A DNA stretch of 64,000 bases, from NCBI RefSeq assembly GCF_003148845.1, contig NZ_QGHA01000001.1:1116001-1180000 (forward strand), in the 5' to 3' direction. Shown here in pieces: positions 1-64,000 of this stretch (position 1 is the first letter of the stretch; every line of letters starts with the position of its first letter). This stretch comes from Mucilaginibacter oryzae. Lineage in GTDB: Bacteria; Bacteroidota; Bacteroidia; Sphingobacteriales; Sphingobacteriaceae. Below the pieces are notes generated by a model, which saw only the letters and a program-made list of their open reading frames with translations, was not told the origin of the DNA and did not search any database. The translations under genes were made by a program, and so were the position numbers.

Positions 1-22
1 CGGAAAGTAATATCCGGTGCTT

Positions 23-57
23 CTGGGAATATTTTTTTATATCGAAAAATATCCCGG
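23..57 (-). terminator. Probable terminator of the GH3 gene
   Basis: An A/T-rich inverted repeat (arms around CTGGGAATATTTTT and AAAAATATCCCGG, one bulge) lies just past the stop of the minus-strand GH3 gene. The stem is long but weak, and there is no clear T-run after it on the minus strand, so this is a tentative call. Confidence 0.4.
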
Positions 58-101
58 CAGTTTTTAACAAGGTGCTAAAAATGTATTATACCATTTTGCC
101 G

Positions 102-2408
102 TTATTTAGCCCACCACACCGAAGCGTTGCGGGTGTTTGCAGAGTTTGTTCCGATCTGGATTATAAATTCGCCCGGCTCCCAATCGTACTTTAGCTGGCT
201 ATTGTAAAACTTCAATTGCTCGGGCGTAATTTTAAAGCTAACCTGTTTTGATTCGCCCGGCTGCAGGTTTACTTTCTGATAGTTTTTTAACTCCTTTACC
301 GAGCGGCTGATGCTGGCTACCGGATCGCTGATGTACAATTGTACCACCTCTTCACCTGCATACTTACCTGTATTGGTTAAAGTAACAGTTGCCGTTAAGG
401 TTTCGTTACCTTTCAATTTGGTTTTGCTTAAATTAACATCACTGTAGCTAAAAGTGGTATAACTTAAGCCGTAACCAAAAGGATAAAGCGGATCGTTAGA
501 GATATCCAGGTAATTCGACCTGAATTTTGACGGCCCGCCGGTATATGGCCTGCCGGTATTTTTGTGGTTATAATAAATCGGGATCTGGCCTACACTTCGC
601 GGGAAGGTAGCCGTCAGTTTACCGGCAGGGTTATAATCGCCAAATAACACATCGGCAATAGCGTTACCGGCTTCGGTACCCGGCGCCCAAACGTCGAGTA
701 TAGCGCTGGCATGCTGATCTTCCCAGGTTAAGGTAAGCGGGCGGCCGTTAAATAACACGATAACCATTGGCTTGCCCAGTTTTGAAAGTTCTTTCAGCAT
801 GTTTTTCTGGCTTTCCGGAATATCGATATCCGAGCGGCTCGATGATTCGCCCGACATGCTTTGCGATTCGCCTACCACCGCTACAATCACATCAGATTTT
901 TTGGCAACGTCAACAGCTTCCTGTAAAAGCTGAGCGGCCGGTTTGGCATCAACCGAAACCATACCCGGGCCAAAGTTAAGCCGTTGAATAAACAGGCTGT
1001 CCTCGGTAATATTAGCGCCTTTGGCATAGTTAACGGCAACGTTATTACCCACTACGTTTTTAATGCCCTCCATTACGCTTACCGATTTTTGCCATTCGCC
1101 GGCAATAACCCAGGTACCCAGCATATCGCGGTGGTTATCGGCCAGCGGGCCAACCAAAGCTATACTACCCGATTTTTTTAACGGCAGGGTCTGGTTATTA
1201 TTTTTTAATAACACAAACGAGTGCTTGGTGATCTCCCTGGCGGCAGCGCGGTTGGCTGCTGATAATTCTTCTTTAGCCTCCTTATCCGCATCCATCGATT
1301 TATAGGGGTTTTCGAACAAACCTAATTTGTACTTCGCCTCTAAAACACGCTGACAGGCCAAATCAATTTCCTGCTGGGTGATCTTTTTCTGCTTCAATGA
1401 GCTTTTTAAAGTTTTCAAGAAGCCCTCGCCCACCATATCCATATCCAAACCGGCTTTAAGCGCAAGTGCCGATACCGTTTGCAAATCGCCAAGGCCGTGG
1501 GCTGTCATTTCATTCACCGCGGTATAATCAGATACCACAAAGCCTTTAAAACCCCATTGTTTCCTTAACAAATCGGTAAGTAACCATTGGTTACCTGTTG
1601 CAGGCACGCCATCTACGGTGTTAAACGAACTCATGAAACTACCAGCACCTGCATCAACAGCTGCTTTATAGGGCGGCAGGTAATCCTGGTACATTTTAAT
1701 GCGGCTCATATCAACGGTGTTATATTCGCGACCGGCCTCGGCACCGCCATATAACGCGAAGTGTTTTACGCAGGCCATTACCGCGTCGGCATTTTTCATG
1801 CTGGCGCCCTGGTAACCCTGTACCATGGCTTTAGCCACCTGCGAGCCATACCAGGGGTCTTCGCCCGAACCTTCGGAAATACGGCCCCAACGCGGATCGC
1901 GGGCGATATCAACCATTGGCGAAAATACCCAGTTCAGGCCTTCGCCCGTTGCTTCCTTAGCTGCGATTTGTGCCGATTGTTTGATCAGGTTCATATCCCA
2001 GGTAGCCGACATGCCCAATGGAATAGGGAAGATAGTACGATGACCGTGGATCACATCCAAACCAAAAATAAGCGGGATGTGCAGCCTGGAGTTTTTTACA
2101 GCGATATCCTGGATCTGGCGGGTTTGCGCAGTACCCCAAACACCAAATACACCGCCAATAGCGCCCTTTTTTATGTTCTCTTCAACACCTTTATTTACTA
2201 CCGAACCTGTTGTGGCTGCACCGATGGTTACCAGGTTTAGCTGGCCTATCTTTTCATCGAGTGTCATTTTGCTCATCAGGCTTTTTACATAGGCGTTCAT
2301 TTTGGCATCCTCGGTTTTGTTTTGTGCCGATACCTTGTTAAAAGGCAACAGCGCCACACAAAGCGGCATCATGGCGACGGCCATCCGGCTTGAAAAATAC
2401 TTTTTCAT
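102..2408 (-). CDS. bglX: Periplasmic GH3 beta-glucosidase, BglX-like
   Basis: This 768-residue enzyme should hydrolyse beta-glucosidic (possibly beta-xylosidic) ends of oligosaccharides in the periplasm. A signal peptide ending near VSAQ (residues 1-29) precedes the GH3 N-terminal barrel. The barrel carries KHF and the SDY motif with the expected nucleophile Asp294. The alpha/beta sandwich (about 400-620) and a C-terminal fibronectin-III-like domain (about 680-755) follow in the order usual for BglX, and the length is normal. It is transcribed away from a Nudix-type regulator with a 188-bp shared control region, so that regulator may govern it. GH3 specificity cannot be fixed from sequence; beta-xylosidase is the main alternative. 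Confidence 0.93.
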   Translation of the reverse strand: MKKYFSSRMAVAMMPLCVALLPFNKVSAQNKTEDAKMNAYVKSLMSKMTLDEKIGQLNLVTIGAATTGSVVNKGVEENIKKGAIGGVFGVWGTAQTRQIQDIAVKNSRLHIPLIFGLDVIHGHRTIFPIPLGMSATWDMNLIKQSAQIAAKEATGEGLNWVFSPMVDIARDPRWGRISEGSGEDPWYGSQVAKAMVQGYQGASMKNADAVMACVKHFALYGGAEAGREYNTVDMSRIKMYQDYLPPYKAAVDAGAGSFMSSFNTVDGVPATGNQWLLTDLLRKQWGFKGFVVSDYTAVNEMTAHGLGDLQTVSALALKAGLDMDMVGEGFLKTLKSSLKQKKITQQEIDLACQRVLEAKYKLGLFENPYKSMDADKEAKEELSAANRAAAREITKHSFVLLKNNNQTLPLKKSGSIALVGPLADNHRDMLGTWVIAGEWQKSVSVMEGIKNVVGNNVAVNYAKGANITEDSLFIQRLNFGPGMVSVDAKPAAQLLQEAVDVAKKSDVIVAVVGESQSMSGESSSRSDIDIPESQKNMLKELSKLGKPMVIVLFNGRPLTLTWEDQHASAILDVWAPGTEAGNAIADVLFGDYNPAGKLTATFPRSVGQIPIYYNHKNTGRPYTGGPSKFRSNYLDISNDPLYPFGYGLSYTTFSYSDVNLSKTKLKGNETLTATVTLTNTGKYAGEEVVQLYISDPVASISRSVKELKNYQKVNLQPGESKQVSFKITPEQLKFYNSQLKYDWEPGEFIIQIGTNSANTRNASVWWAK

Positions 2409-2528
2409 TTTTTAAGTTTATGGGTAGTAAATAATTGGTTAACAAATATGACTAATAATCAGCGCGTTTCAGCGCGCTGTTGAATATTTCAGGTAAATTT
2501 TAAATGTCGAATTCACAGCTTTTATCAT

Positions 2529-2547
2529 AGTGTATTAAGTACACAAT
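2529..2547. promoter_or_regulatory. Candidate operator of the Nudix regulator
   Basis: The 15-bp dyad GTGTA-TTAAG-TACAC (2530-2544) sits inside AGTGTATTAAGTACACAAT in the divergent bglX/regulator region, 50 bp before the regulator start and about 120 bp before bglX. Its form AGTGT-N7-ACA recurs upstream of araB (55692-55711) and galM (48141-48160), where the sites match each other at 17 of 20 positions. Being bound by the Nudix regulator is an inference. Confidence 0.5.
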
Positions 2548-2596
2548 TGTAATTATTATAATTAAAAAATCAAACTTTATTTGTACAATAGCGCAA

Positions 2597-3358
2597 ATGT
2601 TAAGTAAACAGCAACTTATTGAGTACAGCGATGATGCCCGTAAAAATTACGTGAACCACATCTCTATTGATTGTGTGGTATTTGGTTTTCACGAGGGGCA
2701 AATGAAAGTGCTGCTATTAAAAACCCACAATGAAGAAAAATGGTACCTGCCCGGTGGATTTGTACTAAAAGAGGAACCTATTGATACAGCTGCAAACAGG
2801 ATTTTACAGCAGCGAACAGGCCTTGATAAGGTATTTTTACAGCAGTTCAGGGTGTTTGGCGATCCTGACCGCTCAAAAGTACATAATGATATGTACGCGG
2901 ATATGATACCTAAAGAGCAAAACTGGTTTTCAGGCCGTTTTATATCGATAGGGTATTATGCGCTGGTTGATTTTTCGGGGGCGATACCCCATCCCGACCA
3001 GTTTTCGGAGCTTTGCGCCTGGCGCGACCTGGACGATATTCCTGAATTGCAGCTCGATCATCAAAAAATATATCAGAGCGCGTTGGATACCTTAAGGCTG
3101 CAGCTTAACTACCAGCCCATCGGCTATAACCTGATGCCCAAAGAATTTACCATGCCCGAGCTGCAAAAACTTTACGAAACCATTTTGGGCAAAAAGCTGG
3201 ACAGGCGCAATTTTCAACGCCGCATCCTCGGTTTCGGCATCCTTACCCGATCTGAAGAACCGCGTAAAGGAGGCGCGCACAAAGCACCGTATTTATACTC
3301 TTTTGATCTGGAAAATTATCAGCATGCTTTGACGGAAGGGTTTAAAGGAGGGTGGTAA
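2597..3358 (+). CDS. Nudix-fold transcriptional regulator, AraR/NrtR-like
   Basis: This 253-residue protein has an N-terminal Nudix-like domain (about 20-155) followed by a winged-helix region (about 165-245), the architecture of NrtR-type regulators and of Bacteroides AraR. The Nudix box spans residues 54-76. It keeps the first glycine, E60, R68 and G75, but the catalytic glutamates of the REUxEE core are Ile69, Gln72 and Arg73. The domain is therefore expected to bind a ligand rather than hydrolyse one. In Bacteroides thetaiotaomicron a protein of this design represses arabinose genes until L-arabinose binds. A complete araBAD locus in this window and a shared AGTGT-N7-ACA site support the same role here. 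It stands alone, divergent from bglX, so control of another sugar such as xylose remains possible. Confidence 0.75.
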   Translation: MLSKQQLIEYSDDARKNYVNHISIDCVVFGFHEGQMKVLLLKTHNEEKWYLPGGFVLKEEPIDTAANRILQQRTGLDKVFLQQFRVFGDPDRSKVHNDMYADMIPKEQNWFSGRFISIGYYALVDFSGAIPHPDQFSELCAWRDLDDIPELQLDHQKIYQSALDTLRLQLNYQPIGYNLMPKEFTMPELQKLYETILGKKLDRRNFQRRILGFGILTRSEEPRKGGAHKAPYLYSFDLENYQHALTEGFKGGW

Positions 3359-3379
3359 TTATCCTTTTTTGCACAGCCT

Positions 3380-3622
3380 TCAGGGAGCCGGTGGTGTATA
3401 TTCCAACTTTACCTGCACATTCAGGTCTTCGTGCATACTGCCAAATTGCTTCGGGTTACGCGTAAAATCCGGATCGGTATCCATATAAATATTGGTAACA
3501 CGCACCATTTCAGGATGCTTATCAGTACCTATATTATAGGATAGGCCTTCGCTGCTTTCCATTTGCTGTTTAAGCGCGAGGTATTGCTTACCCGTTATGA
3601 TGATCATTTTTTCGGCAGTCAT
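3380..3622 (-). CDS. Conserved small hypothetical protein
   Basis: I do not recognise a family for this 80-residue, mostly polar protein without signal peptide or membrane segment. It lies convergent to the Nudix regulator and divergent from the M1 peptidase, and no stronger frame overlaps it. The start is uncertain: a second Met five codons in (near 3607) gives a more compact N-terminus beginning MIIITGKQY. Codon use looks like that of its neighbours. It is probably a real but uncharacterised gene. Confidence 0.55.
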   Translation of the reverse strand: MTAEKMIIITGKQYLALKQQMESSEGLSYNIGTDKHPEMVRVTNIYMDTDPDFTRNPKQFGSMHEDLNVQVKLEYTPPAP

Positions 3623-3721
3623 AGGTATAAATTTTACGCTATTAATAAAGTCTCGGCTTAAGCACGCTTTCGGCCGGGTTTGTTATATTTACTTCAAATA
3701 TACTTTTATACATCCGCATAA

Positions 3722-5602
3722 ATGATCAGGATAAAAAAATTACTGCCGGTATTTTTATTATTGGGCAGCACCGCGGCCTTAGCCCAGCAAACATTACCCA
3801 TAGCGGTAAACCTGCAAAAAACCTACACCAAAGGTACCCGTACCCAGGCTGGGGCGCCCGGCAAAAACTATTGGCAAAACACAGCCAGTTATGCTATCAA
3901 AGTAAATTTCGACCCAAAAACACGCCTCTTAAGCGGCTCCGTAGGTATTGATTACTTTAATAACAGCCCCGATAGCTTAAAAAGGGTACAATTTAAGCTA
4001 TATCCTAACTTATATCAAAAAGGGGTAGCCCGGCAATCAACCATCTCGCCTGCCGATTTAACCGACGGGGTCCACATTACCAGCTTCAGCGTAAACAGCC
4101 AGCCGCTCGATAGTACCCATCGCCGTATTAACGGCACTAATATGACCCTGCGTGTGACACCAATAGCGCCCAAACAGCAGGTACACTTTGATATTTCGTA
4201 CTCGTATACATTAAATAAAGGCTCACACATCCGCACCGGGCAAATTGATACCGGCGCGTTTTTCGTGGCGTATTTCTTTCCGCGGGTAGCTGTTTATGAT
4301 GATATTGACGGGTGGAATGATTATCCCTACACCGGTTCGCAGGAGTTTTACAATGATTTCTGTCATTTCAGCGCAGAGATCACCGTACCCGGCGATTATA
4401 AGGTCTGGGCAACCGGCGACCTCAAAAATGCTGACGATGTTTTTGACCCGCGTATTGTAAAACGGATAGCCGGGGCCGGCCAAAGCGATAACATAACTGA
4501 CATTATTAGCGAAGCCGATATTAAAGCCGGCGATATTACCAAAAAGGCGCCGACACATACCTGGAAATTTGAGGCCGACAGTGTTACCGATTTTGTTTTC
4601 GCTACCAGTAACCATTATTTATGGAAAGCATCCAGCCTGGTTGTAGATCCGAAAACAGGCAGGCGTACCCGCGTTGATGCAGTATTTAACCCCAGCCATA
4701 AAGACTACTACGATGTGGTTGATTACGCCCGTAAAACGGTTGAGGTGATGAGCTATAAATTCCCGAAATGGCCCTTCCCCTACCAGCACGAAACCGTTTT
4801 TGACGGGTTGGACCAGATGGAGTACCCGATGATGGTGAACGATAACCCGCTGGAGGATAAAACGGATGCCATTACCCTTACCGACCATGAAATTTTCCAT
4901 ACCATGTTCCCGTTTTATATGGGCATTAACGAAACCAAATACGGCTGGATGGACGAGGGCTGGGCTACCATTGGCGAATGGCTGGTAAGCCCCGAGATAG
5001 ACCACTCGATTGTTGACCCGTATGGTGTAGCCGCGGTTGAACAAACCGCCGGTCAGGAGGTAGATATGCCCGTGATGACGCTTACACCCGCCCTTATAGG
5101 CGCAGCGGGTTTTACCGATAGTTATCCGAAACCCGCTATGGCCTATTTATACGTTAAGGATATGCTGGGCGATGACTTATTTAATAAAGCCCTGCATTAT
5201 TATATAGCGCAATGGCATGGCAAACACCCTATGCCTTACGATTTTTTTAACTGCATGAATACCGGAGCGGGAATTAACATGAACTGGTTTTGGAAAGCCT
5301 GGTTTTTTGATAATGGTGTTACCGACCTGGGGATTGGTAAAGTTAGCGCCACCGGTAATAGCTATAGTGTAATAATCAATAAGGTTGGCAGTAAACCAAT
5401 ACCTGTTAACTTAACCGTTTATTACGCCGACGGCAGCACACAGCTTGTACATAAAAGCATAGCCGTATGGCAGGGCGGCAATACCAGCGCAAAAGTTGAT
5501 TTTGCGGCGAAGAAAGCGGTGAAGAAATTAGTATTAGGCACAACCTACGATCCGGATAGTAATAAGAAAGACAATATTTGGACAAACGCCGCTAATCATT
5601 AA
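3722..5602 (+). CDS. Secreted M1-family metallopeptidase
   Basis: A 626-residue zinc peptidase exported by an N-terminal signal peptide (about 1-22, ending ALAQ). An N-terminal beta-domain (about 50-300) precedes the gluzincin catalytic domain. The zinc motif HEIFH lies at residues 389-393, and a third ligand Glu412 follows exactly 18 residues later, the M1 spacing HExxH-x18-E. The usual GAMEN aminopeptidase motif is replaced by a GLDQMEYPM segment (about 362-370), as in many Bacteroidota M1 proteins. A likely role is removing residues from peptides in the periplasm or at the cell surface. It stands alone with its own strong terminator at 5683-5721. Confidence 0.9.
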   Translation: MIRIKKLLPVFLLLGSTAALAQQTLPIAVNLQKTYTKGTRTQAGAPGKNYWQNTASYAIKVNFDPKTRLLSGSVGIDYFNNSPDSLKRVQFKLYPNLYQKGVARQSTISPADLTDGVHITSFSVNSQPLDSTHRRINGTNMTLRVTPIAPKQQVHFDISYSYTLNKGSHIRTGQIDTGAFFVAYFFPRVAVYDDIDGWNDYPYTGSQEFYNDFCHFSAEITVPGDYKVWATGDLKNADDVFDPRIVKRIAGAGQSDNITDIISEADIKAGDITKKAPTHTWKFEADSVTDFVFATSNHYLWKASSLVVDPKTGRRTRVDAVFNPSHKDYYDVVDYARKTVEVMSYKFPKWPFPYQHETVFDGLDQMEYPMMVNDNPLEDKTDAITLTDHEIFHTMFPFYMGINETKYGWMDEGWATIGEWLVSPEIDHSIVDPYGVAAVEQTAGQEVDMPVMTLTPALIGAAGFTDSYPKPAMAYLYVKDMLGDDLFNKALHYYIAQWHGKHPMPYDFFNCMNTGAGINMNWFWKAWFFDNGVTDLGIGKVSATGNSYSVIINKVGSKPIPVNLTVYYADGSTQLVHKSIAVWQGGNTSAKVDFAAKKAVKKLVLGTTYDPDSNKKDNIWTNAANH

Positions 5603-5682
5603 CAAAAACACTTATCTGCCCGGGAATGAATATACATCCCCGGGAGTAAGTTTTGTTATAGTGGAAACACGATTGTCCTGGA

Positions 5683-5721
5683 GGCAAAAAAAGGGGTGCT
5701 TTTCGCTCCCCTTTTTTTGCC
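5683..5721. terminator. Strong bidirectional terminator
   Basis: A perfect stem with 14-bp arms (GGCAAAAAAAGGGG and its complement) surrounds a short loop, so an A-run on one side becomes a T-run on the other. It ends transcription of the M1 peptidase gene on the plus strand. Confidence 0.9.
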
Positions 5722-5845
5722 TTTACATCAACCGAACCCTTCACGGCAAAATATTTCAGAAAAAAAACCAATATGTACATACATAATTACAATCTTTTTC
5801 TAAATTTGATTTCAATATAAACCAATTTAACTTGAAATTTAAGTT

Positions 5846-6892
5846 ATGGACTTTTTAAAGGCTATCTATGATCATATAACCGGATTTTTCGGTTTAGGAA
5901 ACCTGTACAACATTGTTAAAGCAGGCGATTACAGCAAGTTTTTATCCTGGGATGGCGTAACAGCCGTTTTAGGACCGATGCTGCCGGTGTTGCTTGTGGT
6001 TGAAATTATTCGCGGCGCCTTTTATAAAAAGTTTAAGGTGATCAACTACAAAATCTCATTCTGGACATACGTGCTAAATGCATTTATTGGCACTGTATTA
6101 TCTATAGCTATGGTAACGCTTTGCATAGGTTTCTTTTCGAGGTTCGCTCTTTTTAAAACTACGTTTACCTGGTACTGGTTTATTTACGGATACATAGTGT
6201 GGGAGTTCGCGCACTTTTGGTATCATTACCTTGCGCATAAAGTACGGATACTATGGTGCCTCCACTCCACCCACCATGCGCCCGAAAGCATGAATCTTTC
6301 TGTAACCTTCGCTCACTTCTTTTTAGAAGGCCCTTATGCCGACCTGATCCGCACCAGTATCTGCATTTTACTGGGTGTAAACCCACCTATGCTGTTTGTA
6401 ATTATGTTTATTGACGGCTTTTGGGGATCAATGATCCATATTGGCGAAAGCCTTATTGAAGACGGGCGACTGGGTATTTTAAATAAGATTATACTTACAC
6501 CATCACATCACCGGGTACATCATGCGCGTAACCCACTGTACATGGATACCAACTTTTGTAACCTGCTGCCGATATGGGATAAAGTTTTTGGCACTTATCA
6601 AAACGAAGACCGGAAAATCCCGATAGAGTATGGCATCAGCCGCCCCATGATCAAAAACAGCTTTCTGGATGCTTATTTTGGCGAAATTGTGGCTTTGGCA
6701 AAGGATGTTTATAAAGCCCCCGGCATTAAAAATAAATTCCTGTACATCATTATGCCGCCAGGTTGGAGCCATACCGGCGATCATAAAATGACAACGGTGG
6801 TGAAAAAGGCTTACTTTGAGAGTTTGGCAAAAACTGAGGGTGAACAGAGAATGGATGTCAGGCAAGGTAAAGAAGCAGAAACTATCTACTAA
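5846..6892 (+). CDS. Sterol desaturase / fatty acid hydroxylase family membrane protein
   Basis: A 348-residue integral membrane di-iron enzyme that should hydroxylate or desaturate a lipid. Hydrophobic segments lie around residues 40-57, 72-100, 105-125 and 170-195. The histidine clusters that bind iron are complete: H123/H127/H131, HSTHH at 140-144 and HHRVHH at 221-226. This is the fatty acid hydroxylase superfamily, which includes sterol desaturases and carotenoid hydroxylases. The substrate is unknown; in Bacteroidota such proteins are often linked to ornithine or sphingolipid modification. It forms its own unit after a strong terminator. Confidence 0.85.
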   Translation: MDFLKAIYDHITGFFGLGNLYNIVKAGDYSKFLSWDGVTAVLGPMLPVLLVVEIIRGAFYKKFKVINYKISFWTYVLNAFIGTVLSIAMVTLCIGFFSRFALFKTTFTWYWFIYGYIVWEFAHFWYHYLAHKVRILWCLHSTHHAPESMNLSVTFAHFFLEGPYADLIRTSICILLGVNPPMLFVIMFIDGFWGSMIHIGESLIEDGRLGILNKIILTPSHHRVHHARNPLYMDTNFCNLLPIWDKVFGTYQNEDRKIPIEYGISRPMIKNSFLDAYFGEIVALAKDVYKAPGIKNKFLYIIMPPGWSHTGDHKMTTVVKKAYFESLAKTEGEQRMDVRQGKEAETIY

Positions 6893-6940
6893 CCCCGTAC
6901 GAAATGCTGAGAAGAGCACGATCGTTTGATCTCTTTAAAA

Positions 6941-7588
6941 TTACCCCAATATTTCAGCTATCTCGTCAAAGCCTTTTTCGCGGGCCAGGTCGGCCGGGAG
7001 TTTGCCGCCTTCCATGCGGGTATAAACTTCGGCACCATTTTCAAGCAGCAGGATAATCAGATCGAGGTTACCGTTTTGCGCCGCCGAATGCAGCGGCGTT
7101 GCCCCCGCCTGTTGCACAACATTTACCTGGGCGCCGTTTTCAATGAGCATCCTGGCTATTTCAGTATAACTGCCAGCAGCTGCGGAGTGAATAGGAAACA
7201 CATTGAAACCGTTATTGGATGGCAGGTTAACGTTGGCGCCGTTCATTACCAGGTACCGGGCCACATCAAAACGGCCAAAGTAACAGGCCAGCCCAAGGGC
7301 AGTAAAACCATCGTCGGCATAGTTATCAACGGCACCGGGGTTGGCAGCTAATAATCGGGCAACATCATCGGGCTTACCTGCAGCCGCGGCTTCAAACAGG
7401 GTAAGATCGCTAACATAATTAAGTAATAAACCGGTTACCGATGCCTGCTTATAATAACACGACAGCATTAGCGGCGATACGTTAAGACTCGTTTTCTGTT
7501 TAGCTAACATAGGGTCGCGGCCCAGCAGGGTGTTGATTGCATCTAAATTGGCGGCGGCAATATATTCTTCCAGTCGTTCTATACTCAT
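6941..7588 (-). CDS. Ankyrin-repeat protein
   Basis: A 215-residue cytosolic protein made almost wholly of ankyrin repeats. At least five can be counted from recurrent G-TALGLA, G-FPIHSAA and GATPLHSAA cores, the last two near residues 120-185. Ankyrin repeats bind other proteins; no catalytic domain is attached and the partner is unknown. It is a single gene, transcribed away from ftsK and convergent with the sterol-desaturase-like gene. Confidence 0.88.
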   Translation of the reverse strand: MSIERLEEYIAAANLDAINTLLGRDPMLAKQKTSLNVSPLMLSCYYKQASVTGLLLNYVSDLTLFEAAAAGKPDDVARLLAANPGAVDNYADDGFTALGLACYFGRFDVARYLVMNGANVNLPSNNGFNVFPIHSAAAGSYTEIARMLIENGAQVNVVQQAGATPLHSAAQNGNLDLIILLLENGAEVYTRMEGGKLPADLAREKGFDEIAEILG

Positions 7589-7721
7589 TAGCTTTAATCA
7601 GGCACTTTAGTTTAACGCAACTATTTTTATATTAACTATATTTTTCGGCTACAGGCAGATGGTGTTTTCAATTATACTGAAAATTTAAAATTATTCCCTA
7701 AAACTTATTTAATCCGTTAAC

Positions 7722-7776
7722 TTTATCATAAACCGGTCTGTAATTTTTTAACAGGTTACCGGTCTTATATGATAAA
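7722..7776. repeat. Nested palindrome between the ankyrin gene and ftsK
   Basis: Outer arms TTTATCATA and TATGATAAA (9 bp, perfect) enclose two ACCGGT copies and an inner CTGT/ACAG stem with an AATTTTTTA loop. It sits in the divergent region about 50 bp before the ftsK -7 element. It could be an operator or a cruciform; no factor is evident. Confidence 0.6.
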
Positions 7777-7822
7777 ACACCGCCTGTTACGGCCGCAAGG
7801 TTTACACAGGCGAAATTTTATG

Positions 7823-7830
7823 TAAGTTTG
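7823..7830 (+). promoter_or_regulatory. Promoter of ftsK
   Basis: TAAGTTTG is an exact match to the Bacteroidota -7 element TAnnTTTG. A TTT-containing -33 region lies 19 bp upstream. The predicted transcript start is about 17 bp before the ATG. Confidence 0.6.
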
Positions 7831-7853
7831 CAATAACGATTGTTACATTCAGG

Positions 7854-10469
7854 ATGCCGGCAAAAGGAAATCAGTTCAGATCAAATAGTTTTAAGGGAGA
7901 AAATCAGCCACGCCAGGGCGTAAAAGCTGATAATGAAAGGGCTACGGGCAAAAGATCATTCAAACTGCCGCGATTTGACCTCGACATGGAAAACAGCCGT
8001 GCCGTTAAAATAGCGGGCCTGTTTTCGCTGTTGCTTTCGGTATTTTTCCTTATCGCGTTTACATCGTACCTGTTTACCTGGCAGGAAGACCAAAGCTATA
8101 TCTCCAAAACTAACGGCGGCTGGCATAACCTTTCAACAGGTACCACCATACACGAAATTTCAGACATTAACGATCCGGGAATCAAAGCCCAGAACTGGCT
8201 GGGCAAACTTGGCGCCCTGCTCTCCAACCAGTTTATATACGAGTGGTTTGGCGTGGCTTCGTTCCTTTTTATTTTTATATTTTTTGTAATAGGCTACCGC
8301 CTGTTGTTTAAAGCCCGGCTGTTCTCTATCCGCAAAACCCTGGCTTATTCCGTTTTCAGCATTGTGTTTATTTCGGTAACTATAGCCTATGTTCACTCCT
8401 TTGTGATTGAGTACCCGCATTTCCTGGAGGGTGGTTTCGGTTTTTGGAGTAACCGCTTACTCGCGGCCCAGATTGGCCCGGCGGGTACAGGCGGCTTGCT
8501 GGTATTTCTGGCGCTCACCATGCTGGTGATTGCCTATAATATCGACTTTAAAATCCCCAAACGTAAAAACCGCCCGGTAGCGACTGTGCCGGTTGATGAG
8601 ATAGCGCCGGAACCGGTTGAGTTGATTGATGACGAACTAATTGCACCTTTAGAGTGGCCGCGAGGAAACAATAATATTCGCGAAACACCTGTTAACATTA
8701 TTGAGCCCGAGCCTGTGGTACACGAACGGTTACAACAGGAACCTTTCAGACCCGACCCGCTGAGGCGCCCACCAATGGAACAAACCCCGGTATTTAACGA
8801 ACCTGTGGTTTTACGCCCCGAAAACACCATTAAACACGAGCCGGAAGAAGAGGACGAAATACCGCTTACTATTGATACCAACCGGCCATTACCCGAATTG
8901 AGCGTTGAGCAGAGCGATAACGCAAAACAGGACGAGTTGCTAAGCAAATTCGGCGTTTACGATCATAAAATGGATTTGCCTGGTTATAAACTACCCAGTA
9001 TAGATCTGTTGGAAAACCACGGTTCAAACAAAATTTCGGTCAAGCCGGAGGAACTGGAGGCCAACAAAAACAAAATTGTTGAAACGCTGAACCATTACAA
9101 TATCGAGATTGACAAGATCAAGGCGACTATTGGCCCTACCGTTACCTTGTACGAGATTATCCCGGCACCCGGTGTCAGGATCAGCAAAATCAAAAACCTT
9201 GAGGATGATATCGCGCTAAGTCTTGCCGCCTTGGGTATCCGTATTATTGCGCCTATGCCGGGTAAGGGTACCATAGGTATCGAAGTGCCCAATCAGCACC
9301 CCGAAATGGTTTCCATGCGTTCAATCCTCGAAACTGAAAAATACCAGAACACCACGATGGACCTGCCCATTGCCATGGGCAAAACCATATCCAACGAAGT
9401 ATTTATTGCCGATTTGGCAAAGATGCCGCACTTACTGGTGGCAGGTGCGACCGGACAAGGTAAATCGGTCGGGATCAATACTATCCTGGTGTCGCTGCTC
9501 TACAAAAAGCACCCTGCCGAGCTGAAATTTGTATTGGTAGACCCCAAAAAGGTTGAGTTAACATTGTTCCGCAAAATTGAAAGGCACTTTTTGGCTAAAC
9601 TTCCCGATGATGGCGATGCCATTATTACCGATACTAAAAAAGTGGTTAATACCCTTAACTCGCTTTGTATTGAGATGGACCAGCGTTACGACCTGCTGAA
9701 GGACGCACAGGTACGTAACCTGAAAGAATACAACGCCAAATTTGTTAACCGCAAAATAAGCGACCCGGAAAAACACCGCTACCTGCCGTTTATTGTACTG
9801 GTGATAGATGAGTTTGCCGATTTGATGATGACTGCCGGTAAAGAAGTGGAAATGCCCATTGCCCGTATAGCGCAGCTGGCCCGTGCGGTAGGTATCCACC
9901 TGGTTATTGCAACCCAGCGCCCATCGGTTAATATCATTACCGGTACTATTAAAGCCAACTTCCCGTCGAGGCTTGCGTTCAGGGTGCTTTCTAAAATAGA
10001 TTCGCGTACTATCCTGGACGCGGGCGGTGCCGATCAACTGATTGGCCGCGGTGATATGCTGTTCTCGACCGGCAGCGACCTCATCCGTTTGCAGTGCGCC
10101 TTTGTGGATACGCCGGAAGTGGAGGCGATCTCTGATTTTATCGGCAACCAAAAAGGCTTCCCATCGGCCATGTACCTGCCCGAATACGTAGGTGAAGGCG
10201 AGGCCAGCAGCACCAAGGAATATGACCCGGACGACCGCGACCCGATGTTTGAAGAGGCGGCCCGCCTGATTGTGATCCACCAGCAGGGTTCAACCTCGCT
10301 TATTCAGCGTAAAATGAAGCTGGGCTACAACCGTGCCGGTCGTATTATCGATCAACTGGAAGCTGCAGGTATTGTTGGTCCGTTTGAGGGCAGCAAAGCA
10401 CGTGATGTGCTCTACCCCGATGAGTATAGCCTTGAACGCTACCTCGAAACACTCCAAAAACCCGAATAA
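7854..10469 (+). CDS. ftsK: DNA translocase FtsK/SpoIIIE
   Basis: This 871-residue translocase pumps chromosome ends through the closing septum and helps resolve dimers. A basic N-terminus leads into membrane segments (about 50-72, 130-150, 155-180 and 195-220). A proline- and glutamate-rich linker follows (about 230-360), then the alpha/beta motor domains. Walker A is GATGQGKS with Lys537, and Walker B is VIDEFADL with Asp652. The C-terminal winged-helix gamma domain (about 790-860), which reads polar DNA motifs, is present. The length matches other Bacteroidota FtsK proteins. A LolA-like gene follows 73 bp later, a pairing common in this phylum. Confidence 0.97.
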   Translation: MPAKGNQFRSNSFKGENQPRQGVKADNERATGKRSFKLPRFDLDMENSRAVKIAGLFSLLLSVFFLIAFTSYLFTWQEDQSYISKTNGGWHNLSTGTTIHEISDINDPGIKAQNWLGKLGALLSNQFIYEWFGVASFLFIFIFFVIGYRLLFKARLFSIRKTLAYSVFSIVFISVTIAYVHSFVIEYPHFLEGGFGFWSNRLLAAQIGPAGTGGLLVFLALTMLVIAYNIDFKIPKRKNRPVATVPVDEIAPEPVELIDDELIAPLEWPRGNNNIRETPVNIIEPEPVVHERLQQEPFRPDPLRRPPMEQTPVFNEPVVLRPENTIKHEPEEEDEIPLTIDTNRPLPELSVEQSDNAKQDELLSKFGVYDHKMDLPGYKLPSIDLLENHGSNKISVKPEELEANKNKIVETLNHYNIEIDKIKATIGPTVTLYEIIPAPGVRISKIKNLEDDIALSLAALGIRIIAPMPGKGTIGIEVPNQHPEMVSMRSILETEKYQNTTMDLPIAMGKTISNEVFIADLAKMPHLLVAGATGQGKSVGINTILVSLLYKKHPAELKFVLVDPKKVELTLFRKIERHFLAKLPDDGDAIITDTKKVVNTLNSLCIEMDQRYDLLKDAQVRNLKEYNAKFVNRKISDPEKHRYLPFIVLVIDEFADLMMTAGKEVEMPIARIAQLARAVGIHLVIATQRPSVNIITGTIKANFPSRLAFRVLSKIDSRTILDAGGADQLIGRGDMLFSTGSDLIRLQCAFVDTPEVEAISDFIGNQKGFPSAMYLPEYVGEGEASSTKEYDPDDRDPMFEEAARLIVIHQQGSTSLIQRKMKLGYNRAGRIIDQLEAAGIVGPFEGSKARDVLYPDEYSLERYLETLQKPE

Positions 10470-10542
10470 ATTAAACCAAAACACATTTAATTACTCTAAT
10501 CAGTAACTATTAACGCTGATAGTTGTTGATGAATAAAAACGA

Positions 10543-11229
10543 ATGAAAAAGATCATTTTATATACCCTTACAGCAATAAGTACAATAAGTACCTACAGCA
10601 CCGCTTTTGCACAAAAAGACAGCCAGGCAAAAGCTATACTGAGCCAGGTAAGCCAGAAATACAAATCGTACGATGTTATCAAAACCGATTTTACCTTTAG
10701 TTTAAACAACCAGCAGGCTGGTATTAAGGAAACACAAACCGGTACACTGATCTCGAAGGCCAAGAGCGGCAAATACCGGGTTAGCCTTTATAATTCGGCA
10801 GCAAAGCCCGAAGTTGATAAAGAGATCATGAGCGATGGCAAAACCCAGTGGACCTACTTAAAAAAAGATAAAGAAGTACAGGTTGGTGATGTAGATAAAG
10901 GCGGCGATGGCATGGGCAACCCTGCCCAGATTTTCACCATGTACGAAAAAGGCTTTAAATACCTGTACACCGGCGAGCAGAAAATAGGCGGCAAGGTTTA
11001 TCAAAACATCGAACTTACACCCGAAGACGAAAAAAAATCGATATTCAAGGTAAAACTAACTATCGATAAGGTAAAAAAACAAATTTACAGTGCCCTGCTG
11101 TTTGATAAAAACGGCAACCGCTATACCTATACTGTGCGAAGCTTTACGCCAAATGTACCAGCGCCTGATGCTACTTTTGCCTGGGATGCCAAAGGCCACC
11201 CCGGTGTTGAAGTGGTGGATTTGAGATAG
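10543..11229 (+). CDS. LolA-like outer membrane lipoprotein carrier
   Basis: A 228-residue periplasmic protein with a signal peptide (about 1-23, ending AFAQ) and a LolA-type half-barrel over the rest of the chain. It is expected to carry lipoproteins, or lipids, from the inner to the outer membrane. Pairing with ftsK on the same strand is typical of Bacteroidota. A clear terminator follows at 11270-11293, so the two genes form one unit. Confidence 0.88.
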   Translation: MKKIILYTLTAISTISTYSTAFAQKDSQAKAILSQVSQKYKSYDVIKTDFTFSLNNQQAGIKETQTGTLISKAKSGKYRVSLYNSAAKPEVDKEIMSDGKTQWTYLKKDKEVQVGDVDKGGDGMGNPAQIFTMYEKGFKYLYTGEQKIGGKVYQNIELTPEDEKKSIFKVKLTIDKVKKQIYSALLFDKNGNRYTYTVRSFTPNVPAPDATFAWDAKGHPGVEVVDLR

Positions 11230-11269
11230 GTTTTGTTTAGATGTGAGATTTGAGATGTGAGATATTGTG

Positions 11270-11293
11270 AGCCGGGAATTTTCCCGGCTTTTT
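11270..11293 (+). terminator. Terminator of the ftsK-lolA unit
   Basis: AGCCGGGAA and TTCCCGGCT form a 9-bp GC-rich stem followed by TTTTTATT on the plus strand, 40 bp after the LolA-like stop. Confidence 0.92.
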
Positions 11294-11310
11294 ATTGCTC
11301 TTTATGTAAC

Positions 11311-11375
11311 TACCGCCACCGCTCGCCTCCTGGCGAGTGGCAGTTATTTCCCGGCCTCTGGCCGCCGTAGCCCAA
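11311..11375. repeat. Partial copy of palindromic repeat family C
   Basis: The stretch with CGCTCGCC...GGCGAGTGGCAGTTATTT and CGGCCTCTGGCC resembles the arms of the complete element at 50144-50253, which has GGTGGCAACTATTT and CGGCCTCTGGCC on its minus strand. It is followed at once by a copy of family B, filling the gap between the lolA terminator and the next gene. Confidence 0.5.
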
Positions 11376-11386
11376 AAACCACAGAA

Positions 11387-11535
11387 CTGGTCGAAGTTTA
11401 GCGACAGCGTAACTTCGTCCTAAACTTGGTTAAGCTTTCAGCTTAACTTTACAGGCATAACGGTTATTTGCACCCGGAAGCAGAATGCTTCCTACAGCTT
11501 AGGTCGAAGTTACGCTATCGCTAAACTTCAACCAG
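11387..11535. repeat. Repeat family B, copy 1 (149 bp, terminal inverted repeats)
   Basis: The ends CTGGTCGAAGTTTAGCGACA and, on the other strand, CTGGTTGAAGTTTAGCGATA are near-identical over about 31 bp. Internal hairpins TTAAGCTTTCAGCTTAA and GGAAGCAGAATGCTTCC lie between them. A second copy of the same order and sequence is at 40912-41073. The form resembles a non-coding miniature mobile element. Confidence 0.8.
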
Positions 11536-11540
11536 GGCTT

Positions 11541-12083
11541 TTATTTATTTTCTAAACTTTCAATCTTCCTCATCACAGCCTCTACCCTTTCTTCAACCGT
11601 GGTATCACCCTCAATAACTAATACGGGCGTTTTCAAATTACTGATCCAGTTACGGTGCGCATGCAAGCTGCGGCTGTTAGTAATCAGTTCATCATAACCA
11701 CGGGCCCAGTCAATAAACTCTTTATAAAGCCGGTTACGTTCGTTATCGGTGTGGATGATCTCGCCATAACGCTTGTACTCCCTATCACGTAAACGCTGCA
11801 ACCTGATCTCCTGCGGGATATATAAAAACACCGACAAGTCAAATTGCCAGTTGTTATTCCAGTTGATAATGGACCCGCCCAGTAGCCAACTATCCAAACC
11901 AGCCATAGCTTCGTTAATTAACCGGTTACGAACCCCGGGATCGCGCCGTACTGTAAATGGCGGGTTTGATTGCTCCCAGAAATAATAATCGCTGTCGAAA
12001 TAAGGATAGCCAAGTTTTTCGGATAGCGTCTTGCCCAAAGTTGTAACTCCTGCACCGGAGGCACCAAAAATGTTGATATGCAT
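11541..12083 (-). CDS. P-loop nucleoside/adenylate-kinase-like protein
   Basis: A 180-residue P-loop protein starting MHINIFGASG; the frame stays open eight codons further, but this start places the P-loop at the usual distance. The Walker A region reads GASGAGVTT, so the lysine of the standard GxxGxGK[ST] is replaced by Val. A small adenylate-kinase-like subfamily with GASGSGTTT has the same position substituted, so this is probably family character rather than damage. A lid-like Arg-rich region (residues about 95-120) and a C-terminal beta strand are present. The substrate is unknown. Two 20-bp dyads lie 39-82 bp upstream. Confidence 0.7.
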   Translation of the reverse strand: MHINIFGASGAGVTTLGKTLSEKLGYPYFDSDYYFWEQSNPPFTVRRDPGVRNRLINEAMAGLDSWLLGGSIINWNNNWQFDLSVFLYIPQEIRLQRLRDREYKRYGEIIHTDNERNRLYKEFIDWARGYDELITNSRSLHAHRNWISNLKTPVLVIEGDTTVEERVEAVMRKIESLENK

Positions 12084-12121
12084 TGCACAGTTATCTTGAG
12101 GCGGCAAATAAACAAAAATAA

Positions 12122-12165
12122 ATTACTCAATACGTTGAGTAAAATTACTCAGTGTATTGAGTAAT
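12122..12165. promoter_or_regulatory. Double dyad, possible tandem operator
   Basis: Two 20-bp inverted repeats, TTACTCAATACGTTGAGTAA (12123-12142) and TTACTCAGTGTATTGAGTAA (12145-12164), sit 22 bp apart centre to centre, about two helical turns. The whole 44 bp is close to one palindrome. It lies between the DUF4265 gene and the kinase-like gene, both on the minus strand, so it is either an operator for the latter or a pair of hairpins after the former. The absence of a T-run favours an operator. Confidence 0.6.
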
Positions 12166-12184
12166 TTAAAACACGCCTTTGTTT

Positions 12185-12652
12185 TTAATGCTGGTGTCCC
12201 TCAGCTAAGCTCGATTCAGCAAAGTCAATAACATCCTTATCTTTTAATTCCTGCAAGCGGGCTTGAACTAACCTGTAGTCTATCAGGGCTGGTATATCCA
12301 TAGCAAAATATTTATTATTCAAACCCTCCCAGTTACATCCTAACTCTTCAAATATTTTACCCACATTTTTTATGTCGGTCGTCTCATCCATTAAAATTAC
12401 GTGAACGGTTGAATGACCTGAATACTCTATCGTTTCACGATAAGTTAGCATTTGCTCATCCTCGTCATATTCGGCAAATACAATATCGTTCGCGGCTAAA
12501 AGCGGGAGGTAAAATGGGATATTTTCAAGTTTGTACAAGCCCTCTGCTTCGTTAACTACGGTAGCCCACATCGTTTCTACAGTTATCTCTTCAAGGATTG
12601 TACTGTGTAACCTGAATAATATTTTCGTATAGTTGTCATCTGTCATACACAA
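12185..12652 (-). CDS. DUF4265 domain protein
   Basis: A cytosolic protein of about 153-155 residues (MTDDNYTK at 12646 is an equally good start). It shows the DUF4265 pattern: an N-terminal FRLHSTILEEITVETMWA segment, IPFYLPLLAANDIVFAEYDED in mid-chain (about 46-66) and SGHSTVHVI (about 78-86). Its biochemical function is unknown; scattered DUF4265 genes often occur near other small solitary genes. It starts 2 bp after the deacetylase-like gene, suggesting co-transcription. Confidence 0.8.
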   Translation of the reverse strand: MCMTDDNYTKILFRLHSTILEEITVETMWATVVNEAEGLYKLENIPFYLPLLAANDIVFAEYDEDEQMLTYRETIEYSGHSTVHVILMDETTDIKNVGKIFEELGCNWEGLNNKYFAMDIPALIDYRLVQARLQELKDKDVIDFAESSLAEGHQH

Positions 12653-12654
12653 AT

Positions 12655-13719
12655 CTACTCATTTTGCATCTTCAACCTCCGCTCCATCACCTCCCGCCAG
12701 GTAGTTAAAATAAAGCCCTTCTGTTTCAGGTAAGCTTTAAACCGCGGATCAGTCATGGCCAACAAATCGCCTTTGCGTTTCCGGCCTTCGTTACAGATAT
12801 TTTTAAATTGTGCTGATGCATTGGTGCAATGCATCAGCACCATGGTTAAGCCGGGCGAAAAGCGTTCAAAATTTTCAATGTAATGATCGGTGTACCATTT
12901 CTGCAGCTCTTTATCGTTTGCCTTTTCAATGCCAGGCATCACCCAATCATAGCTTGAATTGTCAAGATCGTCCAGTACGGGCAATCCGCCTTTCCAGGCC
13001 AGTTCGCCCATTTCTTTAGCTTTAGCCAGCTCCGGAGGATCGGCAATGGTCATACCATCGGCGTATTTACCCTCTTTTTTTAGCCGGGTAATGGCGGCGT
13101 TTTTTGCTTCCTCCTTATAAAACAGGTCTTCACCGCCCGGAATCATTACGGGAATCTTTTTCTCGATGTCGAGGGTAATATATTTTTCGAGGTACGAAGG
13201 CTTGGCAAACAGTGTGCCCATGTGCGAGTCGAGGTGGGTAGGCGTAAAACCCATGCTTATTGCACGGTCAAGCTGGGCGCGGATCTCCCGATCAACTTCA
13301 TCAGTGGTAGCCCTGAAATATACGGCGGCTACTGTTGGCCATAAAGCGCCCTCCTTATCCGTTAGTCCGGGCACGGCAGCTTTACCTGCCAGCGGCCCCC
13401 ACCTGTAGCCTTCCCATTCAGATGTAAGCGTTAAATGCAGCCCCGCATCCATACCCGCGTGTTGATCCATGTAATGCTTAAAATCGGCCACCCAGGGGCA
13501 GGGCATCATTACGCTGGTTGAGGTAGCCACACCATTGCCGATAGCCATTTCGGCCCCTTCATTACTTTCGTACGACATGCCTGCGTCATCAACATGAATA
13601 ATAATTACCCGGGCTCCTTTTGGCCAGCCAAGCTTCTCGGCATAAGTTTTAGTTTGCCGGGCTTTGAGGGTTAAGCTTAAAATCACACCGACGGCGGCAA
13701 TCAGTAAATACTTCATCAT
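12655..13719 (-). CDS. Secreted YdjC/ChbG-type carbohydrate deacetylase
   Basis: A 354-residue exported enzyme (signal peptide about 1-20) of the YdjC/ChbG/HpnK deacetylase family, which removes acetyl groups from N-acetylated or O-acetylated sugars. The metal-site motifs HVDDAG (about 42-47) and HLDSHMG (about 162-168) and the LHLTLTSEW segment (about 95-103) are all present. ChbG itself is cytosolic and acts on chitobiose; an exported version suggests polysaccharide or glycolipid substrates. It heads a short minus-strand unit with the DUF4265 gene. Confidence 0.85.
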   Translation of the reverse strand: MMKYLLIAAVGVILSLTLKARQTKTYAEKLGWPKGARVIIIHVDDAGMSYESNEGAEMAIGNGVATSTSVMMPCPWVADFKHYMDQHAGMDAGLHLTLTSEWEGYRWGPLAGKAAVPGLTDKEGALWPTVAAVYFRATTDEVDREIRAQLDRAISMGFTPTHLDSHMGTLFAKPSYLEKYITLDIEKKIPVMIPGGEDLFYKEEAKNAAITRLKKEGKYADGMTIADPPELAKAKEMGELAWKGGLPVLDDLDNSSYDWVMPGIEKANDKELQKWYTDHYIENFERFSPGLTMVLMHCTNASAQFKNICNEGRKRKGDLLAMTDPRFKAYLKQKGFILTTWREVMERRLKMQNE

Positions 13720-13739
13720 TAAAACTTTAGGTTATAAAA

Positions 13740-13767
13740 GGTTATTAAAAGTAATTATTTAATAACC
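13740..13767. promoter_or_regulatory. Palindrome in a divergent promoter region
   Basis: GGTTATTAAA and TTTAATAACC form a perfect 10-bp inverted repeat around an 8-bp spacer, 20 bp before the deacetylase gene and about 40 bp before the plus-strand 98-codon gene. An operator serving one or both is plausible. Confidence 0.5.
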
Positions 13768-13808
13768 AAATGTGACACGCAAATGCCAATTTCGGCCCTT
13801 AAATAGCC

Positions 13809-14105
13809 GTGTTTTTACTACTTTTGATGTTGATGTTACCCGCAACCAACCATACGCTCGAAAAACTGGAAATGCTGCTCAAAACAGCCGGGTACAAAGT
13901 GCGTTATGAAAAAGGTAATTTTAAAACAGGCGCCTGCCTGCTGTTAAGCAGTAAAATGATTGTGGTGAACCGTTTTTCGAACCTTGAAAGCAAAATTCTG
14001 GCATTGGTTGAGTTGCTGCGCGATCTTGACGTTGATTACAAACTGCTGGATGACAAGCAAATTTCATTTTTACAAGAAATTAAACAAACCAAACTGCAGT
14101 TGTGA
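13809..14105 (+). CDS. Conserved hypothetical protein coupled to an MBL hydrolase
   Basis: Up to 98 residues. The N-terminal MFLLLLM stretch may be artefactual, as in-frame ATG codons at 13827 and 13833 give a start just before LPATNHTLEKLE. The rest is a small alpha/beta protein with no membrane segment after that point. I do not recognise a named family. Its stop overlaps the GTG start of the next gene (GTGA), so translation of the two is probably coupled and they may act together. Confidence 0.6.
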   Translation: MFLLLLMLMLPATNHTLEKLEMLLKTAGYKVRYEKGNFKTGACLLLSSKMIVVNRFSNLESKILALVELLRDLDVDYKLLDDKQISFLQEIKQTKLQL

Positions 14106-14863
14106 CCATAACATTTTTAGGAACCGGAACATCGCAGGGCGTACCTGTTATTGCCTGCAATTGCGAGGTATGTTTATCGGCCGACAGGCGCGATAAAAGG
14201 CTCCGCAGTTCGGTTTTGGTGGAGACCGGAGATAAAATCATTGCTATTGATTCGGGTCCCGATTTCAGGTACCAGATGTTGCGGGCACATGTGCAGCACC
14301 TGGATGCCATAGTTTTCACCCATGAACATAAAGATCATATTGCCGGCATGGACGATATCCGCGCGTTTAACTACAAACAAAACACGCCTATGGATATTTA
14401 TGCAGACGAACGGGTGCAAAAAGCGCTGGTACGCGAATTCCCTTATGTTTTTGACGGTACCGGCTATCCCGGTGTGCCGCAGGTAAATATGCATACCGTT
14501 GGCTTTGAGCCCTTTTATATCGGCAGCGTAAAACTAACCCCCATCGAGGTTTTTCACTATCGCCTGCCTGTAAAAGCTTACAGGATCAAAGATTTTACTT
14601 ATATAACAGACGCCAAAACCATAGCGCCTGCCGAAATAGAAAAAATAAGGGGCAGCCGCATCCTGGTGATTAACGCCCTGCAAAAAGAAACCCACATTTC
14701 GCATTTTACCCTTGATGAAGCTGTGGCCTTTGCCAATGAAATAGGCGCCGAAACAACTTATTTTACGCACATAAGCCATAAGCTGGGCAAACATGCTGAC
14801 ATTTCCAGGGAGTTACCCGCAGGCATCGAACTGGCCTACGACAGCCTCAGGCTTGAAATTTAA
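14102..14863 (+). CDS. MBL-fold metallohydrolase, RNase Z/PhnP-like
   Basis: A 253-residue metallo-beta-lactamase-fold hydrolase. LGTGTSQGVP at the N-terminus and two cysteines in CNCEVC resemble PhnP-type phosphodiesterases. The metal motif THEHKDH (about 75-81) and a second histidine set (FTHISHKLGKH, about 220-230) complete the site. PhnP cleaves cyclic ribose phosphates, while relatives act on tRNA or other phosphodiesters. The start is GTG, overlapping the upstream stop codon, which fixes it well. The precise substrate is unknown. Confidence 0.85.
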   Translation: MTITFLGTGTSQGVPVIACNCEVCLSADRRDKRLRSSVLVETGDKIIAIDSGPDFRYQMLRAHVQHLDAIVFTHEHKDHIAGMDDIRAFNYKQNTPMDIYADERVQKALVREFPYVFDGTGYPGVPQVNMHTVGFEPFYIGSVKLTPIEVFHYRLPVKAYRIKDFTYITDAKTIAPAEIEKIRGSRILVINALQKETHISHFTLDEAVAFANEIGAETTYFTHISHKLGKHADISRELPAGIELAYDSLRLEI

Positions 14864-14919
14864 CAGTAAGGGTATTTTCTCAATTCTTCGTATCTTAAGC
14901 TGAATTAAAACGCCGCCGA

Positions 14920-15342
14920 ATGGAATATCTTGTTTACGTAAGCACTGCTAACAACATGATGACCGATGAAGAGCTATTGGAGCTGCTTACCCAGGCCCGC
15001 GAAAAAAATGCTACATATGGGATCACCGGGATGTTGCTTTACGGTGCAGGCACATTTATGCAGGTTATTGAAGGCGAAAAAGATCATCTTGCTAAAATAT
15101 TTGCCGCGATTAAACAAGACCCAAGGCACCGCAATGTTATAGAACTGATAAACGGAAAAATAGCTGAACGTATTTTTCCTTACTGGGCAATGGCCTTCGC
15201 ATCGGTAGACGCTGAAACCCTCGAAACGATAGATGGCTATCTAAACCCTGCCAACAAAAATTTTATCGGCGGCCGTAACCACGCCAGCGTTACCATGCTT
15301 AAAACATTTGTTGAAACCAACAAGATTTCTGTTTCTTTTTAA
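14920..15342 (+). CDS. BLUF-domain blue-light sensor
   Basis: A 140-residue short BLUF protein that senses blue light through bound flavin. The signalling residues are in place: Tyr6 in the YVS motif, Asn30 in KNATYGITG and Gln48 in FMQVIEG. The domain fills residues 1-95 and is followed only by short C-terminal helices, as in PixD-type proteins, so output must come from a partner protein. No partner gene is adjacent. The 3' end faces a minus-strand transcript that starts with a SAM-I riboswitch (15.70 kb) and would run toward it. Confidence 0.93.
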   Translation: MEYLVYVSTANNMMTDEELLELLTQAREKNATYGITGMLLYGAGTFMQVIEGEKDHLAKIFAAIKQDPRHRNVIELINGKIAERIFPYWAMAFASVDAETLETIDGYLNPANKNFIGGRNHASVTMLKTFVETNKISVSF

Positions 15343-15432
15343 ACGTAATTATTTATCGCAACCTACGGATCTGAAAAAGGTAAAAGGAGTGATGTGTAAA
15401 CAGCTACCAGGAAACTTATTGTAAAAATTTGA

Positions 15433-15501
15433 TGTCGCGGGCAGATTCGAACTGCCGTATAGGGTAATGCGGACCCCCACCTATCCTCTCGGTCACGCGA
15501 C
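15433..15501 (-). ncRNA. tRNA-like RNA behind a SAM-I riboswitch
   Basis: Read on the minus strand, a tRNA cloverleaf can be folded. GTCGCG pairs with CGCGAC (6 bp). ACC/GGT forms a D stem with a loop holding A14, GG and A. GGGGT/ACCCT forms an anticodon stem. A perfect T arm, GGCAG-TTCGAAT-CTGCC, lies at 15456-15440. The anticodon loop CCGCATT would read GCA (Cys), but position 33 is C instead of the nearly invariant U, and position 37 is U. The acceptor is one pair short and no CCA is encoded. It is probably a tRNA-derived or tRNA-mimic element rather than a translating tRNA. ATTTTT follows its 3' end. Confidence 0.65.
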
Positions 15502-15535
15502 TTGAAAACTGTAAGATCACTTAATCAAATCAGTT

Positions 15536-15558
15536 GTGGGGGCAGATATTAATTATCT
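15536..15558 (-). promoter_or_regulatory. Candidate expression platform of the riboswitch
   Basis: Two alternative pairings start here. AGATA-ATTAA-TATCT (15558-15544) forms a hairpin that uses the 3' strand of riboswitch stem P1. GCCCCCAC (15543-15536) is complementary (seven Watson-Crick pairs plus one G-U) to GTGGGGGT in the anticodon arm of the tRNA-like RNA (15480-15473). SAM binding could thus decide whether the tRNA-like fold forms. The pairings are visible; the switch itself is inferred. Confidence 0.45.
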
Positions 15559-15662
15559 CTCTCCCGTTTTGCACAGGAGCAGGAATTAGCACCTTATGCA
15601 TTTTGCTGATGCACAGGTTGCTAAGACGTCTATGGGCCTTTCCCTCAGTCTTTCTTGATAAG
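15552..15662 (-). promoter_or_regulatory. SAM-I (S-box) riboswitch
   Basis: The minus strand shows the SAM-I core in order: CTTATCAAGAAAGACTGAGG, then GGCCC, TTAGCAACC and GGTGCTAATTCCTGC. Stems can be paired by hand: P1 TTATC/GATAA, P2 AAGAC/GTCTT with a kink-turn, P3 TGCAT/ATGCA and P4 CTCCTG/CGGGAG. It should bind S-adenosylmethionine. No methionine, SAM or transport gene lies behind it on the minus strand; the next element is the tRNA-like RNA, then the 3' end of the oppositely oriented BLUF gene. Confidence 0.93.
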
Positions 15663-15705
15663 TCAATACAAAGAACGCTTTGTCGTTATTGACAATGCAA
15701 ATATA
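15662..15705 (-). promoter_or_regulatory. Promoter and 5' hairpin of the riboswitch transcript
   Basis: TATATTTG (15705-15698) is an exact TAnnTTTG -7 element on the minus strand; no good -33 element is seen. Transcription would begin near 15691, just inside a stem in which GTCAATA pairs with TATTGAC and CAAAG with CTTTG (15693-15662). That stem abuts riboswitch stem P1 and may protect the 5' end. Confidence 0.5.
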
Positions 15706-16088
15706 TACACAAATTATATAATTCCTATAGTTTTTGTAGTTTTTATTCAATGAAATTTGTTTTTTATTGATTTTGAGGGAGATAAAGTTAATTTTTCCAG
15801 ACTTTATTGACTTAATATTTTCACGGAACCTGCCTGACGGGAAGCTCGAAATCCCCCCTGCTTCTTTTCACACTTAAAAATCGCCAACTATTCAAACTGA
15901 AAATTCTTTGCGCCTCCGCGGCTTCACGTGCTTAAAATCTTAAACTATTCAACCTGGAAAATTTTGTGTGCTTATTCTGCTCGGCACTTTGAAAAAACTG
16001 AAACTGTCACCATTTAATCTGAAGTAGTCACCATAAATTTCAACACCAACTATCGCAACTTTGTGTTGTTAAAAAAACACATATCATC
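15706..16088. other. Gene-free stretch with a 58-bp tandem repeat
   Basis: No coding frame is convincing here. Two imperfect tandem copies of about 58 bp, each starting CTTAAAA and sharing AACTATTCAA and a CTG-AAAATT block, lie at 15873-15930 and from 15931. Closer to the SDR gene GTCACCAT occurs twice 21 bp apart (about 16005 and 16026), a possible regulator site. CAACTTTG (16056-16063) resembles a -7 element for that gene. Confidence 0.4.
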
Positions 16089-16850
16089 ATGAAAACAAAT
16101 AAAATTGCATTAGTTACCGGTGGCAGCCGCGGCCTTGGCAAAAACGCCGCCATGCATATTGCCCAAAAAGGGTTCGACGTGATAATTACTTACCGTAGTA
16201 AAAAAGAGGAGGCTGAAGCTGTAGTAGCCGAAATTGAATCAGCCGGACAAAAGGCGGCCGCATTACAATTAGATACCGGCATCGTCTCAACTTTCGACAC
16301 ATTTATCGATAACTTGAAAGCAACCCTGAAAGAAAAATTTGATGCCGATACCTTCGATTTCCTGGTGAACAATGCCGGTATCGACGCGGCATCACCTTTT
16401 GCGCAAACAACCGAAGAAGATTTTGATAACCTGTTTAATATCCACTTTAAAGGTGTTTATTTTTTAACCCAGAAAAGCCTGCCGGTGATAGCCGATGGCG
16501 GACGGATCATCAACCTGTCGAGCGGCCTGGCCCGTTTCTCAACCCCGGGTTACGCGGCCTATGCATCTATGAAAGGCGCGATTGAAGTATTCACCAGATA
16601 CCTGGCTAAAGAATTGGGCGGCCGTGGCATAGCGGCCAATGTAGTAGCGCCGGGCATTATCCATACAGATTTTACCAAATCGGCATTCGAAGCACATCCT
16701 GGCTTAGATGAGATGCTCTCCAAATCAACAGCCTTAGGCAGGATAGGCTTGCCCGACGATATTGGCGGCGTGATCGCTTTCTTATGCACCGAGGATGCCC
16801 GCTGGATCACCGCGCAGCGTATTGAGGCTTCAGGCGGGATGTTTTTGTAA
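16089..16850 (+). CDS. Short-chain dehydrogenase/reductase
   Basis: A 253-residue NAD(P)-dependent oxidoreductase of the classical SDR type. The cofactor motif TGGSRGLG is at residues 10-17 and NNAG at 94-97. The catalytic Ser144/145, Tyr158 and Lys162 (YASMK) are complete. Substrates of this broad family cannot be read from sequence; 3-oxoacyl or sugar/alcohol substrates are equally possible. It is a single gene followed by a repeat element that can act as a terminator. Confidence 0.9.
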   Translation: MKTNKIALVTGGSRGLGKNAAMHIAQKGFDVIITYRSKKEEAEAVVAEIESAGQKAAALQLDTGIVSTFDTFIDNLKATLKEKFDADTFDFLVNNAGIDAASPFAQTTEEDFDNLFNIHFKGVYFLTQKSLPVIADGGRIINLSSGLARFSTPGYAAYASMKGAIEVFTRYLAKELGGRGIAANVVAPGIIHTDFTKSAFEAHPGLDEMLSKSTALGRIGLPDDIGGVIAFLCTEDARWITAQRIEASGGMFL

Positions 16851-16858
16851 GTTCGGGT

Positions 16859-16960
16859 GTCTGAATCAGAATTTACAGAATTGGAAAAATTCTCAGAATA
16901 CAGAGTACCACATCAAATGCATTCCGTTAATCCTAAAATTCCGTAAATTCTGATTCAGAC
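16859..16960. repeat. Repeat family A, copy 1 (palindromic, 102 bp)
   Basis: The arms, 16859-16882 and 16937-16960, are complementary at 23 of 24 positions and begin GTCTGAATCAGAATTTAC. Related copies starting GTCTGAACTCGAATTT lie at 50029-50117 and 55929-56031. All three are intergenic. Confidence 0.85.
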
Positions 16961-16991
16961 ATTTTCCTATCTTTCAGCCAAAATAACCATT

Positions 16992-17924
16992 ATGGAATTT
17001 GGCCGCGTTACCAATGAAGAATTAGCAGGTATTGATTTTACCCTGCCGCCCGATCTGCAAATTACAACCGATACCCTTGCTGTTGCCAAAGGCAAAGTGC
17101 CGCTGCAGGTACACGTAGGTTGCGCCAAATGGGGCCGTAAGGAATGGGTTGGAAAAATTTATCCGCCCAAAACCAAAGACGCTAATTTTTTGGATGAATA
17201 CGTAAAGCACTTTGATTGCATTGAGCTTAACGCCACTTTTTATAACGTTTACGGGCCGGATACCATTGCCAAATGGAAAGCAAAAGCCGATAGCAATCCC
17301 GCATTTAGGTTTTGCCCCAAATTTTCGCAGAGTATCAGCCACATCCGCAGGTTAAAAAACGCCGGGGAGATTACTACGGCTTACTATGAAGGAATTTTGG
17401 CTTTTGGCGATAAGCTCGGTCCGCTGTTTTTACAGTTGAGCGATAATTACACGCCGAAAAGTTTTCCGGAATTAAAAGCCTACCTGGAGCAGTTGCCGAA
17501 AGATATACCGGTATTTGTGGAACTGCGCCACAAAGAATGGTTTTCTGTTACCGAAAACCGCGATAAAGTGTTTAATCTTCTACACGATTTAAATATCGGG
17601 TCGGTTATAACCGATGCCAGCGGCAGGCGGGATGTGGTACACATGGCCCTGCCAACGCCCCATGCCTTTATCCGCTTTGTGGGCAATAGTTTGCACCCAA
17701 CAGACTACGCCCGAGTAGATGAATGGGTGGAGCGCATAGCCGCCTGGAAAAAACAGGGACTGCAATCGGTATGGTTTTTTATGCACCAGCACGATGAACG
17801 CTACTCGCCCGAACTGGCCGATTATGTTGCCGAAAAACTGAACAATGCTTTGGGCACACAACTAATGCGCCCTAAGTTTATTGACCGCGATAAACCAGGC
17901 AACCAAATGGCTATGCTATTGTAA
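16992..17924 (+). CDS. DUF72 family protein (YecE-like)
   Basis: A 310-residue cytosolic TIM-barrel protein of the DUF72 family. Typical features are VGCAKWGRKEWVGKIYPP near residues 42-59, FDCIELNATFY (about 74-84), FCPKFSQSISHIRRL and VELRHKEWF (about 176-184). The biochemical role of DUF72 is not established. The C-terminal codons overlap the end of the convergent secreted-protein gene by 9 bp. It is preceded by a palindromic repeat, so its promoter lies in a very short gap. Confidence 0.85.
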   Translation: MEFGRVTNEELAGIDFTLPPDLQITTDTLAVAKGKVPLQVHVGCAKWGRKEWVGKIYPPKTKDANFLDEYVKHFDCIELNATFYNVYGPDTIAKWKAKADSNPAFRFCPKFSQSISHIRRLKNAGEITTAYYEGILAFGDKLGPLFLQLSDNYTPKSFPELKAYLEQLPKDIPVFVELRHKEWFSVTENRDKVFNLLHDLNIGSVITDASGRRDVVHMALPTPHAFIRFVGNSLHPTDYARVDEWVERIAAWKKQGLQSVWFFMHQHDERYSPELADYVAEKLNNALGTQLMRPKFIDRDKPGNQMAMLL

Positions 17925-18419
17925 AGGCTCGGTAGTTGCAGGCGGTATTTTTAGCGCCGGGTTAAAATTAGGGATCAATTGCTGCACCTTATCGGCGGTA
18001 GAGTTGTTCATATCCAAAAACGACCATTTTTTGCCGCCGTCACCGCTTACGGCCAGCAGGTGACTGTGCATGGCCATACGGCCTTTGGGGCTGCTCATCA
18101 CCAGGTTTTCGGGCAGCAGGCAGTGAATTTCGTTACCTGCTTTGTAAAACTTACCCGGCTCCCCAACCGTAACGCTTTCAAAACTGATGCCTGCCTTTTT
18201 CATCTGTTGCACCCCGGTGGCTATCAGGTTAATCATTTTTTCTTTGCCGCCGGCCAGTTGTACGGCTTTGGGGTAAGTGTAATTAATAAGCGTTTTGTAA
18301 TCGCCTTTAACCATGCTTTGGGCCATCATTGTGGCCTGTTGTTTCACTACAACAGGATTTTGGGCATGCAGTAGCAAGGGAAGTAAGGCTGTTAACAGTA
18401 AGGCGGATATTTTTTTCAT
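17916..18419 (-). CDS. Secreted hypothetical protein
   Basis: A 167-residue protein beginning MKKISALLLTALLPLLLHAQ, a clean signal peptide; the frame is open eight codons upstream, but that start would put charged residues before it. The mature part has a cystatin/NTF2-like feel: a helical N-terminus (MMAQSMVKGDYKTLINYTYP) and a C-terminal beta sheet ending KWSFLDMNN. I cannot assign a family firmly. Likely periplasmic. It converges on the DUF72 gene with a 9-bp overlap. Confidence 0.75.
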   Translation of the reverse strand: MKKISALLLTALLPLLLHAQNPVVVKQQATMMAQSMVKGDYKTLINYTYPKAVQLAGGKEKMINLIATGVQQMKKAGISFESVTVGEPGKFYKAGNEIHCLLPENLVMSSPKGRMAMHSHLLAVSGDGGKKWSFLDMNNSTADKVQQLIPNFNPALKIPPATTEPLQ

Positions 18420-18733
18420 AGCTGTTTTTTTTTCGCGCAACACTTCATCGGCCAGTTGATCTGTGCCATTGGTTTTGCCGCTATATTTAACCCTAATATG
18501 CGGTTTACTAAATTAAAAACGGCAACATTTTAAAAGAAAAGATGCGAGCCGTACTGAGGATACATGTACATCAATTAACGGTTTTATAAATACTACCCAC
18601 TCGGCTTAAACCATAATTTGTGCGCCTATGTTAATAGCCTTATTCATCAGCTACCTGGTACGTACCGGGAAATTAGCAGCCCTTAAAAATTTACTTGCTA
18701 CAAGATTACCGGGCAAACCCATGGCATAAGCCG

Positions 18734-19393
18734 TTACTGCTGCCTATGCTTTTTGAAATAGATGTACGAGTAACCAACCGGGACCAGCACCATAATACCA
18801 ACGCCAACCAAAAAAACTACCGTACTTACCCCGGCAGGCAGAAACAATACCAGGGCGGTAAGCGAAATGCCCGCCGTAAACCACAGTTTACCCGCAAGGC
18901 GGTGGGTTGCGCGCCAGATATCGTCGTCTTCCAGTGTCCAGGGTGTACGGATGCCTGCGAAATAGTTTGGTTTGATACTGTGCATCATGTTGCCGATAAA
19001 CGCAAACAATAACCCGATAATAGGGAGTATCAGTTTATCAATCTTAAAAGCTTCGTTTTGCGTAGCAAAAGCTATGGCAATGCCTAATGCCGCCAAAAAA
19101 ACAACCATGCCAAAAGCGAGTTTCTGAAAGGTGGCCTCGCCGTATTTCACATATTTTTTGGGGTCGATAGCAGGCAAAAACTTCATTAACAGGTAAGTAA
19201 AAGCCGACGCGCCCATCAGGATCGCCTCACCCCCAATAAATTCCAATCGGCTGCCATAACGGTCGGGCCGCCCATCTGCCCCGAAATGCACCGGCACCGA
19301 AGCCGGCAGAGATGAATAAATATAAGCGATGTAAGCTACCGGCAATAACCAGATTATCAGCGCGGCGGCATCAACCCATGTAAACTTTTTCAT
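18734..19393 (-). CDS. SdpI/DUF1648 family membrane protein
   Basis: A 219-residue membrane protein with about six hydrophobic segments. The N-terminal DUF1648 motif LPASVPVHFGADGRPD (residues about 29-44) and the SdpI motif NYFAGIRTPWTLEDDDIW (about 148-165) are both present. In Bacillus subtilis SdpI gives immunity to the SdpC toxin and signals to the repressor SdpR. Here it follows an ArsR-type repressor gene by one base, the same pairing, but no sdpABC toxin genes are near. A general envelope-stress or immunity role is inferred. Confidence 0.85.
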   Translation of the reverse strand: MKKFTWVDAAALIIWLLPVAYIAYIYSSLPASVPVHFGADGRPDRYGSRLEFIGGEAILMGASAFTYLLMKFLPAIDPKKYVKYGEATFQKLAFGMVVFLAALGIAIAFATQNEAFKIDKLILPIIGLLFAFIGNMMHSIKPNYFAGIRTPWTLEDDDIWRATHRLAGKLWFTAGISLTALVLFLPAGVSTVVFLVGVGIMVLVPVGYSYIYFKKHRQQ

Positions 19394-19394
19394 T

Positions 19395-19664
19395 TTATTT
19401 ATTTTTTTGTGATGATTTAAATTGCATGATCCACTTCAGCATTTCGTCCATTACCGTAGTGTTGATGGAGTAATAAATAAACTGCCCCTCTTTTACCGAA
19501 ACCACCAAACCGGCCTGGCGCAGCAGGTCGAGGTGATGCGAGATACTTGGCTTGGAGATAGAGAACTTGTCGGCTATGTCACCGGCTGTCATATCTTTAT
19601 CTTTTAGCAGCTCAAGTATCTCGCGGCGGGTTGGGTCGTTAAGGGCTTTGAATAGTGCGTTCAA
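19395..19664 (-). CDS. ArsR-family repressor, SdpR-like
   Basis: An 89-residue winged-helix repressor. The recognition region FSISKPSISHHLDLLRQAGL lies at about 35-54 and the beta-wing ends VVSVKEGQFIYYSIN. No metal-binding cysteine box (ELCVCDL type) is present, so it is not a metal sensor. It matches SdpR-type autorepressors and is translated just before the SdpI-like gene. A strong inverted repeat lies 17 bp before its start. Confidence 0.88.
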   Translation of the reverse strand: MNALFKALNDPTRREILELLKDKDMTAGDIADKFSISKPSISHHLDLLRQAGLVVSVKEGQFIYYSINTTVMDEMLKWIMQFKSSQKNK

Positions 19665-19681
19665 TTTTGTTTAGTCTATTT

Positions 19682-19709
19682 ATATATTTAGACAAATATC
19701 TAAATATAT
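19682..19709. promoter_or_regulatory. Operator of the sdpR-sdpI pair
   Basis: ATATATTTAGA and TCTAAATATAT make an 11-bp perfect inverted repeat around a 6-bp spacer, just upstream of the ArsR-type gene. Size and position fit an ArsR-family autoregulatory site. Confidence 0.7.
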
Positions 19710-19788
19710 TGTTACAAAAAAACAATCATTTAAAATGATCGTCATTTATCTGGAGGCTTTAGTTAAGCATACCATAAAAAAAAAGCAG

Positions 19789-19816
19789 TAAAGGCCCGGC
19801 TGTAGCCGTGCCTTTA
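19789..19816 (-). terminator. Probable terminator downstream of the GH5 gene
   Basis: TAAAGGC and GCCTTTA arms with an inner CGGCT/AGCCG stem are followed, on the minus strand, by a run of nine T after CTGC. It lies 260 bp past the GH5 stop with no gene between. Confidence 0.6.
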
Positions 19817-19888
19817 ACACAAATCTGCTAATCGGTATACAGGGAAAGCTTTAAAAAAAACAGATGCCCGCTTCAAGTGGATAACTAA

Positions 19889-20013
19889 GAAATTTCCACA
19901 CAATTTTTTGCGAATTATCGAATTACATGAATTTTTATTAGAGTAAAATTTGAAATTTGTGTAATTTGAATAATTGTGGACTGTTTGAAAATCAATTCGT
20001 GTGAAAATTTCCT
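19889..20013. repeat. Imperfect A/T-rich inverted repeat
   Basis: GAAATTTCCACACAATT at one end and AATTCGTGTGAAAATTTC at the other are near-complementary, with related AATTACA/TGTAATT segments inside. It resembles the CACGAATT-type palindromes scattered through Bacteroidota intergenic DNA. No gene is seen in this stretch. Confidence 0.4.
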
Positions 20014-20078
20014 ACCGCAATTTTTATTTAAATAGCTGCAATTGCCTCAAAAGCGATTGCTCTGAATCGGTATATTAT

Positions 20079-21155
20079 TTACCTGCCGGTAAGCTTTTTA
20101 ATTAAATTGGTCTCTTCAGGGATATACGCCGTACCATCTTTGCGGAAGATATCATGAAACCATAATTTCGGCTCGCTGCCATCAGGCATCGGGGTATCCC
20201 AGGCATAAATGGTATTGGTTTTCCCGCTTACAAAGCCCCAGTTTATTGCGCCTACATTTTCCTTTTTAAGCATAGGCAGCACGGTGCTGAACAGGCTATT
20301 GCGCGGACGCGCCATATACTCGGTACAAATTAACGGGCGACCGTTCATTTTCAGGAACTGCACCGTTTTCAGGTGCTCATTTTCAGGGGTATAATCATGA
20401 TAAGTAACAATATCCGAGTTAGCGATCTGGAATTTATTCAACTCTTCCAGATCCCAGCGCCAAACGCCTGCGCTTATCGGCTGAATGGGGTTTACCTGCC
20501 TTGCCCACTTAAATACGCTTTTAAGTAAGGGTAACGAACGGTTTCCCTTATCTGAATTACCTGGCTCGTTATATAAATCCCAAAGTAAAACCCGCTGATC
20601 ATTGGCAAAGCGTTTCAATACATCCTTCACATATTTTTCAAGTACCGGCGAGTTGGCCGCGTTATCCGAAGCCGGCTGACCAGGATCCTGCATCCAGCCC
20701 GAATTATGGATGCCTGGCTTTGGCTCAGGTTGTTTGCCTGTTTTAGGTACTTTGTTCCAGCAATCATCAAAAAACACAAACATGGTTTTTATACCGTGTT
20801 TGCTTGAGATAGCCAGGTATTGATCCATACGTTTTTTGAAACCTTCGGGGTCCTGCTCCCAGGCTAAGTGGTGTAAAAAAACACGCATCACATTCATGCC
20901 TATACGCTGGGCGTAGCCTAATTCCCGATCAATAGTTTGGGGATCGAAGGTATCGGCCTGCCACATTTCCAGCTGGTTAATGGCGGTGCTGGGTATAAAA
21001 TCGGATCCTACCAGCCATTGTTGCTTTGCGTACCAGGTTTTAGCTTTTTGCTGCGACCATACCTGCGCCGCTGCCGGTGTTTTTTGCTGCGCCGTTACCC
21101 TCATCGCCAACGGCATCGCTAAAGCCAGGGCCAGTATTTTTAGTTTTGTTTGCAT
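20079..21155 (-). CDS. Secreted GH5-like (cellulase-fold) glycoside hydrolase
   Basis: A 358-residue exported TIM-barrel hydrolase (signal peptide about 1-22). The acid/base lies in LYNEPG (Glu197) and the likely nucleophile in CTEYMAR (Glu279), the spacing of clan GH-A enzymes such as GH5. The N-terminal WLVGSDFIPSTAINQLEMW segment is typical of Bacteroidota proteins often labelled 1,4-beta-xylanase. It would cut the backbone or side chains of a plant polysaccharide in the periplasm. It is the last gene of the PUL enzyme group. The exact substrate is uncertain. Confidence 0.8.
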   Translation of the reverse strand: MQTKLKILALALAMPLAMRVTAQQKTPAAAQVWSQQKAKTWYAKQQWLVGSDFIPSTAINQLEMWQADTFDPQTIDRELGYAQRIGMNVMRVFLHHLAWEQDPEGFKKRMDQYLAISSKHGIKTMFVFFDDCWNKVPKTGKQPEPKPGIHNSGWMQDPGQPASDNAANSPVLEKYVKDVLKRFANDQRVLLWDLYNEPGNSDKGNRSLPLLKSVFKWARQVNPIQPISAGVWRWDLEELNKFQIANSDIVTYHDYTPENEHLKTVQFLKMNGRPLICTEYMARPRNSLFSTVLPMLKKENVGAINWGFVSGKTNTIYAWDTPMPDGSEPKLWFHDIFRKDGTAYIPEETNLIKKLTGR

Positions 21156-21458
21156 GTATTTGTGTTTAATAGTTTAATTCAAATTTTACAATCTAATACA
21201 GCCGAGTGGCTGCTAATACGTTTTATTTTAGGCAAGTATTAAAACCATTGCCGGTGCCGCTTTTACAACTGACATAATTGCCCACGGCTAAGGTTTTGGC
21301 CTATGCGGTTGCTAACGGCATCGTGCAGCCCCGGAACCATCACCGGGGCAAACACGCCCATTAACCAAATGAATACCTGCCGCATAACCAATTATAGTTT
21401 ATTTTTTCATCTGCATGATATGCCTTACCTGTTGAAAAGCTTTAGCAACCCGTGTTTA
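21156..21458. other. Gap between GH127 and GH5 genes
   Basis: These 303 bp hold no clear promoter or terminator. A 40-codon minus-strand frame (21385-21263) has no convincing ribosome binding site. GTGCAGCCCCGGAACC next to ATCACCGGGG forms a weak hairpin around 21327-21353. Read-through from GH127 into GH5 is possible. Confidence 0.3.
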
Positions 21459-23531
21459 TTATTCAGCAACCGGGAAAGCCGAAATTCGTAACCTGGCGCC
21501 GCCCATGGGTACTAAGGTCAGTTCTTTAACGGGCTCGTTGGTTTTTACCGGGCTTTGCGGTAGCACACCGCATAAACCGGTTTCATCAACCTTCCAACCC
21601 GGAATTTGCCTGCCTTTGGCCTTTAGCTCGATAGGCGCGGTGGCATTGGTGAACGGGTTGTTATCCTTTGGCCATGCGCGGCGAACAACTTCTAATGATT
21701 TTTCTGGGTGTTGTTCATCAATCAGCAAACCATAATTCCATGGCGATGCCGCGTAGATATTGAACGATGGCCATTTTGAAGGATCGGCAGTTGGCTGCCA
21801 GTGCGAATCGCCCTGGGCATCTTTCAGGTTATCGCCTTTGCTATACTCCTCTTTAATTTTAAGGGAGTAAGTAAGCGGACCATAGCTAACGCTTACGCTG
21901 TTTTTGTTTTTGGCCCACTCCTTTACTTTTAATTGCATTGGCAGTTGCAGGGTTACTTTATCGCCGTTTTTCCAGTTTTTAGCTAAGCGGATGTAATCGC
22001 CGGTTGAAGTGTTTACATCAACAGCAACACCATTCACCTTAACCGAAGCGCCTTTGCACCAGGCCGGGATCCGCAGGTAAAGCGGAAAATTAACCGCTTT
22101 TGCTGTATTTACTGTAAAACTGATCTGATCCTGGAATGGGTAGTGGCTGGTTTCGGTAATGCTTACCGCTGTGCCTTTGCCTACCTTAGCGTTAACCTGC
22201 CCTTCGGTGTAAAGCAGGGCGGCTATGCCGTTATCAGGTGTAGCCATCCAGCTGTTCTCTACATAATAAACCCAGCCTGCCGAGTGGTTATGCTGGCAGC
22301 AGCGGCTGCCAAATGGGTTCATCATTAAAAACGGCCCCTCATTGGCAATACCCGGATGGTGGTTTTTACCGTCGCTCACTATCATGTTAGGCGCGGTTAA
22401 ATAACGTAGCGCCCGGTAATCTGGCATAAAAGCGGCGGGGAAGGTATTGAAGGCCACATCTTCGCAGTTTTCGGCCCAGAAGCGGTCGCCGGTTGCGCCT
22501 AACAGCATCTGGTCGGATGTCATTTGCTCAACAAGACCGCAGGTTTCAACAGCCTGGCGTGGGTCATCATAACCTTTACGGGCGTTTTCATCGGCGCCAA
22601 ACATGCCGCCCGGAACCTGACCGTAAATATCGCGGATCAGTTTAAAGTCGTTATATGTAGCGTCAAGGTCTTTTTTGTCGTGGCTTTGCAGATAATAGGT
22701 TGCAGGCTCGCGAAAACATTGAGCCACGTTCACGTTGTGCCAGTTGGGCAGGTTATTGGCCTGGCGCCAGTTCGCTGTGTTTTTATCTAATTTGGTAGCC
22801 AGGTCGAGTAAAAACTTGTAGCCTGTTCGGTTATAAAGCCAGTAAACACTCAGCATATTATCACCGCCGCGGCTGTTTTCCCAGTAATCTTCCAAAAATT
22901 TGTTATCGGGTGTGGCTAACTCGTATTTAAAATATTTGGTCATAAAGGGAATCACGCGCGGGTCTTTGCTGTACTCGTAATATGATTGCAGGCACCAAAG
23001 CATCGGCATGTTGGTCCACAAATCGCGGTTACCATTGTGCTCAACCGCCGGACCGAAATCACCATTATCGCGTTGGTTGTTCAGCACCGCGTCTATCCAG
23101 AATTTGGTTTCCGCTATCATCTTTTTATCGCCTAAGGTATAAGCGATATCGGCATAACCTTTCAGCCAGTAAGGTAGTTCCTCCCAGCCGTATTCGCCTT
23201 TGCCTTCTTTATTTAACCAGGCATTGTTGGTTTTTGAAAGCCACACGCTGATCTCGCCCAGGTTACCGGTTAAACCATCACGTTGCAGCTCCAGCATTTT
23301 CTTCATCCAGCCACCTGCTTTGATACTGCCGGTAGGTAATTTGGTAAAATATTGCTTTTGCAGCGGGGCACGGTTACTTACGTATAATGAATTTTGAACT
23401 GTATTATTAACTGTGGTAACGGTGGTTGCCTTCACGCCCTGGGCGCTTGCCGTGGCAAAGCCTGCAAAAACCATCGCTACAGAAAGGTAAACTTCCCGTC
23501 GCATCAATTTTACACTGTTTTTAATCGTCAT
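21459..23531 (-). CDS. GH127 beta-L-arabinofuranosidase
   Basis: A 690-residue enzyme with an N-terminal export signal (about 1-30). The (alpha/alpha)6 barrel carries the cysteine-zinc site known from Bifidobacterium HypBA1: Glu329 and Cys331 in VETC, and Cys411-Cys412 in RCCQHN. The matching HypBA1 set is E338, C340, C417 and C418, where C417 is the nucleophile. A C-terminal beta domain (about 560-690) completes it. It should release beta-linked L-arabinofuranose. GH146 shares this fold, so that family is the alternative. It lies 12 bp behind a GH2 gene, so the two are co-transcribed. Confidence 0.88.
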   Translation of the reverse strand: MTIKNSVKLMRREVYLSVAMVFAGFATASAQGVKATTVTTVNNTVQNSLYVSNRAPLQKQYFTKLPTGSIKAGGWMKKMLELQRDGLTGNLGEISVWLSKTNNAWLNKEGKGEYGWEELPYWLKGYADIAYTLGDKKMIAETKFWIDAVLNNQRDNGDFGPAVEHNGNRDLWTNMPMLWCLQSYYEYSKDPRVIPFMTKYFKYELATPDNKFLEDYWENSRGGDNMLSVYWLYNRTGYKFLLDLATKLDKNTANWRQANNLPNWHNVNVAQCFREPATYYLQSHDKKDLDATYNDFKLIRDIYGQVPGGMFGADENARKGYDDPRQAVETCGLVEQMTSDQMLLGATGDRFWAENCEDVAFNTFPAAFMPDYRALRYLTAPNMIVSDGKNHHPGIANEGPFLMMNPFGSRCCQHNHSAGWVYYVENSWMATPDNGIAALLYTEGQVNAKVGKGTAVSITETSHYPFQDQISFTVNTAKAVNFPLYLRIPAWCKGASVKVNGVAVDVNTSTGDYIRLAKNWKNGDKVTLQLPMQLKVKEWAKNKNSVSVSYGPLTYSLKIKEEYSKGDNLKDAQGDSHWQPTADPSKWPSFNIYAASPWNYGLLIDEQHPEKSLEVVRRAWPKDNNPFTNATAPIELKAKGRQIPGWKVDETGLCGVLPQSPVKTNEPVKELTLVPMGGARLRISAFPVAE

Positions 23532-23543
23532 GTAGTAAATATA

Positions 23544-25385
23544 TTATTTAACCAGGGCCTCGTTATATAGTTTGCTGTTAGCCTTTTGTAACAATTCTAC
23601 AGGCATTTTAATCATCTTCCTGTCGTAGGTCATGAAGCCGTTCACCTCACCTTCCACATCGGTGGTTTGGGTGTATACCGCTGCCGATAAGCCGACTTTG
23701 ATCAACTCCTCCAACCTATCGGTAAAGGATGAGTAACGTTTAAACAAATCATCACCATTTTTAAAGGTTTGATAGCCCCAGTTTTTATTATTCTGCCAGT
23801 TATGGCCTTCCACCGGCCAGCCCAGGCCACCAAACTCGCCTAAAACAACCGCTTTGGTTTTGCCAAAAATCTCGGGGCGAGGCATCGCCGGCTGCGGGTA
23901 GTTATGCAGATCCACCATATCACCGGTATCGTAATAGTTACCGCCGCTGGCGCTGTTCACCAAACGCGACGGATCTTTTTTCTTGGTCCATTCGGTGATC
24001 TCCACCGTTTTAAACTGTCCCCAGGCTTCATTGAACGGAGTCCACACTACAATACATGGGTAATTATAAAGTGAGTTGATAATAGCGTTCCATTCTTTGC
24101 GGTAATAGCCTTCAGATTCAGGAGTACGCTGCTGATCAGTTGCGCGATCCAGTACACCCGGGCGGTTTTCCCAGTGGTTACCCAGGTCGCCGCTTGGCAT
24201 ATCCTGCCATAACAGCATACCTGTTTTATCGCAATAAGTATAATAACGGGCAGGCTCCACTTTAATGTGCTTACGGATCATGTTAAAGCCCATCGCTTTC
24301 AGCTTATCAATGTCATAGCTCATGGCCTCATAGGTTGGCGGGGTGTACAAGCCATCAGGCCACCAGCCCTGATCAAGCGGGCCATATTGAAATACAAATT
24401 TATTGTTCAACAACATACGCTGAATGCCATTGGCATCGGCACCAAGCGAAATTTTACGCATGGCGAAATAGCTGCCAATTTCATCCACAGCCTTACCGCC
24501 GCGAACGATGGCCACCTTCAGGTCGTATAAAAAAGGATCGGTGGTTGACCATAAGTGCTGGTCTTTAATATCCAGAACGGCGGTTTCACCGGCGTCGATT
24601 GTTTTTTGAGCTACAAGGGTTTTGCCGTTCCAGGCGCTGATCTTCAGCTTGTCGCCCGGCTGGCTATTGCTAACTTCGGCCGAAACCGATAGTGTGTGAT
24701 TGTCAATATCAGGGGTTTGTTTGGTAGCGTCGATATGGGTTTTGGCAACGCCTTCCAGCCAAACGGTTTGCCAGATACCGGTAACCGGGGTGTACCAGAT
24801 ACCTTCGGGCTTTTTAACTTGCTTACCACGCGGCTGCGGCCCGTCATCTGTAGGGTCCCACACGCTCACGGTAATTTCCTGTTTTGCACCGCCTTTTAAA
24901 TAAGGTGTGATGTTAAACGTAAACGGATCAAAGCCACCTTCATGAATACCGGCACTTTTACCATTTACAAACACTTCGGTACGCCAGTCTGCCGCGCCAA
25001 AGTGCAGCAGTACTTCTTTACCTTTTAATGTTTTATTAAGGCTGATGGTGGTTTTATACCACAGCATGCTGTCCTTACCCACCGTTTTACCCACACCAGA
25101 TAATGCCGACTCGACCGCGAAAGGCACCAAGATCTTTCCATCATATTTAGCCGGACCGGTAGTTGCTTTTGGTACAATAGCGTAGTTCCATAAACCGTTA
25201 AGGTTTTGCCAGTTGCCGCGTACCATTTGCGGGCGGGGATATTCGGGAAGAGGTGCTTTTGGGTCAACTTTTTCGGCCCATGGTGTGGTGATCCTGTCTT
25301 TGATCAGGTGCCAGTCGCCTTGCTGCGCATTGGCGGAGAGAAAGGCTGACATCAAGAAGGACAGAAGTAGCGGCGTTTTTTTCAT
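23544..25385 (-). CDS. Secreted GH2 beta-galactosidase-like hydrolase
   Basis: A 613-residue exported GH2 enzyme (signal peptide about 1-20). Sugar-binding jelly roll (about 45-190), immunoglobulin-like domain (about 200-310) and TIM barrel (about 320-600) occur in the usual order. Acid/base Glu453 is in FNEAWGQ and nucleophile Glu517 in GEFGG. It likely removes terminal beta-galactosyl or alpha-L-arabinopyranosyl units, the latter because the neighbours act on arabinose. It follows a terminator hairpin after the SusC/SusD genes. A longer paralogue lies at 41161-43389. Confidence 0.88.
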   Translation of the reverse strand: MKKTPLLLSFLMSAFLSANAQQGDWHLIKDRITTPWAEKVDPKAPLPEYPRPQMVRGNWQNLNGLWNYAIVPKATTGPAKYDGKILVPFAVESALSGVGKTVGKDSMLWYKTTISLNKTLKGKEVLLHFGAADWRTEVFVNGKSAGIHEGGFDPFTFNITPYLKGGAKQEITVSVWDPTDDGPQPRGKQVKKPEGIWYTPVTGIWQTVWLEGVAKTHIDATKQTPDIDNHTLSVSAEVSNSQPGDKLKISAWNGKTLVAQKTIDAGETAVLDIKDQHLWSTTDPFLYDLKVAIVRGGKAVDEIGSYFAMRKISLGADANGIQRMLLNNKFVFQYGPLDQGWWPDGLYTPPTYEAMSYDIDKLKAMGFNMIRKHIKVEPARYYTYCDKTGMLLWQDMPSGDLGNHWENRPGVLDRATDQQRTPESEGYYRKEWNAIINSLYNYPCIVVWTPFNEAWGQFKTVEITEWTKKKDPSRLVNSASGGNYYDTGDMVDLHNYPQPAMPRPEIFGKTKAVVLGEFGGLGWPVEGHNWQNNKNWGYQTFKNGDDLFKRYSSFTDRLEELIKVGLSAAVYTQTTDVEGEVNGFMTYDRKMIKMPVELLQKANSKLYNEALVK

Positions 25386-25423
25386 TTGCTTGTTTAGAAG
25401 ATAGCAGGATATACAGAAGAAAA

Positions 25424-25450
25424 AAGGGGCATGCCGGCTGGCATGCCCTT
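25424..25450 (-). terminator. Terminator after the SusC-SusD-DUF3823 genes
   Basis: GGGCATGCC and GGCATGCCC form a 9-bp stem with a GGCT loop, followed by TTTTTT on the minus strand. It lies between the DUF3823 gene and GH2 and would lower expression of the downstream enzymes relative to the transport genes. Confidence 0.85.
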
Positions 25451-25463
25451 CCTAATTACTAAT

Positions 25464-26168
25464 TTAAAAAGATACTTTAACTATCGGCGAATAAATCCGG
25501 TCTTCTACACCGGCAATTTTTATCCCCAAACGGGCAAACACATAATTTTGCGTTGGCACTAAGGTTGGAATATTGACACTCATCGCAATATTGTTCATAC
25601 TGGTTATCGCCGAACCGGCAAGTTCAGTTTTAGCTTTATTCTGATCGCCGTTTTCTGAAACAAACGCGGTTTTACCAATATAAAGCGTTACTGCCTCAAT
25701 ATCTTTCGCGTTAGCATCGTTAACAACTTTCTCGATATTAAAGGTGGCGTTAACCTTACCCCCCGCCGTAGTGAATTGCGGGTTGCGCAGCATGTAAAAC
25801 GGCGTTACTTCGATATCTAAGGTTTGCGGACCGCTTAAGTTGATATTCAGCGTATCGCGTTTACTGCCGCCAAGTTCCTTCCATAAAAAAGGCCCCTGGT
25901 TGGCAGGCATGGTAAACTTATAACTGCCGTTAAATAACAATAACGAGTATGCGCCGTCCTGGTCAAAATATCCCCTGATTGATCCTGTTTTACCAAAACC
26001 AGGCTGGTAAACATCAAAAGGAACCTGGTTAGCCTCCACGTTGATATTCTCACCCTTGTAGGTAAGGTGCCCTTTCAGCGTTACCGATGGCGCCTTATAA
26101 TTATCCTTCTTACAACCTGAAGCCGTAATCAAGAGGGCTATGATGATATGATGAAATTTTATTTTCAT
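25464..26168 (-). CDS. DUF3823 surface lipoprotein
   Basis: A 234-residue lipoprotein; the lipobox ends at Cys19 (ITASGC). Two beta-sandwich domains follow, the first (about 30-120) starting LKGHLTYKGE, as in DUF3823 proteins. These accompany SusC/SusD pairs and probably bind glycans at the cell surface. It is the third gene of the transport operon, 20 bp after susD, and is followed by a terminator. Confidence 0.88.
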   Translation of the reverse strand: MKIKFHHIIIALLITASGCKKDNYKAPSVTLKGHLTYKGENINVEANQVPFDVYQPGFGKTGSIRGYFDQDGAYSLLLFNGSYKFTMPANQGPFLWKELGGSKRDTLNINLSGPQTLDIEVTPFYMLRNPQFTTAGGKVNATFNIEKVVNDANAKDIEAVTLYIGKTAFVSENGDQNKAKTELAGSAITSMNNIAMSVNIPTLVPTQNYVFARLGIKIAGVEDRIYSPIVKVSF

Positions 26169-26188
26169 GATTTTATTTTAAATAATAC

Positions 26189-28075
26189 CTATTGATTGGG
26201 TTGCTTAACAATTTTAGGGTTCCTGGAAATGATATCATCCGAAATTTGCGAATAATAGTTACCCATCTGGAACCTGTTTGAACCTGTAACCGGCGCCGGT
26301 TTAACCTCTTTAAAGATCCACTTGCCGCTATTAGCGTTACCGGGGTTATAGTATTTATATGGCCACAAACCAAAAGGCTGCGTATTACGCTTTTTAGCGC
26401 TACCAATATTAGTTACCAGTTCGGAAGCAGTCATCGGGTTGCCATCCCAAACAATGTGGGCAATTCTCCAGCGTTTCATATCGAAAAGAATGTGTCCTTC
26501 AAACGCCAGTTCAACGCGGCGCTCGTGTACAATCCTGTCAAAATAATTGGCGGCTGTTAACACCAGCGGCGTAGTTAAACCCGCACGGCTGCGCACCTGG
26601 TTAATATAAGTTGATGCTGTAGCATAATCACCCAACTCGGCTGCGGCTTCAGCAGCGTTCAATAATACCTCGGCATAACGGTAACGGATAAAGTTAACAT
26701 CGCTACCACGGCCACGGCGACCGGAACCTACCGTTGGATCAAGGTACTTGCGAATGTAAAAACCTGTTTGTGTACGCAACTCCAAACCGCTAACCGGGCC
26801 ATCCTGACCAACAACCTGCACACGGCCTAAACCGGGTACATCCTGTGGCTGGCTGGCATCACTACTGCTGATGATGTTACCGTTGCCTAACTGGTAACCA
26901 GCCATTACATCGGTACGTTTACCTTTAAACAGGCCGTTTGGCAATAATACCGTACCGGCGAGCCTGGCATCCCTGCCTGCAAAAATATCCAGCTGGTTGG
27001 AGTAATAGATGGGGTTACCCAGCTCGTCTTTAGTTGCTAACGGCGCATAGGTATTATCCAGCTTTTCAAACGCTTCAACCAGGTTTAATGACGGATCCAG
27101 CCTACCCGCGTCACCGCCTTCGTCCGAAATAGAATACGGCTGATCATTAGTGGTGAAAGCATGTGTTTTACCGGCGTTGGCTTTAAAATCCTCAACAAAT
27201 ATTGATTCTGAACTGCCTTTATCGAGGAAGATGTTGGCAAAGTTATCGCTCAGGTCTGGAAGCTGTTTATACAACGAATAGGTACCCGAAGCAATGATGG
27301 CCTTGGCGGCGGTAAGCGCCTTGTTATAGTAGCCGGTTGCCATACTTGCCGGTATACCTACTTCGCCGCCAGGCAGGGTAACTACCGGAGTGGTAACGCC
27401 ATACTTGGCAATGGAGCCTGCATATAAAGCAGCCCTTGCTTCCATAGCCAGGATAGCGCCTTTTGAAGCCCTTGATTTGTCGCTGGTGTTGGTTGCCAGG
27501 TCTTTAATAGCTTCAGCCTCGCTGATTACAAAATCATAAATATCTGATTCTTTGGCGCGAGGTATTTGTAGCGAAGAAACGTTGCCCGAGAAATCGTAAT
27601 CAAGTGATTTGGTGATTAATGGTACGCCCCCCATCCTTTTTACCATCTCAAAGTAAAAGTTGGCGCGCAAAAACCTGCCTTCGGCAATAAAACCGTTTTT
27701 TTCAGATTCGGTAAGCGCGGTCGATGCGGTTACGCGCTCGATGAACAGGTTAAGATCGCGTACATAGGTGTAATCATACAAACCCCATTCGCCAAATCCC
27801 CAGCCTGTACGCTGTACAAAGAAATAGCTGCCGTTCTCTGAAGGGAACGACTCGCTAAAGTCGGCAAATGATGCCCAGCCGTTATCCAGGCCCGAAAAAT
27901 CAACCTGCCGGTTATATAAATCACCCAGTATAGAAAGTACCAGCGCCGGGTCGGTAAACGCCACATCAGAAGCGATGATGGACTTCGGCGGCACATCCAA
28001 AAATTCACTGTCCTTTTTGCAGGCCCCGGTAATTAACAGGGCTGCAAACATCGTTGTTATAGTTATTTTTTTCAT
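26189..28075 (-). CDS. SusD/RagB-type surface glycan-binding lipoprotein
   Basis: A 628-residue outer-membrane lipoprotein (lipobox ending at Cys19, LLITGAC). The TPR-like helical N-terminal half contains FLRANFYFEMVKRMGGVPLI (about 134-153), and the SusD C-terminal core includes RYAEVLLNAAEAAAELG and ERRVELAFEGHILFDMKRW. It caps the SusC channel and captures oligosaccharides. It lies 23 bp after susC in the same operon. The ligand is unlikely to be starch given the arabinose-directed enzymes around it. Confidence 0.96.
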   Translation of the reverse strand: MKKITITTMFAALLITGACKKDSEFLDVPPKSIIASDVAFTDPALVLSILGDLYNRQVDFSGLDNGWASFADFSESFPSENGSYFFVQRTGWGFGEWGLYDYTYVRDLNLFIERVTASTALTESEKNGFIAEGRFLRANFYFEMVKRMGGVPLITKSLDYDFSGNVSSLQIPRAKESDIYDFVISEAEAIKDLATNTSDKSRASKGAILAMEARAALYAGSIAKYGVTTPVVTLPGGEVGIPASMATGYYNKALTAAKAIIASGTYSLYKQLPDLSDNFANIFLDKGSSESIFVEDFKANAGKTHAFTTNDQPYSISDEGGDAGRLDPSLNLVEAFEKLDNTYAPLATKDELGNPIYYSNQLDIFAGRDARLAGTVLLPNGLFKGKRTDVMAGYQLGNGNIISSSDASQPQDVPGLGRVQVVGQDGPVSGLELRTQTGFYIRKYLDPTVGSGRRGRGSDVNFIRYRYAEVLLNAAEAAAELGDYATASTYINQVRSRAGLTTPLVLTAANYFDRIVHERRVELAFEGHILFDMKRWRIAHIVWDGNPMTASELVTNIGSAKKRNTQPFGLWPYKYYNPGNANSGKWIFKEVKPAPVTGSNRFQMGNYYSQISDDIISRNPKIVKQPNQ

Positions 28076-28098
28076 TGATTTTAAACTTAAGGGATTAA

Positions 28099-31000
28099 TT
28101 AAAAGGTTAAATTAACACCGAAGTTAAGTACCTTACTTTGCGGGAACTGGAGCCCGTTATCGTCGGTGGTTTCCGGGTCAACACCGTATTGCTTCAGGTT
28201 ATCCCACGAAAACATATTGTAGGCGTTAACATAAAACCTTGCTCTCTTTATCTTCACTCGCTTCAATAAATCGGTTGGTAATGAGTAACCCAGTTCAAGC
28301 GTTCTGGCACGCAGATATTTTACATTATGCAGCCAATAGGTTGAATTGCGCTGGCCGTTTAATTCATAATCTGAATGGCTGAAGCCCGGATTATACCTGT
28401 TTGCAGGATATTTACCCGGAATCCAGGGGCTGTTGATGTCAAACGGATCGGCACGATGGTACCTGTCGGTAAAAATGGTATTTAAGTTACCATTGTTTTG
28501 GAAGGCCCACCGGGTTTCATAATTCTGGAACCAGGTGTAGCCGGCGCCGCCCGAGAAATCGGCATGAAAATCAAAACCTTTGTAAGCAACACCCAACTGG
28601 AAGCCGAAGTTAATGTTTGGCTGCGTTCCGTAACCAAAACCTATCGGGCGTTCGTCGTACTGGTCAATCCGGCCATCGCCGTTTTGATCTTTATATATCA
28701 GGTCGCCCGGAAGCAAGCTGGTGTTACCCTTACCATCGTTATTGATCTTGTAGTTATTGATCTGTTCCTGCGACGTAAACTGGCCTACAACCTGGTAGCC
28801 CCAATCGATATGTGAGTACCTGTTAGCCGCCGAGTTTCTGTACTGATCGAGCGAGTTGTTAAAGATAGGCTTGTATTGCGACAGATCTTTTGAACGCGAA
28901 TACGAAAAGTTACCGCCAATGGTATAGCTTACTTTACCAATGGTGTTGTTATAGTTCAGGGAAATCTCCTCGCCAAATTGCGCGTCGCTGTTCAGGTTTT
29001 CCTGCGGAAGGTCGAAACCTACTTCGGTAGGTAAAATCACGTCATATTTACGGGCTAATAAGCCTGTACGTTTACGGTAGAAATAATCTATTGTACCGTT
29101 CAGGTGGCTGTTCAGTAAGCTGAAATCAAAACCGGCATCAAATATTTTACTTTTTAACCATGATACGTTGGTGGTCACGATACCTTTATCCCTTGATGTA
29201 ACCAAAGGGTTGCCTCCAATGATAGCAGTACCGGCGTTGTAGTTATAACCAGGAATGTAAGAGTATGGGCTGATGAGGTTCCTGTCGTCGCCCAGTAAAC
29301 CGTACGAAGCCCTTAATTTTAAATCGTTCAAAACAGAGGATTCGCCTAACAGTTTCTTTACAAAACTTTCCTGGGTAATTCTCCAGCCGATAGATCCGCC
29401 GGGGAAGTAACCTACACGTTTATCGGGCGCGAAAAGATAGGATGCATCGCGCCTTGCCGAAGCTTCCAAATAATATTTATTATCGTAATTGTAGTTTAAG
29501 CGACCGATATAACCGGTACGCGCTTCCTTATCGTCGCTGTCCTGGTATTGATCTGCTGTTGGAAAGTAGATCAGCGGCAGGTTGTTTGATACCGGCGAAG
29601 CGTGGATCCAGTTACGCAGGTGCTGCAATTCGATACGTTCAGATACAAACGTGGCGCCGATGGTGTGTTTGCCAAAAGTGTTGTTGTAATTAATTTGCCA
29701 TTGGTAGGTTTTGGCGAACTCTTTACGTTGCTCACGCTCGCGCCATGGGTTAGTACTGCCTCCTGTTACTTCGTAAGTATCATTTTCCGGATGATAAGTA
29801 TACGCTTTGTAGGTGTACTCCTGGTTATTAAGCAAATAATCAGCAATATAGTACGAATACAAACCTTTAACTACTAAACCTTTAACACCTGGCACCTGGT
29901 ATTCGGCGCCAAAGTTGGTTTGTAATACCCTCCAGTCGCTATGGTACAAACCTGATAATTTTGAGTTAAGGAACGCGTAGTTTGATTCGGTGTTGTTGAT
30001 CTTATTCAGGTAGTTAGGATTATCATTAGCATAAGGGCGCTCAAGCGGGGTATTCCGTAGTACCGCGAAACGGGCAAGGAAATAATCATCACCGCCCGGT
30101 ACACCCGGGTTTTCGCGGGTTTCAATACGGCCGTTAATGTCTAAACTCACTTTAAGGCCGTTAGCTACTTTTAATGATACGTTCGACTGGATATTTGAAC
30201 GATTAAATTTATACTCCTTACCTATCTGCGAGTTTTGGAACAGGTTAGTTGCCGATACGTAATAGTTCAGCTTATCGGTACCGCCCGTAAAGTTAACGTT
30301 GGCCGAGTTTTGAGGCGCGTTATTGTTGCTTTTCAAAACGTAGTCGCGCCAGTTAAAGCTTTGGTAACCTTTTTCGGTGCCAGCCTTGTATTTATCAAGC
30401 TCGGCCTGGGTAATGCTTGTTGAACCGTTGCTGTTTACCTGCGCGTCGGCCAGGTAACGCATATAATCGTAAGAGTTGGTTAACACGTTAGGAAAACGGT
30501 ACCAATTCTGGAAGCCCATGTAAGCATCCACGTTCACGCGCGATTCGCCGTTACCTTTTTTGGTGGTTACCACCACAACACCGTTGGCCGCACGTACACC
30601 GTAAATAGCCGCCGAAGCGTCTTTCAGCACGGCGATACTCTCAACGTCGTTAGGGGCAAGGTTATTAAACTGGCCTTCATCCTGCTGGATACCGTCAATT
30701 ACGTACAGCGGCGAACCCATGTTACGGATCTGGATGCTGGCACTGGAACCCGGGCGGCCTTCTGATTGCCTGAACGTTACGCCCGGAATTTTACCGGCAA
30801 GCGTTGTACTTACCGTTGAACCGGCGTGTACACGGTCGATATCCTTACTGGTTACGCTGGAGATAGCGCCTGTAATAGAGGCTTTTTTCTGAGTGCCGTA
30901 ACCGGTAACTACCACTTCCTGCAGCGCCGAATTGGTTTCGCGCAAACGAACCTTAATGCTGGTGCGGCCGTTGAGCGGAACTTCCTGCATCACATAGCCG

Positions 31001-31302
31001 ATATAGGTGAACACCAAAGTGCTGTTGGCATCAGGTACGTTAAGCGAAAAGGCACCTGAAGCATCAGTAGTGGTACCGCCCTGCGTGCCCTGCACCCTTA
31101 CAGCCACACCGGTAAGCGCCTGGCCGGTGGTATCTGTCACCATGCCTGTTACCTTCAGCTTATTTTGTGCCGATGCACTCAATGAAAACAGGAAACCGGT
31201 CATGATGAAAAAAGCGATTAACATTACTTTTGGGCCCCATTTGCTGGGCGGCCACTGTACATGAGGGTGCGCCCCATGCCTGAGTAGTAAAAATTTTCTC
31301 AT
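28099..31302 (-). CDS. SusC/RagA-type TonB-dependent glycan transporter
   Basis: A 1067-residue outer-membrane channel. After a long signal region (about 1-45, ending SASAQ) come a carboxypeptidase-D-like regulatory domain (about 48-125), the TonB box/plug region beginning VVVTGYGTQKKASITGAIS, and a 22-strand barrel ending FGVNLTF. It imports oligosaccharides with SusD using TonB energy. A promoter with -33 and -7 elements lies 34-63 bp upstream, and the gene is divergent from a hybrid two-component regulator that probably controls it. Confidence 0.97.
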   Translation of the reverse strand: MRKFLLLRHGAHPHVQWPPSKWGPKVMLIAFFIMTGFLFSLSASAQNKLKVTGMVTDTTGQALTGVAVRVQGTQGGTTTDASGAFSLNVPDANSTLVFTYIGYVMQEVPLNGRTSIKVRLRETNSALQEVVVTGYGTQKKASITGAISSVTSKDIDRVHAGSTVSTTLAGKIPGVTFRQSEGRPGSSASIQIRNMGSPLYVIDGIQQDEGQFNNLAPNDVESIAVLKDASAAIYGVRAANGVVVVTTKKGNGESRVNVDAYMGFQNWYRFPNVLTNSYDYMRYLADAQVNSNGSTSITQAELDKYKAGTEKGYQSFNWRDYVLKSNNNAPQNSANVNFTGGTDKLNYYVSATNLFQNSQIGKEYKFNRSNIQSNVSLKVANGLKVSLDINGRIETRENPGVPGGDDYFLARFAVLRNTPLERPYANDNPNYLNKINNTESNYAFLNSKLSGLYHSDWRVLQTNFGAEYQVPGVKGLVVKGLYSYYIADYLLNNQEYTYKAYTYHPENDTYEVTGGSTNPWREREQRKEFAKTYQWQINYNNTFGKHTIGATFVSERIELQHLRNWIHASPVSNNLPLIYFPTADQYQDSDDKEARTGYIGRLNYNYDNKYYLEASARRDASYLFAPDKRVGYFPGGSIGWRITQESFVKKLLGESSVLNDLKLRASYGLLGDDRNLISPYSYIPGYNYNAGTAIIGGNPLVTSRDKGIVTTNVSWLKSKIFDAGFDFSLLNSHLNGTIDYFYRKRTGLLARKYDVILPTEVGFDLPQENLNSDAQFGEEISLNYNNTIGKVSYTIGGNFSYSRSKDLSQYKPIFNNSLDQYRNSAANRYSHIDWGYQVVGQFTSQEQINNYKINNDGKGNTSLLPGDLIYKDQNGDGRIDQYDERPIGFGYGTQPNINFGFQLGVAYKGFDFHADFSGGAGYTWFQNYETRWAFQNNGNLNTIFTDRYHRADPFDINSPWIPGKYPANRYNPGFSHSDYELNGQRNSTYWLHNVKYLRARTLELGYSLPTDLLKRVKIKRARFYVNAYNMFSWDNLKQYGVDPETTDDNGLQFPQSKVLNFGVNLTF

Positions 31303-31335
31303 AAATGATCTATTAATTGGTTAAGCATTGATTTA

Positions 31336-31365
31336 AAAATGTAGAATTGACATATCTAAAATCAA
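31336..31365 (-). promoter_or_regulatory. Promoter of the SusC operon
   Basis: On the minus strand a TTG -33 element (31365-31363) is separated by 19 bp from TACATTTT (31343-31336), a 7-of-8 match to TAnnTTTG. The site is 34 bp before the susC start codon and would be the target of the divergent regulator. Confidence 0.6.
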
Positions 31366-31472
31366 CGCTTCAAAGAAAAAGGATTTTAAGCCCGTCGATT
31401 AACCAAATAATCTCAATACTTAGTCGAAAAGTCTCATTTTTTGAGAGCGGCGAAACGCCCGGACAGATTGGC

Positions 31473-31480
31473 TATATTTG
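31473..31480 (+). promoter_or_regulatory. Promoter of the hybrid two-component regulator
   Basis: TATATTTG matches TAnnTTTG exactly; no good -33 element is visible. Transcription from it would start near 31487, which excludes any start codon upstream of 31487 and supports TTG at 31497. Confidence 0.5.
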
Positions 31481-31496
31481 CTTTAAGCTAATTATT

Positions 31497-34400
31497 TTGA
31501 AACCGCTATACACACTATTATTACTATTAATGGTATTCTGTGGCATTTGCAATGCCCAGCCTTACTATTTCAGGCACTACCAGGTTGAGCAGGGGTTATC
31601 GCACAATACGGTTTACTGCGTTTTGCAGGACAAGCGCGGTTTTTTATGGTTCGGCACTAAAGATGGGCTTAACTGTTTTGACGGTTACAGTTTTAAGATC
31701 TTCAGGCATAACCCTACTGATACCAGTTCTATTGCCAACAATATGGTTCATACCTTACACATTGACAAACAGGGAACCTTGTGGGTTGGTACCGACGAGG
31801 GGCTGGACCGGTACAATGAATTAACCGAAACTTTTATACACATCAATAAGGCCAATATTAATGGCGTGAGGAGCATAACCAGCGACGAGCGAGACAATTG
31901 CTGGTTTGTTGCCGGCCGCTCGCTGATCAAATACGACCCAAAAACCGGTAAAAAAACCGACTATGGGTTTTACCAAAACTTCGACGCCACATCCGTAGCT
32001 GTTGTAAATAACAAGGTTTGGGTATCAACCACCGTGGGCACCATCAATTGTTTAAACCAGGCGGCAAATACCTTTGAAAGCTATAATGTATTTCAGAACA
32101 CCAAAAAGGTAACTACAAAATATATTGAGAAGGTTTACACGCCCGGCAACGGCAAAATATTTATCGGCACCAACGCGCAGGGCTTTAAACTGTTTGATGT
32201 TAACGATCATTCATGTAAAGACATCCTCTCCAACAACCCGGATGGTACGGCCATATTTGTGCGTGATTTTGTGAAATACAGCGATGATGAATACTGGGTG
32301 GCCACAGAATCGGGCGTATTTATTTACAATACCAGGAAAGGCACCTTTGTAAATCTGCGTAAACACTACAACGACCCATATTCCATTTCTGATAACGCAG
32401 TTTACTCGGTATGGAAAGATTTTGAAGGCGGCGTTTGGGCGGGCACCTACTTCGGCGGGGTTAACTACTATCCGAGGCAATACACCACCTTTAACAAATT
32501 TTACCCCGGGCCTGACGCCAACTCACTTAAAGGCAATGTGGTACGCGAAATTTGTAAGGATATGTACGGCAACCTTTGGCTGGGCACCGAGGATAACGGG
32601 CTGAACAAACTATCGCCAGATAAAAAGACCTGGACACATTATTATCCTGGCGGCGAATCCACCATCTCCAATACCAACATCCATGGTTTACTTGCCGTGG
32701 GCAACGAATTGTTTATAGGCACCTTTGAACGCGGCCTGGACATTATGAACATTAAAACCGGCAAAGTTGAGCGCGTTTACCTGGCCGGCAACGGGGCGAA
32801 TGATTTAAAAAGTAACTTCATTATCTGCTTTTGCAAAACCCGCCAGGGGCTGATCCTGATAGGTACTACCCGGGGCGTTTATCGTTATAACATGGCCAGC
32901 CGCGACTTTACGCTGATAGACCGGCTGCCCCCATATGATTTTGTTTATTCGATAATTGAAGATCATAATGGTAAAATATGGGTGGGCACTATACGCGATG
33001 GCGTTTATTGTTACGACCCTGTAAACAATACAAGTTACCAATTAGCTTACCGCCATCCTATAAAAAACGCGTTAAACACAACCACCGTTAACGGTATTTT
33101 TGAAGATAGCAATAATATGCTGTGGTTTGCCACCGAAGGTTTGGGCCTATGGCGGTACGATCCGGGTAAAAACACTTACAAGTTTTATGACCTGAACACG
33201 GGCTTCCCGAGTAACTATATTTTCAGGTTAATGGAGGACAATGCCAAAAACCTGTGGATCAGTACTACCCGTGGTTTGGTGAGCCTTAACCTGAATAACG
33301 GGTTACAAAAAACGTATACCAAAGCCAACGGGTTGCTGAGCGACCAGTTTAACTACAATTCATCATTTAAAGATGATGACGGCACCATGTATTTTGGCTG
33401 TGTAAAAGGGATGATCAGCTTCAATCCGGCAAGTTTTAAACAAAACCATTTTTCGGCGCCGGTGTATATTACCGGCTTCCAGGTGCATAACCGCGAAATA
33501 GCGGTTAAAGGGGCCGATTCGCTGCTGAGCCAGTCCATCATCAGCACCAAAAAAATAAACCTTGATTATAACCAGTCATCATTCAGTATTGATTTCGCGG
33601 CGCTGAGTTTCCCCTCGCCCGAAATGACAAGGTATAAATACACCATGAAAGGCCTGGATAAGGGCTGGACCGATTTAAAGCGTAACCGCAAGGTATACTT
33701 TACGCAACTGCAGCCCGGCCACTACACCTTTGTTGTAAAAGCCGCCGATAATAACGGAAACTGGACACCCTACGAAACTGCCTTAGAAATAAATATAGCG
33801 CCGCCATTCTGGCAAAGCGTATGGGCCTATATTGCCTACGGCCTGCTGTTTCTGTATACGGGATATTACCTGTTAAGAAGCTACCACCGCCGCACCCGCG
33901 AAAAAAACAAGCGCATTATCGAAATATTGGAGAATGATAAGGAAAAGCAGATCTACAATGCCAAGATCGAATTTTTCACCAATGTAGCGCACGAGATCCG
34001 CACGCCCTTAACCCTCATTAAAGGCCCAATGGAAAAGGTGATCAAAAAAGCGGAGCATGTTCCGGAAATCCAGAACAACCTCAGGATCATGGAAAAAAAT
34101 ACCAATCGCCTGCTCGATCTCACCAACCAGCTGCTTGATTTCCGCAAAACCGAAACCAATGGCTTTAGCCTCAGTTTTGTTAAAACCGATATTACTGAAC
34201 TGGTTGCCGATACCTTTATAAGGTTTAAACCCATGGCCGAGCAGAAGAACCTGCATTACACCTTTATCCATTCGGCCAAAAGCGTTTATGCTTACGTAGA
34301 TATAGAAGCGTTCACTAAAATTGTGAGTAACCTGATTAACAATGCCATTAAATACGGAAACACCGAGGTTGAGATTGAGCTTGAAGAACAAAAAGAAAGC

Positions 34401-35489
34401 GACGTAACCTTTACCATCGAGATCAGGAACAACGGCCACCTTATCCCCTATGAAATGCGAGAAAAGATTTTCGAGCCATTTTTCAGGATGAAAGAATCGG
34501 AAAAACAAATTGGCACAGGGATTGGGTTATCGCTATCACGTTCGCTGGCCGAATTACACAAAGGATTGTTGGTGTTGAATAAATCAATGAACGGTTTTAA
34601 TATTTTTAACCTTACTTTGCCCATTCACCAGGAAAAAGAGTTCGACCTGCAAAACACACCCGATGAGTACGAACAACCAGGCCTAAGTAACAGAGAGGAG
34701 AATATTGATTTTATGAAACCGGTTATACTTTTAGTGGATGACAATCCTGAGATATTGGACTTTATTTCGGACGATCTGAGCGATAAGTACTCGGTGCTTA
34801 AAGCCCATAACGGCCAGGAAGCACTGGATATGATCGATATCGAAAACATCCAGTTAATCATCAGTGATGTGATGATGCCCGGCATTGACGGCTTTGAGCT
34901 TTGCAAAATAGTGAAAACCAATTTTGATCACAGCCATGTGCCCATCATCCTGCTTACGGCAAAAAATACCCTGCAAAGCAAAATCGAAGGTTTGGAAGTT
35001 GGAGCCGATGCCTATATCGAAAAACCTTTCTCGCCTGAGCACCTTCAGGTACAGATAGCCAACCTGCTTATTAACCGCAATAAGATCAGGGAGCATTTCG
35101 CAAGTTCACCGCTGGCCCACATCAAATCGATGGCCTATTCAAAACCTGATGAAAGCTTTTTGGATAAGCTGAACGGGGTGATTTATAAAAACATTCAAAA
35201 CGCTGATCTGGACGTGGAGCAAATAGCCAATTTGATGAATATGAGCAAACCTACACTTTACCGCAAAGTGAAAGCTATATCAAACCTAACTATTAATGAA
35301 CTGATCAACATCACCCGCTTAAAAGCCGCCGCGCAATTGCTGGAAGAGGGTGATTATAAGATATACGAAGTGGCCAACATGGTGGGCTATAGTTCGCAAT
35401 CGCACCTGGGGCGTAACTTTTTAAAGCAGTTCGGCACCACGCCAACCGAATATCAGCAGGCTAAACGGAATAAAATCAGGCAGGTTTGA
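31497..35489 (+). CDS. Hybrid two-component system (HTCS) PUL regulator
   Basis: A 1330-residue one-protein two-component system. The frame is open 50 codons further up (to 31347), but a TTG start at 31497 gives a proper signal peptide (LKPLYTLLLLLMVFCGICNA) just after a promoter. Two sets of beta-propeller repeats (about 25-690) and a Y_Y_Y domain (about 700-780) face the periplasm. A membrane helix lies near 785-810. The kinase has His832 in NVAHEIRTP and an ATPase domain with NNAIKYGN. The receiver has Asp1124 in ISDVMMPG, and an AraC-type HTH forms the C-terminus (about 1230-1325). It binds oligosaccharides in the periplasm and activates the divergent SusC operon. Confidence 0.95.
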   Translation: MKPLYTLLLLLMVFCGICNAQPYYFRHYQVEQGLSHNTVYCVLQDKRGFLWFGTKDGLNCFDGYSFKIFRHNPTDTSSIANNMVHTLHIDKQGTLWVGTDEGLDRYNELTETFIHINKANINGVRSITSDERDNCWFVAGRSLIKYDPKTGKKTDYGFYQNFDATSVAVVNNKVWVSTTVGTINCLNQAANTFESYNVFQNTKKVTTKYIEKVYTPGNGKIFIGTNAQGFKLFDVNDHSCKDILSNNPDGTAIFVRDFVKYSDDEYWVATESGVFIYNTRKGTFVNLRKHYNDPYSISDNAVYSVWKDFEGGVWAGTYFGGVNYYPRQYTTFNKFYPGPDANSLKGNVVREICKDMYGNLWLGTEDNGLNKLSPDKKTWTHYYPGGESTISNTNIHGLLAVGNELFIGTFERGLDIMNIKTGKVERVYLAGNGANDLKSNFIICFCKTRQGLILIGTTRGVYRYNMASRDFTLIDRLPPYDFVYSIIEDHNGKIWVGTIRDGVYCYDPVNNTSYQLAYRHPIKNALNTTTVNGIFEDSNNMLWFATEGLGLWRYDPGKNTYKFYDLNTGFPSNYIFRLMEDNAKNLWISTTRGLVSLNLNNGLQKTYTKANGLLSDQFNYNSSFKDDDGTMYFGCVKGMISFNPASFKQNHFSAPVYITGFQVHNREIAVKGADSLLSQSIISTKKINLDYNQSSFSIDFAALSFPSPEMTRYKYTMKGLDKGWTDLKRNRKVYFTQLQPGHYTFVVKAADNNGNWTPYETALEINIAPPFWQSVWAYIAYGLLFLYTGYYLLRSYHRRTREKNKRIIEILENDKEKQIYNAKIEFFTNVAHEIRTPLTLIKGPMEKVIKKAEHVPEIQNNLRIMEKNTNRLLDLTNQLLDFRKTETNGFSLSFVKTDITELVADTFIRFKPMAEQKNLHYTFIHSAKSVYAYVDIEAFTKIVSNLINNAIKYGNTEVEIELEEQKESDVTFTIEIRNNGHLIPYEMREKIFEPFFRMKESEKQIGTGIGLSLSRSLAELHKGLLVLNKSMNGFNIFNLTLPIHQEKEFDLQNTPDEYEQPGLSNREENIDFMKPVILLVDDNPEILDFISDDLSDKYSVLKAHNGQEALDMIDIENIQLIISDVMMPGIDGFELCKIVKTNFDHSHVPIILLTAKNTLQSKIEGLEVGADAYIEKPFSPEHLQVQIANLLINRNKIREHFASSPLAHIKSMAYSKPDESFLDKLNGVIYKNIQNADLDVEQIANLMNMSKPTLYRKVKAISNLTINELINITRLKAAAQLLEEGDYKIYEVANMVGYSSQSHLGRNFLKQFGTTPTEYQQAKRNKIRQV

Positions 35490-35588
35490 TTTTGATTAAA
35501 TGACGGCTTTACTTACAATATCCCGGAAGGGCGTGGCCTCACGCCCGATTACCTATCTTGCAACAAGAATAACATGACACGAAACTCG

Positions 35589-35720
35589 CTGTTCGATTTC
35601 TCTGACTTCGAATCAGCTATGCCTGGAGTTTGCAACTCCAGGATGTATTAAATTATAGTTTGTATAAATATGGAGTTGCAAACTCCACGCATAGTCGTCC
35701 GAAGTTGGAAACTCGGACAG
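35589..35720. repeat. Fold-back repeat, MITE-like (132 bp)
   Basis: The two halves are imperfect inverted copies: CTATGCCTGGAGTTTGCAAC on one side against CTATGCGTGGAGTTTGCAAC read from the other strand. Further outward similarity runs to CTGTTCG and CTGTCCG ends. Each half carries its own hairpin (TGGAGTTTGCAACTCCA). It lies between two convergent genes and codes for nothing visible. Upstream, GGGCGTG-GCCT-CACGCCC (35529-35546) is a possible terminator of the regulator gene. Confidence 0.7.
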
Positions 35721-35748
35721 CTAACGGCAGATTATATCAAGAGGAAAT

Positions 35749-37071
35749 CTATTTCCTTGTATGCAGCTTTGTCAACGCAAACTGCCCAATCCGCTCTCCT
35801 TCATCAACGCCGTTGGTTATAGAAGGCATGTAATGGATGCCTCCGTAAAACCTGCTCATGGCAGCTTCCTTTGCAGCGGCCCTAAACGAATCAAACTTCC
35901 TTACCGGGATAGAAAACTCTAACTCCGTCGAATCTGCAAAAGAGAAGTTCTCGCCAAATAATTTACTCAATACCACTGCCGAAGCCGTTGAAACCACGCT
36001 ATGCCCGCTGGTATATTCGGGGAAAGGCGGGGTTTGCAGTAATGGCGTCCAGCTTTGCTCAATGTATTGATTGATGTAGGTTTCGGGGCGGATCACTTTG
36101 CTGCGGTATTTTTCGTCCCAGCAATTAATAAAACTATCGGCAATAACCACCGCTACACTGGCGTAAGCCTCGGCGCTACGGATGTAGTCGGCCCGGGCTT
36201 TACGGCAGGCCAGTGCGGAGATATTGATCCAATGCCCTCCCGGTGAAATCTTCTTGGTGGCAAACATGGTATGCCCGTTAATATTTACTTTAAAAGGGTT
36301 ATCATCCCAGAAGGTAGCGACGGTGTTTTGATCCTCAGTTAAGTTTTTACCTGCGTCCCGTACTGCCATTGCCAGCTTATAAAAATTACTGCCGGGTATA
36401 GTGGAGAAAGTAAAAGGATGCAAAGGTTTAAACTGTTGTGCCGAATCGAGCAGGAACGGGCGAATCTCGTTCCAGTGCGGTTCAACCCCTTTCATGTAAG
36501 CCGGTGGCGTTGGTTTCCAACTGGCATCATCGGTTTGCACATCGTATCTGGATAACGAGCGGGTGTGTTTATAGTTATCCTTACCTGCCCATTTGATAAT
36601 CCTGTCAGCTATCAGTTTTCCATATGCTATCGAGTTCTGATAAACACTATCGGGCATGCCGGTGTCTTTAAACTCCTGCATCAGCTTATCATGAAAACCC
36701 TCAATGCGGCCCTCGCTCATCACCAGGATTTTTCCAACGGTCAGTACCGCGTGCGATGCCGAGAGGGCAAAGCAATAATGTTTGCCGGGAACAGGTTTTG
36801 GTACAGAATCAAGGCCTTTCAATTGCCCTTCGAGCGACAGGTATCTGGAGTCGCCGTTGCGTGCTGCCTCATAAGCGGCTACGCTGATATAGGCATAAAT
36901 ACGACTGGCCACAGGTGGCGAATAAATATCATGCCTCACCACATCGGTAACATCTTTTATGGAACGGTGAATGAAATCAGGGTTTTCGGCAGCTTTTTTC
37001 CAGCTTTTATTGCCGCATGACGAACAAGCTATAATGAATGCAATTACAGTTGCCAGGTAAAAACGCTTCAT
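35749..37071 (-). CDS. Vanadium-haloperoxidase/PAP2-family lipoprotein
   Basis: A 440-residue lipoprotein (lipobox near Cys19, IIACSSCG). Its C-terminal half has the PAP2/vanadium haloperoxidase signatures: RPETYINQY (about 320-328), PPFPEYTSGHSVVSTASA (about 340-357) and SRFYGGIHY (about 410-418), which supply the phosphate or vanadate ligands. In Bacteroidota such proteins are named for the fold; most are probably acid phosphatases unless vanadate is bound. It is divergent from the large FG-GAP lipoprotein gene, with which it may share regulation. Confidence 0.85.
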   Translation of the reverse strand: MKRFYLATVIAFIIACSSCGNKSWKKAAENPDFIHRSIKDVTDVVRHDIYSPPVASRIYAYISVAAYEAARNGDSRYLSLEGQLKGLDSVPKPVPGKHYCFALSASHAVLTVGKILVMSEGRIEGFHDKLMQEFKDTGMPDSVYQNSIAYGKLIADRIIKWAGKDNYKHTRSLSRYDVQTDDASWKPTPPAYMKGVEPHWNEIRPFLLDSAQQFKPLHPFTFSTIPGSNFYKLAMAVRDAGKNLTEDQNTVATFWDDNPFKVNINGHTMFATKKISPGGHWINISALACRKARADYIRSAEAYASVAVVIADSFINCWDEKYRSKVIRPETYINQYIEQSWTPLLQTPPFPEYTSGHSVVSTASAVVLSKLFGENFSFADSTELEFSIPVRKFDSFRAAAKEAAMSRFYGGIHYMPSITNGVDEGERIGQFALTKLHTRK

Positions 37072-37310
37072 GTTGATGAGCAGAACGGGATTAATCAGTT
37101 TAAAATGGTTGCCGCAAGTGGCTGTGCTTCAAAGCTAACAGTTAATGCCGATGTAAGGATGAACCGATACTATTTAACTAACTTTTGATACAATTTGCAG
37201 AAACTAAAACAGCAAAATCCATTTTCTTTACCGGAGCTTATTGCGTTGTGCCCAATAAGTTAACGCTTAACCAAAGCATAAACCATCAACTAATTATTAA
37301 CTATTGCTGC

Positions 37311-40300
37311 ATGATTAAAAGTTTACCCCTAAAGCTTAAACTACCTGCCTTTTTATTGCTTATTTTTTGCCTTGGCTGCTCAAAAAAGCAATCTGGCCCT
37401 ACACTTTTTAAATTGCTTGATGCCTCGCAAACAGGCATTGATTTTAAAAATACCATTACCGAAAGCGATAGCATCAACATCCTCAACCATCCTTACCTGT
37501 ATAACGGCGCGGGTGTTGGCATTGGCGATTTTAACCATGATGGCCTGCCCGATGTTTACTTTGCGGGTAACATGGTTGCCAACAAGTTATACATTAACAA
37601 GGGCTCCTTAACTTTTAAAGATGCCACCGAAGCCGCGGGCGTAGCCGGTAATGGCGATTGGTATACCGGTGTATCGGTAGTGGATATTAATAACGATGGC
37701 TGGCAGGATATTTATGTTTGCTCATCTTTTAAAAATGACCCTAACCACCGTAAAAACCTTCTTTACATAAACCAGGGAACAAACAAAGATGGTATCCCTG
37801 CCTTTAAAGAATCGGCAGCGGCTTACGGCCTGCAGGATACCGGCTACAGCACCCAGGCCGTATTTTTTGATTACGACCATGACGGCGACCTGGATCTGTA
37901 CCTGCTCACCAACTTTTTAGGCAAGGAAACCCCGGTGGCCTATCGCCCCAAATTAACAGACGGCAGCGCTACCAATAACGACCGTCTGTACCGCAACAAC
38001 GGCAACAACACGTTTACCAATGTAACCAAAGCGGCCGGTATTTTAATAGAAGGCTTCGGGAACTCGGTAGCTGTTTGCGATGTAAATAATGATGGCTGGC
38101 CTGATGTATATGTGGGTAACGATTTTATATCCAACGATGTACTTTGGGTAAACAACAAAAACGGCACGTTCACTAACCGTGCGGGCGAGTATTTTAAACA
38201 CACGGGCTGGTCGGTTATGGGATCGGATATGGTGGATATCAACAACGATGGCAAAGCCGACCTTATATCCCTTGAAATGCTACCTGAAGAAAACGTACGC
38301 AAAAAAACCATGCTGGTTGGCGATAACTATATCACCTACATCAACAATAAAAAATTCAATTACGAACACCAGTACATCCGCAATGTATTGCAGTTAAACC
38401 AGGGGCAAACACCTACAGGTCACCCACAGTACAGTGAGATAGCCTACCAGGCAGGCGTTTACCAGACCGACTGGAGCTGGACACCGCTGGTTGCCGATTT
38501 TGATAACGATGGCTACCGCGATATGATGATCACTAATGGCTATCCGCGCGATGTAACTGACCTTGACCATGCCCTTTACAGTAACGACCAGGGCCGTACG
38601 GTTAAAGAAAATACAACATTAGCTGCTGCCGATTCGTTCCCGGTAGTAAAAACATCAAGCTACGCCTTCAAAAACAAGGGTGGTTATTTGTTTAAAGATC
38701 AATCAAAAGCCTGGGGCATCGTAAAACCAACCTTTTCCACCGGAGGCGTTTATGCCGACCTGGATAACGATGGCGACCTTGACCTCGTTATCAACAATAT
38801 TGACGATAATGCTTTTATTTATGAAAACACCTCCAACACTAAAACACAGGTAGCCAAAGATCATCACTATCTTAATGTAGCCTTACAAGGCGATACCAAA
38901 AACGTAGGCGGCATTGGCGCTACTATCCGCATTTATTACAAAGGCAACCAGCAATTTTATGATCAGCAGCCTTGCCGCGGCTATATGAGTACGGATGATG
39001 CCCGCGGGCATTTTGGTATCGGTTCGGCTTCGATAGTCGATTCATTGCGGATTAGATGGCCTGACGGTAAAACGCAGTTACTTACCCATGTAAAAGCAAA
39101 CCAAACGCTTAACCTGCAATATAAAAACGCAACGGGATATTATCCGCCTGATGCACCCGGAAAAATCACGCCGGTATTTCAGCCTGCAAATAACGCCGCG
39201 GGCATTAAATATGTACACCAGGAAAAAGACGCCATCGACTATAATATTCAGCCTACCCTCCCCCATAAATTAAGCCAGTACGGCCCGTGTATTGCCGTTG
39301 GCGATGTGGACGGCAATGGTTACGATGACCTTTTTGTTGGAGGTGCGGCAGGCAGCAAAGGCGTATTCTTTATGCAGGATGCCAATGGTCATTTCACTTT
39401 GGATAATAACCGTTTTATCCACGAGGATTTTAAAGAAGAAGAAGATATGGGCGCGTTGTTGTTTGACGCGAATGGCGATGGCTTCCCCGATCTGTACATA
39501 GCCAGCGGCAGCTACGAGTTTCCGAAAGGGCACACCACCGCCCAGGACAGGCTATACATCAACGATAAAAAAGGCCATTTTACCCGGGATATTGCCGCGG
39601 TACCGGTTGAATACGATAACGGCTCATGCGTTCGCGCCGCCGATTTTGACGGCGACGGTGACCTGGATCTGTTTGTCGGCTCACGCTCTGTCTCCGGGTC
39701 TTATCCCTCATCGCCGGTTAGTCATTTGTTCAGGAATGATGGCGGTAAGTTTACCGATGTAACCGCCAGGCTGTGCCCTGATTTAGAACGCGGCGGTATG
39801 GTCACCGATGCGCTATGGTCTGATTTTGACAAGGATGGTAAAGCCGACCTGGTGATAGTTGGCGAATGGATGCCTGTAACCTTCTACAAAAATAACGGCC
39901 ATGGCTTCAGCAAAATCAAATCGGGCATTGACGATCATGTGGGCTGGTGGAACAGCATCGTATCCGGCGATTTTAATAACGATGGCAACATCGATTATGT
40001 AGCCGGTAACCTGGGCCAAAACTCCAACTATAAAGCATCGTTCGACAGGCCCATGACTATCATGGGTAAAGACCTTGACGGCAACGGATCATTCGATGCC
40101 ATGATATTTTGCTTTATGAAGGATGAAGACGGCTCACAAAAACCCTTCCCGATGCATACCCGCGATGATTTGATCAGCCAGTTGATCTCTATCCGCAAAA
40201 AATATCCGAGTTACCGCGGTTTCGGCCACGCCACCATGGATGATCTCTGGCCCGAAAAAGATAAAGAAGGCGCTGTGGTATTAAAAGCTACCGACATGAG

Positions 40301-40862
40301 CACCAGCCTCATTACCGGCAAAGGCAACGGAACCTTCAGCATCAGCGCGTTGCCACAGGATGCACAGATGGCCCCGGTTTACGGCATGGTAGCCAAGGAT
40401 GTTGACCACGATGGTAACCTTGATTTGGTAATGGTTGGTAATGATTTTGGCATGGAGCCGTTCACCGGCCGCCATGATGCCTTTATGGGTTTATATATGA
40501 AAGGCAACGGTAAAGGCGGCTTTACAGGCTTAACCGTTGCCAATAGCGGTATTTATGTTGCCGGCGATGGTAAAGGTTTGGCCTGCGTACAATCAGCCAA
40601 AGGCGAACTTTTGGTAGCTACGCAAAACCAGGATAGCGTTAAAGTTTTTCGTAGTACGGCTGTTATTCCGGGTAAACGTTATGTCAAGCTAAAACCTGAC
40701 GATTTTTATGCAGATATCACATTGAAAAATGGTGGTAAGAAACATGTGGAGTTTTATTATGGATCTACTTATTTGTCGCAATCATCAAGGGTATTGGAAT
40801 TGGATAGCAGTGTTGCCGATGTAGCGATAACGAGTTATAATGGCAGGAAACGTAAGGGTTAA
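37311..40862 (+). CDS. FG-GAP/VCBS-repeat lipoprotein with ASPIC/UnbV domain
   Basis: A 1183-residue surface lipoprotein. The frame is open to 37185, but ATG 37311 begins MIKSLPLKLKLPAFLLLIFC with a lipobox ending LGC. Many Ca-binding FG-GAP repeats of the type DFNHDGLPDVY and DINNDGWQDIY form beta-propellers on both sides of an ASPIC/UnbV (CRTAC1-like) domain at about 530-610 (GGIGATIRIY, RIRWPDG). Proteins of this design often accompany PULs; a role in glycan or protein binding is likely, and no catalytic site is seen. It is a single large gene, divergent from the haloperoxidase-like gene. Confidence 0.9.
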   Translation: MIKSLPLKLKLPAFLLLIFCLGCSKKQSGPTLFKLLDASQTGIDFKNTITESDSINILNHPYLYNGAGVGIGDFNHDGLPDVYFAGNMVANKLYINKGSLTFKDATEAAGVAGNGDWYTGVSVVDINNDGWQDIYVCSSFKNDPNHRKNLLYINQGTNKDGIPAFKESAAAYGLQDTGYSTQAVFFDYDHDGDLDLYLLTNFLGKETPVAYRPKLTDGSATNNDRLYRNNGNNTFTNVTKAAGILIEGFGNSVAVCDVNNDGWPDVYVGNDFISNDVLWVNNKNGTFTNRAGEYFKHTGWSVMGSDMVDINNDGKADLISLEMLPEENVRKKTMLVGDNYITYINNKKFNYEHQYIRNVLQLNQGQTPTGHPQYSEIAYQAGVYQTDWSWTPLVADFDNDGYRDMMITNGYPRDVTDLDHALYSNDQGRTVKENTTLAAADSFPVVKTSSYAFKNKGGYLFKDQSKAWGIVKPTFSTGGVYADLDNDGDLDLVINNIDDNAFIYENTSNTKTQVAKDHHYLNVALQGDTKNVGGIGATIRIYYKGNQQFYDQQPCRGYMSTDDARGHFGIGSASIVDSLRIRWPDGKTQLLTHVKANQTLNLQYKNATGYYPPDAPGKITPVFQPANNAAGIKYVHQEKDAIDYNIQPTLPHKLSQYGPCIAVGDVDGNGYDDLFVGGAAGSKGVFFMQDANGHFTLDNNRFIHEDFKEEEDMGALLFDANGDGFPDLYIASGSYEFPKGHTTAQDRLYINDKKGHFTRDIAAVPVEYDNGSCVRAADFDGDGDLDLFVGSRSVSGSYPSSPVSHLFRNDGGKFTDVTARLCPDLERGGMVTDALWSDFDKDGKADLVIVGEWMPVTFYKNNGHGFSKIKSGIDDHVGWWNSIVSGDFNNDGNIDYVAGNLGQNSNYKASFDRPMTIMGKDLDGNGSFDAMIFCFMKDEDGSQKPFPMHTRDDLISQLISIRKKYPSYRGFGHATMDDLWPEKDKEGAVVLKATDMSTSLITGKGNGTFSISALPQDAQMAPVYGMVAKDVDHDGNLDLVMVGNDFGMEPFTGRHDAFMGLYMKGNGKGGFTGLTVANSGIYVAGDGKGLACVQSAKGELLVATQNQDSVKVFRSTAVIPGKRYVKLKPDDFYADITLKNGGKKHVEFYYGSTYLSQSSRVLELDSSVADVAITSYNGRKRKG

Positions 40863-40911
40863 GGCTCTCTGAATTAACCAACTAAGCTAAGCAATTCTGG
40901 GCGAAGCAATC

Positions 40912-41073
40912 CTGGTGGAAGTTTAGCGACAGCGTAACTTCGACCTAAACTGTGTTTAAGCTTTCAACTTAACTTTATAACATTTCATTTAGCGAGTTCC
41001 AATGCCGGACCTCGCAAGCAGAATGCTTTCAATACTTTGGGTCGAAGTTACGCTATCGCCAAACTTCAACCAG
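40912..41073. repeat. Repeat family B, copy 2 (162 bp)
   Basis: Begins CTGGTGGAAGTTTAGCGACA and ends, on the other strand, with CTGGTTGAAGTTTGGCGATA. It shares internal blocks TTTAAGCTTTCAACTTAA and AAGCAGAATGCTTTC with the copy at 11387-11535. The two copies differ mainly in a central insert, and both lie just after a plus-strand gene. Confidence 0.8.
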
Positions 41074-41109
41074 TGCTTGGGCTAAGCTTCAACCAGAGTT
41101 CGATCAAAA

Positions 41110-41141
41110 AGAAACGCCGGGCAGTGTACCCCGGCGTTTCT
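41110..41141 (-). terminator. Terminator of the second GH2 gene
   Basis: AGAAACGCCGGG and CCCGGCGTTTCT form a 12-bp stem, followed by TTTTT on the minus strand, 20 bp past the GH2 stop. The plus-strand side lacks a T-run. Confidence 0.92.
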
Positions 41142-41160
41142 CTTAACATCAAAGCTAATA

Positions 41161-43389
41161 TTACTGCTTATTTTTACTCAACACCGAAATCCCGGCATCA
41201 ATATACTGCCCGCCTACGGTTTGGTTACAATGAATAGCGATCACGTTTTTGCCGTTCAACCTCAATGCGGCTTTACTTTCGGGCGTCATTTGCACAATGG
41301 CATAGCCTGATGTGTAGCCTTCTTTTATGGCAGCTTTAACACCGTTGATATAAACCTCGCAGGCATCATCATGATGTAATGACAGCACCAGTTCATCTTT
41401 ATTGATGTTGGATACATTCAGGGTAAACTCCTGCCTCATCCAGATATCCTTACCATCCCAAACAGTTTTAACAACCGCTCCGGGAGTTTCTTTCGTTCCG
41501 AAACCGGCCTCTCCCTGTTTCCATGCCGCATCGTTAAATTTCTCGCCAAACCAGCCGTAAGCAGGTTTATCAAAGGTATATTTCCAGGTGCGGGCGTTGT
41601 TTTTTGATGATGGCAACACCTCGCGGATATAAGCCTCGCCGTGAATGATCTTATCGTTTGATGCCTTGATGGTTTCTACAGGGGCTTTTACAATTTCACG
41701 GTCGTAGGTCATTAAGCCGTTCAATTCCACTTCTACGTCGGTTGTTTCGGTGTATACCGCCGCACTCAGTCCTTCGTTGGTTTTGTAGATCACCAGGTCG
41801 TTGGCAAACTCATCATACAGATCGGTATAAGCTTTCTGGTTATCCATCATGATGTAAGTCGGACCGGTTTTCCAGGTATGGTTCGGGATGATATAACCGA
41901 TACCGCCATACTCACCACAAGCCAAAATCTGTGTTTTGCCTGATGGCGCGGCAGGTGGCGGATAGCTGTGGATGTCCAGGAAATCGCCCACACCAAAATG
42001 GCTGCCACCGCTGGCCTGGTTAATCAAGCGCGAGTTGTCCAGCTTACGCACCAGGTTAACAAGCCCCGGGGTATTATGCTGGCCCTGCGATTCGTTAAAC
42101 ACTACCCAGGTTACGATAGAAGGTGAGTTCCAGTGTGTTTTGATCATGCGGATAAGTTCCGAAGCATAGGCGGCAGTATCAACCGGCGGGGTATGCTCGG
42201 TGTACGAGTTAGCCGATGGCATATCCTGCCAGATCAGCAACCCGAGTTTATCTGCCCAGTAATACCAGCGGTAAGGCTCAACTTTTATATGCTTGCGCAC
42301 CATGTTGTAACCAAAATTTTTGATCATTTGCAGATCGTTTTTGATAGCCGCGTCGGTTGGCGCGGTATAAATACCATCCGGCCAGAAACCCTGATCCAAC
42401 GGACCGATCTGGAACAAAAATTTATTGTTCAGAAAAAGTTTTTTATAGCCATCCTGCTCGCCCATCGAAATCTTGCGCATACCGGCATAACTGCTTATGG
42501 CATCAACCTTTTTGCCGTCTTTTTCTAAAGTAATCCCGAGATCATATAAAAACGGGGAATCAGGCGACCATAATTTGGCGTTTGGCACGGCTATTTCAAA
42601 ATCGGCATTGGGCTGGCCTGAAGCTGTACTTACTACATGGCCGCCATCTTTAACTTTTACATTAACCGTGTAACCGGCTGCTGCTGCCGCTGTGACATTT
42701 AATTTAATTACTGATTTATCAATATCAGGAGTGATGCGGATATCATTAATGCTCACAGCAGGTACAGGCTCCAGCCAAACCGTTTGCCAGATCCCGGTAG
42801 TTGAGGTGTACATAATGCCCTGCGGATGCAAGGTTTGCTTGCCGCGTGGTAAACCTGCATCGTCGGTGGGGTCATAAACCCTTACGGTAAGCTCCTGCTC
42901 ACCTGCACCTTTTATAGCCGATGTAATATCAAAGCTAAACGGATCATATCCGCCTTTATGTACGCCCAAACTTTTACCGTTTACAAATACTTCGGCTTCA
43001 TAATCTACAGCGCCAAAGTGCAACAGGATGTGTTCACCTTTCCATGATGCGGGAACCGTGAATTTACGGCGGTACCAAATGCGGTCATGTTGTTCCATCA
43101 CGCCTGATAAAGCCGACTCAACCGGGAAAGGTACGAGGATAGTTTGCGATAACTTACCTTGCGGAACGGCTTCGCCGGGAGTGCCCGGCTGGTATTGCCA
43201 AAGGCCGTTGAGGTTCATCCATTTTTCGCGCGCCAGCTGCGGGCGCGGATAATCGGGCAATACGTTCTTAGGGTCAACATCTTTGGCAAAGCGTGTCATC
43301 AAAACCGCTTTTTTAGGGTGCCATTCCTGCGCCTGCACAAAATACGGCAAGGCGGCAACGGCAAGTACAATAAATTTTTTAATGCTCAT
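41161..43389 (-). CDS. Secreted GH2 hydrolase with C-terminal sugar-binding domain
   Basis: A 742-residue exported GH2 enzyme (signal peptide about 1-20), paralogous to the 613-residue enzyme at 23544. Domains follow the same order, with acid/base Glu433 in FNESQGQ and nucleophile Glu493 in GEYGG. It then adds about 130 residues, a second galactose-binding-like beta sandwich (about 605-735) absent from the paralogue. Substrate: beta-galactosides or alpha-L-arabinopyranosides on pectic or hemicellulosic side chains, inferred from context. It has its own terminator and lies beyond the terminator of the arabinose operon, so it is a separate unit. Confidence 0.88.
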   Translation of the reverse strand: MSIKKFIVLAVAALPYFVQAQEWHPKKAVLMTRFAKDVDPKNVLPDYPRPQLAREKWMNLNGLWQYQPGTPGEAVPQGKLSQTILVPFPVESALSGVMEQHDRIWYRRKFTVPASWKGEHILLHFGAVDYEAEVFVNGKSLGVHKGGYDPFSFDITSAIKGAGEQELTVRVYDPTDDAGLPRGKQTLHPQGIMYTSTTGIWQTVWLEPVPAVSINDIRITPDIDKSVIKLNVTAAAAAGYTVNVKVKDGGHVVSTASGQPNADFEIAVPNAKLWSPDSPFLYDLGITLEKDGKKVDAISSYAGMRKISMGEQDGYKKLFLNNKFLFQIGPLDQGFWPDGIYTAPTDAAIKNDLQMIKNFGYNMVRKHIKVEPYRWYYWADKLGLLIWQDMPSANSYTEHTPPVDTAAYASELIRMIKTHWNSPSIVTWVVFNESQGQHNTPGLVNLVRKLDNSRLINQASGGSHFGVGDFLDIHSYPPPAAPSGKTQILACGEYGGIGYIIPNHTWKTGPTYIMMDNQKAYTDLYDEFANDLVIYKTNEGLSAAVYTETTDVEVELNGLMTYDREIVKAPVETIKASNDKIIHGEAYIREVLPSSKNNARTWKYTFDKPAYGWFGEKFNDAAWKQGEAGFGTKETPGAVVKTVWDGKDIWMRQEFTLNVSNINKDELVLSLHHDDACEVYINGVKAAIKEGYTSGYAIVQMTPESKAALRLNGKNVIAIHCNQTVGGQYIDAGISVLSKNKQ

Positions 43390-43573
43390 AATTGCAGGTA
43401 ATAAAGTAGGATAACAGTTTTATTCAAACTATTTAAACCGGCCAAATTGGCTTTTGAATTAATTATTTCGCATTAAAAATAGGTGATAATCCGGCCTAAT
43501 TTTAACGTTTGCTGATGTTTGATTGGTTTTGAAGAAAAGTTGATACAATTTGTTGCGATATCCGGCAGCTGAT

Positions 43574-43612
43574 AAAAAGCAGGAGAAGGTATCCCGCCTT
43601 TCCAGCTTTTTT
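43574..43612 (-). terminator. Terminator at the end of the arabinose operon
   Basis: On the minus strand GCTGGAAAGGC and CCTTCTCCTGC pair imperfectly around GGGATA and are followed by TTTTT. It stands 19 bp after the stop of the GH43 remnant and probably served that gene when intact. Confidence 0.65.
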
Positions 43613-43630
43613 AAAACCGGGTAATAATTT

Positions 43631-43822
43631 TTACTTAGCCGGTTTCACGCCTTCGCTGGTCATGAACACCCGCTTGATGCTGCCATCTTTGTTATAATAC
43701 AGGTAATCGATACAAACCGAGCGGTGAAAACTCCCCGCATCGGGTACCAAAGCGCCGTTATGATAAATAAAATATGATTTGCCCTTAAAATCAATGATAG
43801 CCTGGTGGTTGGTGTATTTTAT
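43631..43822 (-). pseudogene. 3' remnant of a second GH43 gene
   Basis: Sixty-three codons ending in TAA translate to a typical GH43 C-terminal part: YTNHQAIIDFKGKSYFIYHN, then RSVCIDYLYYNKDGSIKRV. Going upstream the frame closes at once with a stop at 43825-43823 and no start is available. The catalytic Asp/Asp/Glu part is missing. The sequence differs from the intact GH43 just upstream, so it is a different subfamily member cut down by a deletion. A 10-bp stem hairpin (43831-43854) marks the junction. The gene's terminator is still there. Confidence 0.85.
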
Positions 43823-43830
43823 TTATCCCG

Positions 43831-43854
43831 GTTGCCCGTGTCTCCACGGGCAAC
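43831..43854. terminator. GC-rich hairpin at the GH43 deletion junction
   Basis: GTTGCCCGTG and CACGGGCAAC form a perfect 10-bp stem with a TCTC loop, 7 bp past the stop of the intact GH43 gene. There is no T-run, so it may be a repeat element left at the junction as much as a terminator. Confidence 0.5.
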
Positions 43855-43861
43855 ACTCCAA

Positions 43862-44866
43862 TCATTTTCCCACAACCGGCCAACCGTCAACCCATTCCAA
43901 CCTTTCCACCCTCAACTTCGATATCCCCCGATCAGCCGCGTCATAGCCATGGAAAACAATATAATCCACACCATCAAATGTGCTTACACCGTTATGCCCT
44001 ACGCCATACCAGTTCTGATCGCCAGCCAGCAGGATACTGCCGCCGCCTTTATCCATAGTGGTGCCATCCTTGTCTACATAAGGCCCCTTGATTTTTTTTG
44101 AGCGGCCGATGATCATCTTATAGGTGCTTTTCGGCCCCTTACAGCAATAATCTATCGAAGCAAACAGGTAAAAATATTTGCCGTGTTTAAATATAAAAGG
44201 CGCTTCAATGGCGTTACCGCCTGCATCAACCGGGTTGCCGTCTACAGCAGGTAAATTCTCTGAAACAGCTTTTCTGCGGGTAGCTATGGTTGGGATTTTA
44301 TCGATGTTCTCCGCAACGCTTAACCTGTCCTTGCTCAGCTTTACCAATTTCAAGCCATCCCAAAACGAACCGAAAACCAGGTACGGCGTATCATCCTTAT
44401 CGGTAATTAAATTAGGGTCGATAGCGTTCCAGTTGGTTTTGCCGGGGAAGGATTGGATCACCCTGCCATGATCAACCCAACGATAAGCCGGGTCATCGGT
44501 ATGCAGCGTAGTATTGGTAGCCACGCCAACGGCCGAAGTATTTTTGCCAAAGGCCGATACCGAATAAAAAAGGTAATACAAGCCATTGTAAAAAGAGATG
44601 TCCGGTGCCCAGATATGGCCTTTAAAACCGGGTATGGCATCAACAGCCCATTGCGGGGCATTAGCGAATACCGGCTTTTCTGCTTTCCAATGCAGCCTGT
44701 CATTTGATGACCACATGGCGATGCCGTTGCCTGTGCAGAAGATATAGTAAATACTATCCTGCCGGGTCATCACCGGGTCATGTACTGATATATCGGTATG
44801 AAGTTGCTGCGCGTTGGTGATAACGCGCAGCAACAACAGGGGTATGATAACAACCAGCTTTTTCAA
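43862..44866 (-). CDS. GH43 endo-1,5-alpha-L-arabinanase
   Basis: A 334-residue exported five-bladed beta-propeller hydrolase (signal peptide about 1-20). The GH43 catalytic triad is complete: Asp30 in VHDP, Asp150 in IDPN and Glu221 in EAPF. GHIWAPDISFYNG (83-95) and the GVGHNGVSTFDG region near the C-terminus match arabinan endo-1,5-alpha-L-arabinosidases. It cuts the arabinan backbone, giving arabino-oligosaccharides to the GH51 enzyme encoded 2 bp upstream. It is of normal length and is the last intact gene of the operon. Confidence 0.9.
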   Translation of the reverse strand: MKKLVVIIPLLLLRVITNAQQLHTDISVHDPVMTRQDSIYYIFCTGNGIAMWSSNDRLHWKAEKPVFANAPQWAVDAIPGFKGHIWAPDISFYNGLYYLFYSVSAFGKNTSAVGVATNTTLHTDDPAYRWVDHGRVIQSFPGKTNWNAIDPNLITDKDDTPYLVFGSFWDGLKLVKLSKDRLSVAENIDKIPTIATRRKAVSENLPAVDGNPVDAGGNAIEAPFIFKHGKYFYLFASIDYCCKGPKSTYKMIIGRSKKIKGPYVDKDGTTMDKGGGSILLAGDQNWYGVGHNGVSTFDGVDYIVFHGYDAADRGISKLRVERLEWVDGWPVVGK

Positions 44867-44868
44867 GC

Positions 44869-46836
44869 TTATTTATTTTTGAGCCTTACTATTTTGAAGG
44901 TATATGGCTCAACATCCAGCTTTAAAGTAGTACCCGAAACAGTGAGGTTGCTACTTACCGGGCTAATAGCTGTAGGCGTTTCCAGCGAATTAACCGCATC
45001 TTTATCATCACTGCGCAACGTGATTACACGGGCTGTTTTCTGATAACCTTTTGAACCGGTAATTTTAAAGCTTGTACTTTTTGCCGAGGCCGTACTGTTC
45101 ACAAACTTAATAACCAGTTCGTTGGTGTTTTTGTCAAGGCTGGCGGTAGCATAGCAGCCATCCTGCCCGGCCACGGCCTGATCATTCAATAACAGCGGCA
45201 CAACATCGGTTCCTTTATTTAAGGAGAATAACTGCTGCACATAATAATTGGGCGACCCGTACGAATTGAGGTTGTCAAACCAGATCAAATCGGGTGTCCA
45301 TTGCCAGCCTTCCACATGGGCAAACAGCGGCGCGTATGAGGCCATGCGCACTACATCGGCATTGCGCTCCAGGCCTGTCATGAATGCGGCTTCAGCCAAA
45401 GCACATTCCCAGGTGTTTTTGTTTTTAGGGCTGCCGGTAACTACGTTTTGAGCAGCATATTCACCCGCGAAGATCTTAGGGCCTTTACGGTCATAATTAT
45501 CATAGCGTTTGGCATGCTCCAAAAACCATTTTGGCGAAGCGTAATAATGCTCATCCAAAATATCGGCACCTAAAGCGCGGAAAGTTTTATTGAGCAGATC
45601 GAACTCCTTGCCGCCGGGAAAAGGGCCAACTGCCGATACAATTTTAACATCAGGATATTTGCCCTTGATGGCTTTGGTGAAGGCTTTCCAGCGCTCGATG
45701 TATTGCGGGCCCCATTGCTCATTACCCACGCCCAGCATTTTTAAATGAAAAGGCGCCGGGTGACCGAGCTCGGTACGCAGCTTACCCCATTTGGTAGTGG
45801 CATCGCCATTGGCAAACTCAATCAGATCCAGCGCGTCCTGGATGTAGGGATCCAGTTTATCCATCGGCACCAGTTCGGCGGTATTAAACTCGCAGGCCAT
45901 ACCGCAGTTCAGGATAGGAAGGGGCGATGCGCCGATATCTTCGGCAGTCATGAAATACTCCATAAAACCTAAACCAAAGGTTTGGTAATAATCGGGCGTT
46001 AAACGGTGACTGAACTCGGTATTCCAGCGGTTGATGATATTGGTACGCTCGTCAATCGCGCCGATTGTTTTTTTCCATTGATAGCGCGTATTCAACTCCC
46101 GGCCCTCAACTATACAGCCGCCGGGGAAACGCAGGAAACCCGGCTTCATATCGGCCAGTTTCTGTACCAGGTCGGCACGCAAACCTCCGGGACGGTTTTT
46201 CCAGGTATGTTCAGGGAAAAGGGAAACCATATCCAGATCGATAATGCCTTTGCCGCTCATCCAAACATACAGCTGCGCTTTTTGCACCGTTGCCGATGCA
46301 TTAAATTTTACGCTGTAACGGTTCCACTCCTTATCGGTGGGGGTAAGTTCGGCTTTACCAATAATGGCGTTTTTATCGTCATGTAATTCAATGTTCAGCT
46401 TCACATTTTGATCGCCTTCCTGTTTAGCCATCACCGAAAAGCTGTATTCTTCGCCTGCTTTAATACCCATGCCGCGGAAGCCTTCGTTTGATAAACCGAA
46501 CGATCCGGTGGCCGAATCAATATAAACCTTGATAAAATGCGCGTTTTCGGGGCGTTCGGTAGCGCGGTTAATTACCTCCACACGACCATCGCCGCCATCT
46601 TTTTTTTGCTCATCCCAACCCATCAAAGGCATATTAAACTCAAACGACCGGTTTTTCACCAATTCGGCATAAACACCGCCGTCGGCAGCGAGGTTAATAT
46701 CCTCAAAAAATATCCCGTACATATTGGGCGAGATCTGCGCCTTTACCTTATCGGCATTAATGGTGTATTGCGCCTTCGCGCTGTTGGCACTCAATGCACC
46801 CGCGGCGCATAGCATCAAAAAAGCTTTCCTCAGCAT
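44869..46836 (-). CDS. GH51 alpha-L-arabinofuranosidase
   Basis: A 655-residue exported enzyme (signal peptide about 1-22) that releases terminal alpha-L-arabinofuranose. A carbohydrate-binding-type insert (about 85-210) precedes the GH51 barrel. Acid/base Glu373 lies in GVGNEQWGP and nucleophile Glu459 in AGEYAAQ. The C-terminal beta domain ends YTFKIVRLK. It is 13 bp from galM and 2 bp from the GH43 gene, so the three are one transcription unit. The size and insert are usual for Bacteroidota GH51 enzymes. Confidence 0.95.
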   Translation of the reverse strand: MLRKAFLMLCAAGALSANSAKAQYTINADKVKAQISPNMYGIFFEDINLAADGGVYAELVKNRSFEFNMPLMGWDEQKKDGGDGRVEVINRATERPENAHFIKVYIDSATGSFGLSNEGFRGMGIKAGEEYSFSVMAKQEGDQNVKLNIELHDDKNAIIGKAELTPTDKEWNRYSVKFNASATVQKAQLYVWMSGKGIIDLDMVSLFPEHTWKNRPGGLRADLVQKLADMKPGFLRFPGGCIVEGRELNTRYQWKKTIGAIDERTNIINRWNTEFSHRLTPDYYQTFGLGFMEYFMTAEDIGASPLPILNCGMACEFNTAELVPMDKLDPYIQDALDLIEFANGDATTKWGKLRTELGHPAPFHLKMLGVGNEQWGPQYIERWKAFTKAIKGKYPDVKIVSAVGPFPGGKEFDLLNKTFRALGADILDEHYYASPKWFLEHAKRYDNYDRKGPKIFAGEYAAQNVVTGSPKNKNTWECALAEAAFMTGLERNADVVRMASYAPLFAHVEGWQWTPDLIWFDNLNSYGSPNYYVQQLFSLNKGTDVVPLLLNDQAVAGQDGCYATASLDKNTNELVIKFVNSTASAKSTSFKITGSKGYQKTARVITLRSDDKDAVNSLETPTAISPVSSNLTVSGTTLKLDVEPYTFKIVRLKNK

Positions 46837-46849
46837 CTTTTATTTTTAT

Positions 46850-48022
46850 CTATTTAGAAAATTTGTAAATGGTAACGGTATGGTATGTTTGTCCGGGCTT
46901 TAACACTGTAGAAGCAAAAGCAGGTTGATTGGGAGCATCAGGGAAATGCTGTGTTTCCAGGCAAAAGGCCGAGCGGTGCGGATAAGCCTTACCGCCTTTG
47001 CCGTCTTTAGTTTCGCCGGTTAAAAAGTTGCCCGAATAAAATTGCAAACCAGGCTCTTCGGTAAACACCTCCATGGTAATGCCGGTAACGGTGCTTTTAA
47101 CCGTAGCAACAGGTGTGGTCAGGTCATGCTTGTTTAAAACAAAGTAATGGTCGTAACCTTTTCCGTTTGTTAACTGTTCATCGGCCACATCAATGTCTTT
47201 ACCAATAGGTTTTGAGGTGGTAAAATCAAAGGGGGTACCTTTAACCGGTTGCAACTTACCTGTCGGGATAAGCGTTTTATCCACCGGTAAAAACGCGTCG
47301 GCATTTATCTGCAATACGTTATCGGTAATGGTTTCATTGCCCGCGCCGTTCAGGTTGAAATAAGCGTGGTTGGTAAGGTTAACGATGGTGTTTTTATCGG
47401 TAGTGGCTTTATATTCAATTTTCAGCGAGTTATCATCCCCCAGGGTATACACTACGGTTGATGATAAATTACCCGGGTAACCGCCTTCGCCATCTTTAGA
47501 AACATAGGTTAACTCCAGTTGCGACGCGTTTAATTGCTTTGCGGTAAACACTTTGCCGTAAAAGCCGTTAAAGCCCCCGTGCAGCGTGTTTACGCCATCA
47601 TTAATATCCAATTGATAAGCCTTGCCATCCAAAGTAAATTTACCTTTGGCTATACGGTTACCGTAACGGCCAATAATGGCACCAAAATAAGGCTCGCCTT
47701 TTTTCTGGTAGCTTTTTAATGAATCGTACCCCAAAACCACATCAACCGGCTTGCCATCTTTATCGGGCACCAGCAGGCTTACCAACCGGCCGCCATAGTT
47801 AGTGATGGCTGCCGTAGCGCCACTCTTATTTTTAAGGGTAAACAATTGTACTTTTTGCCCCAGCACATCGGCATTAAAGTTTGCCGAATCCGGGATTTGT
47901 TGCGTAGTTGCCGCGGTTGAATCTTTCACGGTAGAGTCAGTTTTTTTCGGGTTGCCGTTGCATGCCGCGAAAAACACAGCCGAACAGCCTAATAGCATTA
48001 ATAAATTCCTGTTGCTTTTCAT
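46850..48022 (-). CDS. galM: Lipoprotein aldose 1-epimerase (mutarotase)
   Basis: A 390-residue lipoprotein (lipobox ending at Cys21, VFFAAC, then an STDSTVKDST-like polar tether). The mutarotase domain covers about 50-388, with the catalytic His in NLTNHAYFNL and Glu in ETQHFPDAPN. It interconverts alpha and beta anomers of free aldoses, here probably L-arabinose, outside the cytoplasm before uptake by the symporter. It begins the galM-GH51-GH43 unit, with its own candidate operator (48141-48160) after the symporter terminator. Confidence 0.92.
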   Translation of the reverse strand: MKSNRNLLMLLGCSAVFFAACNGNPKKTDSTVKDSTAATTQQIPDSANFNADVLGQKVQLFTLKNKSGATAAITNYGGRLVSLLVPDKDGKPVDVVLGYDSLKSYQKKGEPYFGAIIGRYGNRIAKGKFTLDGKAYQLDINDGVNTLHGGFNGFYGKVFTAKQLNASQLELTYVSKDGEGGYPGNLSSTVVYTLGDDNSLKIEYKATTDKNTIVNLTNHAYFNLNGAGNETITDNVLQINADAFLPVDKTLIPTGKLQPVKGTPFDFTTSKPIGKDIDVADEQLTNGKGYDHYFVLNKHDLTTPVATVKSTVTGITMEVFTEEPGLQFYSGNFLTGETKDGKGGKAYPHRSAFCLETQHFPDAPNQPAFASTVLKPGQTYHTVTIYKFSK

Positions 48023-48140
48023 AATTTTAAGGTTACGGGCTAAGCTCTTTTTAAGCTTTACAGCCGCTTCATTATTGATAATTGGGTTTAACTGATCGGT
48101 TAGCCATCAGCATGACCAATGTATAAAAAATAAATTTATA

Positions 48141-48160
48141 ATTGTTAAAAAAACACTTAA
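48141..48160. promoter_or_regulatory. Candidate arabinose operator upstream of galM
   Basis: Minus-strand TTAAGTGTTTTTTTAACAAT matches the araB-upstream site TTAAGTGTTATTTCGACAAT at 17 of 20 positions, and both are followed by ATTATAAAT or TATAAAT. It lies 119 bp before galM. See the Nudix regulator. Confidence 0.5.
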
Positions 48161-48177
48161 AATAATTAACAAAAAAA

Positions 48178-48198
48178 AGCCCCGCCTCGCGCGGGACT
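48178..48198 (-). terminator. Terminator of the symporter gene
   Basis: On the minus strand AGTCCCGC and GCGGGGCT pair (8 bp, one G-U) around GCGAG, followed by TTTTTTT. It splits the locus into two transcription units: araB to the symporter, and galM to GH43. Confidence 0.9.
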
Positions 48199-48231
48199 TT
48201 TCTTATTCAAAAATCAAATTTATTCACCCCC

Positions 48232-49932
48232 TTACCAAAACTTAACGTAAAGCATGGTAAGTAGTATCAACGTCACCACAATCAGCGCCATTGTCGATTT
48301 TTCGACCTTGAACATGCTGCGTGGTATCTCAAGTGCTTTAGGATTAACTTTCGGTCCGGCCAGGCTGATACCGATAGTCACAATCATCGTGAAGAGGAAC
48401 GATAAGCCCATACAGATCAGGAAAGGGATTTCGTATCCGCCCTTGCCATTCGGGAAAGCTGTGTACAGGAAGGTTTCGTGACCAAACAGCTTAGGCGCGT
48501 AGTTATTAAACAGCACCGACATGCCAAAGCTTGTCAGGATGCCCGCGATGGCCGCCGCACTGGTAGTCCGTTTCCAGAAGAAACCCAAAATAAAAATGGC
48601 AAAGATACCCGGGCTTATAAAGCCGGTATACTTTTGGATAAAGGTAAAACCGCCTTCGCCGCCTATACCCAACAGATCCTTCCAGGTAAGGATAATGGAA
48701 AACAGCAAAGCCGCAACAATGGTCAATCTGCCAAATACCACCATGCTTTTTTCGCTGGCTTCTTTGTTAATGTGTTTTTTGTAGATATCCAATGTAAAAA
48801 TGGTACTGATACTGTTAGCCTTACCAGCCAGCGAAGCTACGATAGCCGCGGTTAAAGCCGCTACTGACAGGCCTTTGAGGCCGGTTGGCAAAAAGCCGAG
48901 AATAGCCGAATAGGCGTTATCAATTTTAAAGTGACCGCCGGTAGCCATCTCCTGCTGCAACGCGCCGTTTTTGTACAACACGTAAGCCGCGATACCCGGC
49001 AACACCACAATTACCGGCATGGCCAGTTTCATTAAGCCGGCAAAAAGGATACCGGTACGGGCCGTTTTCAAATCGGCACCCAAAGCACGCTGGGTAATGT
49101 ACTGGTTACAACCCCAGTAGTTAAGGTTCACAATCCACTGACCGGCAAAATACATAGCGATACCCGGCAGGGCGAGGTATTTGTTGATCTCTTCCTGCGG
49201 CGCACCCGGTTTAGGCTTGGCCATCATCATTTTAAAGTGATCCGGTGCATCGCTCACCATTTTATTTAAACCGGCTAATGCATCTTTACCTAAACCAAAA
49301 TGATCGCTCACCAGGGTTAGGGCAATATAGGTAGTTGCCAAACCGCCAATCACCAGCACCAATACCTGGATCACATCGGTAAAGCCAATCACCTTCATGC
49401 CGCCAAGGGTGATAAACAGGGCGAAAATGGATAACGCGATGATGATCTCGTGCAGATAACCGCCGCCCATCAGGTTATTGATAGCCAAGGCACCTAAATA
49501 AAGTATCGAAGTAAGGTTCACCAGTACATACAACAGCAACCAGAAAATGGCCATAATAAAGCTCACCGTTTCGTTATAACGGTTATGCAAAAACTGCGGC
49601 ATGGTGAAGATCTTGTTCTTGAGGAAGATAGGGATGAACCACACGGCCACGATGATGAGCGCGATAGCGGCAACCCATTCGTAGGCGGCAACCGCAAGCC
49701 CCACCTCAAAACCCTGTCCGCTGGTACCGATAAACTGCTCGGCCGAAATATTCGACGCGATTAGTGAAGCACCAATAGCCCACCAGGTAAGCGAACCCTC
49801 GGCCAGGAAAAAATCATGACTATCAGATACGCCCTTCACCTTTTTGCGGCTGTACACCCAGTACCCGTAGCCCGTAACTACAATAAAATAGATTACGAAG
49901 ATGACGTAATCAATAGTTGCAAATTTGTTCAT
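48232..49932 (-). CDS. Sodium/sugar symporter (SSS family)
   Basis: A 566-residue inner-membrane transporter of the solute:sodium symporter family with about 14 transmembrane helices. Typical segments are SNISAEQFIGTSGQGFEVG (about 60-78), the WVNLNYWGCNQYITQRALGA region (about 263-282) and LAGKANSISTIFTLDIYKK (about 370-388). In this setting it most likely imports L-arabinose with sodium. It is the last gene of the araB-D-GH27-A unit, separated from araA by 371 bp of repeats, and has a strong terminator. Confidence 0.93.
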   Translation of the reverse strand: MNKFATIDYVIFVIYFIVVTGYGYWVYSRKKVKGVSDSHDFFLAEGSLTWWAIGASLIASNISAEQFIGTSGQGFEVGLAVAAYEWVAAIALIIVAVWFIPIFLKNKIFTMPQFLHNRYNETVSFIMAIFWLLLYVLVNLTSILYLGALAINNLMGGGYLHEIIIALSIFALFITLGGMKVIGFTDVIQVLVLVIGGLATTYIALTLVSDHFGLGKDALAGLNKMVSDAPDHFKMMMAKPKPGAPQEEINKYLALPGIAMYFAGQWIVNLNYWGCNQYITQRALGADLKTARTGILFAGLMKLAMPVIVVLPGIAAYVLYKNGALQQEMATGGHFKIDNAYSAILGFLPTGLKGLSVAALTAAIVASLAGKANSISTIFTLDIYKKHINKEASEKSMVVFGRLTIVAALLFSIILTWKDLLGIGGEGGFTFIQKYTGFISPGIFAIFILGFFWKRTTSAAAIAGILTSFGMSVLFNNYAPKLFGHETFLYTAFPNGKGGYEIPFLICMGLSFLFTMIVTIGISLAGPKVNPKALEIPRSMFKVEKSTMALIVVTLILLTMLYVKFW

Positions 49933-49950
49933 TATTAGGTTTTAATTTGG

Positions 49951-49987
49951 CCTCACCCAACCCTCCCGGGGGGAGAGGGCTTTGCTA
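49951..49987. repeat. Repeat family D, left half of a split copy
   Basis: CCTCACCCAACCCTCCC followed by GAGAGGGCTTT matches the left half of the complete element at 62573-62638. Its right half lies at 50272-50304, about 285 bp away. Confidence 0.75.
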
Positions 49988-50028
49988 AGCATTTGGTTTA
50001 GTTTGTTTATATTCTTCTCAATTTTTTT

Positions 50029-50117
50029 GTCTGAACTCGAATTTGGGGGAATTAAGGAATTTTACAGAATGCCTGGCAAATTCCTTAATTTCTCAATTTG
50101 TTTAATTCGGGTTCAGA
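50029..50117. repeat. Repeat family A, copy 2
   Basis: Starts GTCTGAACTCGAATTT and ends AATTCGGGTTCAG, with an inner 13-bp perfect stem AATTAAGGAATTT/AAATTCCTTAATT. It is inserted in the araA-symporter gap, inside the split family D element. Confidence 0.85.
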
Positions 50118-50143
50118 AAGAACCGAATTAACAATTCGCCGCC

Positions 50144-50253
50144 GCCGCCCGGCTCCATCCAACTGGCTGTTATTCCCCAGGCCTTTGGCCTGCTACTCTA
50201 TAAGGTAGGCCAGAGGCCGAGAAATAGTTGCCACCCGGCTGGAGCCGGGCGGC
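50144..50253. repeat. Repeat family C, complete copy
   Basis: GCCGCCCGGCTCC and GGAGCCGGGCGGC form perfect 13-bp ends of an inverted repeat of about 52 bp per arm. The inner part carries GGCCTTTGGCC and CGGCCTCTGGCC-like blocks. A partial copy is at 11311-11375. Confidence 0.8.
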
Positions 50254-50271
50254 TGATTTTCTTTTTTTTTT

Positions 50272-50304
50272 AAGTCTCCCCTCCGGGGGAGATTTAGAGG
50301 GGGT
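50272..50304. repeat. Repeat family D, right half of a split copy
   Basis: AAGTCTCCCCTCC followed by GGGGGAGATTTAGAGGGGG corresponds to the right half of the element at 62573-62638. It touches the araA stop codon. Confidence 0.75.
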
Positions 50305-51791
50305 TAATACGCCGAGTCATTCCACCTGATCTCGTTCCTGAACTGATCAAGCTTAGTATCCTTGCCAATGCGTAAAAACTCAATACCCGCCATATCCGCG
50401 AAATCATTGATCAGCTCTGCAGACAGGTTTTGGCTATAAGCTGTGTGGTGCGCGCCACCGGCATAGATCCAGGCCGCGCAACCGGTTTTCATATCGGGCA
50501 GTGGTTTCCAAAGTACCCTTGCTACCGGCAGGTTTGGCAGGTCTTCAACCGGCTCAATCGCTTCTACCTCGTTAACAATTAAACGGAAACGGTTGCCCAT
50601 ATCCACAATCGAAGCGTTCAGCGCAGCGCCGCCGGCAACATTAAATACCAAACGTGCAGGATCGGCTTTGCCACCAATACCCAGCGGGTGAACTTCTAAA
50701 GATGCCTTGCCATTAGCCAGGCTGCTATCCACCTCTAACATGTGCGAGCCTAAAACCAACGCATTGTTCGGGTCGAAGTGGTAGGTGTAATCTTCCATAA
50801 ACGCGTTACCGCCCGGCAGGCCTGCGCCCATTACTTTAAAGGCACGTACCAGGGCCGCGGTTTTCCAGTCGCCTTCACCGGCAAAACCGTAACCGTCTGC
50901 CATCAGGCGTTGTGATGCGATGCCCGGCAACTGGATCATGCCGTGCAGGTCTTCAAACGTATCGCTGAAACCTTTGTAACCGCCATCCTGTAAAAACTTG
51001 CGTAAGCCAAGTTCAATTTTGGCAGCATCATAAACTGACTGGTACCTTGCACCACCTTGTTTCAGGTCGTCGGCCATGTTGTAGGTAGCTTCGTATTCGT
51101 CGATCAGGGTTTTAACCTCGGCATCGCTGATGCTGTTAACCACCGCTACCAGGTCGCCCACACCGTGGGTATTTACGGCGAAACCGAATTTAAGTTCAGC
51201 CTCTACTTTATCGCCATCGGTAACGGCCACAAAGCGCATGTTATCGCCAAAACGCACAAATTTTGCGCCTTGCCAGTCGTACCAGCCTGCAGCTGCACGG
51301 CTCCAGCTTTCAATATCTTTCAGCACTTCGCTATCCTGCCAGTGCCCAACAACTACCTTGCGGTTCATGCGCATGCGCGATACCATAAAACCGAACTCCC
51401 TGTCGCCGTGGGCGCTTTGGTTCAGGTTCATGAAATCCATATCAATCGAGCTCCATGGAATATCGCGGTTGTATTGGGTATGCAGGTGCAGCATAGGTTT
51501 TTTCAGGATGCTTAACCCGCGGATCCACATTTTGGCCGGAGAAAAAGTATGCATCCATGCAATAATACCGATACAGTTTTCGGCAACGTTGGCCTGTTGC
51601 AGGGTCTGATAAATTTCTTCGGTAGATTTTACCACCGGTTTGTATACCACGCGTACGGGGATATTGGCAGCGGCATCAATACCTTTGGCAATTTCCTGCG
51701 AGTGCTCGGCAACTTTTTTAAGCGTTTCTTCTCCGTATAAATTCTGGCTCCCGGTAATGAACCATACTTCAAATGTTTTTAAATCGATCAT
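50304..51791 (-). CDS. araA: L-arabinose isomerase
   Basis: A 495-residue cytosolic enzyme converting L-arabinose to L-ribulose, the first step of the pathway, with a manganese-dependent active site. The N-terminal [19 protein letters not shown], the central [14 protein letters not shown] and [11 protein letters not shown] segments, and the HHTAYS near the C-terminus are AraA hallmarks. The length equals that of E. coli AraA. It lies 47 bp after the GH27 gene and before the symporter gene, with a 371-bp repeat cluster between araA and the latter. Confidence 0.98.
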
Positions 51792-51838
51792 ATATGTCAG
51801 TTAGTGATTTATTGAGTTAGTGAATTAGTGATTTGGTT

Positions 51839-53260
51839 TTAGTTTTTGGGCGAGAGCTTGAATAGTGCTGCTCCGTGTTTGTTTACTTTTTGCTTGTAGC
51901 TTCCACTGTATTGGCCAACGTCCTGTTTCTTCCAAAGGTCGCGTACGGTTATTTTGCCCTTCAGGCCAAGATCTTTAAAGTTTAAGGCTACGGCTTTGTC
52001 GTTATCCCCAATGTTGAAGAAAGCGGCATAAATGTCCTTACTGCCGGGAATTTGAGAGTACCAGATCATTGCGCCATCTTTTTTGTACAACTGCTTCGGG
52101 TTTGCGCCTTTCTGGTTTACGGCTATCACTTCATCGTTGGTGAACAGTTTCAGCTCAAAGTCGTGGTTTTCGGGCAGGTTACTGCCCAGCATCAGGGGCG
52201 ATTGGAAAATACTCCAGAAAGTCATGTGGGTATACTCTTCATCCTGCGTGAAACGGCTGTAGCGCTCTTCGCCTACGGGTCCGCGTTTGCTAAGCTTACC
52301 GATCTGGATCATATCACAATCCGGCCAATGGCCGGGGCCGCCTACGCCTTCCCAGCTTTTGGCGTAATCAAACATGTGCAGTATCTCTTTCCAGTTATCC
52401 CAAAAATCATCAGCCATGCGCCACATATTGGCATATTTGGCAGCGTGGGCAGCTTGTGCAACAGGGGTTTCGCCAGGCGAAAGGCTTAAAACCACAGGCC
52501 TGCCGCACTGCTGGATAGCCTTTTGATAACCTTCCACCTCGGCATTGCTGTACGGGCGCGAAAGGTCATCAACCTTAATAAAATCAACTCCCCACGAGGC
52601 GTAAAGCTCCAGCAGCGAGTTCAGGTATTCCTGCGCGCCGGGCTTTTTCATATCCAGGCCGTACATGTGGTTCATCCAGGGGCATTTTGAATTGGTATCG
52701 GCCACCATATCGGCAGTGATGCTGTTGGTACCCTTAACCGGCGACTTAGACCAAACGGCCTGGCGTGGGATGCCACGCATAACGTGGATGCCGAATTTTA
52801 AACCTTTACTGTGGATATAGTCGCCCAGCGGTTTAAAGCCATTACCCCCAAAAGCCGACGGGAATTTAGTGGGCTGCGGCGTTAACCTGCCCCATTTATC
52901 CATGGTTAACCATGGCACGTACGATCCATCCTGTAAACGCAACTGGAACGGGTTGCCGATATTGCTGCCCGGTGGGTTATCATACGACCATAAAAAATCA
53001 ACCACCACATACTGCCAGCCGTATTGCTTCAGGTGTTCGGCCATATAATCGGCGTTGGCTTTTACTTCATCTTCATGCACCGCCGAACCGAAACAGTTAT
53101 AACTGTTCCAGCCCATGGGCGGCGTGGCTGCTATTTGTTGGGCTGATGAATGGTTAACCAATGCAAAACCCATCAGCACAAAAAACGCCATTTTTAAAAA
53201 GCGGGGACTGCGCGATTCCCCTCTTGAGAGGGGAGTTGAGAATGTCGATATTCTTTTCAT
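51839..53260 (-). CDS. GH27 hydrolase, probable beta-L-arabinopyranosidase or alpha-galactosidase
   Basis: A 473-residue exported GH27 barrel with a C-terminal beta domain (about 385-470). Likely nucleophile Asp231 is in FIKVDD and the acid/base in RMADDFW (Asp284/285). The alpha-galactosidase motif DDCW is DFLW here (88-91), so the second Asp, which holds the galactose hydroxyls, is Phe. With araD 2 bp upstream and araA downstream, L-arabinopyranose release is likely. The N-terminus is odd: residues 8-19 are encoded by a palindromic repeat before the hydrophobic signal core. ATG 53191 (MAFFVLMGFALV) is an alternative start, but coupling to araD favours 53260. Confidence 0.85.
   Translation of the reverse strand: MKRISTFSTPLSRGESRSPRFLKMAFFVLMGFALVNHSSAQQIAATPPMGWNSYNCFGSAVHEDEVKANADYMAEHLKQYGWQYVVVDFLWSYDNPPGSNIGNPFQLRLQDGSYVPWLTMDKWGRLTPQPTKFPSAFGGNGFKPLGDYIHSKGLKFGIHVMRGIPRQAVWSKSPVKGTNSITADMVADTNSKCPWMNHMYGLDMKKPGAQEYLNSLLELYASWGVDFIKVDDLSRPYSNAEVEGYQKAIQQCGRPVVLSLSPGETPVAQAAHAAKYANMWRMADDFWDNWKEILHMFDYAKSWEGVGGPGHWPDCDMIQIGKLSKRGPVGEERYSRFTQDEEYTHMTFWSIFQSPLMLGSNLPENHDFELKLFTNDEVIAVNQKGANPKQLYKKDGAMIWYSQIPGSKDIYAAFFNIGDNDKAVALNFKDLGLKGKITVRDLWKKQDVGQYSGSYKQKVNKHGAALFKLSPKN
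53217..53234. repeat. Palindromic repeat inside the GH27 signal region
   Basis: TCCCCTCTTGAGAGGGGA is a perfect 8-bp-arm palindrome lying in frame within the first 20 codons of the GH27 gene. It resembles the CTCCCC/GGGGAG hairpins of intergenic family D. Confidence 0.65.
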
Positions 53261-53262
53261 GC

Positions 53263-53961
53263 TTATTGTCCGTAATAGGAATCAGGTCCGTGTTTACGCT
53301 CGTAGTGCTTTTTGATCAGGGCATCTTTTAAGCGTGGGGCATTATTATTTATTTGCTCAGTAAGCAATGCCATTTGGGCAACTGTTTCCAATACGGCACT
53401 GTTGTAAACCGCTTTTTCGGCGGTTTTACCCCAGGTAAAAGGGGCGTGATTTCCCACCAATACCATCTCTACCTCTTTATAGTCAAGGCCCTGCTCCTTA
53501 AAATAATCCATGATCTGGAAACCGGTTTCATACTCGTAATTTCCTTTAATCATTTCATCGCTCATAGGCGGGGCGCAGGGGATATCAACCGTTAAGTGGT
53601 CGGCATGTGTAGTACCAAAAATAGGGATGCTACGCTGTGATTGCGCCCAGGCCGTAGCGTAGGTGGAATGCGTATGCACAATACCGCTAATGTCTTCCCA
53701 ATGCTTATAAAGCACCGCGTGGGTTTTGGTATCGCTTGACGGGCGGAGACCGCCTTCGATGGTATTGCCATCAAAATCAACAATTACCATTTTTTCGGGC
53801 GACAGGTCTTCATAAGGCACGCCGCTTGGTTTAATGGCGAACACGCCCAGTTCCCTGTCGGCCGCACTTACGTTGCCAAAGGTAAACAACACCAGGCCCA
53901 GTTTGGGCAGCTGCATGTTGGCATTATAGGCGCTTAGCCTGATATGATCATATTTACTCAT
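53263..53961 (-). CDS. araD: L-ribulose-5-phosphate 4-epimerase
   Basis: A 232-residue class II aldolase-fold zinc enzyme that converts L-ribulose 5-phosphate to D-xylulose 5-phosphate. Features are LVLFTFGNVSAADR (23-36), FAIKPSGVPYEDLS (42-55), the zinc-site HTHSTYATAWAQ (about 95-106) and GTTHADH (115-121), and a C-terminal HGPDSYYGQ. Length matches E. coli AraD. It lies 7 bp after araB, and its stop is 2 bp before the GH27 start. Confidence 0.97.
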   Translation of the reverse strand: MSKYDHIRLSAYNANMQLPKLGLVLFTFGNVSAADRELGVFAIKPSGVPYEDLSPEKMVIVDFDGNTIEGGLRPSSDTKTHAVLYKHWEDISGIVHTHSTYATAWAQSQRSIPIFGTTHADHLTVDIPCAPPMSDEMIKGNYEYETGFQIMDYFKEQGLDYKEVEMVLVGNHAPFTWGKTAEKAVYNSAVLETVAQMALLTEQINNNAPRLKDALIKKHYERKHGPDSYYGQ

Positions 53962-53968
53962 TGCAGTT

Positions 53969-55675
53969 TTAGGCGTTTTGCAGTTCGGGATTATTTTTCA
54001 GGGCAACTTCATGGGCTATAAACCTGCCCAGTGTACTGTATTGGTTATAGCGTTGCTGGTAAACTTCTTTCAGGGCGATGTTGGGTTCATAAACCACATC
54101 AAAGCCGCGCCCCATGGCTGTCATGGCTTCCTCGATAGTTGGATAAATGCCTGCAACAACCGCCGCGAACATGGCCGCGCCCAAAGCGCAGGTATGCTTA
54201 AACTGGTGGATGCGGATTGGCATATCCAACACATCGGCCATCATCTGCATTACAAAAGGCGATTTTTTAGCTACACCGCCAATACCTATGATACCTTTAA
54301 CCGGGATCCCTTCGCTGATAAACCTGTCGACAATACTTTTTGCGCCGAAGCAGGTAGCTTCGGCCAGCGCACGGAAAACCCTTGGCGCATCGCTGCCCAG
54401 TCCTAAGCCGGTGATAGCGCCTTTCAATTCCTGGTTGGCATCCGGTGTACGGCGGCCATTAAACCAGTCGATTGCCAGTTCATTATCCTCATCTATCGGC
54501 AACAAAGCAGCTTGCCTGCTTAATTCCGGTATGATCATTTCTGAAATTTCTTCTTTCAATGCCTCCGCGGTTGCGGCATCAATTACCTGCGATTGCGACA
54601 GCAGGTTGTTTAACGGCCAGGCCAGGATATTTTTAAACCAGGCATAAGTATCGCCAAAAGCCGACTGGCCCGCCTCTAAACCCGCCATCCCCGGAATCAC
54701 CGAACCATTAACCTGTCCGCAAATACCGCGCACCAGTTTGCCTTCCATTTCGGCAGTTGGCGCCACCAGGATATCGCAGGTTGAAGTGCCCATTACCTTA
54801 CTTAGGTGATAAGGCTCAATCTGGCCGCCAACCGCGCCCATGTGCGCGTCAAAAGCGCCGGTACCTACAATCACATCGGTTGAGAGTCCCAATATCTCCG
54901 CCCACTCCGCGCTGAGGTTGCCGGCTGCTTCATCGGCAGTGTATGTATCATGATATAGTTTATCCCTGAAACCGGCCAGAAGCGGGTCGAGGGAAACAAA
55001 AAATTCTTCGGGGGGCAGGCCGTCAAACTCCTCGGCCCAAAGGGCTTTATGCCCGGCCGAGCAACGACCGCGTTTAATGTCCTTAACATCCGTACCGCCG
55101 GTTAACAGGAAGGGGATCCAATCGCAATGCTCCACCCATGAGGCAGCCGCGTCGCGCACCTGGCCATCAACCCTTAACACATGCAGCAGCTTGGCCCAAA
55201 ACCATTCCGACGAGTAAATACCGCCTACGTATTTCAAATAATTGATATCAAATTTTGCAGCATGCTCATTGATCTGCGCCGCTTCTTTAACCGAGGTATG
55301 ATCTTTCCAAAGCACAAACATGGCGTTGGGGTTAGTTTCAAAACCGGGGGTTAAGGCAAGCGGGGTACCGGTAGCGTCGACCGCTACTGGGGTTGAGCCG
55401 GTAGTATCAACCGAGATGCCTTTTATATTTTTAGCGATAGCCTCGCCGCCGGCCTGCGCTATACAATCTTTAATGGTAGCTTTTAACCCGTCGATATAAT
55501 CCTGCGGGTGCTGACGGAACTGGTTTTCGGACGGTACGCAATATTTACCATCGCGCCAGCGGGGATAATTAAATACGGATGATGCAATTTCTTCGCCGTT
55601 GGCGGCATTCACGATCACTGAGCGCACGGAATCTGAACCGTAATCCACACCGATCACTAACTGGGTATTACTCAT
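53969..55675 (-). CDS. araB: L-ribulokinase
   Basis: A 568-residue FGGY-type sugar kinase that phosphorylates L-ribulose with ATP. The N-terminal LVIGVDYGSDSVRSVIV (5-21), IKGISVDTTGSTPVA (about 84-98) and the C-terminal FGGY signature region GIIGIGGVAKKSPFVMQMMAD (about 457-477) are all present. Length matches AraB. It is the first gene of the arabinose operon, with a candidate operator 17-36 bp before its start. Confidence 0.97.
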   Translation of the reverse strand: MSNTQLVIGVDYGSDSVRSVIVNAANGEEIASSVFNYPRWRDGKYCVPSENQFRQHPQDYIDGLKATIKDCIAQAGGEAIAKNIKGISVDTTGSTPVAVDATGTPLALTPGFETNPNAMFVLWKDHTSVKEAAQINEHAAKFDINYLKYVGGIYSSEWFWAKLLHVLRVDGQVRDAAASWVEHCDWIPFLLTGGTDVKDIKRGRCSAGHKALWAEEFDGLPPEEFFVSLDPLLAGFRDKLYHDTYTADEAAGNLSAEWAEILGLSTDVIVGTGAFDAHMGAVGGQIEPYHLSKVMGTSTCDILVAPTAEMEGKLVRGICGQVNGSVIPGMAGLEAGQSAFGDTYAWFKNILAWPLNNLLSQSQVIDAATAEALKEEISEMIIPELSRQAALLPIDEDNELAIDWFNGRRTPDANQELKGAITGLGLGSDAPRVFRALAEATCFGAKSIVDRFISEGIPVKGIIGIGGVAKKSPFVMQMMADVLDMPIRIHQFKHTCALGAAMFAAVVAGIYPTIEEAMTAMGRGFDVVYEPNIALKEVYQQRYNQYSTLGRFIAHEVALKNNPELQNA

Positions 55676-55691
55676 ATAAAGATTTATAATT

Positions 55692-55711
55692 ATTGTCGAA
55701 ATAACACTTAA
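55692..55711. promoter_or_regulatory. Candidate arabinose operator upstream of araB
   Basis: Minus-strand TTAAGTGTTATTTCGACAAT, followed by AATTATAAAT. It shares 17 of 20 positions with the galM-upstream site and the AGTGT-N7-ACA layout with the site before the Nudix regulator. Its closeness to the start codon fits repression. Confidence 0.55.
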
Positions 55712-55928
55712 TTATTGAAAAAGAGAAATTTTATTTTAATTTTATTGAGGGAAAATGGAAGAAAAAGTTGGCTTAGGAAGATATTGAGGTAAAAAAGTTA
55801 TTACACAGCGAAACAGGCGTTAAACGGCAAAAGAAATAAAAAAACAAGAGCAGATTAATTATTGTTAATTTAACAATTTAAACGGTACGGTTGGGGCTTG
55901 ATTGAAACGAGAGAAGCAATTTGATTTT
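55712..55928. other. A/T-rich leader region of araB
   Basis: No gene is seen. The region is strongly A/T-rich and probably holds the araB promoter, though no exact TAnnTTTG element is found. Family A repeat copy 3 follows. Confidence 0.3.
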
Positions 55929-56031
55929 GTCTGAACTCGAATTTATGGAATTAAGAAATTACCAGAATGTAAAATGAATACAAAAATTTAATACTCTCCA
56001 AATCCCTTAATCATGCTAATTCCGGTTCAGG
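55929..56031. repeat. Repeat family A, copy 3
   Basis: Starts GTCTGAACTCGAATTT, as does copy 2, and ends AATTCCGGTTCAGGC. The centre is less palindromic than in the other copies. It separates the arabinose operon from the YbhB-like gene. Confidence 0.8.
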
Positions 56032-56139
56032 CAAAATCAAAAAAACAGGGATGTTCCCCCGGATAAAATCAACATAATCATTAAAAGATCGCATTGATCA
56101 CTCATGATAATGGCGCAAGCTTTTTAGCCACTAACAACA

Positions 56140-56181
56140 GGGGGGTGAAACCCGGCTTTACAATCAGATGGTTCACCCCCC
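56140..56181 (-). terminator. Terminator of the YbhB-like gene
   Basis: GGGGGGTGAAACC and GGTTCACCCCCC pair with one bulged A, a very stable stem, 11 bp past the minus-strand stop. No T-run follows. Confidence 0.7.
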
Positions 56182-56192
56182 TTGCCTGCCAA

Positions 56193-56735
56193 CTACCTTT
56201 TATAATAAACCATTAACGATGCTTTTGCCAACAATTGCTTTCCTAACATATACCCCGTAAGCGCAGCGGTTGAGGCTTGCGTTGTGCCTAAATGAGCCGT
56301 TTTTAAAGCGTACACGGTGATCAGGTAACGATGGTCGCCTTCACCAGCGCCGGGGCAGGGCCCCTGGTAACCCGGTACACCAACATCATTGATACTTTGC
56401 AGACTGCCTTGCGGGGCAATGTTGCTTTTAAAATCACCTGCTCCTTGTTTCAATTCATGAACGTTTGCCGGGATATCCACAACAACCCAATGCCAAAACC
56501 CGCTTCCGGTTGGGGCATCGGCATCGTACATGGTGATGGCAAAACTTTGGGTACCTTCGGGCGCATTAACCCAGCTTAATTGCGGTGATTTGTTGGCTCC
56601 ATTACAGCCAAAATTACCGGCAACAAATTCATTACTGAACTGCCCACCCAAATCGGCGCTTTTTAATGTAAAGGTTTGTGAGCACGCGGTACCGGCCACA
56701 AAGAGGCCGATAAACAAAGAGAAGATTATTTTCAT
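56193..56735 (-). CDS. YbhB/YbcL-family (PEBP) secreted protein
   Basis: A 180-residue exported protein (signal peptide about 1-19, ending ACSQ) of the phosphatidylethanolamine-binding / Raf-kinase-inhibitor-like family. The ligand-site motifs SPQLSW (50-55), ITMYDADAPTGSGFWHWVVV (67-86) and GPCPGAGEGDHRYLITVYAL (124-143) are intact. Bacterial members have no settled function. The last gene before the arabinose locus on this strand, it lies behind an AraC-type regulator and may be its target. Confidence 0.9.
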   Translation of the reverse strand: MKIIFSLFIGLFVAGTACSQTFTLKSADLGGQFSNEFVAGNFGCNGANKSPQLSWVNAPEGTQSFAITMYDADAPTGSGFWHWVVVDIPANVHELKQGAGDFKSNIAPQGSLQSINDVGVPGYQGPCPGAGEGDHRYLITVYALKTAHLGTTQASTAALTGYMLGKQLLAKASLMVYYKR

Positions 56736-56820
56736 GATAACAGTATTTAATTGCTACAAAATTGGCTTTGCTGCCATTTGCACTGTTATTGCAAACCGTT
56801 CAAATAGTAGTGCGTACGGC

Positions 56821-57687
56821 TCAAACAGCAATCTGCTGCCCGTAAGTTGCGGGGGTTACACCGAAGCGCTTCTTGAAAGCGGTGTTAAAATTAGAGAGGT
56901 TCCCGTATCCGTAGGTATGATAAAGTTCACTGGCTTTGCGGCCCTTTTTTAATTCGGCACAAGCAGCCTCGAGTTTTCTGTCGCGGATATATTTTTGCGG
57001 CGACAAGCCGTACGTCCGCTCAAAATCACGTTTGAAGGACGATAGGCTTCGGTTGGAAAGGAAAGCCAGTTCATCCAACGTGAGGTTGTTGAAAAGGTTA
57101 TTTTCTATCAGCTTTTGCAAGGATAAATCCGCATCCGCTTTACCCGGATCAAACAATGCTGTTAATAATGTTGGATAAAGCTCATAAATGATCAGCAGCA
57201 ACTCCTCCAGTTTATGCAATGCTAAGGCATACGATAAGTTGTGCCCATCATCAACCAATGCCCTAACTCCCTTCAGATATTCGTTTACATAAACGGTGTT
57301 TGCAAAAAGGATGTAAGGCGGCGTATCCGCTACCGTATTTTTTGCATTAATAGCGTGTTTAACAAAGAAATCAGCCACGAGGCTCTCCGGAAAAAAAACA
57401 ATAAAACTGCTGTACAACTCATCCGCCGAAGTTCCGTGAACCACGTGTTCGGCAATAAGCGTATTCCCCTGCGGAATCACCATTCCCTGCCCCGGCCGGA
57501 TAATGGTGCAATCGGCATGTCGGTAAATTTCCTTTTGCCCGTTAAGCACAAAGCTGATGGCGCACCGATTAAAAATCACCTGGTTTCTAAATATATTACC
57601 CCGCTCTTGATAATACACGAAAGAGATTTCACCGGCTTTAATTTGCGGTTTATCTTTAACAGCTTCGGGTACAATTATCGCTTCCAT
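56821..57687 (-). CDS. AraC-family transcriptional regulator
   Basis: A 288-residue regulator with a cupin-like N-terminal sensing domain (about 20-110) and an AraC-type double helix-turn-helix (about 190-285). The latter includes LTLDELAFLSNRSLSSFKRD and the signature YGYGNLSNFNTAFKKRFGVTP near the end. The N-terminal fold resembles ExsA-type proteins more than the arabinose-binding AraC of E. coli, so a link to arabinose should not be assumed from the name. It is followed by the YbhB-like gene. A 9-bp inverted repeat covers its start codon. Confidence 0.9.
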   Translation of the reverse strand: MEAIIVPEAVKDKPQIKAGEISFVYYQERGNIFRNQVIFNRCAISFVLNGQKEIYRHADCTIIRPGQGMVIPQGNTLIAEHVVHGTSADELYSSFIVFFPESLVADFFVKHAINAKNTVADTPPYILFANTVYVNEYLKGVRALVDDGHNLSYALALHKLEELLLIIYELYPTLLTALFDPGKADADLSLQKLIENNLFNNLTLDELAFLSNRSLSSFKRDFERTYGLSPQKYIRDRKLEAACAELKKGRKASELYHTYGYGNLSNFNTAFKKRFGVTPATYGQQIAV

Positions 57688-57717
57688 GGATAATTGGTAA
57701 AACTAATCATTATCCAT
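57686..57717. promoter_or_regulatory. Inverted repeat spanning the AraC-type start codon
   Basis: ATGGATAAT and ATTATCCAT (9 bp, perfect, 14-bp spacer) overlap the minus-strand start codon. It could be an autoregulatory site or an RNA hairpin hiding the start. Confidence 0.45.
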
Positions 57718-57757
57718 CAAGTGCGGGAATTTTTTGGATTAACAACTACTACCCTAA

Positions 57758-58432
57758 CTACTCCCTCGCCATCGCCACAATATCGTTCCCGTCCAATATC
57801 CACCTGCCTGCGCCACGGTTTACGGTGTTGATCATGGCTTTGCCAACTTCCTCCAACGTAACGAAACCTTTGGGATAAATGAGCCTGCCCAACGGGTACA
57901 TCCAGCCAATATACTTGTAAAACGACAGGGTGTTTTTAGCGCCCTTAAAGCTCTTCATAAATCCGGGGCGAAAGTTGAACACTTGTTTAAAAGGCAGCTT
58001 CATTAAATCGTTCTCGGTTTTGCCTTTTACGCGCGCCCACATAACGCGGCCTTTTTCACTATTATCTGTACCTGCCCCGGATACATAACAAAAGGTCATA
58101 TCGGGGTTTATGCGGCTCAATATCTCGGCTACATGCAGGGTGAGCAAATAAGTTACTTTATAATAGGCCTCTTCGCTCATGCCTACTGACGATACGCCCG
58201 CGCAAAAGAAGCAGGCATTGTAACCGGTCAGTTGGTCTTCGATTGGCCTAAGGTTAAAAAAGTCAGCATGAATAATTTCTTTTAGCTTGGGATGGGTAAA
58301 GCCGCCGGGTTTGCGGTTAATGATCAGCACGGCTTCTACCTTATCGCTTAACAGGCATTGGTATAATACGCCCTCGCCTACCATGCCTGTAGCACCCGTT
58401 ATAATAGCCCTTATTTTGTTGCTTGTTTCCAT
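57758..58432 (-). CDS. NAD(P)-binding epimerase/dehydratase-like protein
   Basis: A 224-residue Rossmann-fold protein. The N-terminal IITGATGMVGEGVLYQCL (10-27) is the cofactor-binding turn, and CYVSGAGTDNSEKGRVMWARVKG (about 116-138) holds the Ser/Tyr-like catalytic region of atypical SDRs. The HTATIP2/TIP30-like group has the same arrangement, including the PGFMKS segment near residue 156. Substrate unknown. It is divergent from the AsmA gene. Confidence 0.82.
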   Translation of the reverse strand: METSNKIRAIITGATGMVGEGVLYQCLLSDKVEAVLIINRKPGGFTHPKLKEIIHADFFNLRPIEDQLTGYNACFFCAGVSSVGMSEEAYYKVTYLLTLHVAEILSRINPDMTFCYVSGAGTDNSEKGRVMWARVKGKTENDLMKLPFKQVFNFRPGFMKSFKGAKNTLSFYKYIGWMYPLGRLIYPKGFVTLEEVGKAMINTVNRGAGRWILDGNDIVAMARE

Positions 58433-58577
58433 ATGTTAATCATGTAGCCGATCATCAGCCAAAAATATTGTAGCGCTGTGGCATTTTTATTGTGTATATT
58501 CCTTTATCGAGTGTTAATTATATGTTACAAAACAAACAATTGTACCTGCACAACACTTTAACAGTAAAATAGTTAAA

Positions 58578-61118
58578 ATGCCCAAATGGTTAAAAGTCGT
58601 CCTGAAAGTTGCAGCCGCGCTTACCGGGATCATCATCATATTGTTTATAGCGCTTGCTGTTTATATTAATTATAACAAGCAGAAGGTTTTAACTATGATT
58701 ACTGCCGAATTGAACAAAAACCTAAACGGCACGCTTACAATCGGCTCCATCGATCCTACACTGTTCAAAGGTTTCCCCGGTGTTTCTGTTGAACTGAAAG
58801 ATGTGACCCTGAAGGATAGCCGTTGGGCCGAACACCGCCATACCCTGCTTAGCGCCAAAGATTTTGAGGTATCGGTGAATGCTGTAGCCCTGGTAAAAGG
58901 CGAAGTAGTGATCAATAAAATTGATGTTGGCAATGCCGATATCAACCTTTTTACCGATAGCACCGGCTACAGCAATACATCCGTATTTAAAGCTAAACCC
59001 AAGGTTGAAAAAGACCCTAAGGAAAAGCAAACCAGCTCGTCAACCCAAATAAAAAACTTTAGCCTGAACCAGGTGAACTTTGTGGTTGATGACCGGCATG
59101 CTTATAAATTGTTCAAGTTTGCCATCAATAATTTATCCGGCCGGATGGAATACCCCAACAAGGGCTGGAATGCTGATATCGACCTGAATACCATGGTAAA
59201 CAGCTTTTCCTTTAACACCCAAAAAGGCAGCTTTATGAAAAACAAGCTGCTTAAGGGGCACTTTGATGTGAGCTACGATTACAATTCGCAGGTGATCCAT
59301 ATGGCGCCCAACAAACTGAGCATCGGCGATGACGACTTTAATGTTGCCGCGCAGTTCAACCTCCAATCGCCCCAAACGCCCTTTACCATTAACCTGAAGG
59401 TTAATGATATTTTATGGACGAGCGCAGCCAACTTATTGGCTGCAAACATCACCAAAAGCTTAAAAATGTTCGACCTGAAAAAGCCCATTGATGTTACCTG
59501 CGATTTAAAAGGCTCATTTGGCGGCGGCGGCGACCCTTCTATTTATGTTACCGCCCGGGTAAAAGATAATACCCTAACCACCCAGGGTGGCACTATTGAA
59601 AATTGCAGTTTTAACGGTGTATTCAGTAACAATTACATCAACGGCAAAGGTTTAACTGATGAAAACTCGGTTATTAAGCTGTATCATTTCAACGGCACCT
59701 ATAAGGATATCCCTTTTACTATCGATACCGCGTTGATTAACAACCTCAATACGCCTATTGCCACCGGCATTTTCCGGTCGCGGTTCCCGGTTACGAAACT
59801 TAACCCGGTTATAGGCGAGGAAAGCCTGAGGTTTACCAAAGGCCTTGTGGACTTAAAGCTGGCCTATAAGGCCGACATTGTAAACTTTAAGTTTACCAAG
59901 CCTTATGTAACAGGTAACGTGGATATTAAAAATGCCGATGTAACTTACCTGCCCCGTAACCTGGTATTCAAAAATAATTCCATAGCCTTAAAATTTACGG
60001 ATAAGGATCTTTATATCAATAACATCCGCCTGCAAAATGGAAGCAGTATAGTTAATATGCAAGGCAAGGTGAGCAACTTCCTTAACCTTTATTATACCGA
60101 CCCGGAAAAGATCGTGATTGTATGGCAAATCACCAGTCCGGAAATTCATCTGGGCGAATTCCTCGGCTTCCTGAACAGCCGCGGCGGACGGGAAAGCGGC
60201 AAAAGCAGCGGCCGGGGTAAAAAAGTATCAGGCGCTCAAATTACCCATCAGCTTAATACTGCTTTTGATAAAGGGCAGGCCGAGCTACACCTGCGTGTGG
60301 CCAAAGTGTATTATAAGAAGTTTTTGGCTACCGATGCCACGGCTGATATTTTACTGGCCGACAACGCAATGAAGGTACGTAACGTGAGCCTTAAAAGCGC
60401 CGGAGGCTCGTTAAATTTAAGCGGGTTAATTTTACAGGGACCCGTGAACAATTTTGCCGTGAGCGCCAACGTTAAACATGTAAACACAAGCGCGTTTTTC
60501 GCATCGTTTAGCAATTTTGGATTGAAAGACTTTACAAGTAACAACCTGCAGGGCTTTCTTTCGGCAAGGGCAGATATTAAAGGAGGGATAAAAAACACGG
60601 GGGATTTGGTGCCAAAATCAATAAAGGGCTTCGCGCAGGTTGACTTTACAGAAGGGGCGCTCATTAAATTCGCGCCGATAAAAAGCGTGGGCAAATTCGC
60701 GTTTCCATTTCGCGATCTGGACAACATCACCTTTGGTGATTTAAAAGCGCGCTTTGATATTAACGGCGATAAGATCAACATCGCCCCGATGAAAATCAAT
60801 TCGAGCGTACTGAATATGGACGTGGAGGGTGTTTATTCGCTATCCTCCGGTACAAACATAGCATTGGATATTCCTTTGCGTAACCCCAAGAACGACAGTA
60901 AAATAACTAATGATGCCGAACGTGAAAAGAAGCGGATGCGCGGCATAGTACTGCATATTTTAGCCACCGACGGCGATAACGGCAAAATAAAAATTAAATG
61001 GAACAAAAATCATAAAAAAACCGACGGGAGTGATAGTGACAAGAAGGAGGATGACAATGATAAAAAAGCCGGGAAGGAGCAGCAGAGCAGCAGCGGCACA
61101 AATGGCAGTAACTGGTAA
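58578..61118 (+). CDS. AsmA-family envelope protein
   Basis: An 846-residue protein with one N-terminal membrane helix (about 10-30) and a long beta-rich periplasmic part of the AsmA type. Repeated LNGTLTIGSI-like and DLKGSFGG-like strands support this, and the AsmA C-terminal core lies at about 590-790 (VDFTEGALIKFAPIKSVGKF). AsmA-like proteins form lipid-transfer bridges between the membranes. The last 45 residues are a highly charged Lys/Asp/Glu tail. It is divergent from the epimerase-like gene and 331 bp from the sigma factor gene. Confidence 0.88.
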   Translation: MPKWLKVVLKVAAALTGIIIILFIALAVYINYNKQKVLTMITAELNKNLNGTLTIGSIDPTLFKGFPGVSVELKDVTLKDSRWAEHRHTLLSAKDFEVSVNAVALVKGEVVINKIDVGNADINLFTDSTGYSNTSVFKAKPKVEKDPKEKQTSSSTQIKNFSLNQVNFVVDDRHAYKLFKFAINNLSGRMEYPNKGWNADIDLNTMVNSFSFNTQKGSFMKNKLLKGHFDVSYDYNSQVIHMAPNKLSIGDDDFNVAAQFNLQSPQTPFTINLKVNDILWTSAANLLAANITKSLKMFDLKKPIDVTCDLKGSFGGGGDPSIYVTARVKDNTLTTQGGTIENCSFNGVFSNNYINGKGLTDENSVIKLYHFNGTYKDIPFTIDTALINNLNTPIATGIFRSRFPVTKLNPVIGEESLRFTKGLVDLKLAYKADIVNFKFTKPYVTGNVDIKNADVTYLPRNLVFKNNSIALKFTDKDLYINNIRLQNGSSIVNMQGKVSNFLNLYYTDPEKIVIVWQITSPEIHLGEFLGFLNSRGGRESGKSSGRGKKVSGAQITHQLNTAFDKGQAELHLRVAKVYYKKFLATDATADILLADNAMKVRNVSLKSAGGSLNLSGLILQGPVNNFAVSANVKHVNTSAFFASFSNFGLKDFTSNNLQGFLSARADIKGGIKNTGDLVPKSIKGFAQVDFTEGALIKFAPIKSVGKFAFPFRDLDNITFGDLKARFDINGDKINIAPMKINSSVLNMDVEGVYSLSSGTNIALDIPLRNPKNDSKITNDAEREKKRMRGIVLHILATDGDNGKIKIKWNKNHKKTDGSDSDKKEDDNDKKAGKEQQSSSGTNGSNW

Positions 61119-61449
61119 AGATATATAAATTCATGATATCTTCAGGCCAACCGTTGAACGTTGTGTTTAAATGACACTAAAATAGCAATTAAATGTTTAC
61201 CTTTGTGCTGTTCAATGTAGGATAATATGTTGATTAAACACTTAATTGGTTAGCACATTATTTAAAACTTTTAAATCGCTCGTTCCTTACAGCAATATAT
61301 CAGATTCAACCCTCGTTTTAATACTATCCCGGGTTAAGAAAAAAGAAGGAAGCAAAGTTTAATGTAATCTGTTTTTCCCGGTTGTTTAACCTGGCAAAAT
61401 ATCTTTTTGAACAGTTTGTATAGCTTGAATAAAATCTGTATTTAAAAAA
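61119..61449 (+). promoter_or_regulatory. Long leader of the primary sigma factor gene
   Basis: No gene is seen in these 331 bp. TACCTTTG at 61198-61205 is an exact TAnnTTTG element, giving a transcript start near 61212 and a leader of about 240 nt. No known riboswitch or thermosensor is recognised in it. Confidence 0.4.
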
Positions 61450-62310
61450 ATGAGACAACTAAAAATATCCCAATCCATCACCAACCGCGAATCAGCCTCG
61501 CTCGAAAAATACCTGCACGATATAGGCAAGGTAGATTTGATCTCGGCTGAGGAAGAGGTGATCCTGGCACAAAAAATCCGCGAGGGCGACCAGGTAGCGT
61601 TAGAACGTTTGACCAAAACAAACCTGCGCTTTGTGGTATCGGTTGCTAAGCAATACCAAAACCAGGGCTTAACCCTTGGCGACTTAATAAACGAAGGTAA
61701 CTTAGGTTTAATAAAAGCGGCTAAACGTTTTGACGAAACCAAAGGCTTTAAATTTATATCATACGCCGTATGGTGGATCCGTCAATCCATCCTGTCGGCT
61801 ATTGCCGAGCAATCGCGTATTGTGCGTTTGCCATTGAACCAGATTGGTTCATTAAGCAAAATTCATAAGGCAGCTTCAAAACTGGAGCAGGAATTTGAGC
61901 GTCAGCCAACTCCTGAGGAGCTTGCTGATAACCTTGAAATTTCGGTTGATAAAATTGCCGATTCGATGAACAATGCCGGCCGTCAGATTTCGATGGACGC
62001 ACCGTTTATCCAGGGCGAAGAAAACACCTTACTTGATGTATTGGCCAGCACCGATGCTGCAACCGATACCGAAGTTATGGCCGATTCTTTATCACAGGAA
62101 ATTAAACGTTCATTAGGCATACTTGCCGAACGCGACCGTGAAGTATTGATGTTGTTTTTCGGTTTAGGCGGAAATGCCCCACACTCGTTAGAGGAAATCG
62201 GCGAAAAATTCGACCTTACCCGCGAGCGTGTACGCCAGCTAAAAGATAAAGCGTTGATGCGTTTACGTCACAACTCTAAATCAAACCTGTTACAATCCTA
62301 CTTAAACTAA
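61450..62310 (+). CDS. rpoD: Primary RNA polymerase sigma factor
   Basis: A 286-residue group 1/2 sigma-70 factor of the short Bacteroidota type without the large region 1.1. Region 2 holds [30 protein letters not shown] and the -10-reading segment [15 protein letters not shown]. Region 3 follows (about 120-200). Region 4 ends [28 protein letters not shown], which contacts the -33 element. Its preference matches the TTG/TAnnTTTG promoters seen across the window. It is a single gene with a good terminator. Confidence 0.97.
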
Positions 62311-62342
62311 TTCAGGCCAATCCTCCTGATTCCAGTATATCA

Positions 62343-62378
62343 AAAACGCGGATGAGATGATCATTCGCGTTTTTTTTG
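62343..62378 (+). terminator. Terminator of rpoD
   Basis: AAAACGCG and CGCGTTTT with an inner ATGA/TCAT stem are followed by TTTT on the plus strand, 33 bp past the stop. Confidence 0.9.
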
Positions 62379-62572
62379 TGCCTAACCTTCTTTATGATAT
62401 TTATAACACAGTAGATTGTTCAATCGTAGCCGTTACCGTCAGCAGGAAAGCTTCGGGCGAAAGCGGGCAGAACAATGGTGGCCCTGAGTGCAAGAAGGGG
62501 CATGGCTACTTTTTGCAGAAGCGAGGGCCTCCGAGCGAACGCAGTGGGGCAAAATTTAGCAGCCCGTATAAG

Positions 62573-62638
62573 CCCCACCCAACCCTCCCCGGAAGGGAGG
62601 GCTTTAAAGTCTCCCCTTCCGGGGAGATTTAGAGGGGG
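62573..62638. repeat. Repeat family D, complete copy
   Basis: CCCCACCCAACCCTCCC, then hairpin halves CCCTCCC/GGGAGGG and CTCCCCTTCCGGGGAG, ending GATTTAGAGGGGG. The join GGGCTTT-AAAGTCTCC is unbroken here, whereas it is interrupted at 49987/50272. Confidence 0.8.
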
Positions 62639-62741
62639 CCAAAGCCTCCCCGGTGACTTGATTTATTCGTTATTTTATTTGTTTTTAACAGGTACCCATG
62701 AGCTCGTTTCTCTCGGTTTTTGTTCTTTTATCAGGAAAAGA

Positions 62742-62780
62742 ACAAAGCCTACCCGCGGTGATTGAGCGGGTAGGCTTTGT
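62742..62780. repeat. Stable 15-bp stem-loop
   Basis: ACAAAGCCTACCCGC and GCGGGTAGGCTTTGT pair perfectly around a 9-nt loop. It is not adjacent to any gene end, so a terminator role is doubtful; it may be a repeat or a small RNA fold. Confidence 0.6.
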
Positions 62781-62915
62781 TGGATAAAAGGAAGCTGTTA
62801 GAACAATATAACCGCCATACAAATATCGCAATGTAAAAGGCTTTCGTTATTCGCGTTAGTTAACGGGCTTTGGGTCAATACAACCAACATTGGCCGCTCA
62901 TTTGCCGCGGAGGCT

Positions 62916-62943
62916 GTTACTTTTGGCTTGGCCCAAAAGTAAC
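62916..62943. repeat. Hairpin of a common Bacteroidota interspersed repeat
   Basis: GTTACTTTTGG and CCAAAAGTAAC form an 11-bp stem with a CTTGGC loop. This type of hairpin followed by AAAACCCAAGACAG is widespread in related genomes as far as I recall; that recollection is not checked here. Confidence 0.5.
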
Positions 62944-63152
62944 CAAAAACCCAAGACAGAAAAAAGCTTCCCCCCCTCAGGCCAAACGCCCGGCCCGCTT
63001 TTCTGTCAGGCCACCGCGCATTTTTGAAAGTTGGGGCGTACTGCTCAAAGTCGCCTAAAAAAATAAATACATGAAATCAAAAGAATCACCAAAATCGTCT
63101 AAAGAAAAATCGGTGTAATCAAACCATCATCGGTGTAATCCCAAAAACAAAA

Positions 63153-63182
63153 AAGCATCTGCCCATTGCTGAACAGATGCTT
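63153..63182 (-). terminator. Terminator of the cold-shock gene
   Basis: AAGCATCTG and CAGATGCTT (9 bp) are followed by TTTT on the minus strand, 26 bp past the stop. Confidence 0.9.
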
Positions 63183-63207
63183 GTACGATTTTTATATAAT
63201 TAATAGT

Positions 63208-63396
63208 TTAACCTACTTTTACATTCACCGCGTTAAGGCCTTTTTTGCCTTGCTCAACGTCGTAAGTAACACTGTCGTTTTCACGAACGGTGTCAATCAG
63301 ACCTGATACGTGTACAAAAACTTCAGCACCGCCATTTGAAGGTGTAATGAATCCGAAGCCTTTTGTTTCATTGAAGAATTTTACTGTTCCTTGCAT
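63208..63396 (-). CDS. Cold-shock domain protein
   Basis: A 62-residue single cold-shock domain that binds single-stranded RNA or DNA. RNP1 is KGFGFI (13-18) and RNP2 VFVHVS (26-31), both intact. It acts as an RNA chaperone. It is slightly shorter than E. coli CspA, as usual in this phylum. It has its own -7 element (63418-63425) and terminator. Confidence 0.96.
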   Translation of the reverse strand: MQGTVKFFNETKGFGFITPSNGGAEVFVHVSGLIDTVRENDSVTYDVEQGKKGLNAVNVKVG

Positions 63397-63417
63397 TATA
63401 TTTTTATTTAATTACAT

Positions 63418-63425
63418 CAAAGGTA
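63418..63425 (-). promoter_or_regulatory. Promoter of the cold-shock gene
   Basis: Minus-strand TACCTTTG matches TAnnTTTG exactly, 22 bp before the start codon. No well-spaced -33 element is seen. Confidence 0.5.
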
Positions 63426-63565
63426 CGGTTAATAATTAACAATTATTTAAAAACAAGGCATTTATGTAATTTATTTTTATTGTCGCTGTAAACAACAATA
63501 AAAATGAACTATAAACAAGCCTACTCAAAACGTACCGGGAGGCCTTATAACTAAGGTTTTATTAA

Positions 63566-64000
63566 TTATTGTGCCAAAGCCACATTGCTGTAAACATGAT
63601 ATTCACCGGGGGCTAATGTTATTGAAAATGGAATTGAGGTGACATTAATACTGTTGCCGCTAATGTTATCATACCATGTACCGGTTGATGGGAAGCCGAT
63701 GCTTCCGGTTTGTGCTACCACATCAAAATTACCTATCACCTCTACATTGGCGCTTGCATCTTTAAGCTGTATGGTTTTTATAGCGCCGCCAAGGTCATAG
63801 CTGTAATTGGTGCCGGCGAATACGGCGTTCTTTTCCTTCATTTTAATCATTTTGGCATAAACGTTATACAGCAGCCTGCGGTTAGGGTCGGTATTGTAAT
63901 TCCAATAAATGGGCTTATTGCTGGTGCGACCGCCCTGGTTGATGCTTACATCATAACCCAACTCACCAAACTGCCACAACATTTTAGGTCCCGGAACCGA
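63566..64000 (-). CDS. Alpha-amylase family (GH13) protein, C-terminal fragment
   Basis: The 3' part of a gene running off the window end; the frame is open to base 64000 with SVPGPKMLWQFGELGYD, a conserved segment near the end of the GH13 barrel in Bacteroidota alpha-amylases. The final 80 residues form the usual C-terminal beta domain ending GEYHVYSNVALAQ. The catalytic residues lie outside the window. The full enzyme should cut alpha-1,4-glucans. Confidence 0.85.
   Translation of the reverse strand, partial: SVPGPKMLWQFGELGYDVSINQGGRTSNKPIYWNYNTDPNRRLLYNVYAKMIKMKEKNAVFAGTNYSYDLGGAIKTIQLKDASANVEVIGNFDVVAQTGSIGFPSTGTWYDNISGNSINVTSIPFSITLAPGEYHVYSNVALAQ

Follow-up and report, generated by a model that had tools for sequence, protein, structure and literature searches.

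A SAM-I riboswitch in tandem with a non-canonical tRNA-Cys gene in Mucilaginibacter and its proposed control of tRNA folding

Introduction

Riboswitches are described as controlling mRNAs and, rarely, small regulatory RNAs. In Listeria, several non-coding RNAs are under riboswitch control, namely Rli55 and AspocR (B12) and SreA (SAM), the last of which acts in trans (PMC8079631). The tandem described here resembles these systems in that the product of the riboswitch is an RNA. It differs in that regulated termination yields the small or antisense RNAs of Listeria, whereas the product here is a tRNA and the control apparently acts on folding. The T-box (RF00230) also links a riboswitch with a tRNA, but there the tRNA is the ligand and here it is the product.

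Genes for tRNA-Cys are known to share an operon with SepRS or SepCysS as well as with sulfur genes (PMC5424206, PMC8762117), an arrangement similar to the Mucilaginibacter loci in that tRNA-Cys is encoded with genes of cysteine or sulfur metabolism. Those operons are mostly archaeal and serve indirect charging, whereas the Mucilaginibacter genome studied here has a single ordinary CysRS domain match; a word search of both papers found no mention of riboswitches. We found no precedent for a riboswitch controlling a tRNA in the literature searched, with subscription papers mostly outside the scope of the search.

The aptamer itself is a SAM-I (S box, RF00162) element, complete and above the gathering score; the unit is expected to turn on at low SAM. 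What it controls is a tRNA gene, not the usual protein gene, and its proposed expression platform is an antisense linker to that tRNA, lacking both an intrinsic terminator and a ribosome-binding site.

The locus in Mucilaginibacter oryzae

Using computational methods only, we analyzed a stretch of 64,000 nucleotides from M. oryzae (the window), in which an initial annotation had noted a SAM-I aptamer and a tRNA-like fold on the minus strand. The aptamer was recovered as a full-length RF00162 match containing P1 to P4 (15664-15550, minus strand; 78.9 bits against a gathering score of 44.4; E 6.8e-17; model positions 1-108 of 108; E 1.5e-18 in a search of the whole genome). ARAGORN called a tRNA-Cys(GCA) at 15502-15431 on the same strand, the sole tRNA in the window, and the gap between the two elements is 47 nt, not the 51 nt given earlier. 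The promoter claimed for the unit could be placed at 15705-15698, where TATATTTG agrees with TAnnTTTG, the consensus of the Bacteroidota -7 element, at a position conserved in relatives and likely serves as the transcript promoter. A 5' hairpin had been reported as well; the UCGUUCUUUA stretch is conserved, but the hairpin is not found in every lineage. No methionine or SAM gene follows the tandem, as previously noted, and the gene 3' of the tRNA is convergent, with none co-directional there. Compared with the usual SAM-I targets in methionine, cysteine or SAM metabolism, a tRNA-Cys is sulfur-related in a wider sense only.

The window tRNA has a cloverleaf, the GCA anticodon and U73 (at 15432), and thus meets these expectations for a tRNA-Cys. 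It lacks the 7-bp acceptor with a paired 1:72 that canonical copies have, showing a 6-bp acceptor with an A1:A72 mismatch, and its anticodon loop is CCGCAUU, with C33 in place of the U33 that most relatives keep. The short acceptor, C33, U37, perfect T arm and normal D loop had all been described correctly. The gene scored below 29 bits, under the Rfam tRNA (RF00005) cut-off, compared with 37-61 bits for other variants and 59-62 bits for canonical copies, and alone it folds just moderately better than shuffled sequences (z -1.4). Because of this score and z value, the call is weak on the single sequence; that the tRNA is real was settled by its conservation in relatives.

Conservation of the tandem and its tRNAs

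Across Mucilaginibacter we identified 37 distinct direct SAM-I/tRNA tandems, all with the same order and spacing. Because these tandems are related, counts made on them are not independent. When 100 relatives were searched with the tandem as query, about 11 genomes of the genus gave full-length matches; in many others, a tRNA match lay some way downstream of a SAM-I match. Common to the 37 tandems are the aptamer, elements resembling a promoter, a linker rich in C and an (A)TAAGTGATT..T-run motif just 5' of the tRNA. In most of them the next gene 3' of the tRNA is convergent, leaving the tRNA as the only evident product; a hidden target gene was rejected for this reason. The initial annotation had held that a tRNA-like part not conserved beside the riboswitch would be a chance remnant. 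The tandem is kept in many relatives, and the tRNA stems are kept through compensatory changes.

The linked tRNAs belong to two classes. Of 85 distinct class 1 sequences, 84 have a mismatch of A1 with G72 or A72. The T stem and the acceptor pairs from 2:71 to 7:66, in contrast, are held in this class with two-sided changes. Most class 1 sequences came from a search pattern that fixes A1; copies found without this constraint agree. In class 2 tRNAs, an A is bulged out of the 3' strand of the acceptor (31/31), and the neighboring pairs covary. U73 is present in all 116 variants of both classes, GCA occurs throughout, and the anticodon loop is CUGCAAA in 110. Conserved stems, GCA and U73, with CUGCAAA in most copies and an anomaly in the acceptor, indicate structured RNAs under selection with an altered acceptor end. 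The window copy had been read as a defective translator and a mimic; its C33 recurs in its close relatives and a few others, but most relatives have the normal CUGCAAA loop. The general oddity of the SAM-I-linked tRNAs is the acceptor stem and not the anticodon loop.

Three layouts recur in the genus. The tRNA follows the SAM-I element directly, or a gene lies between them, either for a 211-aa 1-Cys peroxiredoxin or for a NifS-like cysteine desulfurase. SAM-I operons that end in an extra tRNA-Cys form a broader pattern in the genus, and the direct tandem is one version of it. At L311 (291-615, minus strand), a degraded SAM-I and a relict NifS-like start, both read by eye, precede a class 2 tRNA-Cys, and this one case suggests that direct tandems can arise through loss of an intervening gene. 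Two consecutive class 1 tRNA-Cys genes lie behind a single SAM-I peroxiredoxin operon in L039 (1521-1713, minus strand). The extra tRNA-Cys pairs in L291 (6456-7115) and L305 (249-863) are divergent from the SAM-I site and not behind it.

For an association test, tRNA-Cys genes of the genus were listed with a pattern that ignores the acceptor stem and the neighborhood, and we sampled 40 regions at non-canonical copies and 20 at canonical copies, each extended some 7 kb upstream unless the contig ended earlier. A same-strand upstream SAM-I (Rfam) was found in 21 of the non-canonical regions and in none of the canonical ones (Fisher p 2e-5). The test is approximate, given the relatedness of the sequences and the overlap of two of the 40 regions.

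A pattern scan retrieved class 1 tRNAs also from a few Pedobacter, Sediminibacterium and Chitinophagaceae records. In 60 SAM-I loci of other genera and families, no tRNA-Cys lay within up to 8 kb downstream; as far as tested, the link is therefore particular to Mucilaginibacter. Four loci in Desertivirga and Pedobacter (L144, L207, L210 and L226) have a class 1 tRNA-Cys with no SAM-I in view; the gene directly 5' of the tRNA encodes an O-acetylhomoserine sulfhydrylase-like protein or a PF03601 membrane protein.

The M. oryzae genome has four SAM-I sites above the cut-off and three tRNA-Cys genes: a canonical copy whose 7-bp acceptor is perfect, the copy in the window, and a third about 5.7 kb behind another SAM-I. 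This second unit (G000:C4:159281-165186) consists of SAM-I, a redoxin gene (by Pfam), SusC-like and SusD-like genes (by eye) and a class 2 tRNA-Cys with a bulged acceptor A. Two of the three tRNA-Cys genes of the genome therefore lie behind a SAM-I. Sister SAM-I sites precede metH-like and O-acetylhomoserine sulfhydrylase-like genes (by eye). The genome has one CysRS domain match (PF01406), which ruled out a second, dedicated CysRS, and no match to RF00230, which ruled out a T-box link.

Linker complementarity and folding

Linkers vary by lineage, and each is complementary to the D-arm and the 5' side of the anticodon arm of its own tRNA. Measured against dinucleotide shuffles, the mean z for the linker with the 5' half of the tRNA was negative in 5/5 tRNA-sequence groups (about -1.0 to -2.7), the window's group being at the weak end (about -1.0). 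No complementarity to the 3' half was found (z near zero or positive). We used shuffles as the control because linker swaps between tRNA groups were unclean, as G+C dominates the energies. In the window, the anti-tRNA segment GCCCCCAC (15536-15543, minus strand), assigned from the predicted fold and from duplex energies of the 37 tandems compared with shuffled linkers, is complementary to GUGGGGGU of the tRNA (15480-15473).

The P1 5' strand CUUAUC (15657-15662, minus strand), located by the Rfam alignment, the tandem alignment and folding, has two possible partners. One is the P1 3' strand GAUAA (15557-15553) and the other is a distal copy (15516-15526, minus strand), in which GAUUAAGUGAU imitates the P1 3' strand and is followed by a T-rich stretch, as in the conserved motif 5' of the tRNA. 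A distal TAAGT-type copy able to take the P1 5' strand is present in 37/37 linkers, and a hairpin test detected no intrinsic terminator before the T run in any of them.

As an in silico stand-in for bound SAM, we forced the P1 helix. Mean pairing of the tRNA acceptor was then 0.02, compared with 0.46 with shuffled linkers, and was lower in 21/21 tandems. In L120, an independent direct tandem whose tRNA is of class 2, acceptor pairing was 0.98 in the free state and 0.00 with P1 forced; taken alone, its shuffled linkers were not clearly different, since 0.375 of them reached the native value. For the window tandem the values were 0.15 free and 0.06 forced, and its whole-stretch fold, which is more stable than shuffles (z -2.5), already has the linker paired with the tRNA. 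The free thermodynamic ensemble leaves the tRNA largely trapped in several tandems, this one included, and its ON state would therefore need co-transcriptional folding. Closed P1 and a folded tRNA thus exclude each other in these thermodynamic models of related sequences, which do not show behavior in the cell.

Proposed mechanism and alternative explanations

We propose, with a probability of roughly 0.75, that the locus is one small transcription unit for a sulfur-starvation isoacceptor of tRNA-Cys under SAM control, misfolded when SAM is present and released when SAM is low. The unit would run from the promoter through the SAM-I aptamer and the antisense linker to the tRNA-Cys paralogue. 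With SAM bound, P1 would be closed and the linker free to pair with the D-arm and the 5' side of the anticodon arm while that side is being transcribed; this would keep the cloverleaf from closing and hence the RNA from maturing. At low SAM, the predicted partner of the P1 5' strand is the distal GAUAAGU copy, the P1 3' strand may in some lineages also pair with the linker, and the released tRNA would fold and then be processed. That SAM is bound, and that the switch runs this way in the cell, are inferences made without expression or binding data. Variant tRNAs with GCA and U73 are expected to be chargeable according to the identity elements of CysRS, and on this basis we propose that the cell's single CysRS charges the released tRNA; charging, too, is inferred. 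The tRNA would be made alongside the SAM-I-controlled peroxiredoxin, cysteine desulfurase and redoxin genes of sister operons.

The claim that a SAM-I riboswitch targets a tRNA-like RNA, made in the initial annotation, is supported by the conserved tandem, its compensated stems, the usual lack of a same-strand gene directly behind it and the coupling through the antisense linker. A tRNA pseudogene decaying beside a SAM-I whose gene was lost could account for C33, U37 and the low Rfam score of the window copy, and L311, read by eye, suggests that an intervening gene can be lost. We nevertheless consider such a remnant very improbable, as the tandem is genus-wide with intact stems, the acceptor anomaly is itself conserved, non-canonical copies are enriched behind SAM-I, and the linker is fitted to the tRNA. 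The absence of a protein product would also suit a trans-acting small RNA such as SreA (PMC8079631), with the tRNA-like part merely a stable 3' end or processing signal. We consider this explanation improbable, because a mere 3' cap would not need GCA and U73 in every copy and the same tRNA follows genes in other SAM-I operons.

The tRNAs might instead be simple members of sulfur operons, there for reasons of gene order or transcript processing, with an ordinary riboswitch platform and no antisense folding. An antisense platform is indeed impossible wherever a protein gene precedes the tRNA, as it does at many loci, and some class 1 copies are preceded by genes but by no SAM-I. We regard this as unlikely for the direct tandems, which have neither an intervening gene nor, in 37/37 linkers, an intrinsic terminator, and whose linkers are complementary specifically to the 5' half of the tRNA. 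A different possibility, which we retain as a tentative alternative, accepts the proposed control but assigns the tRNA a role outside translation, whether as a decoy charged with Cys, as a store of cysteine or as a donor that supplies cysteine to a non-ribosomal enzyme. Initiator tRNAs, which avoid elongation, have a 1:72 mismatch, and a conserved mismatch of this kind or a bulged acceptor would fit such a role, as would the loss of U33 in the window's clade with GCA and U73 kept. The CUGCAAA loop retained in 110/116 variants speaks against it, and no partner enzyme was identified.

Under the proposed SAM-controlled unit, the most likely use of the tRNA lies in sustaining the decoding of Cys codons as the supply of canonical Cys-tRNA drops, although we hold this at slightly less than even odds and function in translation is inferred. 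A CysRS decoy or starvation signal is a weaker candidate, and a cysteine donor outside the ribosome is doubtful; both fit the window's C33 copy better than Cys decoding does. The broader reading, that a ligand-bound riboswitch misfolds a tRNA, that this arose on at least two occasions (class 1 and class 2 tRNA-Cys), and that it supplies a non-canonical, possibly non-translational tRNA-Cys in sulfur limitation, seems to us as probable as its negation.

If the proposal is true, a metabolite sensor wires sulfur status directly to the tRNA pool, and ligand-dependent misfolding of a tRNA is a new type of expression platform. The reason why bacteria keep odd extra tRNA isoacceptors would also become testable in a genus that is cultured and non-pathogenic. 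Confirmation of the folding mechanism would make a case for more than a variant of known riboswitch control.

Upstream of the -7 element, the alignment of the 37 tandems revealed a conserved, partly palindromic element of the CTATAGGAATTATATAA/CTATAGGAATTATA type (15714-15730, minus strand), for which a promoter or operator function is inferred. In the absence of binding data, we infer only that an Rrf2-family regulator could bind it. A gene for a regulator of this family adjoins a sister SAM-I locus (L119, 918-1361).
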